From: Methanosarcina sp.
GTDB lineage: Archaea; Halobacteriota; Methanosarcinia; Methanosarcinales; Methanosarcinaceae
Assembly: GCF_028693135.1 (NCBI RefSeq)
Contig: NZ_JAQUVZ010000040.1
Coordinates: 1 to 34,540, forward strand
Length of the DNA: 34,540 nt
Direction of reading: 5' to 3'
In this document: in pieces, positions 1 through 34,540 of the stretch
Numbering within the stretch: the first letter of the stretch is position 1
Layout: each line of letters begins with the position of its first letter
Translations under genes and position numbers: made by a program
The notes under the pieces: model-generated
Databases searched by the model: none
Seen by the model: only the letters and a program-made list of their open reading frames with translations
What the model was told of the DNA's origin: nothing

Positions 1-920
1 CCGGGTTTTAACATTGCTGCAGCTTCGTTCTGGATAGCCACGCATTTATTATGGATATCTATGGCATACTGCGGAAGGGAAGAACCAAACATGTATGTCA
101 TGGTTTTATCCGTATGGTAGCCGTCAACTCCGCACCCGACATCAACAAAGACCAGGTCTCCTTTCCTTAATTTCCGGTCCCGGCTTCCGAGCACGGGTGC
201 TGCAGGGCTCAATCCGCGCTTTCCGCCAGGGCCGTTGAAATAACACGGGTAAATGGAGCTTTCCCCAAAACAGACATTACCGAGAATCATCTCCGTATCG
301 AACATTCCAAAACGGCATGCTCCATGATGCCCTTCCTTTACCAGAACCGAAAACAGTTCAGTTGACAGGTCAACCTCACTCATTCCTTCCCGCAGCATAT
401 CCGGTACAAGGTCTTCAAGCACATGCTTGTGAATTTTGCCGGCTTCTCGCAGCAGAGACAGCTCATATTCACTTTTTACTGCCCTCACAGCGGCAATCTG
501 GGTATCAACGGATTTAACATTCTTAAAAGGGAAGTATTTTTGAAACCGCTGATATAAGGCAAGTGGGACAACTTCAGTTTCCAGGTAGACTGCGTCCGGA
601 AGCTTGCTTCCCTCACTTCCCTCACTTCCTTTACTCACCGTACTTACACTCCCTGCAGCGTCCCGGAAACTGTTCATAGGTTCTATATTAGAAAATAAAG
701 ATTCATCAAGAGCCCTTTCGTAACTGCGCCGGACCCAGAATGTTGCTTCTCCGTCCTTCGGAATGATTAGCATCCCGTCCTGCATCGTGCCCGTAAAGTA
801 ATAAAGATTGATTTTCCTGAAGATAACAGCCATTTCCCAGTCGGGATTTGATGTATACATATGTTTTCTGAAGCAGCTCATGCGGTTTTTCAGTTCAGTT
901 AGAGGTACTTTCTTAATCAT
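1..920 (-). CDS. M24 family metallopeptidase (Xaa-Pro aminopeptidase/prolidase-like), C-terminus cut by window edge
   Basis: Reading leftward from an ATG at 920, the frame is open for 306 codons and runs off the window. The N-terminal half is a creatinase/prolidase N-domain ([10 protein letters not shown], then [17 protein letters not shown]). The second half carries the M24 pita-bread fold with [16 protein letters not shown], which supplies the first two metal-binding Asp residues in the usual D-x10-D spacing. The later His and two Glu ligands lie beyond the window. The family hydrolyses X-Pro bonds in the cytoplasm with two divalent metals. An oddity is a short Ser/Gly/Glu-rich insert between the domains (around residue 100), encoded by a 9-base tandem repeat at 607-624. 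A TATA-like stretch near 950-958 fits a promoter. The exact substrate cannot be told from sequence. Confidence 0.88.
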
Positions 921-1232
921 GGGAATCCCTACTAAGTTTATTTGCTATCAATTATAGAAGTGTAACCCAGGACGGGAAACATTAGAGAATATTGGGGAAT
1001 ATTTGGGAACGTTGGCTGAAATTAGAAAATCCAGTAGAAAATGAGGACTTATAAGGACTTATAGATGCACAGATTAATGTTAGTTTTCATAATAATCCTG
1101 TAAAAGATAAAAAGAAACCATCCACAAAGTGTACATCCCGGTTTTTTAAAAATAGAAAAAATAATTAGCAAAAAAACAAATTAAAAGGAAACAAAAAGTA
1201 AAACCAAAAAATATTTTTGAAAAGGGGTTATC
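921..1232. other. Intergenic region between divergent genes
   Basis: This AT-rich spacer of 312 bases holds the start regions of the peptidase (minus) and the DUF2284 gene (plus). It contains a perfect 10-base tandem duplication (AGGACTTATA) at 1044-1063. No RNA gene or open frame of interest was seen. Confidence 0.6.
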
Positions 1233-1772
1233 ATGCTTGGGAAATTCGAGGACCTTGTTGAAAAGGCATCAGAGATGGGTCTTAAAGCTTATTTTCTGAA
1301 GGCAGGAGACATTCCGATTGAAAACCGGATTGCCCTGAAGTGCGCTTACGGGTGCAGAGGATATGGGAAAAGGTTGAGCTGCCCGCCTCATATAATGTCA
1401 ATTGATGAGTTCAGGAAGGTTATAGAGGAGTACAGCAGTGCACTTCTTCTTATAGACGAATGTGACACAACAGGAATTAAGGATGTCCTTGAAGCCTGGT
1501 CAGGGCTTCGAAAGGATTCTTTTCATAAGATGTTCGAGCTTGAACAAGAAGCTTTCAGGGAAGGCTTTACCTTTGCACATCTTCTGAGGCCCGGCTCCTG
1601 CAACGAATGTAAGGTCTGCAACCTTGAAAAATGCGTAAAGCCGGAAATGAGGCGGTTTGCCCCTGAGGCTGTCGGAATAAATATCCAGAAGGCAATGGAA
1701 GGGGCAGGGCTTGTACTTGAGTTCTGCAAACCTGAAAAAACCTCATGTGTCGGGATTTTGCTGCTTGAGTGA
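1233..1772 (+). CDS. DUF2284 family predicted metal-binding protein
   Basis: This 179-residue protein starts at an ATG preceded by a purine-rich AAGGGG. It has the family hallmark CAYGCRGYGKRLSCPPH at residues 37-53, with Cys37, Cys41 and Cys50 and the CPPH turn. A second Cys set, SCNECKVCNLEKC, supplies Cys123, 126, 129 and 134 in iron-sulfur-like spacing. The family (COG5423) is common in methanogens and other anaerobes. It is thought to bind a metal or an Fe-S cluster, but no reaction is established. There is no signal peptide, so it is cytoplasmic. It is transcribed alone and faces away from the M24 peptidase. The family assignment is firm; the function is not known. Confidence 0.88.
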   Translation: MLGKFEDLVEKASEMGLKAYFLKAGDIPIENRIALKCAYGCRGYGKRLSCPPHIMSIDEFRKVIEEYSSALLLIDECDTTGIKDVLEAWSGLRKDSFHKMFELEQEAFREGFTFAHLLRPGSCNECKVCNLEKCVKPEMRRFAPEAVGINIQKAMEGAGLVLEFCKPEKTSCVGILLLE

Positions 1773-1826
1773 AAATATGAGTGAGCCGGAGGAGATTTGA
1801 GCTAAAACTGAATGAAAATCTCACAG

Positions 1827-1862
1827 CATGTAATCTCACATGTAATCTCACATGTAATCTCA
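1827..1862. repeat. Three perfect tandem copies of a 12-base unit
   Basis: The unit CATGTAATCTCA occurs at 1827-1838, 1839-1850 and 1851-1862, with partial similarity on both sides. It lies in the spacer between the convergent DUF2284 and subtilase genes. It looks like a short slippage-prone minisatellite; no function is proposed. Confidence 0.9.
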
Positions 1863-1923
1863 GAGCCCAGGATCCCAGAGCCTGTAAATATCATCTGCAG
1901 TAACTTCCCTGCCTGTTCTCCCA

Positions 1924-3768
1924 TCAACGGAATTCCCTTAATGCTGCCCTGGCAGGTAAATTTGCCAGAGAGTAGAGTTGTTCAAGGGGCATGGAAAGTT
2001 TCAGCATAAAGATTCCTTTTGTATCCACAGGCGAAGCTTCGGATTTTTCCAGGAACAGATTGCCATCAGGAGAAAGGTTTTCAAGAAGGTGGACTGTGCG
2101 ACTGTTAACTGACCCGTACCCGAAGATAGTGTCATACCCCGGTTCTCCGAGATCTTCGGCTGAGGAACACAGGATCTCGCGAATTTCACTGCCGCTCTTT
2201 TCGGGGTACATGTTCCAGATAAGAGCCCCGATCCCTGCAACAGAGGGAGCGGAAGCGCTTGTGCCCATAAAGAAGCTACCCTTTCCGTTTGTGCCTGAAA
2301 CTCTCACACTGCCAGGTCCACTGAGATCGATCTTGTTCCTGAGTTCGTATCCTGGATAGTAGATGCTTACAGGACCACGCGAAGAGTAGGGTGCTATACC
2401 CTGGTTTTCCTGATTTCCGGAATCAACAGCTCCAACACAGATAACGCCCGGAACAGCAGGATGCCCGAATACCGAGTCCTCCTCAACCAGATTATCAGGA
2501 TGAACCTTTACGGCGGAGTTAGGGTAAATATAAACTTCCAGTATCCGATCTTCTCCGGAATGCTTTTTGACAGATATACCCAGTGTTTTTACAGTTTCGT
2601 CACTATTGATGTATTTGATATATTCAAGGGGGGCGCCTGTGCCACTCTGCATCTTTTCACTTGCAGCAATTTCTTTTCCGCTGCAGCAGTCGTAGAGGTA
2701 AAGGTCGTAGTCATTTTCGGAACAGTTCCAGGGGTCATTCCACTGGAGAACCACAGTAGCTTTCTCGCCTGGGGGGACATCCATATAAATATTTTTGGAG
2801 GTGCTGGTCCCGGAACTGAAATCATGCCAGCCTGAACCGTTGTCAAAAAACATACCCTGATAATGGCGGCCTGCGTCATTACCTGCTGCACTCACATAGA
2901 GAATATCCTGGCTTTCTATTACTTCCTTGATATGGGAAGCTACAATTCCATCTTCGAAGAATGGTTCATCAGGCCAGCCCACGTCATCGCATATAATCCG
3001 GCAACCTTCGGCAAGGAGGGCATCAACAGCTCTGTTAAACTCAAGCTTGTTGCTGCCTGCGCTATAGAAGTATAGTTCTGCTCCAGGAGATGTTTCGTGG
3101 ACTATTTCGAGCATTACAGTACCCTCTTTTCCTTTTCCGGAAGAAAGGATGTGTACATCCTCAGGAAGAACTCCCGATGCCATGGCTTGAGATATATCTT
3201 CTACTCCATCGGAAATTATCCCTACTTTAATTCCAGTTCCTGTTACACCGGCCGGTTTCCAGAAATCTTCTGAAGAAGAGGGAAAAGTTACTTTTTCTTT
3301 CCGGTCCACCTTTCTTATAACAGGAGAAATGGCCGGCTGAACCGAAGATACTCCTTTAAGAGAAGAGAGTTCCTCAAATGATTCCACATTAACGAGGACT
3401 GCAGCAGTGAGGGAGGCTTCATCCCATCCTTTAACCCTGGCACAGGATTCTAGCACTCCTGCATCTGCACCGGGAAAAAGCCGAACATATGCAGTCAGAT
3501 TCTCTTCGGCATCTTCTTTGTAGATTCTGCCTGAATCTCTTTCCACCAGTTCCGAAAGAGATGAGGGGGAGCTCAATAATCTTGAATTTGATGAAACCAG
3601 TCCGGAAGATAATAAACTGGAAGATAACAGACCCGAAGTATCCTGTTCAGCTTCAATAGACCCGACTCCGCCACGTACTACAAAATTAAAATGAGAGAAT
3701 ATGCCTGTAAAGACTATGACTAATATTAACAGGTACAATACTCTTCTGGTGTAACTCCCCAGGTACAC
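1924..3768 (-). CDS. Membrane-anchored S8 (subtilisin-like) serine peptidase with atypical Asp/His motifs
   Basis: This is a 614-residue protein. Residues 11-30 form one hydrophobic segment (LYLLILVIVFTGIF), acting as a signal or membrane anchor, so the rest should be extracellular. A low-complexity Ser/Leu stretch follows at 45-72. The catalytic domain starts near 175. The Asp motif reads VGIISDGVED (Asp187) instead of the usual IDTG. The His region reads EGTVMLEIVHETSPGA, with His224 and no HGTH. Asn297 in SAAGND fits the oxyanion hole, and GTSASAPSVAG gives the nucleophile Ser504. A divergent subgroup of S8 proteins has such SDS/SDG and MLEIVH motifs, so it may still be active. A GTG start at 3768 follows a G-rich stretch. 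The TATA box at 3784-3792 is so close that the transcript may be leaderless or start further in. It probably degrades external protein or processes the cell surface; the substrate is unknown. Confidence 0.85.
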   Translation of the reverse strand: MYLGSYTRRVLYLLILVIVFTGIFSHFNFVVRGGVGSIEAEQDTSGLLSSSLLSSGLVSSNSRLLSSPSSLSELVERDSGRIYKEDAEENLTAYVRLFPGADAGVLESCARVKGWDEASLTAAVLVNVESFEELSSLKGVSSVQPAISPVIRKVDRKEKVTFPSSSEDFWKPAGVTGTGIKVGIISDGVEDISQAMASGVLPEDVHILSSGKGKEGTVMLEIVHETSPGAELYFYSAGSNKLEFNRAVDALLAEGCRIICDDVGWPDEPFFEDGIVASHIKEVIESQDILYVSAAGNDAGRHYQGMFFDNGSGWHDFSSGTSTSKNIYMDVPPGEKATVVLQWNDPWNCSENDYDLYLYDCCSGKEIAASEKMQSGTGAPLEYIKYINSDETVKTLGISVKKHSGEDRILEVYIYPNSAVKVHPDNLVEEDSVFGHPAVPGVICVGAVDSGNQENQGIAPYSSRGPVSIYYPGYELRNKIDLSGPGSVRVSGTNGKGSFFMGTSASAPSVAGIGALIWNMYPEKSGSEIREILCSSAEDLGEPGYDTIFGYGSVNSRTVHLLENLSPDGNLFLEKSEASPVDTKGIFMLKLSMPLEQLYSLANLPARAALREFR

Positions 3769-3783
3769 TACCCCCCGATATTG

Positions 3784-3792
3784 CTTATATAG
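3784..3792 (-). promoter_or_regulatory. TATA box of the S8 peptidase gene
   Basis: On the minus strand this reads CTATATAAG, a good archaeal TATA box. Its centre is about 20 bases upstream of the GTG at 3768, which would place transcription start at or just inside that codon. The mRNA is therefore leaderless or the real start lies slightly downstream. Confidence 0.5.
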
Positions 3793-4116
3793 TAAGTTAA
3801 GGATGCAAACAGGATACAGGTATATGCAAAGTAATTCCTGCAGTAATACCCGAACAGGATGAATTTATTTTAAGATAGATCGAGATACATTATAAATATT
3901 TCTATGGATTATTATAAGAAAATTGAAACAAAATAAAAAATAAACATAATCTAATAGAAGATTATATTTTAATAGACTGAAAAAAACCTGAATTACAGTG
4001 TAAAATAATTTATCAATAACATTAAGTAATATAATTAAGTGATCAAAGACAGAAGATATATTAACTTCCGGACATATGTTATGGGAAATCACAGCAAACT
4101 GGAGGTCTTGTTCAAA
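3793..4116. other. AT-rich intergenic region between divergent genes
   Basis: About 320 bases, very rich in A and T, separate the S8 peptidase promoter (minus) from the F420-dependent NADP reductase (plus). A GGAGGT ribosome-binding site for the latter lies at 4101-4106. An ATG at 4039 and one at 4081 are in frame with the reductase but lack a ribosome-binding site and the sequence after them does not match the family. Nothing else was recognised. Confidence 0.55.
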
Positions 4117-4824
4117 TTGAATTCTGAAAAGCTGAAAATAGCTGTTCTTGGAGGAACCGGCAACATAGGAGAAGGAATGGTCCTGAGGCTTGCTCTTCAA
4201 AACCTCATGCCTGATGGTGTGAAGAATGAGATAATTATCGGGTCCAGGTCTCTGGAAACTGCAGATGAGGCTGCAAAAAAAGCTTTATCAGAGCTTGAAA
4301 ATTGCGGGTTTGATACATCAAAGACGATAATTACCGGCATGAACAACCTTGATGCCGCACAGGCAGCCGAAGTAATAATACTTACGATCCGTTTTGACCA
4401 CGTTTTGTCTTTGCTGGAAGAGATAAAAGAGTCCCTTGAAAATAAGATAATTATTTCACCTGTGGTCCCGATGGTAAAAGAAGAGGGCCTTATGACATAC
4501 AAGCCACCGGTAGAAGGCTCAGCAGCCCTTGCAATCAAGAAAAATGTCCCGGAGTCTACCAAAGTTGTTGCAGCTTTCCACAACATACCTGCAGGAAAGC
4601 TCAAAGATGTTGTTAAATGCAAAGCCGTACACGATGCGCTTGTATGCAGCGACGACGCCGAAGCAAAGAAACTTGTTATGGAGCTTACACGGAATATGGG
4701 CTGCCTCAAACCTCTGGACGGCGGACCTCTTAAGCAAGCAAACACCATGGAATCTCTGACACCGTTGCTGATCAATCTCGCAAAACTGAATGGGCTTAAA
4801 GACCTTGGGATAAACTTCTCCTGA
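4117..4824 (+). CDS. npdG: F420H2:NADP+ oxidoreductase (F420-dependent NADP reductase)
   Basis: The enzyme moves hydride between reduced coenzyme F420 and NADP+, giving methanogens their NADPH for biosynthesis. It is cytoplasmic. The N-terminus LKIAVLGGTGNIGEG is the Rossmann dinucleotide loop, followed by IIIGSRS, whose Ser/Arg pair suits the NADP 2'-phosphate. Further family blocks are LTIRFDHV, ISPVVPM, AAFHNIPA and the C-terminal PLDGGPLKQANTMESLTPLLIN. I chose the TTG at 4117 (235 residues), which lies 10 bases after GGAGGT and puts the Rossmann loop at the very N-terminus as in the Archaeoglobus enzyme. The upstream ATGs at 4039 and 4081 would add 12-26 residues with no family match. 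It stands alone, not in an operon. Confidence 0.88.
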   Translation: MNSEKLKIAVLGGTGNIGEGMVLRLALQNLMPDGVKNEIIIGSRSLETADEAAKKALSELENCGFDTSKTIITGMNNLDAAQAAEVIILTIRFDHVLSLLEEIKESLENKIIISPVVPMVKEEGLMTYKPPVEGSAALAIKKNVPESTKVVAAFHNIPAGKLKDVVKCKAVHDALVCSDDAEAKKLVMELTRNMGCLKPLDGGPLKQANTMESLTPLLINLAKLNGLKDLGINFS

Positions 4825-5490
4825 GAAATAAAATAGAAAAAAAGCCGGAAGAATGGAAGAATATATCAGGGCGAAAGCTACATGTAAAGAATAGAAACCT
4901 GTTTGGGATGTGGGGTTCCGCATAAATAACCTGTTATATATATAATGACTGATATATTGATAGATGTCAACGGTTTTACGAAACATAGAAAAAATATAAC
5001 CTTTGCCCATAGACACGAAACCGGACCGGCAAATTGAAATGAAAATATAAGGTTACAACCACCCCTGAAAAGAGATACCCTAATTTTGTTTGCAAAAAAG
5101 CCTCCAATAAACATTCGGTAACTGTGGTTCATCTCTCGATCTCGGATTTTAACCCCGAATAGATTTAGTTTATGTTAAATATTATGAGAGTAATACGAAC
5201 ATATACTAGAGAACTTACCGGAAGAGAATCATTGAAAGAGTAACCTAATTGAGAGAGTAACACGCTGGAAAAATCTGCAAAAAATACTCTGCTAAAAATA
5301 ACCTGAAAAGAAATAATTTGCTGGAAATCCCCTGAAATAATCCGGTAGATAGGTTTCTTCATCCTGAAAATCAGAAATTCTGCCCTGAATGCAGTATTTT
5401 ACCCCAATCTGTTTCTTTCGATTATATTCACTTTTCTAAAACTGAAGAATCAATATAAAAACCAGACTCAAAACCAGACAGTGAACCTGT
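4825..5490. other. Long AT-rich intergenic region upstream of hdrC
   Basis: These 666 bases hold no credible gene; every open frame is short and unlike known families. Loosely repeated phrases occur (AGAGAGTAAC-like near 5235-5262, CCTGAAA-like near 5301-5400), along with a run of TATATATATAA near 4936. The only element I can support is the TATA box at 5451-5460. Confidence 0.5.
5451..5460 (+). promoter_or_regulatory. TATA box of the hdrCB operon
   Basis: CAATATAAAA is centred about 35 bases before the hdrC ATG. With the usual spacing of about 25 bases it gives a very short leader that contains a GTGA ribosome-binding element. Confidence 0.5.
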
Positions 5491-5976
5491 ATGAGTGAAG
5501 AACTGCTAAAAGTGTTAAAGGCAGCAGGACTGGACATACTTTCCTGCATGCACTGCGGCACATGCACAGGAAGCTGCCCTTCGGGACGGCATACCGGGCT
5601 CAATACCCGAAGAATAATTCGAGATGCGCGCAAGAACAGAGCTACTGTTCTCTCAGATGATGCCCTATGGCTCTGTACAACCTGCTACACATGCCAGGAG
5701 CGCTGCCCACGTGGAATACCAATTACAGATGCCATTCTAGAGCTAAGGAGGCTCGCAGTCAGGGAAGGGTTTATGCTTCCCGAACACCGCCTTGTTTCGA
5801 AAATGGTACTTGAGTGCGGACATGCAGTCCCTCTCGATGAGGAAACAAAGAAAAAAAGGGAAGAACTCGGCCTGGACCCAATACCTGAAACCGTCCAGAA
5901 ATATCCGGAAGCTCTTGAAGGGCTGAAAATCCTTCTCAAAACCTGCAAATTCGACGAGCTGGTGGCTGAAAAATAA
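5491..5976 (+). CDS. hdrC: CoB-CoM heterodisulfide reductase subunit C (soluble, iron-sulfur)
   Basis: HdrC is the electron-transferring subunit of the soluble HdrABC enzyme, which couples reduction of the CoM-S-S-CoB heterodisulfide to other redox carriers. The 161-residue protein has two classic [4Fe-4S] motifs: Cys19-x2-Cys22-x2-Cys25-x3-Cys29 (CMHCGTCTGSCP) and Cys62-x2-Cys65-x2-Cys68-x3-Cys72 (CTTCYTCQERCP). There is no membrane segment. It lies 14 bases upstream of hdrB and should be co-transcribed from the promoter at 5451. No hdrA lies in this window. Methanosarcina carries more than one hdrCB set, and this arrangement resembles the one whose HdrA is encoded elsewhere, but paralog numbering is from memory. 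Its length is normal. Confidence 0.93.
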   Translation: MSEELLKVLKAAGLDILSCMHCGTCTGSCPSGRHTGLNTRRIIRDARKNRATVLSDDALWLCTTCYTCQERCPRGIPITDAILELRRLAVREGFMLPEHRLVSKMVLECGHAVPLDEETKKKREELGLDPIPETVQKYPEALEGLKILLKTCKFDELVAEK

Positions 5977-5990
5977 GGAGGCAGAAAATA

Positions 5991-6908
5991 ATGGAAAAAC
6001 TATCGCTGTTTCTTGGCTGTATCGTACCCAACCGCTACCCTGGAATTGAGAAAGCAACAAAACTCTGCCTGCAGAAACTTGAAGTTGATGCATCCGACCT
6101 GCCAGGAGCCTCCTGCTGCCCTGCCCCAGGAGTGTTCAAGTCTTTTGATAAAGCAACCTGGCTTGCCCTTGCCAGCCGAAACATCGTCCTCTCAGAAAAA
6201 ATGGAGAGGGATATTCTGACAGTTTGCAACGGGTGCTACGGGTCCCTGGCAGATGCTAATATAGAACTTAAAAAAGACCCTGAAATGAAAGCCCGCACAA
6301 ACACCTGCCTCAAAGAAATAGGCATGGAGTTTAAGGGAACCACAGAGGTAAGGCACATAATTGAGTTTCTGTACAAGGAATTCGGACCTGAAAAACTCAA
6401 GGGCTTCATCACAACCCCTCTTGACCTGAGAGTAGCCCTTCATTACGGATGCCACCTGATCAAGCCCTCAAAGGAGAGAAACCTTGGAGAAACGGAAGCT
6501 CCGGAATTCTTTGATGAGCTGGTTGAAGCCACTGGCGCAAAAAGTGTGGATTATACCGACAAAATGATGTGCTGCGGAGCAGGAGGAGGAGTACGTTCAG
6601 GGCACGCTGCCGAATCCCTGGAAATGCTTGAACATAAGCTTGCATGCATCCGGAATGCAAAAGTGGACTGTATTGTCAATGCATGCCCCTTCTGTCACCT
6701 TCAGTTTGATAAGGGGCAGCTTGCAGTCAATGAGAAGTTCGGAACTGACTACTCTATCCCCGTTCTCCATTACTCCCAGCTTCTAGGCCTTGCTCTCGGC
6801 TTTTCCCCGGATGAGCTGGGGATAGAACAGAATGCAGTCCAGAACATTGAATTTCTTGCAAAAATCTATGAGATCAGTGCCGGCTTAAAGTCAACTACCC
6901 AATGCTAA
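5991..6908 (+). CDS. hdrB: CoB-CoM heterodisulfide reductase subunit B (catalytic, two CCG domains)
   Basis: HdrB carries the heterodisulfide-reducing site, held by two non-cubane [4Fe-4S] clusters in CCG domains. Both motifs are complete in the 305 residues. The first is Cys10-x31-Cys42-Cys43-x35-Cys79-x2-Cys82. The second is Cys153-x40-Cys194-Cys195-x36-Cys232-x2-Cys235, and includes MMCCGAGGG. A strong AAGGAGG lies just before the ATG, within the 14-base gap after hdrC. The protein is soluble, and with HdrC it needs an HdrA partner for flavin-based chemistry, which must come from elsewhere in the genome. The length fits the family. Just after its stop begins a structured RNA-like element (6917-7225). 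Confidence 0.94.
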   Translation: MEKLSLFLGCIVPNRYPGIEKATKLCLQKLEVDASDLPGASCCPAPGVFKSFDKATWLALASRNIVLSEKMERDILTVCNGCYGSLADANIELKKDPEMKARTNTCLKEIGMEFKGTTEVRHIIEFLYKEFGPEKLKGFITTPLDLRVALHYGCHLIKPSKERNLGETEAPEFFDELVEATGAKSVDYTDKMMCCGAGGGVRSGHAAESLEMLEHKLACIRNAKVDCIVNACPFCHLQFDKGQLAVNEKFGTDYSIPVLHYSQLLGLALGFSPDELGIEQNAVQNIEFLAKIYEISAGLKSTTQC

Positions 6909-6916
6909 AGCAGTGT

Positions 6917-7225
6917 GGCTTGCAAAAGCCCTGGTTGACCAGCCTAAGTCTTAATTGACTACGTTGGAAATGTCATGATACCTACGAATGCTTCCTCAGT
7001 TTGTAGCTCTATCGTGTAGCATTAAAAGTCCTGAGAGGTAGGGGCGGTGTGCTACACCTGACAAGCATATCCAACATTGGCGAGGGGAGACGGTTTTCCA
7101 AAACCGTGTTACCTGTTATGGAAATTCGTTTCCAAAGCAGAGTGGAGAAATCCAAACGTGAAACGGAATGCCAGAAAGTTGACGGCATTCCTCCCTGCGC
7201 TAAAGAAACAGGGCTTCCTGCCTGT
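6917..7225 (+). ncRNA. Candidate structured RNA: orphan omega-RNA or solo IS200/IS605 right end
   Basis: The stretch lacks a gene but folds on paper into many perfect stems. These are 6917-6921/6926-6930 with a GCAA loop; 6931-6935/6938-6942; 6963-6968/7070-7075 enclosing 7014-7020/7051-7057; 7090-7097/7100-7107; 7120-7124/7129-7133 with a TTCG loop; 7165-7172/7184-7191; and 7193-7197/7209-7213. The last stem sits in GGCATTCCTCCCTG...CAGGGCTTCCTGCC, the layout of an IS200/IS605 right end in archaea. TnpB guide (omega) RNAs end in such right ends. No tnpB lies upstream on this strand, where hdrB is intact. The alternatives are a dead solo end or an independent small RNA. The boundaries are estimates. 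Confidence 0.5.
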
Positions 7226-7342
7226 CACATGTGAATAGCCGGAAATAAGGCAAAAAGCTTGAAAAAAAGGTTTAAGGCAAAAAAGTTAAAAAAGCGTTTT
7301 AAGCTGAGAACCAAACCTCTCCTGGCTTGACTCCAGACCTTC

Positions 7343-7795
7343 TTATTCTCCTACATGCATATACCAGAGGCACTTCTGCCTCCATTTGCAGGTTCCACAT
7401 ACCTCTTCGACATCTGAAGCTTTGTTAAATTTTGAATTTATGAGCCTGAAAGCTTCGTCTGCCTTCACAACGGTTCCGTCATCTATCCTTAATTTCTCCA
7501 GGACAACGAGGTCCATTTGCCTTATCCTGCGGGAGAGGACAGATTCCTGGATGGTACATTCCCTTTTACTGGGGCAGGAAACGCAAATTGCATCACACAC
7601 GGTTACAAGCTTGAGAAGTCTGGAAGGAAGAGCCTCAAGGTCCGAAATCACAGCCCGCATATTTGCAACAAAAGCCGGACTGTACCCATACCCCTGGAAT
7701 CCCTGGATACAACAGAGGTGATGAGCTCTGATTTTAAGAAGTTCGGCATCAGGTTTAGAGTCTGTTTCAGATTTGCATAGAGATTTTTCGGACAT
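7343..7795 (-). CDS. DUF1284 family protein
   Basis: This 150-residue protein starts at an ATG preceded by CGGAG. It contains the family signature KIRAHHLCCIQGFQGYGYS (residues 21-39), whose His-His and Cys-Cys suggest metal binding. Further Cys pairs are CDAICVSCPSKREC in the middle and CGTCKWRQKC near the end, so an Fe-S cluster or zinc is likely. COG3543 proteins of this type are found mainly in anaerobes and methanogens and have no assigned reaction. There is no signal peptide or membrane segment. It lies 52 bases downstream of the DUF1847 gene on the same strand, and the two may share a transcript. The family is clear; the function is unknown. Confidence 0.85.
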   Translation of the reverse strand: MSEKSLCKSETDSKPDAELLKIRAHHLCCIQGFQGYGYSPAFVANMRAVISDLEALPSRLLKLVTVCDAICVSCPSKRECTIQESVLSRRIRQMDLVVLEKLRIDDGTVVKADEAFRLINSKFNKASDVEEVCGTCKWRQKCLWYMHVGE

Positions 7796-7847
7796 GCATT
7801 TCTCCGGAGCTTAAAATCATAAAAATTAAAGAGTTCGTTCTAAAAAT

Positions 7848-8381
7848 TTAGTCGATAAAATCAATTTCTGAATCCCCGAGATAGGGCAGCTCCAGAAGAG
7901 GAAGTGTTATTGAAGGAGCTTCCGAATATTCTACAAAGAGAATATCATAGCCTGTTTTAAGCCCCAGCATGAGATTCAGGTCAGTACAGTCGTCGTTCAG
8001 GAGAAGAGCCTGCCCTATAGGATTACAGGCAGCTTCAAATTCCAAATTATCGGTTTTTTTGATGCCAAGATTTTCTTTTTCGATGCTGCAAACCTTGCAG
8101 CAAACTGAAAATACCTCAAAATATCTTGAAAGGATATCATAGACCCGCCTTGCTTCTCTCTCATGCTCAATACAGAAAGCAATTCCTATCTTCCTGTATC
8201 CTAGCCTCTTTGAGTAAATTGCAATTTCTTCTAATTTTGTCCTTTTTGTAGGGTCTGCCTCAAGCCAGGCGGACATCTGGATCGCTTTAAGATCCTCGCC
8301 GCTATACTCAAGTCCCGATTTGATAACAGAGCAGTTTTTGCCTACAAGGCATTCTTTATTCCGGCACAACGCACACTGCAC
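7848..8381 (-). CDS. DUF1847 family Cys-rich protein
   Basis: The protein (177 residues from the chosen start) opens with VQCALCRNKEC...GKNC, the Cys-rich DUF1847 N-terminus. Other family blocks are KIGIAFCIEHEREA, the paired Cys region VCCKVCSIEK, and EAACNPIGQALLLND. The GTG at 8381 lies seven bases after a CTGGAG ribosome-binding site and begins exactly at the domain. A longer frame to 8477 would add 32 hydrophobic residues with no family match and would cross an AT-rich, TATA-like region, so I reject it. The Cys pattern suggests a bound metal or Fe-S cluster; no reaction is known. It may be co-transcribed with the DUF1284 gene. The degraded or exapted tnpB ends 138 bases upstream on the same strand. 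Confidence 0.82.
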   Translation of the reverse strand: MQCALCRNKECLVGKNCSVIKSGLEYSGEDLKAIQMSAWLEADPTKRTKLEEIAIYSKRLGYRKIGIAFCIEHEREARRVYDILSRYFEVFSVCCKVCSIEKENLGIKKTDNLEFEAACNPIGQALLLNDDCTDLNLMLGLKTGYDILFVEYSEAPSITLPLLELPYLGDSEIDFID

Positions 8382-8518
8382 ACTTTTTCTCCAGAGGATT
8401 TTTAACACCAATAGGATACTATAATCATAAATAAACTTTGCAGGTATAAATATTTCCATGAAAGTCAGAAAATGCACTGGTAGAATTCATTAGGTTATCA
8501 TAAATGATCAAAATGTAA

Positions 8519-9754
8519 TCAAGTATCTTCAAAAGATGTTATCAAACATCTCTTTGGGTGTAACCCTACACCCTCCACTCCGTCTGCAAATGCTTTTGGA
8601 GTTGCTTTCCTGATGATGTTCAGAGCTCCGTTGACATCGGCGTTGATAATTATCCCAGTTGCGGATTTGAATAGACCTCGTTTGATCCTTCTGCCTACGT
8701 ATTTAGCTCTGTGTTCTACAGGTTCGTTATCCAGGAAACTACATTTTGATGTATGACTCTCTTCTTGAAGTATAACTTCTATGTTGACTTCCTGAGCTTT
8801 ATACTGGATCATTTCAATTAACCTGGCCAGGGGGAGCTGAACGAACTTCTGGTTGTTTTTTCGTCCCATATTAACGTCTTGCTTCCAGTTTTCGTTTTTG
8901 CCAATTATGATTGATTTGACATTGTTTTTGATAGCGTAATTAACGATTCCACGGCTAAGTTTGTGGAAATAATCCTTTATCATGTTATTTCGTTTGAAGT
9001 CGAGTTTTGCTAATTTACTACCCCATTTAATTTTAGCCAGATCGTATATGTGCTGAATCCTGGCTTTTTTCATGTTATAGAACTGATTAATGTTGTTTGC
9101 AGTATTACCCTTAACAACAATTGGGTTTGCACCAAAGTTGTTTGCGATAGTTGCAATATTGTAAACGCCAAGATAAATTCCTAAAACTCGGCTTGAGTTA
9201 ATTTCATTCTAAGAAACTGTTTTGTCGTACACGATTTCACACGTATCCTTATTTGCGTTTGGGATTACCCGTACTTCTCTGAGGTCCACATCAACTAATC
9301 TGGTTTTCAATTCCAGGTTTACCGCTTTTGGGAATTTGAGTATACCATTAACGATTTTACATTGCTGGTTTGTGAATACCAGGATGTGTTCCCCATCTTT
9401 ATGTTTGTATTTGGGCGGTTTAGGGCGTCCCATAAACAATTCAGGAGATTTTGCGTATACCTTTAATGCCTTGAAGAACGATTTCCAGCTTTTATCCAGT
9501 AGTTTAAGTACCTGTTGAGCAGTCTGTGCTGGCAATGCTCTGTATTGTTCTGTGTTTTTTAGCATTGAGTAAAGCTGTTTATACCAGATACCTTCACCTT
9601 TTTCACCAGTTTCCTGGTAAAGATTATCATTTTCAAAGAATCTTTGCCGTATTATGTAGTTGGCAGTATTAAACAAATTTTTGGAAGCATGAGCTAGTCC
9701 TGAGATAGTTTCTGATTTAAATTGAATTTGCTCAGTTCTAGTCACAAGTGCCAT
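8519..9754 (-). pseudogene. tnpB: IS200/IS605-family TnpB with an in-frame amber codon and a mutated RuvC Asp
   Basis: One reading frame of 412 codons starts at the ATG at 9754 (CTGGAG 10 bases upstream) and ends in TGA at 8519. It is open throughout except for one TAG at 9209-9211 (codon 182), just before the RuvC domain. The N-terminal part is the helical/wedge region (SKNLFNTANYIIRQ; YRALPAQTAQQVLKLLDKSWKSF). After the TAG, RuvC-I reads GIYLGVYN instead of GIDLGVNN, a single G-to-T change that removes the catalytic Asp. RuvC-III (INADVNGALN) keeps its Asp, and GKNENWKQ precedes it. There is no TnpA partner. Methanosarcina can insert pyrrolysine at UAG, so a full-length but nuclease-dead protein is possible. 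Plain decay after transposition is the simpler reading. Confidence 0.85.
8534..8573 (-). other. Two adjacent hairpins at the 3' end of tnpB
   Basis: Perfect 7-base stems lie at 8534-8540/8545-8551 (4-base loop) and 8556-8562/8567-8573 (4-base loop), inside the last codons of tnpB. In IS605-type elements the guide RNA overlaps the tnpB 3' end, so these may be what remains of it. No typical right-end hairpin follows before the DUF1847 gene. Confidence 0.5.
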
Positions 9755-9807
9755 TTTAGTCAATCTCCAGCTTTTATACGAGTACGTTGATTGATAATAT
9801 CAGATGA

Positions 9808-9816
9808 TTATATAAA
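9808..9816 (-). promoter_or_regulatory. TATA box upstream of tnpB
   Basis: On the minus strand AATTTATATAATC forms a TATA box. Transcription starting about 25 bases on would give a leader of about 30 bases that contains the CTGGAG site at 9765-9770. The copy may still be transcribed. Confidence 0.4.
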
Positions 9817-9938
9817 TTACCATTATTACCATTTTTCATACCCATAAGGAAAACAGATGAAAAAACTCAATGAGAAAAGAAAAAACCTCATTTAAAAATA
9901 AAAAGTAAAAAATAAAAAATAAGAAAAAAAATCAAGGA

Positions 9939-10637
9939 TTATTTATGCCTTGCTTTTGGCAACGGACCGGCATAGAGTTTTTCAAGGGAATTAACAATGT
10001 CTTCAAGTTTATTGAAAGGAATCCCTATAAGCATTTCATCATTTTCGATGTCAGTGGCTTTTCTACACCCGAAGCAGCCTAAAGAGATATTTATTTCCCC
10101 TGTCAAGCTCGGCAGAATAGTTGTGTCGGCGCAGGTTGCCTGAAAAGCTGCACTGCTGAAGTTTGCCCGTCCACCTTTGTAGTAGGTACTTGCCGGGATG
10201 ACCCAGTAAATGGTTTCCGGCTTATCCACAAGAATAACTACGTCGGGATCGACCTTTGCATCCTTCAGAGGCCCTACAATGGTTGCAATTCTGCTTTCAG
10301 GCTCAAAAGCGGGGCGCTTTGCGATCATTTCGGCTGCCGCTTCCACGCTGTTAAACATCCCCAGGTTATGATGGAACTCTCCTGAAGCCACTTTTTCAGG
10401 TGTAGGAATAAGCCCAAGGCTTGAGGCTCCTACCACACAGGCATGTTTACCTGCAGGAATAATGAAAGATTCCCCTTTCCTAGCTTTCATAATAGACTGA
10501 CAGTGCCTGAGGTTTTTCTCGGGCTCTTGATACCCTTCGGGTATAGGCTCTCCTTTTTTAACAACTTTCACTGCCACCGGTTCGTACCTGAGGTCAAGTA
10601 ACTTGACCAGTTTCTCTGCAAGTTGAGTATAATCCAT
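9939..10637 (-). CDS. DUF169 family protein
   Basis: This 232-residue protein belongs to the DUF169 family (COG2043), widespread in anaerobic archaea and bacteria and of unknown role. Visible blocks are LRYEPVAVKVVKKGEPIPEG near the N-terminus, LRHCQSIMKARKGESF (residues 43-58), and the C-terminal SLGCFGCRKATDI with the conserved Cys-x2-Cys. Cysteines also occur in GKHACVVGAS and FQATCADT. The conserved Cys residues hint at a metal or cluster, but this is inference. There is no signal peptide or transmembrane segment. It has its own flanking spacers of about 175-200 bases on either side and appears to be monocistronic. The start ATG is the first in the frame. Confidence 0.87.
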   Translation of the reverse strand: MDYTQLAEKLVKLLDLRYEPVAVKVVKKGEPIPEGYQEPEKNLRHCQSIMKARKGESFIIPAGKHACVVGASSLGLIPTPEKVASGEFHHNLGMFNSVEAAAEMIAKRPAFEPESRIATIVGPLKDAKVDPDVVILVDKPETIYWVIPASTYYKGGRANFSSAAFQATCADTTILPSLTGEINISLGCFGCRKATDIENDEMLIGIPFNKLEDIVNSLEKLYAGPLPKARHK

Positions 10638-10836
10638 TTTATTCCCTCATCAACTACGTATTGAACTCACTACCGAATTACTACTTGAGTTATCAACTAT
10701 TTAGGAATAATATTAAAAGAACAGACTTCGATATTAATTAACATTTGCGATATTATTTGACTTTCTAATTTTTCAGTTAAATTATTCGGGAAAATTAAGG
10801 TTCCCTGCTCTGGATGGTTTTTAGATACATTTATTT

Positions 10837-11727
10837 TTAGGAAGTATCTGAAAGCCTCATTTCGATTTCTCCCCAGAGGTTACGGATAATATTTGCAAAC
10901 TCTACAGCCCCGGGGTCCCCGGAATGAGCGGCATATTCGATCACAGTTTCTTCCTCCATCATTGCCTCTGTAGTTATGTCTGCATAAGGCAAACAGGCAA
11001 GAAGAGGAATTCCGGCTTCCCTGCAAAAAGCCTCAATTTCAAGGCTCTTTTTCTCGTTGATATCATACTTGTTAATGCAGGCAACCGTCGGGATTCTGAA
11101 ATGTGCGGTAAGTTCGATTGCCCGTTTCAGGTCGTGGAGTCCGGAAACCGTGGGTTCGCTAAGCACAAGGACAAGGTCAGTTCCGGTAATTGCTGCAATA
11201 ACCGGGCAGCCAGTGCCGGGAGGACCGTCAATTAGAATGAATTTGCAGGAATGTCTATCTGCAAGTTCTAAGGCCCTTTTTCGGACCACGTTTACAAGTT
11301 TTCCACTTGCTTCTTCTCCAGTGTCCAGTTTTGCATGAGCCATTGGCCCAAAACGGGTTATGGAGGAAATTACCTGTCCGGAAACTCTCGGCATCAGAGA
11401 CACCGCGTTTTCAGGGCAGGCGACAGTACAGACCGCACAGCCTTCGCAGCTATACGGATTTATCGTGAAGTTTTCAAGGACTGCTCCGAATCTGCAGATT
11501 TCCCGGCAGATGCCGCAGCCAGTACAGAGTTTCAGGTCAATGGAAGCAAGTTCCAGTCCCAGACAATCCTCTGTTTTAAGTACCTGGGGCTTGAGGATCA
11601 GAGGCAGGTCGGATGCATCAACATCACAGTCTGCAAGTACAGTATTTTCTGAGAGAGAAGAAAAAGCAGCTGTAAGGGTGGTCTTTCCACATCCACCTTT
11701 TCCACTAATAATAGCCAGTTGCCTCAT
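10837..11727 (-). CDS. MinD/ParA-type ATPase with inserted two-cluster ferredoxin domain (first of a pair)
   Basis: This 296-residue protein has a deviant Walker A GKGGCGKTT at 9-17 and DCDVDASD at 33-40. An inserted bacterial-type ferredoxin carries Cys68/71/74/78 and Cys94/97/100/104, enough for two [4Fe-4S] clusters. The C-terminal half resumes the MinD fold (LIDGPPGTGCPV, LSEPTVSGLHDL). The family couples ATP hydrolysis to Fe-S or metal cofactor handling. The ATG at 11727 overlaps the stop of the upstream paralog by four bases (ATGA), so the two are translationally coupled and probably form a heterodimer. A longer frame to 11796 would start inside the upstream gene and is rejected. Context with two NifX-like proteins points to cluster or metal-sulfur cofactor traffic, as in the ORP locus of Desulfovibrio. 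Confidence 0.88.
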   Translation of the reverse strand: MRQLAIISGKGGCGKTTLTAAFSSLSENTVLADCDVDASDLPLILKPQVLKTEDCLGLELASIDLKLCTGCGICREICRFGAVLENFTINPYSCEGCAVCTVACPENAVSLMPRVSGQVISSITRFGPMAHAKLDTGEEASGKLVNVVRKRALELADRHSCKFILIDGPPGTGCPVIAAITGTDLVLVLSEPTVSGLHDLKRAIELTAHFRIPTVACINKYDINEKKSLEIEAFCREAGIPLLACLPYADITTEAMMEEETVIEYAAHSGDPGAVEFANIIRNLWGEIEMRLSDTS

Positions 11728-12578
11728 TGTACCCCCGTGCTTTTGCAAGCCAGTGCTTTTATCGTTTCGAACATCTCTTCGAACTTTTCCTTCCACTCGG
11801 GCATTTCCTTAACAAAGGGGATCCCTTCTGAATAGAGCCTGGCAATCATCCTATCATTAGGAATACGAAGCAGAATAGGAATCCCCTCAGCCCTACAAAA
11901 ATCTTCCACCCTTGAATCCCCAAGCCCGTCCCGGTTGAGAACGACTCCCACAGGAACCTTAAGAGCTCTTGCAACTTCCAGGGCAAGAAGGAAATCATGA
12001 AAACCGAAAGGAGTAGACTCTGTCACAAGCACACAGTAGTCAGCACACCCCAAAACTGCAAGGACGGGACATGCCGTTCCAGGGGGGGAATCAATGATTG
12101 CAGGTCTGCTCTCATCGATATGCCGCTGAAGCGACCTGATGACCAGCGTTGCCATAGCTTCCCCTATGTTCAGGATACCGTGGAAAAATGTGAGAGGGGT
12201 GTCAGATGACGCTTTTTCGATTATTCCGATAGACCTGGACTTTTCTTCTATGGCTCCTGCCGGACAGACAAAGCTACAACCACCACAGCCGTGGCAGAGG
12301 GAGGGAAAGAGCAGGATTTTTTTGGGAAGGGCAGCCAGAGCATTATACCTACAGAAATCAGCACAGTCCCCACAAAGAGTACACTTATCAGGATTGATCT
12401 CCGGGAATAGACAGGTTACTTCTTCTACAGGCTCCAGTTCAAAACCCAGAAACAAGTTGCAATTGGGCTCTTCCACATCACAGTCAAAAAGCTGCACATC
12501 TTCGAGAGCAAGGGCAAGGTTTACTGCAACTGTGGTTTTCCCTGTGCCGCCTTTACCGCTTGCAATTGCAATTTTCAT
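11724..12578 (-). CDS. MinD/ParA-type ATPase with inserted two-cluster ferredoxin domain (second of a pair)
   Basis: This 284-residue paralog of the downstream gene has Walker A GKGGTGKTT at 8-16, DCDVEEPN at 32-39, and two [4Fe-4S] motifs at Cys66/69/72/76 and Cys95/98/101/105. The MinD switch region IIDSPPGTACPV and the segment TESTPFGFHDFLLALE follow. The paired architecture, with both members carrying a ferredoxin insert at the same place, is typical of these operons and suggests a dimer with four or more clusters. It lies 40 bases downstream of the first NifX-like gene and overlaps the next ATPase by ATGA, so all four minus-strand genes likely form one operon from the promoter near 13550. 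The reaction is unknown. DVEEPN versus DVDASD may mark functionally different subunits. Confidence 0.88.
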   Translation of the reverse strand: MKIAIASGKGGTGKTTVAVNLALALEDVQLFDCDVEEPNCNLFLGFELEPVEEVTCLFPEINPDKCTLCGDCADFCRYNALAALPKKILLFPSLCHGCGGCSFVCPAGAIEEKSRSIGIIEKASSDTPLTFFHGILNIGEAMATLVIRSLQRHIDESRPAIIDSPPGTACPVLAVLGCADYCVLVTESTPFGFHDFLLALEVARALKVPVGVVLNRDGLGDSRVEDFCRAEGIPILLRIPNDRMIARLYSEGIPFVKEMPEWKEKFEEMFETIKALACKSTGVQ

Positions 12579-12618
12579 GAGCTGCGCCTTCTAACCCTGT
12601 ACATAAACTGAGCATCCA

Positions 12619-13005
12619 TCAGTGATGATGGTCGTGTCCTGAGTCATCGTGCCCGTGTTCTGCACAGGTATTTTCAGCACTGGCATTACAGAGTTTACCC
12701 GCTTTCCAGGCTTCAAGTGTATCCTGAACCGTACCTCCGGCACCCACGAAAACATCGATTCCATAAGACTCAAACATCTTGACAGCTTTGTACCCCAGTC
12801 CTGAACAGAGCATAATTTCAACCCCATTATTATGGAGGAACTTAGGCGGCAGGTCTGGTCCCCCCATATGTTCGCTGGTATTGGGGATCACAGAAACTTC
12901 TCCACTGTCTGTATCCAGGATTGTATAAGTGGGAGCCTTTCCAAAGTGCTGCTCTACGGTCCCTGACATGCCGTTGTTATCTTTTGTGGGTATACATACT
13001 TTCAT
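12619..13005 (-). CDS. NifX/NifB-C-terminal-like (dinitrogenase Fe-Mo cofactor fold) protein with His-rich tail
   Basis: The 128-residue protein has the RNase-H-like fold of NifX, MTH1175 and the Desulfovibrio orange protein. It shows MKVCIPTKDNNG at the N-terminus, VEQHFGKAPTYTILD, VEIMLCSGLGYKAVKMFES and a final AWKAGKL block. Members bind metal-sulfur clusters such as NifB-co or a Mo-Cu-S cluster. The tail HGHDDSGHDHHH is a likely metal-binding extension. I chose the ATG at 13005, six bases after a GGTG site; a GTG nine bases earlier is in frame but less well placed. It sits 40 bases before the ferredoxin-ATPase pair and should be in the same operon. There is no nifHDK in the window, so a role in nitrogenase is not implied. 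Confidence 0.86.
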   Translation of the reverse strand: MKVCIPTKDNNGMSGTVEQHFGKAPTYTILDTDSGEVSVIPNTSEHMGGPDLPPKFLHNNGVEIMLCSGLGYKAVKMFESYGIDVFVGAGGTVQDTLEAWKAGKLCNASAENTCAEHGHDDSGHDHHH

Positions 13006-13139
13006 ACAGGTCACCTTTTAAACTTTAAGACGTTTTACATATTTCTAAATATTTCACATAAAATATTGTTACAAAATGTTTTGGATTTTTGATATTTTGT
13101 TCTTAGTTTGAATCTTTAACCTCAGTTTGAACCTTTAAC

Positions 13140-13511
13140 TCAACTCTTATTCATACCACTATGAGTCGAAGCATTCGAGTTCTCAAGGAGAGCAAGCTTT
13201 CCGGATTGATATTCTCGAAGGGCAAAGGCTACAGTACCTTTGATTCCAGAGTGGGTTTCAATACCTGCTTCGGATAGTATGGAAAAAGCATTCGGCCCCA
13301 CACTTCCCGTTAAGAGAGTGTCTACCTCTGCACCCACCACTGCCTCTGCGGCCCGAATTCCTGCACCACCGGAGGCTTCCGAACCGGGATTTATGATTGA
13401 TGTTACGGACCCTATCTCCGGGTCAATGATCACGAAATAATTGCATCTTCCGAATTGAGGGTCCACTTCAGAATCAGGATCCTTGCCACAGGCACTTATG
13501 CAGATTTTCAT
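13140..13511 (-). CDS. NifX/MTH1175-like metal-sulfur cofactor-binding protein
   Basis: This 123-residue protein is a second member of the Nitro_FeMo-Co family. Its blocks are MKICISACGKDPDSEVDPQFGRC at the N-terminus, YFVIIDPE, GGAGIRAAEAVV, VDTLLTGSVGPNAF and GTVAFALREYQSGKL. It lacks the His-rich tail of its neighbour. The ATG at 13511 follows GGAG by nine bases; an in-frame TTG at 13526 sits on top of that GGAG and is rejected. It is the first gene of the minus-strand operon, transcribed from the TATA box at 13547-13554 and facing away from the DUF134/Mrp unit. It likely holds or carries a metal-sulfur cluster; which one is unknown. Confidence 0.86.
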   Translation of the reverse strand: MKICISACGKDPDSEVDPQFGRCNYFVIIDPEIGSVTSIINPGSEASGGAGIRAAEAVVGAEVDTLLTGSVGPNAFSILSEAGIETHSGIKGTVAFALREYQSGKLALLENSNASTHSGMNKS

Positions 13512-13546
13512 ATTTATATGCTCCAATATAAAATCCGCTGACTCTC

Positions 13547-13554
13547 AAATTATA
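13547..13554 (-). promoter_or_regulatory. TATA box of the NifX/ATPase operon
   Basis: On the minus strand GTATAATTTG is centred about 40 bases before the ATG at 13511. It predicts a start near 13525, immediately before the GGAG ribosome-binding site. Confidence 0.5.
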
Positions 13555-13691
13555 CATTTTTCGGTAAATTATTCAAAGAAAGTGGAGGCACATCAACCCC
13601 TCACAAACGCAGAGAAGTCAGAGATATAGAAAGTACAATTTCACACATATGAGTATAAATATTTATAGTTTTCTATCTGAAAAGAGAAATG

Positions 13692-13700
13692 GTTATATAT
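13692..13700 (+). promoter_or_regulatory. TATA box of the DUF134-mrp operon
   Basis: GTTATATAT, preceded by a purine-rich GAGAAAT that suits a BRE, lies about 31 bases before the ATG at 13728, so the leader is only a few bases. Upstream, ATAGAAA (13626-13632) and TTTCTAT (13670-13676) form a spaced inverted repeat that could be an operator in the shared divergent control region. Confidence 0.5.
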
Positions 13701-13727
13701 TTACTCTACAATGTGCATAAGTAACCT

Positions 13728-14066
13728 ATGAAAAAATGCAGAGGAAGACCAAAATGTCCAAGGCGTGTTGAGCAAACTCCTGATGTCACATATTTCAAAC
13801 CGCGAGGGGTCCCGATGTCGGATCTTGAAGTGATGTCCCTAACAGTAGAAGAACTAGAATCCCTGCGGCTTGTGGATATAGAAGGCCTCAGGCAGGAGGA
13901 CGCAGCCGCCAGGGTTGGGATATCAAGGAGAGCGTTCTGGGAAGACCTGAAAAACGCCAGAATGAAAGTAGCTATTGCTCTAAGCACAGGAAAAGCGATC
14001 GAAATAAAAGGCGGCAACTATATCAGTACTAAGTGTTCTGACACTAATGAAGATCTTGGCGCGTAA
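13728..14066 (+). CDS. DUF134 (UPF0251) helix-turn-helix protein
   Basis: This 112-residue protein opens with the family pattern [23 protein letters not shown] (residues 5-27). It continues with [41 protein letters not shown], a sigma-70-region-4-like helix-turn-helix in which [11 protein letters not shown] is the recognition helix. UPF0251 proteins are predicted DNA-binding regulators that often sit next to NifX-like and MinD-ferredoxin genes. Here the gene is first in the plus-strand unit, 55 bases before mrp, and shares a control region with the divergent NifX/ATPase operon. It may regulate both, perhaps in response to metal or cluster status; that is inference. No Fe-S motif beyond a few Cys (Cys4, Cys10) is seen. 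Confidence 0.87.
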
Positions 14067-14121
14067 AAGAAACAATAAGGGATAAACTGAAAATGCGGAA
14101 ATTATATACAGGCGATAAAAA

Positions 14122-14964
14122 ATGAAAGATAAAGTTCAACCACTGGAAAGTTTGTCGAAAAAACCCGATGAGCCCAAAATAGTAGTCAACCTCAGGCGTA
14201 TCAAAAGCAAAATAATGGTAATGAGCGGGAAAGGCGGAGTAGGAAAAAGTACAATTGCCGCAAATCTCGCTGTCGGGCTTGCCCTACGCGGGCACAGGGT
14301 AGGTCTTCTGGATTGTGATATCCATGGCCCGACTGTCCCTACGATCTTTGGACTGGAGTCCGCAAAACTTGAGGTAAATGAAGAAGGAATTATCCCAATT
14401 CAGGTGCTTCCCAACCTCTCAATAATGTCCATTGGTTTTCTGCTCGAAAACAAAGACTCACCTGTAATCTGGAGAGGGCCAGCTAAAATGGGGGCAATCA
14501 AGCAGTTCCTTGAAGAAGTTTACTGGGGAGCGCTTGACTTTCTGATTATCGACCTTCCTCCGGGAACGGGAGACGAACCCCTGAGTGTAGCCCAGTTGAT
14601 CCCCAACTGTGACGGTTCCGTACTTGTTACAACCCCTCAGGATGTAGCCCTAATCAGTGTCCGGAAATCAATTACATTCTCGGAAAAACTAAATATACCT
14701 GTAATAGGGCTTGTGGACAATATGCATGGGCTGATCTGTCCTCACTGCAATAAGTCTATAGATGTATTCGGAAGCGGAGGCGTTGAAAAAGCCGCAGAAG
14801 ACTTTAATGTCCCCATCCTTGCCAGACTTCCTATAGAACCCAAAATCGCAGAAATGGAAGACAAGGGCACGATCGTCCAGGACCAGCTTAAACACAGCAC
14901 TGAGTGGCAGAAGAATTTTGACAATGTCGTGACTGCCGTAGAAAAAACCCTTGACGAAAAATAA
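14122..14964 (+). CDS. Mrp/NBP35-type P-loop ATPase, Fe-S cluster carrier
   Basis: This 280-residue protein is a standard Mrp/ApbC/NBP35 ATPase. It has the deviant Walker A GKGGVGKS at 36-43, DCDIHGPTVP at 64-73, IIDLPPGTGDEP at 142-153, and the cluster-binding Cys206-x2-Cys209 in HGLICPHCNKS. Dimers bridge a [4Fe-4S] cluster through this CxxC and pass it to apoproteins; methanogen homologs carry Fe-S clusters. An N-terminal extension of about 28 residues precedes the fold. It follows the DUF134 gene in one operon. Together with the divergent ferredoxin-ATPases and NifX-like proteins it fits an Fe-S or metal-sulfur assembly locus, in the position that DVU2109 (Mrp of the ORP complex) has in Desulfovibrio. 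Confidence 0.92.
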   Translation: MKDKVQPLESLSKKPDEPKIVVNLRRIKSKIMVMSGKGGVGKSTIAANLAVGLALRGHRVGLLDCDIHGPTVPTIFGLESAKLEVNEEGIIPIQVLPNLSIMSIGFLLENKDSPVIWRGPAKMGAIKQFLEEVYWGALDFLIIDLPPGTGDEPLSVAQLIPNCDGSVLVTTPQDVALISVRKSITFSEKLNIPVIGLVDNMHGLICPHCNKSIDVFGSGGVEKAAEDFNVPILARLPIEPKIAEMEDKGTIVQDQLKHSTEWQKNFDNVVTAVEKTLDEK

Positions 14965-15584
14965 GGTAGAGTAAAAAGGAAAAAGATTTACATAATTCAG
15001 AATAGTTGAAGCTTCTATATCGGACTTACATTTCTCTATCAGAATAGATCCTTTTTTATGTTTCTTTTCCTTTTTAGTTTTTCTTTCTTTTCTTTTTCCC
15101 TGGTGATCCCTGATTAATTGGTTGGCATTATTCCAAAATAACCGCTAATGGAACCTCACGTTCTCTTTTCACGCGCCGCGCAAGGCTTGAGCCCGCCTGC
15201 GTACAGTAGATAAAAACTCAATCAATGGCCTTAATGGGAGCTTTAATATAAAAAATATCAATCATGTAACAGGGAACGACTTTTTCCTTTTTATCTTTTA
15301 GTCATAATAAGTTCATCCCCATCTTTTGTTTTTCACTCCTGCCACAGGACTCTAATATAGTAATTGATATGTATTCTATCGAATCCCTTAAATCGAGAAT
15401 CACAGATAGTTATTTACAGATGGTTAGGACCTTTGTTTACGGTTAATTATTTGTGTTTGACGGATAATACTATTGCAAAATTCAGACTTTCAGAATCAGT
15501 AGAAGCAAAATTATTTGTGAGAAGAGTGAATTATTAATACAGAAAACCTACAGAACTACAAAATAAAAAACCAATGTTGAGATT
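14965..15584. other. Intergenic region after mrp
   Basis: About 620 bases carry no gene that I can support. A T-rich tract at 15050-15100 (TTTTTAGTTTTTCTTTC-like) probably serves as the terminator of the mrp unit. A short GC-rich island at 15173-15205, with GCGCCGCGC and a small GGCTTGAGCC hairpin, stands out from the AT-rich surroundings. A TATA-like TTATTAATA at 15531-15539 may serve the lipoprotein gene. Confidence 0.5.
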
Positions 15585-16097
15585 ATGAATAAATTAATTA
15601 TATTACTGATCCTGCTTGTATCTGTACTCTTTACGGCAGGCTGTACTGAAAACCCGAAAAACACCGCAGCCGAGCTTACTCCGGATTTTAGAGGTGACCA
15701 GGAAAAAAGTGTTGTTGTAGAACTAACTGATCTGGAACAGATAAACACATCTGTTCAGGAAGGCCCTGTCTTTGTGAAACTCGGATCCGAGGGGTGCTCT
15801 GCATGTAGGGAAATGGAACCCATAATGAACGAACTGGCAGCGAAATATGGAGGAAAAGCCACGGTTATGTCTGCAGATGTAGCCAATAGCCATCAAATTG
15901 AAGCTTATTTCGGAGCGTACTACATCCCTGATTCCTTTGTAGTCGTGGGCATTGAAAACGGAGAATATGTTTACATGCAGGAAGACGGAAACGTTACCAC
16001 AGACAGATCCCAGGCAAGAGTTCAGGGGCTCAGGGAAAATCATGTGTATGAAGAGCTCATAAAAAGAGCCATTCTTTACTATGAAAATACAAAGTAA
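15585..16097 (+). CDS. Thioredoxin-like lipoprotein
   Basis: The 170-residue protein begins with a lipoprotein signal (KLIILLILLVSVLFTAGC) whose Cys20 would be lipidated, so it faces the outside of the membrane. From about residue 60 it has a thioredoxin fold with VFVKLGSEGCSACREM, a CSAC active site, followed by ELAAKYGGKATVMSADV and the cis-Pro region YYIPDSFVVV. Members of this group reduce or exchange disulfides in external proteins. It lies 62 bases upstream of ccdA, which supplies electrons across the membrane, so the two form a redox relay. In Methanosarcina this could serve c-type cytochrome maturation, which needs reduced haem-binding Cys. The ATG is preceded by only a weak TGAG site. 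Confidence 0.88.
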   Translation: MNKLIILLILLVSVLFTAGCTENPKNTAAELTPDFRGDQEKSVVVELTDLEQINTSVQEGPVFVKLGSEGCSACREMEPIMNELAAKYGGKATVMSADVANSHQIEAYFGAYYIPDSFVVVGIENGEYVYMQEDGNVTTDRSQARVQGLRENHVYEELIKRAILYYENTK

Positions 16098-16159
16098 AAC
16101 AGATTTCCGAATTAAAAACTATCGTAAAAAACTAAACTGAAAAACATCGAATCAGAACC

Positions 16160-16810
16160 ATGTATTATGAAGCTATTTCCCCTCTAGCTGCATTTGGCGC
16201 AGGAGTGCTCAGCGTCCTGTCCCCATGCATCCTCCCCCTCCTTCCTGCAGTTCTGGCAAGCTCAACAGGAAAAGGAAAGTTAAGGCCCCTTGCCATAGTA
16301 CTTGGGGTATCGATATCCTTTACCCTTATGGGAGTTGTGACCTCCGCATTCGGAGCAGTTTTTCAGGCATATATAGGTCAGCTGAAAATCCTGGCAGAAA
16401 TCTTAATCATTACAATGGGCATAGCAATGCTTTTTGAGATCAGCCTGTTTAACGCCTTTGCAAAGTTCCCCATTCTTGCAGGAATGAACGAAGGCGGACC
16501 GATCTCTGGCCTTCTTTTAGGGCTGTCCCTTGGGGTGCTCTGGATCCCCTGTGTGGGTCCGATCCTTGCCTCAATCCTGACCATGGTTGCCCTGGAAGGA
16601 AACGCTGCTACAGGTGCATTAACCCTTTCCATTTATTCTGCAGGGTTTGCGGTGCCCATGCTCCTGCTCGCATACTCGGCTCATCTATCCACTTCTAAAA
16701 TAAAGCTCATATCAAAGTACGATGCAGCCTTCAAGAAAGGAGCAGGGATAGTGCTTATCCTTGTAGGGCTCTCGATGATCTACCAGAACCATTTCAGATG
16801 GCTGCTTTAA
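16160..16810 (+). CDS. ccdA: CcdA/DsbD-type thiol transporter, cytochrome c biogenesis
   Basis: This 216-residue protein has six hydrophobic segments and the family's two redox Cys. One lies in SVLSPCILPLLPAV (segment 1) and the other in LWIPCVGPILASIL (segment 4), each flanked by Pro as in CcdA. The protein shuttles reducing power from cytoplasmic thioredoxin to external thiol proteins. The lipoprotein thioredoxin just upstream is the obvious acceptor. Methanosarcina makes multihaem c-type cytochromes, which gives such a system a use. It is about the usual length for a minimal CcdA. It ends 85 bases before the convergent small membrane protein gene. Confidence 0.93.
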   Translation: MYYEAISPLAAFGAGVLSVLSPCILPLLPAVLASSTGKGKLRPLAIVLGVSISFTLMGVVTSAFGAVFQAYIGQLKILAEILIITMGIAMLFEISLFNAFAKFPILAGMNEGGPISGLLLGLSLGVLWIPCVGPILASILTMVALEGNAATGALTLSIYSAGFAVPMLLLAYSAHLSTSKIKLISKYDAAFKKGAGIVLILVGLSMIYQNHFRWLL

Positions 16811-16895
16811 GTTTTCTTGAACAGTGTGCGTACATTTAAAACACAATTTGAAACACAAATTTGAGAAGGAAACAGTAAATTAGGCCTGTTTCTTC

Positions 16896-17345
16896 TCACA
16901 TCATTTCGTTAAATTCTATGAAAATAGGGACAATTTCAGGGGACTCGCGGTTCTCATAAGGGATATCGCCGTAGTCCCTGTAGTACAAACGTATGTCGGC
17001 AAAAGCGTGGCTATTCGGAAACTCCAGTTTAGCTGTGCTTGTAATCTGGTTATCCATGGTTACCTTAAATATGTACTCTCTTTTTTCCCGGTGGAACCTT
17101 AAACTAAAAGGACGAGATCGTGACACATCACCCCTGGGTTCCAGAAGGTATGTTTCGTTTATTATTGATTTGTTATGTTGATCAAATACTTCAATTGCCA
17201 CTTCATGGCCCTTAATATCATGATTGTGTATTACAAAAAGCGATGCTGCAGGTCCCCTGAACATGAAAGGAAGAGAAACATAGAAAAACAAAGTGATTGC
17301 CAGGAGCATAAAAAAGATAACCAGTTTGCCATCATTGCTGCCCAA
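16896..17345 (-). CDS. Small protein with one N-terminal membrane anchor, unknown function
   Basis: I do not recognise this 149-residue protein. It has one strong hydrophobic stretch at residues 8-29 (LVIFFMLLAITLFFYVSLPF). About 115 polar residues follow, with the rhythm of a beta-rich domain (HEVAIEVFDQHNKSI, EYIFKVTMDNQ), resembling small Ig-like or FixG-type domains anchored outside the cell. There is no Cys, so it is not part of the thiol relay of its convergent neighbours. The start is TTG at 17345, preceded by a GGGTGG stretch at about the right distance; no in-frame ATG lies nearby. It is monocistronic. A function cannot be given. Confidence 0.7.
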   Translation of the reverse strand: MGSNDGKLVIFFMLLAITLFFYVSLPFMFRGPAASLFVIHNHDIKGHEVAIEVFDQHNKSIINETYLLEPRGDVSRSRPFSLRFHREKREYIFKVTMDNQITSTAKLEFPNSHAFADIRLYYRDYGDIPYENRESPEIVPIFIEFNEMM

Positions 17346-17569
17346 TTAAACCCACCCTGAAAATAATACAGAGAAGAAGACATACGAGAATAATACATAC
17401 ATCAATTCTTACAATATATTCTTGATTCGAATTACAATATGGGACGCAACAGATAAATATTTATTGCAAAGATAAATAATGTCTGCAAGCAGCAACTAAA
17501 AAGCCGACTCGAAAATAAAAAACAATCTGAGATAAAAGAAAAAAAAAGAAAAAAAGAAAGCAGAAAGTG

Positions 17570-18301
17570 TTATTCTTCACTTTCTCTTGCGATTGCTACG
17601 AGCTCGTTTACGCAAGCAACAGCCATCGGAGTTCCTCCCCTGGTCCCAACACAGCTGATTGAGGGAATGGGAATTTTCAGGTCCCTGACCATTTCCCTGG
17701 ATTCTGCCGCGTTTACAAAACCAACAGGAAGCCCGATTATAAGGGCAGGCCTAACACCTTTTTCGATCAGTTTACAGACCATGATGAGGGCAGAAGGCGC
17801 ATTTCCAATTGCGATGATGCTTCCGTCCAGCCGGTCTCTGGCAGCCAGGAAACCTGCAGACGTCCTGGTTATCCCGTACTTATTAGCAATTGCAGCATCC
17901 AGGTCTTCGTCAAGCACGCAGATGATTTTGGATTTGTGCCCGACTTTTGTGACCCCGGCTTTTACCATGTTGATATCCACAAAGATCGGCGCGCCTTTTT
18001 TGAGAGCTTCCACGCCTGCAGGGATGGGGTCATTGTTAAAGCGCATGATATCTGCAACGGAGAGGTCTCCGGTGGCAATAACGCAGCGCTGGCGGAAACG
18101 GTCTTCTGGGGTGTTGTTCCCGACGATTTCCTGGATCATTGTCCGGCTTTTCATGTAGATGGCTTTTGCCTCTTCAGTCCTTGCGCCTGAGTCCCTGCAA
18201 ATGCCCACAAGTTCAGGGTCAACATCCACGGTAAGCTCGGTAAACTCTTCAAGGTTTTCAAGAGCCCCGGCTTTCCCTTCATTGTTTTTTTCAGTAGTCA
18301 T
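17570..18301 (-). CDS. cbiC: Cobalt-precorrin-8 methylmutase CbiC
   Basis: CbiC moves the methyl group from C11 to C12 to give cobyrinate in the anaerobic cobalamin pathway. Family blocks in the 243 residues are RQRCVIATGDLSVADIMRF, GAPIFVDINMVKAGV, ITRTSAGF, IIAIGNAPSALIMVCKLIE, the catalytic His-region equivalent around VGHKSK, and the C-terminal ISCVGTRGGTPMAVACVNEL. The gene starts 11 bases before the end of cbiH and is the last gene of the minus-strand cbi operon. The length is slightly above the usual 200-210 because of an acidic N-terminal extension of about 25 residues. The enzyme is cytoplasmic. Confidence 0.93.
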   Translation of the reverse strand: MTTEKNNEGKAGALENLEEFTELTVDVDPELVGICRDSGARTEEAKAIYMKSRTMIQEIVGNNTPEDRFRQRCVIATGDLSVADIMRFNNDPIPAGVEALKKGAPIFVDINMVKAGVTKVGHKSKIICVLDEDLDAAIANKYGITRTSAGFLAARDRLDGSIIAIGNAPSALIMVCKLIEKGVRPALIIGLPVGFVNAAESREMVRDLKIPIPSISCVGTRGGTPMAVACVNELVAIARESEE

Positions 18302-19091
18302 ATTTCTTCTGATACCCCCTGGGTGTTATGATAAGATCCTTTTTCGGAGACTTCCAGATCCTGGACTCCCCGTTGCCTACGAGAATGACGGTGCTCATGT
18401 CCACCCAGTCCTCAGACTCCATGACTTCCCCGAGGGTTGTCACGATCTGGTCTTCTCCCTCACCTCTCATGGCATTCTTGACAAGCCCCACCGGCACAGA
18501 ATCAGCCTTGTACTTGCGAATGATTTCGATTGCCCTTGCAAAGTTGGACTGTCTCTTGCGGCTCTTTGGGTTGTAAAGCCCGATCACGAAATCAGCGTCT
18601 GCAGCCATATGAAGCCGCTTTTCGATGACCTCCCAGGGAGTTAAGAGGTCGCTTAAACTGATCACCGCAAAGTCCGTCACCACGGGTGCACCGAGAATGC
18701 TGGCCCCGGCAAGGATTGCTGTGACCCCAGGCAGGATTTCGATGTCCACGTCAAGGTTCTCGTGTTCAGCGACCTCCATAACGATGCCTGCCATGCCGTA
18801 GACGTTGGTGTCGCCCCCACTGATCATGACCACGTTTGCGGATTTTGCGAGTTCCACGGCTTTCCGGGCTCTTTCAACCTCTTTTCCCATGAAACTTCGG
18901 ATTACCTCCTGAGTACCGAGAAGGCTTTCCATCTGGTCCAGATAGGTACTGTTCCCGAGAACATAATCGGCATTGAGGATTACGTCCCGGGCTTTTAGGG
19001 TAAGCTGTTCCACGGAGCCCGGTCCGATCCCTACAACGTAGAGTTTTCCGCCGGATGCCTTATCTTGCGATTGCGATTGTGACTCTGCCAT
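18291..19091 (-). CDS. cbiH: Cobalt-precorrin-3 C17-methyltransferase CbiH
   Basis: This SAM-dependent tetrapyrrole methylase methylates C17 and drives ring contraction. Motifs in the 266 residues are LYVVGIGPGSVEQLTLKA (nucleoside-binding GxGPG), MISGGDTNVYGMAG, EILPGVTAILAGASILGAP and FVIGLYNPKSRKRQ, all typical of CbiH/CobJ. A short Gln/Ser-rich N-terminus precedes the domain. Its start overlaps cbiG(C) by 32 bases and its end overlaps cbiC by 11, so it is tightly coupled in the operon. The length is usual for the single-domain archaeal form. Confidence 0.94.
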   Translation of the reverse strand: MAESQSQSQDKASGGKLYVVGIGPGSVEQLTLKARDVILNADYVLGNSTYLDQMESLLGTQEVIRSFMGKEVERARKAVELAKSANVVMISGGDTNVYGMAGIVMEVAEHENLDVDIEILPGVTAILAGASILGAPVVTDFAVISLSDLLTPWEVIEKRLHMAADADFVIGLYNPKSRKRQSNFARAIEIIRKYKADSVPVGLVKNAMRGEGEDQIVTTLGEVMESEDWVDMSTVILVGNGESRIWKSPKKDLIITPRGYQKKYDY

Positions 19092-19413
19092 AGACTTTCT
19101 TCCTGAAAATCAATTCGTGTTTTTCCGAGAGGGCCAGCGCGGCAGGCTCTGCAACCCCTTTTAACCCAAAGCGCGAGGCCTGGGACGAGGAAGGGGGGTT
19201 GTAGCTGTTCAGCACTTCATCCGGCAAAAACTTAACCGGAATGCCGAGCAGTTCACCTGCTTCCAGCAGCCCCTGTTCATTTTCTTTAAGTTTCGCAGAA
19301 GCAAAAGCCGGAATCTCTTTGAGACTCAGGCCGCACTCATCAAGCGCCTGTTTTACGGCGTCAATGACTTCTTCTTTTGTTATGCCCCTGCGGGTTCCGA
19401 TTCCGATAATCAT
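19060..19413 (-). CDS. cbiG: CbiG C-terminal domain, separate gene (cobalt-precorrin-5A hydrolase part)
   Basis: This 117-residue protein corresponds to the C-terminal domain of CbiG alone: IGIGTRRGITKEEVIDAV at the N-terminus, then IPAFASAKLKENEQGLLEAGELLG, FLPDEVLNSY and the GLKGVAEPAALAL block. CbiG opens the delta-lactone of cobalt-precorrin-5A and releases acetaldehyde. In most organisms the N-terminal, middle and C-terminal domains form one protein of about 330 residues; here they are two genes 133 bases apart. It overlaps cbiH by 32 bases. Whether this piece joins the N-terminal protein to form the hydrolase is an inference from operon order. Confidence 0.9.
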   Translation of the reverse strand: MIIGIGTRRGITKEEVIDAVKQALDECGLSLKEIPAFASAKLKENEQGLLEAGELLGIPVKFLPDEVLNSYNPPSSSQASRFGLKGVAEPAALALSEKHELIFRKKVYGRVTIAIAR

Positions 19414-19546
19414 CAGTAATCTTTAATCCACTGCTTTTTTATGCAGTTTCTTTATAAAACCTTAGCAAGAAACCTCTGAGTATTTAGCTAAGGATAGTTG
19501 ATAGCTAAGGGGTAGTTGACTTAATCGGATTATTAGCTGTTAATTG

Positions 19547-20086
19547 TTAGCTTTGTCCGGCACTTTCATCCTTTACTTCAACAGCTTGTTTTTTTCTTAC
19601 AAGCACGGAAACATCCTCGTCCACAATAACAATCCTGGGGCCCTTAACCTCAAGAACCTCTACCTGCTGGTCAAGGAGTGCACAGTTTACAGCTATTGTG
19701 GATTCTTTATTGAAGATCTCGCAGCCAAACCTATCAGCAATTCCCTCAACCGAGGGTTTACCGTGAACCTCAGTGGCTGTGGTGAGCACAGGAACTGCAC
19801 CCAATTCCGCAATCTTTCGGGAAATTTCGTTTGCCCCGTGATGCCCTCCAAGGAGGGGAATTGCAAAATTCAAGTTTGAGTCCACAACTACCACTGCAGG
19901 ATCTGACCACTTATTATCGAGAAGAGGGGCAATGTCCCTTACCACAATTCCTGTAGCAAAGACTGCAACGATTGCTCCGTAATTTTCAAAGGCAGTCCTG
20001 AACACGCCTTTTTCATAGAGAAGAAGGTCGGCTTCAAGATGCTCTGCTATCCTTGATGCAATTTCCCTGTTTCTTTCAAAGGTAAT
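19547..20086 (-). CDS. cbiG: CbiG N-terminal domain, separate gene, probable ATT start
   Basis: The protein holds the CbiG N-terminal and central blocks: VFATGIVVRDIAPLLDNKWSDP, VVVVDSNLNFAIPLLGGHHGANEI, and GAVPVLTTATEVHGKPSVEGIADRF. The first ordinary start (GTG at 20005) would cut off conserved N-terminal sequence. The frame stays open upstream and encodes [19 protein letters not shown], which matches the usual CbiG beginning. No ATG, GTG or TTG exists in that stretch. The best candidate is the ATT at 20086, which overlaps the last base of the cbiF stop and lies nine bases after AGGA, giving 179 residues. A ribosomal frameshift from cbiF is the alternative. The domain call is firm; the start is not. 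Confidence 0.8.
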   Translation of the reverse strand: MTFERNREIASRIAEHLEADLLLYEKGVFRTAFENYGAIVAVFATGIVVRDIAPLLDNKWSDPAVVVVDSNLNFAIPLLGGHHGANEISRKIAELGAVPVLTTATEVHGKPSVEGIADRFGCEIFNKESTIAVNCALLDQQVEVLEVKGPRIVIVDEDVSVLVRKKQAVEVKDESAGQS

Positions 20087-20814
20087 TACAACGGTTCCTG
20101 GGCCACTCCGTATAAGTAGGACCTCCTGTAGTTTTTAGGGTCAACAACCCCACCGATGATTATCATTGCCGAGCGCTTGATCCCTGCATCTTTCACCTTA
20201 TCTGCAATATCTTCAACAGTCCCTGTGATGACTTCTTCATCTTCCCAGGACGCATGGAAGACCACTGCAACAGGCGTATCTTTAGGGCAGCGGACTTTTT
20301 CCATAATTTCCCTGATCTTCTGGGTACCAAGGAAAATTGCCATGGTGGTATTATAGGCAGAAAGCTCGGGAATAAGGTCTTTTTCCAGGGTTTTTCCCGC
20401 GGGGCGGGTGATAATAAGAGTATCGGAAACCCCATTGAGAGTAAGCTGGGTGCCCAGCGCGGCTGCGCTTGCAAAAACGGACGAGACGCCTGCTACCCTT
20501 TCGACTCCTATATCGTATTTTCTCAACTCTTCCATCTGCTCTATAACAGACCCGTAAAGAGAAGGGTCTCCGCTGTGAAGGCGTACAACAAACTTTCCTG
20601 CATCCACGGCATCGGCAATTAGTTTCGTGGTTTCATCAAGGGTAAGCCCGTAACTGTCTACTTTATCTCCCTTCGTGTAGTTAAGGACTTCAGGGTTTAC
20701 CAGGGAGCCTGCGTATATAACAAGATCCGCTTTTTCAAGCATCTCACGCCCCAATACGGTAATCAGTTTGGGGTTTCCAGGGCCTGCCCCTACAAAATAT
20801 ACTTTTCTTTCCAT
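20086..20814 (-). CDS. cbiF: Cobalt-precorrin-4 C11-methyltransferase CbiF
   Basis: This 242-residue SAM-dependent methylase adds the C11 methyl group of the corrin ring. Motifs are [18 protein letters not shown] at the N-terminus, [15 protein letters not shown] (specific to CbiF/CobM), [33 protein letters not shown] and [15 protein letters not shown]. The length fits the family. Its stop overlaps the presumed ATT start of cbiG(N) by one base. The cbiL gene ends 108 bases upstream on the same strand. Confidence 0.95.
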
Positions 20815-20922
20815 CTGACCATTCCCTTTGCTTTCCTGTTAAAAGTTATATGCTGAAATTCAAACTCGTATACTGAGACTCAAAGTAGTGTAAAGATCAT
20901 TGAAGGTTTCATTCAGGTGGCT

Positions 20923-21531
20923 TCATTTCTTTCCGTAAATGATGCTGAAATAGTTTCCTTTTTCCGGGATATCTTCTTTCTTATTAATAATCAGCTCATT
21001 GTCCGAAAAGAGCCTCTCTGCAAAAATAAACTCCCTGTATCCTTCAGCTTCGAGCTGTCCCATGATCTTTCTCGGCTGTGTGGCTTTAAGGTGGATCTTA
21101 TATCCAATCTCAGAGCCGTCACTTACCTCAAAGGAGCTCTCGACTGCTACATCAGTCCTTGCAGCAAAAGAAGTGATGGAACTTATTCCCGGCACTGTCG
21201 AAGTCTCAACATCCGGGTAGTACCTGTTCATGACCTTTTTCAGGTGGGAGAAAGTAGAGAAAAAGTTAGGGTCACCTATAAGCCCGAAAGCTACTGTCCC
21301 TTTTCTTGACTCTTCTGCTACCCTGTCTGCATTTTCTTTCCAGAGGGCGTTCAGGACTTCTATATCCCTTATCATGGGAAACTCGAGGATTTCGGCATCC
21401 GCATAAGGGGCTACAAGGTCTTTTGCCAGGCGTCCTGGAACATATACCTTATCGCTGTTTTTCAAAACATCCACTGCTTTAAGGGTCAGAAGCCCAGGGT
21501 CTCCGGGACCAAGTCCTACTCCTATTAACAT
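20923..21531 (-). CDS. cbiL: Cobalt-precorrin-2 C20-methyltransferase CbiL
   Basis: CbiL makes the first committed methylation of the corrin branch, turning cobalt-precorrin-2 into cobalt-precorrin-3. The 202-residue protein has LIGVGLGPGDPGLLTLKAVDVL at the N-terminus, VAFGLIGDPNFFSTFSHL (the CbiL form of the GDP motif), and STVPGISSITSFAARTDV. It is about 25 residues shorter than many CbiL proteins but has all the main blocks. The ATG is 79 bases downstream of cbiT, so it is probably in the same transcript. Confidence 0.93.
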   Translation of the reverse strand: MLIGVGLGPGDPGLLTLKAVDVLKNSDKVYVPGRLAKDLVAPYADAEILEFPMIRDIEVLNALWKENADRVAEESRKGTVAFGLIGDPNFFSTFSHLKKVMNRYYPDVETSTVPGISSITSFAARTDVAVESSFEVSDGSEIGYKIHLKATQPRKIMGQLEAEGYREFIFAERLFSDNELIINKKEDIPEKGNYFSIIYGKK

Positions 21532-21610
21532 ATTATCGCTCCATAGGTTTTTTAATAGGTAAATGTAAAACGTGATTTAATTAAACTGGTGGGGAATAAA
21601 AGGATTATTT

Positions 21611-22165
21611 TCAAGCTTGTTTTTTTCCGACAACTATGTATACCGGGTTTTCGGGTTTGAACATAGTCTCGCCGGCGATCGGGGCACTTCTCGAGACTGC
21701 AACGTGGACTACCTCATCAAAAATTCCCAGTCTCTTCATAGCCTCGATCGTTCTGACAACGGTTTCAATGCGGACTGCGTTTACCACAATGCTGCGGGCT
21801 TTTTTTTCAACAAGTTTCTCAAGTACGGTGTCAATGTTTTTAGTTCCGCCAACAAAAGCGCAATCAATTGAATCGATAGACCCTCCGGAACCAAGGAGTT
21901 CCGAAGCTTCACCGGCTAAAACCATAGCATTTTCGAGCTTGAAATTCTTAAAGTTCGCTTCCGTAGCAAAGAGGGCTTCTTTACGTGCATCGATTGCATA
22001 GATAATCAGGTTCCGGGTAATCCGGGCTGCTTCAATAGAGACCGAGCCCGTACCGCAGCCTACATCTGCAAACCGGTCCCCATCCTGCAGTCCGAGTTTG
22101 GAAAGAGACACTGCAATTATTTCCGGTTTAGTCGGACCACCGCTAACACTTACTATTTCGGACAT
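21611..22165 (-). CDS. cbiT: Cobalt-precorrin C15-methyltransferase/decarboxylase CbiT
   Basis: This 184-residue class I methyltransferase shows GGPTKPEIIAVSLSKLGL at the N-terminus, the SAM loop FADVGCGTGSVSIEAA (residues 33-48), IYAIDARKEAL, CAFVGGTKNIDTVLE and VVNAVRIETVVRTIEAM. CbiT methylates C15 and decarboxylates the C12 acetate. In bacteria it is often fused to or next to CbiE, which adds the C5 methyl; no cbiE is in this window. It is the first gene of the minus-strand cbi operon. Its ATG follows a GAGGT ribosome-binding site, and a 20-base palindrome lies about 57 bases upstream. Confidence 0.94.
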   Translation of the reverse strand: MSEIVSVSGGPTKPEIIAVSLSKLGLQDGDRFADVGCGTGSVSIEAARITRNLIIYAIDARKEALFATEANFKNFKLENAMVLAGEASELLGSGGSIDSIDCAFVGGTKNIDTVLEKLVEKKARSIVVNAVRIETVVRTIEAMKRLGIFDEVVHVAVSRSAPIAGETMFKPENPVYIVVGKKQA

Positions 22166-22966
22166 GTTCTACCTCGGGAAAAGTAAAGCAAATATATTGA
22201 ATATGAATTAAATATATGGCGATATAATTTTGAAATTATATTAAATCGGGGTATAATAGTTAGAGCCGCCAATATACAATTTTTATCAGGTGCAAACCAT
22301 ATGCAGATGCATATAGAAAGACATTCATAAATTAGACATTTCAGATTTACCCGATTATAAATATAACTTGCTGTAGATATACCTTATTATCGATAAGAAG
22401 GGCAATAAAGGAAAGTAAACTTTAATGAATCAACAAAAGAATCGGGAAAAAACATATAGAAAAGTTTGTACTGGTTTTGAGCCGTACCTTAAAAAATGAG
22501 TCTTCAAAATTGAAACATCAACTTCCTTAAAAATAAAAATGAGGTTTATCTTAAGAGAGCGTTCTGCAAAGAATGTCGGAGAAAGGTTTTGAAGAAGTGA
22601 TAAAAAGGAAATATTCTACTATTTATAAGGGAACATGCAAAACATTTTTATGATATGAATTTAAAAATACCTATAGCAGCTTTAAAAGAAAGAGATTTTA
22701 ACTATAACAGCATATGGGAATTAAGTCTCCGACACTCCCGATAACAGTGTCTCTTTGAGGAAAAGTTAAAACGCCCTTTTAAGAAAAAAGATAGATATTC
22801 CCCAAAATAAATGTTTTTTAAACAGGAAGCTGAACTTCTTCGGTTTAATATCTGATTTTTTAATCTGTATACATAACAGCATCTTTTTAACAGGAAAAAC
22901 CCCAGCAGTGTAAGCCCGCTCTCTCGATGCAGGACCCTGCCATCTGAAGGAAAGGAGGATAAATAG
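22166..22966. other. Long intergenic region between divergent cbi operon and citrate-synthase-type gene
   Basis: About 800 AT-rich bases carry no gene. Besides the palindrome at 22222-22241, a hairpin occurs at 22731-22736/22746-22751 (GACACT...AGTGTC). A TATA-like GTATACATA lies near 22867-22875, and the last 75 bases form a leader for the plus-strand gene. The leader has a small GCAGG-AC-CCTGC hairpin (22929-22940) and a strong AAAGGAGG site at 22951-22958. I see no cobalamin riboswitch. Confidence 0.5.
22222..22241. promoter_or_regulatory. Perfect 20-base palindrome upstream of cbiT
   Basis: ATATAATTT-TG-AAATTATAT has two 9-base arms and a 2-base centre. It lies 57-76 bases upstream of the cbiT ATG, within its likely promoter. 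It could be an operator for a dimeric repressor or overlap the TATA element. The AT-rich setting makes chance possible. Confidence 0.4.
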
Positions 22967-24289
22967 ATGAAAATTTACGAATCATATGAAGATCTGCCCA
23001 AGCTAAAGCTGCCTTATGGAAACGAAATATTTATAAGTGACAGCACTATTCGCGACGGCTCCCAGATGCCGGGAATTGTCTTGAGCAGAGAACACAAAAT
23101 TAAAATTTATGAATACCTGCACGAGATAGGGATTGAGAAACTGGAAGCCTTTGTATTCAATAAAAGAGACAGAGACGCTGTTGACCTTATGTTCGACAGG
23201 GGATATGAGTGTCCTGAAATCACAGGATGGGCAAGGGCTTCAAGAGCTGACATAGACAAAATTTTGGAAGTTGACGGGATTAAAGAGACCGGGATTTTGA
23301 TGTCAGTCTCGGATACGCACATTCATTCGAAGATGAGGCTTTCAGGCAGGGAGGAGGCTGAGGAGAAGTATCTTGACGCCCTTCAGTATGCAGTAGACCA
23401 CGGGCTTCGTACACGGGCTCATCTGGAAGATATGACGAGAGCTGACAACTACGGCTTTGTTTTCCCCCTGGTAAAAAAGATTATGGAGATCGATCCTAAC
23501 TGCATTATAAGAGTCTGCGATACCGTTGGATATGGGATGCCGTTCATGAATATTGATGAACCTTACGGAATTCCGAAAATTGTCCAGCACCTCAAAAAAG
23601 AGATTGGGGTCAAGAATATAGAAACTCATATCCATGACGATTACGGATTCGGAGCAGCAAGTTCAATTACGGGTTTCTGGCATGGGGCCAACTGGACAAG
23701 CGTGACCTTCCTGGGAATCGGAGAACGTGCAGGAAACAGCGAGATGGAAAAAATTCTGCTATTTCTGGCAGACAGAATTGAAGGTTTTGAGAAATATAAT
23801 CTTGAACCTATTACCCGTTTTGCAGAGTTTATGGAAAAAGAACTCGGGCTCAGAGTCCCGAGAAACAAAGCTGTGGTCGGGAAAAATATATTTGCCCACG
23901 AATCAGGAATCCATGCCGCAGGTGTCCTGAAGAATCCCTTCAACTATGAACCCTATCCCCCTGAACTGGTAGGAGGTACCAGGCGTCTCCTCGTAGGGGA
24001 TTCTTCAGGCCTTGAGGTAATACGTCACAAGGTCCAGGAAACCTTAAACGACCTCCTTGATGTCGAAACCACAATCGAAAAAGATGACAGGAGACTGCTG
24101 AAGATCCAGAAAGAAATCCAGAAGCTCTACGATAAAGAAGAAAGGGTTTCCTGTATCTCAGATGAGGAACTCCTTGCTTATGTTGAGAAATACTTCCTCT
24201 ACCAGCCAATCTGTGACCCGGCACATACAGCTGGAGGAAGACTAAAAAGCAAAGGGAAAATTCAGGAACCAGATGACGAAAAGGATTAA
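22967..24289 (+). CDS. DRE-TIM metallolyase: Re-type citrate synthase or homocitrate synthase
   Basis: The 440-residue protein belongs to the isopropylmalate/homocitrate synthase superfamily. Its motif DSTIRDGSQMPG (residues 25-36) supplies the metal Asp25 and catalytic Arg29; HIHDDYGFG supplies metal ligands His221 and His223; GERAGNSEMEK and VVGKNIFAHESGIHAAG are further superfamily blocks. It lacks the C-terminal allosteric domain of LeuA. Long blocks such as IEKLEAFVFNKRDRDAV and TGVLKNPF-like AGVLKNPFNYEPYPPELVGG match the group that contains the Re-citrate synthase of Clostridium kluyveri. The convergent isocitrate dehydrogenase-family gene supports a citrate role in making 2-oxoglutarate, since Methanosarcina runs the oxidative half of the TCA route. 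Homocitrate synthase for coenzyme B synthesis is the alternative. The start has a strong AAAGGAGG. Confidence 0.75.
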   Translation: MKIYESYEDLPKLKLPYGNEIFISDSTIRDGSQMPGIVLSREHKIKIYEYLHEIGIEKLEAFVFNKRDRDAVDLMFDRGYECPEITGWARASRADIDKILEVDGIKETGILMSVSDTHIHSKMRLSGREEAEEKYLDALQYAVDHGLRTRAHLEDMTRADNYGFVFPLVKKIMEIDPNCIIRVCDTVGYGMPFMNIDEPYGIPKIVQHLKKEIGVKNIETHIHDDYGFGAASSITGFWHGANWTSVTFLGIGERAGNSEMEKILLFLADRIEGFEKYNLEPITRFAEFMEKELGLRVPRNKAVVGKNIFAHESGIHAAGVLKNPFNYEPYPPELVGGTRRLLVGDSSGLEVIRHKVQETLNDLLDVETTIEKDDRRLLKIQKEIQKLYDKEERVSCISDEELLAYVEKYFLYQPICDPAHTAGGRLKSKGKIQEPDDEKD

Positions 24290-24370
24290 AGTTGCGAAAG
24301 CGAGCAGAAGATATGGAACAACAGAGAGAAATCAGAAATAGAAAGACAAAGAATCAATAACGGAGAAAAA

Positions 24371-24401
24371 AGAAAGCAAACGAAGAACTCGGTTGCTTTC
24401 T
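24371..24401. terminator. Hairpin between convergent genes, likely two-way terminator
   Basis: AGAAAGCAA (24371-24379) pairs perfectly with TTGCTTTCT (24393-24401) around a 13-base loop. An A-run lies to the left and ATTTTTC to the right, so either strand would give a U-rich tail after the stem. It lies between the stops at 24289 and 24430. Confidence 0.6.
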
Positions 24402-24429
24402 GAGCCTCATTTTTCGGATTTTCAAATCT

Positions 24430-25458
24430 TCATTTAAGGATTTCTGCGGTGTATTTTGCAATCTCATCTGTCATCTGACTGAGTTTTGCGCTGCCTCCAA
24501 GGTCATAAGTCACATACTTGCCTTCGGAGATTACACGCTCTGTGGCTTTGAAGATAGCTTCTGACTTCTCCTTTTCACCAAGGTAGTCCAGCATCCAGGC
24601 CCCTGCAAGCACCGTTGCAACAGGGTTTACTTTATCCTGGCCAGCATACTTGGGGGCTGAACCGTGAGCAGGTTCAAACATTGCAAAATTGTCTCCGATA
24701 TTTGCAGAGTAAATGAGCCCTATACTGCCAACAAGAGCTGAGCATTCTTCACTGATAACGTCCATGAAGAGGTTGGTTGAAAGGAGTACCTTTTTGTTGA
24801 AGAGCTGGGGGTTCTTGATAAGCTGCTGGGCAATGTTATCAATATGATAGGGCCAGACCTCAATGTTCGGGTAGTCCTGTGCCACCTTTGCAACTTCTTC
24901 TAAGAAAGAGCCACAGGTCATTTTCAGGATATTGCTTTTATGGATGGGCACAACAGTGTCGTAACCTCTCCTTTTAGCGTCCTCAAAGGCATAGCGGGCA
25001 ATCTTGCTGGATGCCGTGCGGGTAATCTTTCTGATTGCAATGGAAACATCGTTTGTAAGCTGGATTTCCTCTCCTATGTAAAGCCCTTCCGTCCCCTCAC
25101 GCACACAGACCATCTCAACATCTCCGAGAGGGGCACTTGAGTTAGGGAACGTCTTTATTGGCCTGACATTTGCATAGAGGTCGTACTTTGTCCTGATAGA
25201 TACAGCCACACTTCTCGGAGAACCGATTCCTCCGGGGGTTGTGGTAGGGCCCTTGAAACAGGCATCGGAGCTGTCAAGGAGCTGCCAGGTTTCATCGGGG
25301 ATAAGGGAATTACCTCCATGCTGCTCCCACCAGCCGGCTCCGGCCTCACACATCAAGAATTCGATATCAGTACCAGCGGCTTCTGCAACTTTAAGCATTG
25401 CATCCACAAGTTCGGGGCCTACCCCGTCACCTTTGATTACTGCTGCGGTTTTAGTCAT
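24430..25458 (-). CDS. Isocitrate/isopropylmalate dehydrogenase family, probable isocitrate dehydrogenase
   Basis: The 342-residue beta-decarboxylating dehydrogenase shows VIKGDGVGPELVDAML at the N-terminus, the substrate loop SIRTKYDLYANVRPIKTF (Ser87 to Phe104), EGTEGLYIGEE with the catalytic Tyr, HKSNILKMTCGSF with the catalytic Lys, and the C-terminal FEPAHGSAPKYAGQDKVNPVATVLAGAWMLDYLG. A Ser at position 87 in the substrate loop is the residue that binds the isocitrate carboxylate in isocitrate dehydrogenases. The loop ANVRP is shared with homoisocitrate and isopropylmalate enzymes, so specificity is not certain. The adjacent citrate-synthase-type gene favours isocitrate to 2-oxoglutarate. 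Leu or coenzyme B synthesis are the alternatives. Confidence 0.8.
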   Translation of the reverse strand: MTKTAAVIKGDGVGPELVDAMLKVAEAAGTDIEFLMCEAGAGWWEQHGGNSLIPDETWQLLDSSDACFKGPTTTPGGIGSPRSVAVSIRTKYDLYANVRPIKTFPNSSAPLGDVEMVCVREGTEGLYIGEEIQLTNDVSIAIRKITRTASSKIARYAFEDAKRRGYDTVVPIHKSNILKMTCGSFLEEVAKVAQDYPNIEVWPYHIDNIAQQLIKNPQLFNKKVLLSTNLFMDVISEECSALVGSIGLIYSANIGDNFAMFEPAHGSAPKYAGQDKVNPVATVLAGAWMLDYLGEKEKSEAIFKATERVISEGKYVTYDLGGSAKLSQMTDEIAKYTAEILK

Positions 25459-25740
25459 GTTATCACCAGATCTATAAGGTTCGTGTTAAAAGAACCGTAG
25501 CGATTTAAAAGTTAAAAAGGGGAAACTTTTGAAGAATTTGGAAAGAATAATTGAATCTTACCGCGTACTCAACGTAAAGCTCATATTTCAACTTTTGGGT
25601 AATACTATAATAGTAATATGGAGTAATGCATCCAGAAAATAGATACGAGTCCACAGAATATAATCCTGTCCTCGTGCCCTACAAAGATAGGCACAGTGTT
25701 CAAGTCAACCGTTAACTGCACATTCAATGAGTATTCAAGT

Positions 25741-25791
25741 TATAGTATTCAGAATAGCATTTAAAGTATAGTATTCAAATTATAGTATTCA
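25741..25791. repeat. Three spaced copies of TATAGTATTCA
   Basis: Perfect 11-base copies at 25741-25751, 25767-25777 and 25781-25791, with degenerate GTATTCA pieces around (25731-25737). Each looks like a TATA element with an attached conserved tail. They could be regulator sites or slippage products. Confidence 0.7.
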
Positions 25792-25860
25792 TATTATTGA
25801 ATTCAATCCAGAAAGCCCTTCATAAAAATTCCAGAGATTTAGAATTCATACTATTGAATA

Positions 25861-25891
25861 GAGAGTTGTGAAGAGAGTTGTGAAGAGAGTT
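25861..25891. repeat. Tandem 12-base repeat (2.6 copies) in the COG1099 leader
   Basis: GAGAGTTGTGAA at 25861-25872 and 25873-25884, then GAGAGTT at 25885-25891. It ends 25 bases before the start codon at 25917. Confidence 0.8.
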
Positions 25892-25916
25892 TTCAGGAAC
25901 CCTTCAAGGAGTAAAC

Positions 25917-26759
25917 ATGCCTGCAAAAATCCCGATTACCGACAACCATATGCATATAGACCCAAGAGCCAGAGGGCTTGAAGCCGTAAAAGAGTTTCAG
26001 AGATCAGGCGGGACGCATATAATCCTGGTCACCAAACCCACCTGGTCCCTTGGGATTACGGTCAGGAAACCTGAGGATTATCTTGCGGTCTTTGACGAAA
26101 CCGTGGAAATAGCATCAAAAATCCGCGAGATTGGGGTCGGGGCTTTTCCGGTTCTGGGAGTTCACCCTGCTGAGATCTCAAAGCTTGCGGAATATATGGA
26201 ACTATCAGAAGCTACGGAAACCATGAAAAAGGGCCTTGAAATTGCTGCTGGATATGTGGAAAGAGGCCTTGCGGTGGGAATAAAATCAGGACGCCCGCAC
26301 TATCCCGTATCCGCAGAGATATGGGCAGCCTCGAATGAGATAATGGAACACGCCTTTTCTCTCGGAAAAGAACAGGACTGCGCAGTCCAGCTCCATACGG
26401 AAAGCGTGGGAGAGCCCGAACTTCAGGATATAGCAGAAAGGGCAAAAAAAACAGGAATAAAAATGTACAGGGTAGTCAAACATTACTCTCCCCCCCTTGT
26501 AAAGACGTGTGAAGAACTTGGGATTTTTCCAGGAGTCATATCGGTTAAAGGAGCAATCGAGCAGGCTCTTAAAGAAGGGACTCGCTTTATGATGGAAACT
26601 GATTATATCGATGACCCTGACAGGCCGGGTGCGGTACTTGGCCCGAAGACGATCCCGAGAAGAACTTTAAAACTCATTGAAACGCACGGGGAAAAACCTT
26701 TCTGGACCATTCACAAGGAAAATCCTGAAAAGGTTTATGATATAGAGATTGAGATTTAA
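25917..26759 (+). CDS. COG1099 metal-dependent hydrolase (TatD-like TIM barrel)
   Basis: The 280-residue protein starts with an ATG eight bases... of spacer after AAGGAG-type sequence and shows ITDNHMHIDPRARG at residues 6-19, whose His-x-His gives the first metal site of amidohydrolase/TatD folds. FPVLGVHPAEIS supplies a further conserved His, AVQLHTESVGEPE another, and RFMMETDYIDDP the final Asp. COG1099 is an archaeal family predicted to be a metal-dependent hydrolase; the substrate is unknown and relatives include TatD nucleases. No signal peptide is present. It is monocistronic and faces aMBF1. The family is certain enough; a nuclease role is only by analogy. Confidence 0.87.
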   Translation: MPAKIPITDNHMHIDPRARGLEAVKEFQRSGGTHIILVTKPTWSLGITVRKPEDYLAVFDETVEIASKIREIGVGAFPVLGVHPAEISKLAEYMELSEATETMKKGLEIAAGYVERGLAVGIKSGRPHYPVSAEIWAASNEIMEHAFSLGKEQDCAVQLHTESVGEPELQDIAERAKKTGIKMYRVVKHYSPPLVKTCEELGIFPGVISVKGAIEQALKEGTRFMMETDYIDDPDRPGAVLGPKTIPRRTLKLIETHGEKPFWTIHKENPEKVYDIEIEI

Positions 26760-26882
26760 CAAAAGTTAGAAGAAACTAATTATAGTTAAAAGAAAGCTCC
26801 ATTTAAAAGGGATGGTGCGGCGATAAAAACGCAGATTATAAAAAAATAGCAAGAAGTTTAGAGGGAAACCTCTTCGAATGAA

Positions 26883-26930
26883 AACTCTCTCTATTAGAGT
26901 TGTTTCCGAGAGGAAAAACCTGTCGGAAAC
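26883..26930. terminator. Two hairpins between convergent genes
   Basis: AACTCT (26883-26888) pairs with AGAGTT (26896-26901). Directly after it, GTTTCCGA (26902-26909) pairs with TCGGAAAC (26923-26930). They lie in the spacer where the COG1099 and aMBF1 genes meet tail to tail and may end transcription from either side. No strong U-run follows, so this is tentative. Confidence 0.4.
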
Positions 26931-26986
26931 GGTTATTACTGCTGGAACAAAACCTCAATATAAAGCTTTACAGTTAAAACTCACAC

Positions 26987-27472
26987 TTATTTGCGCTTTA
27001 TTTTTACTATGTCGCCAAGAGTAGTGTCTTTCTTCATGTGAGAGACTTCCTGTCCTGAGGCATCCGTGCGTTCGGTGAGTTTGATATTAAGGGTATGTTC
27101 CAGTTTCTTTCTAACGGGCTCTTCGGGTACTATTTCGCTTCGCTCTATCTTTCTGATGAGAGATGCTTTTTCCTTGATGTTTTCAGCCAAATCCTCCAAA
27201 GACCAGCCTTTGGCTTCCCTGGCGTCCCTGATAATCTGATCGTAGTTGTCCAGAAGTTCATCTTTTAATATATCGAAGAAATCTTTTTTTGGCCTCTTTT
27301 CAGTTCGTGGTACCGTACGAACTACCGGAGAGACTTTCCTTGATACGGGAGTCCGTTTGTCAACGGGCTTACCGTACGGTGCACATTTCGGACAGACCTG
27401 GAGTTCGCTGTTATCAATTGTAACGGAGATAGGCTTTTCACGGATCTCTGCACCACATATTTCACACTGCAT
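26987..27472 (-). CDS. Multiprotein bridging factor aMBF1
   Basis: The 161-residue protein has an N-terminal zinc ribbon, [10 protein letters not shown] (Cys3, Cys6) and [11 protein letters not shown], then a Pro/Lys/Arg-rich linker. A C-terminal helix-turn-helix of the Cro/XRE type follows ([34 protein letters not shown], then [11 protein letters not shown]). This is the archaeal counterpart of eukaryotic MBF1, and it binds the small ribosomal subunit in archaea. I chose the ATG at 27472 because the ribbon begins there; an in-frame GTG lies nine bases earlier. The gene is divergent from PAN with only 57 bases between starts, so the two promoters must overlap. Confidence 0.92.
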
Positions 27473-27491
27473 ATTAATCACTTCGAAAACG

Positions 27492-27498
27492 CTATATA
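27492..27498 (+). promoter_or_regulatory. TATA box of PAN, in the aMBF1/PAN divergent promoter
   Basis: CTATATA is centred 35 bases upstream of the ATG at 27530, the spacing seen with other genes here, and predicts a start near 27520. It lies only 8 bases before the alternative ATG at 27503, which argues against that start. On the opposite strand TATTTAAG (27509-27516) may serve aMBF1. Confidence 0.5.
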
Positions 27499-27529
27499 CG
27501 GTATGAACTTAAATAATATTCGGAGCTCC

Positions 27530-28828
27530 ATGACGGAAAGTACCAAAAGTAAGGATGAAAGCATGCGCAGTCACCTTGTGAAGTCCGGATCTGTGTATGA
27601 CGGAATTGAGCCTGGAGAGCTGGGGGAGTCAACTGAAAGCGTCCAGGACCGAGTGAGGCAACTTGAAAGCCGCAACAGTTTTCTGGAAGAGCAGTGTAGC
27701 CAGATAGAGTCTGAAAAACGCTATCTAGAGAACCAAAAGATCAAATATGAGAGAGAGATACGAAAGCTGCAGTCAGAGCTCGATCGTATGAAGACCTCTC
27801 CGTTGATCATTGGTACGGTTATTGATGTGATCAAGAATGACCGTATAATCGTCCGTAGCAGTAACGGGCCTCAGTTTCTGGTTAACGTTTCGCAATATAT
27901 TGACGAGAAAAAACTGCTTCCAGGGGCAAAGGTTGCCTTGAACCAGCATACACTTGCTATTGCAGAGGTTATCCCTTCAACAGAAGAGCCTTTTGTTGCC
28001 GCAATGGAAGTTATCGAAAGTGTTGAAGTGGATTATGATCAGATAGGCGGTCTTGAGGAGCAGATTCAGGAACTTCAGGAAGCAGTCGAACTTCCGCTAA
28101 TTGATCCTGAACGCTTTGCCCGGATAGGGATTGAGCCCCCGAAAGGAGTACTACTCTACGGGCTTCCGGGAACAGGGAAAACCCTACTTGCAAAAGCCGT
28201 AGCCCATAGAACCAATGCGACATTTATCAGAGTTGTGGGCTCTGAACTTGTACAGAAATACATTGGGGACGGCTCCAAGCTGGTAAGGGAAATCTTCGAG
28301 ATGGCACGGAAAAAAGCTCCCAGTATCATCTTTATCGATGAACTGGATTCAATAGCTGCAAGGCGTTTAAACGAGACAACTGGTGCAGATAGAGAAGTTC
28401 AGAGAACTTTGATGCAACTTCTTGCAGAAATGGATGGCTTTGATAAGAGGAAGAATATTCGGATCATTGCAGCAACAAACAGACCGGATGTCCTTGACCC
28501 TGCAATTCTAAGGCCAGGCCGTTTTGACAGGCTTGTCCATGTTCCGATGCCCGGAATAGAAGCAAGAGGAAAAATCCTCGAGATCCATTGTGAAAGGATG
28601 ACTCTTGCAGAAGAAATCGACTTTAAAAAGCTCGCAAAAGCTACCGAAGGGATGAGTGGAGCAGATCTGAAGGCAATTGCCACTGAAGCAGGCATGTTCG
28701 CGGTCAGAAAAGACAAGGAAGTCATTGAAATGGGAGATTTCCTCGAAGCAGTGGCTAAAGTATCTGTGGCTGCAGATACGCAGAAAATGATGCCTAGCAG
28801 CCCACCTGAGACGACAATGTTCGTGTAA
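27530..28828 (+). CDS. Proteasome-activating nucleotidase PAN (AAA+ ATPase)
   Basis: PAN unfolds proteins and feeds them to the 20S proteasome. From the chosen ATG (GGAG four bases before) it is 432 residues. It has an N-terminal coiled coil at about 38-88 ([19 protein letters not shown]), an OB domain at about 90-150, and an AAA+ domain. The AAA+ domain has Walker [15 protein letters not shown] (about 210-223), pore loop [13 protein letters not shown], Walker [11 protein letters not shown], arginine fingers in [12 protein letters not shown], and sensor NRPD. The C-terminus is TTMFV, a Phe version of the Hb-Tyr-X gate-opening motif. An in-frame ATG at 27503 would add nine residues but is too near the TATA box. 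It is divergent from aMBF1. Confidence 0.93.
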
Positions 28829-28970
28829 AAAATCCGGGGAGTCACAAAAAAAATATTTTAAGGGAGCCCATTTTTACCGGAAAAAATTCCTGTTTCCCGT
28901 TGATTTCTGCTGGGAGTGGCGTCATGGGGAACCGGCAAACTATTTTTGTAATTCAGACGTAAAGATACCT

Positions 28971-29561
28971 GTGAGTTCAGATTTTCATATCAAACCTGAA
29001 ATCCGAATTCTGGGCATAGACGACTCTGCGCTTCTTCATGAAAGGGTAATGATAGTAGGAACTGTTTTCAGAGGAGGAGACTGGATAGACGGAATCCTGC
29101 GTTCGGATATCACCAGAGACGGCCTTGATGCTACCGAGGTGATAAGCACAATGATAAAGAATAGCAGGCATTACAGTCAGCTCAGGATTGTCATGCTTGA
29201 TGGGATCACTTACGGAGGCTTTAATGTTGTTGATATAGAGGAGCTTTACAGAGAGACAGGACTTCCTGTTATTGTGGTCATGCGTGCCTACCCGGATTTT
29301 GAAAAGATTCGAGCTGCCCTCAGGCATTTCTCCGATGGAGAGGTGCGCTGGGACATGATAAAAAAAGCAGGCAAGATAGAAAAGCTGATCACGGAAAAAA
29401 ACAGGACTCCAATTTATATCCAGAAAGCCGGGATAGGAGTAAAAAGCGCAGAAAAGATAGTTCGCCTCACTTCAATAAGAAGTAATATTCCGGAGCCTCT
29501 CAGGGTTGCCCATCTAATTGCAACAGGCATCATCTTAGGGGAATCAAGAGGAAAAGCGTGA
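28971..29561 (+). CDS. DUF99 (UPF0215) family protein
   Basis: This 196-residue archaeal protein has the family start KPEIRILGIDDSALL (residues 8-22), VGTVFRGGDWIDG, the central LRIVMLDGITYGGFNVVDIEEL, GLPVIVVMRAYPDFE and the end LRVAHLIATGIILGESRG. The DUF99 fold resembles an RNase-H/endonuclease V-like core; some databases name it a deoxyuridine endonuclease, which I have not been able to check. The conserved Asp pair in GIDDS and Asp in MLDG would be the active-site acids in that fold. It starts with GTG and a weak ribosome-binding site, 142 bases after PAN. An IS605-like hairpin starts five bases after the stop. Confidence 0.85.
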   Translation: MSSDFHIKPEIRILGIDDSALLHERVMIVGTVFRGGDWIDGILRSDITRDGLDATEVISTMIKNSRHYSQLRIVMLDGITYGGFNVVDIEELYRETGLPVIVVMRAYPDFEKIRAALRHFSDGEVRWDMIKKAGKIEKLITEKNRTPIYIQKAGIGVKSAEKIVRLTSIRSNIPEPLRVAHLIATGIILGESRGKA

Positions 29562-29565
29562 ACTA

Positions 29566-29600
29566 CCCCTGAGCTAAAGATTCAGGGGCTTCCTGTGTGA
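29566..29600 (+). mobile_element. Solo IS200/IS605-like right-end hairpin
   Basis: CCCCTGA (29566-29572) pairs with TCAGGGG (29582-29588) around GCTAAAGAT, followed by CTTCCTG and TGACAC. The string CCCTG-N-GCTAAAGA-NN-CAGGG-(G)-CTTCCTG also occurs at 7193-7220, and similarity runs on through a TG-N-CAC. This is the pattern of an IS605-type end without a transposase gene nearby. It may also serve as the DUF99 terminator. Confidence 0.5.
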
Positions 29601-30038
29601 CACCTCTGCCTAATGGCAACAAGTAAAGCAGGCTCTAACCCACGTTCCGCAGGTGAAAATATGTACTTGAGCTTCCTGTCGGGTTCCAGAAAAGATCAGG
29701 AAAAAGGGAAAGATAAAAATACAGGAACCAGCCTCAAAAAAATATAAAAAATAAAAAAATATACATTTGATGCAAAGAAATTAAATAAGATCGGGCAAAA
29801 AAGAGAAACAGACCAGATAGTCCCGAAGAGCAAGGAATATAATATCAGACCGGGATAGAGTAACATTAATAAAATTATTAAGCACATACAGTGCAAATTC
29901 AAAAACTGGAAAAGGAAAACTATTAAATTGGAAACTGTATATGTGATGGTTAAAATAATTTGTTTCTTGTTGTAATATACCTGTTTCTAATACAATCCGT
30001 TAAATGATCATCCCAGCAGAATGGAGGAAAACAGTAGT
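29601..30038. other. Intergenic region upstream of ftsZ
   Basis: The first 90 bases are less AT-rich than the rest, with a small TGCC-TAAT-GGCA hairpin (29607-29618), and may belong to the solo element. From about 29690 the sequence becomes very AT-rich; TATA-like TGTATATG near 29936 and TAATATAC near 29975 are candidate ftsZ promoters. A GGAGG site lies at 30023-30027. Confidence 0.45.
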
Positions 30039-31163
30039 ATGAGATCCATTGTTGAAGAAGCCCTTGCTCGATCTGCCCTGGAAGGACGTGCCGGGCAGGG
30101 TGAGTACTCAAATTCAGATTACTCTAATGAAAATTTAGAAGTGGATGCTGAACTTGAAGAAATACTGAGGAGCCTTAAAACAACTATCAAAGTAGTAGGT
30201 TGTGGAGGCGGCGGTTCAAACAGCATCCAGCGCATGATGGGCGAAGGTATCGAGGGAGCAGACCTTGTTGCTCTGAACACTGACGCTCAGCACCTTCTTC
30301 ATATACGCTCCGGCAAAAAAATTCTCATAGGGAGAAAGAAAACCCGAGGACTTGGAGCCGGCAGTCTCCCCCAGATAGGAGAAGATGCTGCAATCGAGAG
30401 TATTGATGAGATTAACAAGATCGTCCAGGGCTCAGATATGGTTTTTATCACCGCAGGCCTTGGAGGAGGAACAGGAACCGGATCAGCACCTGTAGTGGCT
30501 GAGGCAGCCAGAGATGCAGGAGCCCTTACGATCGCAGTCGTAACCCTCCCGTTCAGCGTGGAAGGACATGTCAGGAGGACAAACGCCGAAGCCGGCCTTG
30601 AGCGTCTGAGAGATGTTGCAGACACAGTTATCGTTGTCCCCAACGACAAGCTGATTGAAGTGGTCCCAAGGCTTCCACTTCAAGCTGCCTTTAAAGTCTC
30701 GGATGAAGTTCTTATGAGAGCAGTAAAGGGCATAACCGAACTGATAACAAAGCCCGGACTTGTCAACCTTGACTTTGCAGATATAAGAACTGTGATGCAA
30801 AACGGAGGCGTTGCTATGATAGGGCTTGGAGAGGCAGACGGCGAAAACAAAGCTGTCGAGTCGGTCCAGAAAGCTCTGCGCAGCCCGCTCCTTGACGTGG
30901 ACATATCAGGTGCGACCTCTGCTCTTGTTAACGTGGTTGGAGGCCCTGACATGACCATTTCGGAAGCCGAGTCTGTGGTCCAGGAAGTCTACAGCCGCAT
31001 AGACAACAACGCCCGCCTGATCTGGGGTGCGCAGATTGACCCAGACCTCGAACAGACAGTACGCACTATGATCGTGGTCACAGGAGTTACCTCTGCCCAG
31101 ATTTACGGTCACGGGAACGATAAGAACATTACATATAAGTATGGAATTGACTTCGTAGAGTGA
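30039..31163 (+). CDS. ftsZ: Cell division GTPase FtsZ
   Basis: FtsZ polymerises into the division ring at midcell. The 374 residues contain [16 protein letters not shown] (51-66), ALNTDAQHL, the tubulin signature GGGTGTGSA (142-150), the T7 loop NLDFADI (243-249) with catalytic Asp, and the usual C-terminal domain ending shortly after [11 protein letters not shown] long acidic N-terminus of about 48 residues precedes the fold, as in archaeal FtsZ. I chose the ATG at 30039 because GGAGG lies 11 bases before it; an ATG at 30021 contains that site itself and would add six residues. It is followed by secE and spt5, a common archaeal arrangement. Confidence 0.95.
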
Positions 31164-31522
31164 TCAAATAAGGAATGAAACAGTAAAATGGGTAAAAACG
31201 CTCGGTTGGAGAAAAAATACTGTTTTCCCCCTTTTGAAGGAAAAAGAAGGAACGTAGGAATATAAAATCCAATCGAAAACTATTTTTATGGTAAATGCAG
31301 TATGGTGCCGATACAATTCGGCATCAAAAATGAAATATATTTACTGACACGAAAAGGGTTTTACGTGAGTAATGTCATGCGTCTAAATTTTTGGATGTTC
31401 CAAAGACCGTGCCAGTGATATCTTCATATAATAGGAATTAATAATATAATCCGCTCGTCCTTCCTGAAAGATAAAATCCGATATTCTGCGATATAAAAAC
31501 AAATTTCGGAGATGTAACATAC
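31164..31522. other. Intergenic region between ftsZ and secE
   Basis: About 360 AT-rich bases. A hairpin TGCCGA-TACAAT-TCGGCA lies at 31306-31323, possibly the ftsZ terminator. The region otherwise holds the promoter at 31491-31500. No other gene is seen. Confidence 0.5.
31491..31500 (+). promoter_or_regulatory. TATA box of the secE-spt5 unit
   Basis: ATATAAAAAC is centred about 30 bases before the short upstream ORF at 31523 and predicts a start near 31520. That transcript would carry the short ORF ahead of secE. Confidence 0.45.
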
Positions 31523-31591
31523 ATGGGAAGAGCCGCGCACAAAACTCCAGATAAAAATAAAGATGTATATAAAAACCTGGATGTGAATTAA
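31523..31591 (+). CDS. Short upstream ORF abutting secE (22 residues)
   Basis: An ATG at 31523, with CGGAG 11 bases before it, opens a 22-codon basic peptide (begins MGRAAHKTPDK) whose TAA (31589-31591) is directly followed by the TTG of secE at 31592. The TTG itself has no strong ribosome-binding site, so ribosomes ending this peptide may restart there. I do not recognise the peptide. It may be a coupling leader or chance. Confidence 0.4.
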   Translation: MGRAAHKTPDKNKDVYKNLDVN

Positions 31592-31807
31592 TTGGCAGAA
31601 TCCACATTTGAACCGAAAATAACCACAAAAAGCGTTGGTCAGGCAATCCGGGCACACCTGAGGGTCCTGAAACTTACGAAAAAACCGTCCAGGGAAGAGT
31701 TCTTGACCATTGCCAAAGTTGCAGGTGCCGGCATACTGGCTGTGGGCGCAATTGGATTTATTATATATGTACTGCTGACAATGTTGCCCCAGTGGGTGGC
31801 CCAATGA
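31592..31807 (+). CDS. secE: Preprotein translocase subunit SecE (Sec61 gamma)
   Basis: The 71-residue protein has a basic amphipathic N-terminal part (AIRAHLRVLKLTKKPSREEFLTIAKV), the SecE signature, and one C-terminal membrane span (AGILAVGAIGFIIYVLLTML). It clamps the SecY channel in the membrane. The start is TTG at 31592, immediately after the stop of a short upstream ORF. Its stop overlaps the spt5/nusG ATG (ATGA), the standard archaeal secE-spt5 pairing. Confidence 0.93.
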   Translation: MAESTFEPKITTKSVGQAIRAHLRVLKLTKKPSREEFLTIAKVAGAGILAVGAIGFIIYVLLTMLPQWVAQ

Positions 31808-32262
31808 GTGAGGACTCCCAGATATTCGTAATCAAAACCACGGCAAACCAGGAAAGGTCAGTTGCAACAGCCCTTGCAAGGATTTCGAAGAAGGAGAAAC
31901 TGGACATAAGGGCAATCCTGGCTCCTGATGAGCTCAAAGGATATGTCCTTGTCGAGGCGCCCAAATCCGGAATAGTGGAACTGGCAATCCAGACAATCCC
32001 ACACGCAAGAGCCATTGTTAAAGGGAGTTCTTCAATCGCGGAAATAGAACACTTCCTTAAGCCCAAACCAATAGTGACCGGAATTAAGGAAGGGGCTATA
32101 ATTGAGATCACCTCTGGACCCTTCAAGGGAGAGAAAGCCCGGGTTAAAAGGGTTGACGAAGGGCATGAGGAAATTACTGTGGAACTCTTCGATGCTGTGG
32201 TTCCGATCCCTATCACGATTCGCGGCGATACCGTAAGAATACTCAAAAAAGAGAAAGACTAA
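31804..32262 (+). CDS. Transcription elongation factor Spt5 (NusG family)
   Basis: The 152-residue protein has an N-terminal NGN domain (IFVIKTTANQERSVATALARI, GYVLVEAP, IPHARAIVKGSS) that clamps RNA polymerase and a C-terminal KOW domain (EGAIIEITSGPFKGEKARVKRVD, ITIRGDTVRIL). It raises processivity together with Spt4. The ATG at 31804 overlaps the secE stop; an in-frame GTG at 31792 would start inside secE and is rejected. Length and domain order are normal for archaea. Confidence 0.94.
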   Translation: MSEDSQIFVIKTTANQERSVATALARISKKEKLDIRAILAPDELKGYVLVEAPKSGIVELAIQTIPHARAIVKGSSSIAEIEHFLKPKPIVTGIKEGAIIEITSGPFKGEKARVKRVDEGHEEITVELFDAVVPIPITIRGDTVRILKKEKD

Positions 32263-32385
32263 GCCAGAAATCGGATGGAAACTCCTTAAAAATTCCAGCT
32301 TATTAATAAACAAAAATCACCAGTACTCAGAGTGGATTGAAACAAATCTACAAAATTTAGACTATATAAAACCGGTGAGACTCAG

Positions 32386-32871
32386 ATGACAAGTATTGTT
32401 GAAGCACTTGTCCCCGGAGGAAAAGCGAATCCCGGACCACCATTAGGTCCGGCACTTGGTCCGCTCGGGGTCAATATAAAAGAAGTGGTCGAAAAGATCA
32501 ATGCAAAAACAAGGGACTACAATGGAATGCAGGTCCCTGTGAAGATAATTGTTGACGACAAGAAAAACGTCGAGATCGAGGTAGGCACTCCTCCGACCGC
32601 ATCCCTGGTCATGAAAGAGCTGGGGATTCAGAAAGGGTCAGGAAATGCAGGAAGTGAAGTTGTTGGAAACCTCACCATCCCGCAGGTTGTAAAGATCGCC
32701 CGTATGAAAAAGGAAGACGTGCTTTCTTATGACCTCAAAGCCACAATGAAAGAAGTAATGGGCACCTGTGTCCCTATGGGAGTGAACGTAGAGGGAATGA
32801 AGGCTAAGGACTGCCAGAAGGCACTCGCTGAAGGCAAATTTGACGATTTGCTTGCAGGCGAGGAGTGGTAA
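32386..32871 (+). CDS. rpl11: Large subunit ribosomal protein uL11
   Basis: uL11 binds the GTPase-associated region of 23S rRNA and the stalk base. The 161-residue protein shows VEALVPGGKANPGPPLGPALGPLGVNI at the N-terminus and PPTASLVMKELGIQKGSGN in the rRNA-binding domain, then an archaeal C-terminal extension ending LAEGKFDDLLAGEEW. The start has GGTGA ten bases upstream. It lies 123 bases after spt5, and the rpl1 unit follows after a 235-base structured leader. Confidence 0.96.
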   Translation: MTSIVEALVPGGKANPGPPLGPALGPLGVNIKEVVEKINAKTRDYNGMQVPVKIIVDDKKNVEIEVGTPPTASLVMKELGIQKGSGNAGSEVVGNLTIPQVVKIARMKKEDVLSYDLKATMKEVMGTCVPMGVNVEGMKAKDCQKALAEGKFDDLLAGEEW

Positions 32872-33106
32872 GCCTTCTACTCCCTTTACATTTTAATTCG
32901 TGGTCTGTCTACACACCAATAGTTTTAAATTGGATACCACTAATAGCACAAGAGCCTTGAACAGTGTTCTACTGGAATAGCTTAGAAAAAGTTATTGGTG
33001 GCTACTGTTAAGAGTAACAGACCTCGGATGGGAGCCCCTACAACCACCGTAGTAAGCCGTAACGGCTGTCTGGACATTAAGTTCAAACACTACGGGGAGG
33101 AACAAG
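32872..33106 (+). promoter_or_regulatory. Structured leader upstream of rpl1, possible L1 autoregulation site
   Basis: The spacer contains a hairpin CTGTTA-AGAG-TAACAG (33005-33020) and another AGCCG-TAA-CGGCT (33055-33067). GGTGG (32997-33001) can pair with CCACC (33044-33048) and enclose the first hairpin together with the purine-rich GGATGGGAGC (33026-33035). Archaeal L1 is known to repress its own mRNA by binding an rRNA-like site, so this is a candidate. A GGGGAGG ribosome-binding site sits just before the ATG. Confidence 0.45.
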
Positions 33107-33748
33107 ATGGTAGAAAAGAATATACTGGAAGCTGTCAAGAAAGTCCTAGAGGATTCGCCAAAACGCAATTTCTCAGAAAGCGTGGATCTGGCGATTAACT
33201 TAAAGAACCTTGACATGAACCAACCAAAGAACAGAGTCGATGAAGAAGTAATTCTTCCGCACGGGCTCGGAAAAGAGCTGAAGATCGGTGTTTTTGCAAA
33301 GGGTGACGTTGGCCTGAGGGCAAAAGCTGCCGGTGCTGCGTATGTTATTTCTGACGTTGATCTCGAAGAGCTGGTAGCTGACAAGAACAAAGCCAGAGTT
33401 CTTGCAAACGAATGTGACCTTTTTATTGCAGAAACTCAGTTCATGCCTATAATCGGTAAGAACCTTGGTATTGTTTTGGGACCCAGAGGCAAGATGCCTA
33501 TCCCACTCATGCCGAACAAGGATATAGGCGAAATGATCCAGAGCAAGCAAAATGCGGTCAAGCTCAGGTCAAAAGACAGACTTACCTTCCACGTGGCTGT
33601 CGGCAGAAGGACTATGAATCCTGACGACCTTGCCGAAAATATTGAGACTATTATGGCCAGGCTTGAGCGTGTCCTCGATAAGGGCAAGCACAACCTCAGA
33701 ACGGTCTATGTCACAACAACCATGGGGAAATCAGAGAGGGTGGTGTAA
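33107..33748 (+). CDS. rpl1: Large subunit ribosomal protein uL1
   Basis: uL1 forms the L1 stalk and can repress its own operon. The 213-residue protein has SVDLAINLKNLDMNQPKNRVDEEVILPHG at the N-terminus, the central domain with VLGPRGKMPIPLMPN, and the end TVYVTTTMGKSERVV. The ATG follows a strong GGGGAGG. It is contiguous with rplP0, whose ATG comes right after its TAA. The length is typical for archaea. Confidence 0.96.
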   Translation: MVEKNILEAVKKVLEDSPKRNFSESVDLAINLKNLDMNQPKNRVDEEVILPHGLGKELKIGVFAKGDVGLRAKAAGAAYVISDVDLEELVADKNKARVLANECDLFIAETQFMPIIGKNLGIVLGPRGKMPIPLMPNKDIGEMIQSKQNAVKLRSKDRLTFHVAVGRRTMNPDDLAENIETIMARLERVLDKGKHNLRTVYVTTTMGKSERVV

Positions 33749-34540
33749 ATGGCAGAAGAAAGGCATCACACCGAGCACATCCCACAGTGGAAAAAGGATG
33801 AAATCGAAAACATAAAGGAGCTCATCCAGTCCCACAAAGTTTTCGGGATGGTAGGGATTGAAGGCATTCTCGCAACCAAGATCCAGAAGATTCGCCGGGA
33901 CCTTAAAGACGTTGCGGTGCTCAAAGTCTCCAGGAACACCCTCACAGAGCGGGCTTTAAACCAGCTCGGGGAAACCATCCCCGAGATGAACAAATACCTT
34001 GACAAACAGACTGCTCTGGTATTTACCAATGAAAGTCCCTTCAAGCTTTTCAAATTGCTTGAGCAGACAAAAACTCCTTCCCCAATCAAAGCAGGAGCAA
34101 TAGCTCCTATGGATATAATTGTCCAGAAGGGGCCTACCAGTTTCCCACCTGGTCCGATTCTGGGTGAATTCCAGAGCGCAGGGATTCCCGCCTCAATAGA
34201 AGCCGGGAAGGTAGCAATAAAGGAAACTAAGGTTGTCTGTAAAGCAGGTGAGGCAGTTCCACAGAAGCTCGCCACCATGCTCGCAAAGCTGGAAATATAC
34301 CCACTCATTGTAGGGCTTGACATGAGAGCCGCCTACGATGCCGGGACAATTTACGGGCCGGAACTCCTTGCAATTGATGAAAGCAAGTACTTCTCTGACA
34401 TTATCAGGGCAGCTCAGAACGCTTTCAATCTCTCAGTCAACACTGCATACCCGACAAGCGCAACAATCGGCACCCTGCTGGCAAAAGCCTATGCAGAATC
34501 AAAGAACCTTGGTGTCAATGCTGTTATCCTTGAACCGGGA
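33749..34540 (+). CDS. rplP0: Large subunit ribosomal protein uL10 (acidic P0), 3' end cut by window edge
   Basis: uL10/P0 anchors the P1 stalk dimers. The 264 visible codons show IPQWKKDEIENIKELIQSHKVFGMVG at the N-terminus, the rRNA-binding VLKVSRNTLTERAL, the insertion domain with PSPIKAGAIAPMDIIVQKGPTSFPPGP, and the first helix of the stalk-binding tail. The frame is open at the window edge, so the tail and acidic end are missing. The ATG follows GGGTGGTG and abuts the rpl1 stop, with tight coupling in the classic rpl1-rplP0-rpl12 order. Confidence 0.95.
   Translation, partial: MAEERHHTEHIPQWKKDEIENIKELIQSHKVFGMVGIEGILATKIQKIRRDLKDVAVLKVSRNTLTERALNQLGETIPEMNKYLDKQTALVFTNESPFKLFKLLEQTKTPSPIKAGAIAPMDIIVQKGPTSFPPGPILGEFQSAGIPASIEAGKVAIKETKVVCKAGEAVPQKLATMLAKLEIYPLIVGLDMRAAYDAGTIYGPELLAIDESKYFSDIIRAAQNAFNLSVNTAYPTSATIGTLLAKAYAESKNLGVNAVILEPG

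Follow-up and report, generated by a model that had tools for sequence, protein, structure and literature searches.

A hairpin behind the DUF99 gene of a Methanosarcina sp. contig (NZ_JAQUVZ010000040.1, analysed over its 34,540 nucleotides, hereafter the window) very probably belongs to an ORF-less element of the IS200/IS605 type that has decayed, and marks its right-hand (TnpB-sense) terminus. The remnant occupies positions 29558-29691 on the minus strand, and its relatives, their tnpB linkage and covariation identify it as the putative 3′ part of a TnpB omegaRNA (reRNA) that extends as far as the terminus; the element no longer has its other end. The gene itself (28971-29561, plus strand; Pfam Endo_dU, PF01949, 225 bits) finishes in GCG TGA, and these two codons overlap the element boundary. 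Near the terminus stands the hairpin CCCTGAG-CTAAAGA-TTCAGGG (29567-29587), whose loop reads CTTTAG on the omegaRNA strand, and which is defined by 24 exact genome copies and by its fold.

The initial annotation had noted that the hairpin core recurs within the window on one strand, and a pattern search bears this out: CCCTGNGCTAAAGANNCAGGG is present at 7193-7213 and at 29567-29587, on the plus strand both times. The 4.22-Mb, 89-contig genome holds 24 exact copies, so the core is not absent elsewhere, and none of the reversed control pattern. Among 30 genomes of the genus the core is present in 18, with a maximum of 44 copies in G010. Extension of the pattern to CTTCCTG, which had been taken as part of the shared core, leaves only the match at 29567 in the window (0 of 100 shuffles match); the 7193 copy is missed because it has one G fewer before CTTCCTG. 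The TG-N-CAC motif that follows does occur at both places, but the sharing looks coincidental, as relatives of the 29566 feature mostly carry TGTGTCATCC or similar, and at 7193 the motif lies beside the element terminus.

Sorted by their flanks, the 24 copies comprise 6 left ends, in which TCAACTAC precedes the core and gcttgtctaacaagcc comes after it, 11 right ends (the 7193 copy among them), 6 solos and the DUF99 copy. Solos join a left flank of the left-end type to a right flank of the right-end type over about 48 bp in total. Full copies have the 21-base core in common between their left and right ends, in the same orientation. In G010, 32 of the 44 exact hairpin copies (L148-L191) have flanks that correspond to the right end of a single IS200-type tnpA element. 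A 23-base hairpin, CCCCTGAGCTAAAGACTCAGGGG, is found in at least 108 stretches that include records of Desulfobacter latus, Desulfocicer vacuolatum, Parabeggiatoa, Methanogenium and Methanolobus (L342-L421), a distribution that suggests spread between archaea and bacteria.

The initial annotation took the feature at 29566 for another copy of the right-end hairpin seen at 7193, and this description fails. On the left it is flanked by GTGAACTAC, which marks an element boundary, and the 134 bp to the right belong to a different repeat family. When positions 29555-29720 were used as a query against the same genome, nine other places matched over 112-133 bases at 76-82% and a tenth over 101 bases at 74%. 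Family similarity begins at GTGAAC inside the DUF99 stop codon and stops near 29691. Longer members extend about 400 bases further, to a second hairpin and ...CCTATAAA, and at the right they end like an IS200-type tnpA element of the same genome (L127; Y1_Tnp, PF01797). Full copies in the genome have a subterminal hairpin at both ends and lack terminal inverted repeats, and the DUF99 copy retains one such end. The unoccupied sites of other copies reveal no target duplication and a fixed short target (ATGAA or similar), features for which the DUF99 locus is comparable at its left junction only. Since the 134-bp copy contains no transposase and Y1 domains are encoded at three places elsewhere in the genome, it is at most a derivative of an IS200/IS605 element mobilised in trans.

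Evidence for the omegaRNA assignment comes from the relation to tnpB, which the initial annotation had proposed to map. In relatives, the other strand of the segment directly follows tnpB: a long ORF whose product has the C-terminus of TnpB stops just ahead of it in 8 of 26 loci (four in G006, three in G005 and one in G014), the remaining loci being ORF-less or unassigned. Five loci were measured, and in these 1-12 nt lie between the tnpB stop codon and the segment; all three adjacent proteins scanned carry Pfam OrfB_IS605 and Cas12f1-like_TNB and thus are TnpB. The link was drawn from relatives because our own genome yielded only a 74% match near the tnpB gene of contig C47. This match spans about 90 bases and is the nearest among the own-genome tnpB loci fetched, none of which encodes a TnpB with a closely matching omegaRNA; the segment was accordingly rejected as the end of an own-genome tnpB element.

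For the structural alignment, we dropped L327 and L333 (a 38-base match only), L057 (different terminus), L062, G007 partial matches and identical copies, which left 26 distinct copies. Three hairpins are retained in 94.4% of the cells of this alignment, and the observed covariation score is 0.471 versus 0.221 for shuffled alignments (0 of 500 as high), with slid structures reaching at most 0.149. The count of double-change pairs is less decisive, being equalled by 39 of 500 shuffles, and the fold of the single window copy is modest (z = −2.0, 5 of 200 shuffles as good). The segment thus resembles a structured RNA located directly 3′ of tnpB and ending at the element terminus, and we assign its minus strand as the 3′ part of a TnpB omegaRNA.

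All 27 orthologous DUF99 loci that were read end in GCN plus a stop codon, and none has the hairpin; one carries an unrelated CTAAAG 201 bases downstream. In the nearest relative, G011 (protein identity 92%), GGAAAAGC is followed by ATAACTG, and in the window GGAAAAGC is followed by GTGAACTACC, therefore the Ala-stop ending is kept. The ancestral GC|ATAAC has likely become GC|GTGAAC, and by this comparison of alleles the element landed in the DUF99 stop codon without altering the predicted protein, an instance of a stop-codon insertion that leaves the product unchanged. Downstream homology resumes only near 29700 and the native spacer is lost, therefore the left junction alone is clean. The insertion point rests on that junction because the right end and spacer are gone and DUF99 provides no clean pair of occupied and unoccupied sites. 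One observation runs against our explanation: the TAM/target of the nearest relatives is GTTAT, whereas intact ends predict TTTAT.

According to the ISDra2 TnpB study (PMC8612924), the reRNA derives from the right end of the element and its guide from flanking DNA. By homology to this reRNA, the predicted guide position of the DUF99 copy would be the 20 bases from 29557 to 29538 on the minus strand, antisense to the DUF99 end. The antisense strand of the unoccupied G011 allele matches this position at 20 of 20 bases, with AGTTAT just before it, and 16 of 27 relatives show two or fewer mismatches. The G011 match is relevant to the idea that ORF-less copies might be satellites consisting of a guide RNA only. 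Such copies would be transcribed, load onto the TnpB or IscB of other copies and cut their own unoccupied alleles, so that decayed remnants would be retained at gene ends until they collapse to 48-bp solos. We regard this scheme as improbable.

The hairpin at 7193-7213, assigned by its core pattern and flanks, belongs to an element of another kind. An ORF-less IscB/HEARO element of 341 bp (6890-7230, plus strand) starts with GTCAACTACC at 6890 and is delimited by its terminal pattern in comparison with other copies, by the target GTGAA at 7231-7235 and by the G011 counterpart of the site, which is unoccupied and continuous (89%). Its first part (6890-7095, plus strand) matches the HEARO (IscB omegaRNA) structure RF02033 with 154 bits, above the gathering score of 83, and is the sole Rfam match in the window. 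A single right end common to both window hairpins is thereby ruled out, as it is by the 134-bp family at 29558. Rfam gives no match at the DUF99 segment, so the hairpin there cannot be assigned to HEARO. The 6890 element has entered an HdrB-like gene at its final codons, and the protein encoded there now has the C-terminus GLKSTTQC. Both hairpins had been placed just after a plus-strand gene, and this is accurate for 29567, where the element begins inside the stop codon; the 7193 hairpin, however, is 285 bp beyond the gene end at 6908, and it is its element that begins in the last codons of that gene. Other parts of the genome encode the IscB domain RRXRR at 13 places, and an HNH domain accompanies it in the IscB that was tested.

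At the stop codon of the site of the 6890 element, G008 carries an independent remnant (GTGAACTACTCCTGGCTAAAGCATCGGAG...; L256, G008:C1:3598050-3598600). A TnpB C-terminal fragment of 184 amino acids (PF07282 and a weak PF01385) is encoded at 8522-9073 on the minus strand of the window, 1.3 kb from the HEARO element. The target given in the original HEARO paper is reportedly ATGA/GTGA. Targets of this form at IscB-type elements open an ORF of at least 60 codons in 16 of 45 cases compared with 400 of 2475 control sites (16.2%; p = 0.001), with each orthologous site counted on its own and intragenic sites among the controls; a preference for start codons is suggestive only. The end of IscB-type elements supplies GAGG a few bases before the target ATG.

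We joined the flanks of 16 insertions in our genome (8 solos and 8 longer elements) and searched eight relatives for the joined sequences. A match across the joint was observed for 14 of 16 sites, with L021 among them at 70-73% identity only; L017 and L022 gave no match across the joint in these relatives. Alignments were inspected at six sites, namely the 6890 element and L016, L018, L008, L009 and L074. L018 is unoccupied in G008 and G010. Solos are present both in our genome and in G010 at L008, L009 and L074, and the corresponding unoccupied sites are seen in G008 for L008, in G001 and G011 for L009, and in G001 and G009 for L074. L016 exhibits only a solo in our genome and an unoccupied site in G011, because a split match in G010, considered as a full element, proved on alignment to be an insert with other ends, and G008 contains a mere repeat of local sequence. 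The G010 solo orthologous to L008 has a different repeat of about 93 bp inside its hairpin (L258, G010:C1:2772350-2773050).

Four sites were aligned starting from solos of relatives. L161 has a solo in our genome and in G010, is unoccupied in G001, G007, G011 and G020, and in G008 holds a remnant of ~310 bp that has the variant CTTAAGG and the flank ATATAAAA in common with the G010 solo. This series at one site favours the collapse of a longer element to a solo. At L217, the solos of G008, G011 and our genome have two different stem sequences, with G001 and G010 unoccupied; at L193, the stems of the G011 and G010 solos differ; and L200 has a solo in G011, an unoccupied site in G008 and a local repeat in our genome. 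The orthologous solos of L217 and L193 (L299, L300, L308) have stems CCCTGAG/CTCAGGG or CCGCTAAAT/ATTTAACGG around an identical loop, which may reflect either hairpin exchange or independent or repeated insertion. The solos look like collapsed elements because relatives have precise empty sites and the longer L161 remnant shares variants with a solo. An exact 37-base solo pattern matched no stretch in a wider collection of genome contigs, from which near genomes may be absent, and our literature search found no account of Methanosarcina solos.

Collapse is not the only way in which these solos, the DUF99 copy excluded, might be read. They could be minimal elements of 48 bp, capable of moving on their own when a helper TnpA is present. 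A single solo hairpin is flanked by both presumed cleavage sites, solo length is uniform (47-49 bp in four genomes), the three solos in common with G010 face unoccupied sites in other genomes, and the Haloquadratum study (PMC3119063) considers a mobile 52-bp form possible. Nevertheless, the L161 remnant and solo carry variants in common, and solos present in two species are equally expected if collapse preceded the species split; we therefore judge minimal elements to be unlikely, if by no means far-fetched. For the DUF99 copy itself, a solo right end arising by collapse between two identical hairpins is very improbable. The solo form is real elsewhere, as six other exact copies of about 48 bp are terminal-only, and the unoccupied sites of other copies are precise. 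However, to the right of the DUF99 hairpin there are 100 more bases of the omegaRNA family and not a right-end flank. The 134-bp match refutes the solo reading here; for other copies that reading holds. The original suggestion of solo ends or small non-autonomous elements scattered behind genes is thus correct in that transposase-less, non-autonomous ends are scattered, many at gene borders, and solos do exist, but the DUF99 copy is not a solo.

That such hairpins are reused behind genes as terminators or RNA-processing signals, as had also been proposed for termination, gains some appeal from their positions. Left boundaries fall within 30 nt of the stop codon of a plus-strand ORF of at least 100 codons in 13 of 58 cases, some of which represent one site in two species, compared with 5.2% of 5000 random positions, so the mapping to gene ends does reveal an excess near stop codons. 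This enrichment can nonetheless arise from the targets ATGA, GTGA and ATAA, which contain stop and start codons, and from the scarcity of boundaries inside ORFs (3 of 58 versus 34.5%). Moreover, none of the 24 copies has five or more T residues in the eight bases after the hairpin on either strand, a scan of 28000-31200 gave two terminator candidates (3.2 expected), neither of them the DUF99 hairpin, and the 27 DUF99 orthologues do without it. The missing T-run and the scan speak against an intrinsic terminator, and we consider any such function exceedingly improbable.

We favor instead a history in which Y1 transposase (TnpA), acting in trans, inserted the single-stranded element into the DUF99 stop codon at GC^ATAAC, and the stop codon was then supplied by the element (GC GTGAAC). 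Its other end and about 150 bp of native spacer would have been lost later, in that presumed order. TnpA would recognise a hairpin of this type at the element end; read on the minus strand, the hairpin would also form the final stem of the TnpB omegaRNA, with a guide derived from DUF99 directly after it if such an RNA were active. The 7193 hairpin would be of the same type because ends of this kind also serve the IscB/HEARO elements of this genome, and in its element it would close the end opposite the guide. The 48-bp solos, in turn, would be full elements that collapsed between two identical end hairpins. A puzzling hairpin behind genes thus acquires a probable life history, from full element through ORF-less element and truncated omegaRNA end to 48-bp solo, with unoccupied sites for comparison, and the natural copies form a set with which to examine whether stand-alone omegaRNAs act in trans.

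Our searches also revealed a repeat of 118 bp, ORF-less and bounded by inverted ends AGGCTGTCCGACAATT, located at L062:1384-1502 (contig C18:7416-7534) and at 21 other places in our genome. All 22 near-full copies reside at a CTAAA-like motif (two-sided TAAA), 11 in the end hairpins of IscB, TnpB or IS200 elements and 11 in a second palindromic context. Location in a hairpin loop rests on our reading of the flanks, because on a crude stem score the 22 repeat sites (1-11) could not be told apart from 234 control CTAAA[GC] sites (0-11). The list of end patterns identified no autonomous partner for this repeat.

HEARO/IscB, TnpB reRNA and IS200/IS605 ends are already known, and so, in Haloquadratum, are terminal-only 52-bp forms and small repeats in palindromes (PMC3119063). 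With ISDra2 for comparison (PMC8612924), the DUF99 copy resembles an IS200/IS605 element with TnpB in its right-end RNA, near-terminal hairpin and flank-derived guide, and differs in that tnpB and tnpA are absent, one end is lost and the target is not TTGAT. The 6890-7230 element has the HEARO RNA of HEARO/IscB systems (RF02033; PMC9755519) and the same type of end hairpin; unlike the systems described there, it has no IscB ORF, and the DUF99 copy is not HEARO. The Haloquadratum walsbyi study (PMC3119063) describes PATEs and terminal-only IS605 elements with near-terminal palindromes as 22-bp direct repeats and no target duplication, 52-bp terminal-only forms produced by repeat-mediated deletion, and non-coding segments matching element ends. 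Near-terminal palindromic direct repeats, the absence of target duplication, terminal-only forms and end-matching non-coding segments are alike here, whereas our host is Methanosarcina, the solos measure about 48 bp, IscB-type elements are included and the DUF99 copy represents an omegaRNA end of 134 bp rather than a terminal-only form. Collapse at the end hairpins thus appears to affect IscB-type elements in Methanosarcina as it does IS605 elements in Haloquadratum. The same source describes SMR-A, about 110 bp long with inverted ends and situated inside IS605-type end palindromes, and reports no duplication for it; our 118-bp repeat is similar in size, inverted ends and location within end palindromes, but seems to duplicate a few bases (TAAA).
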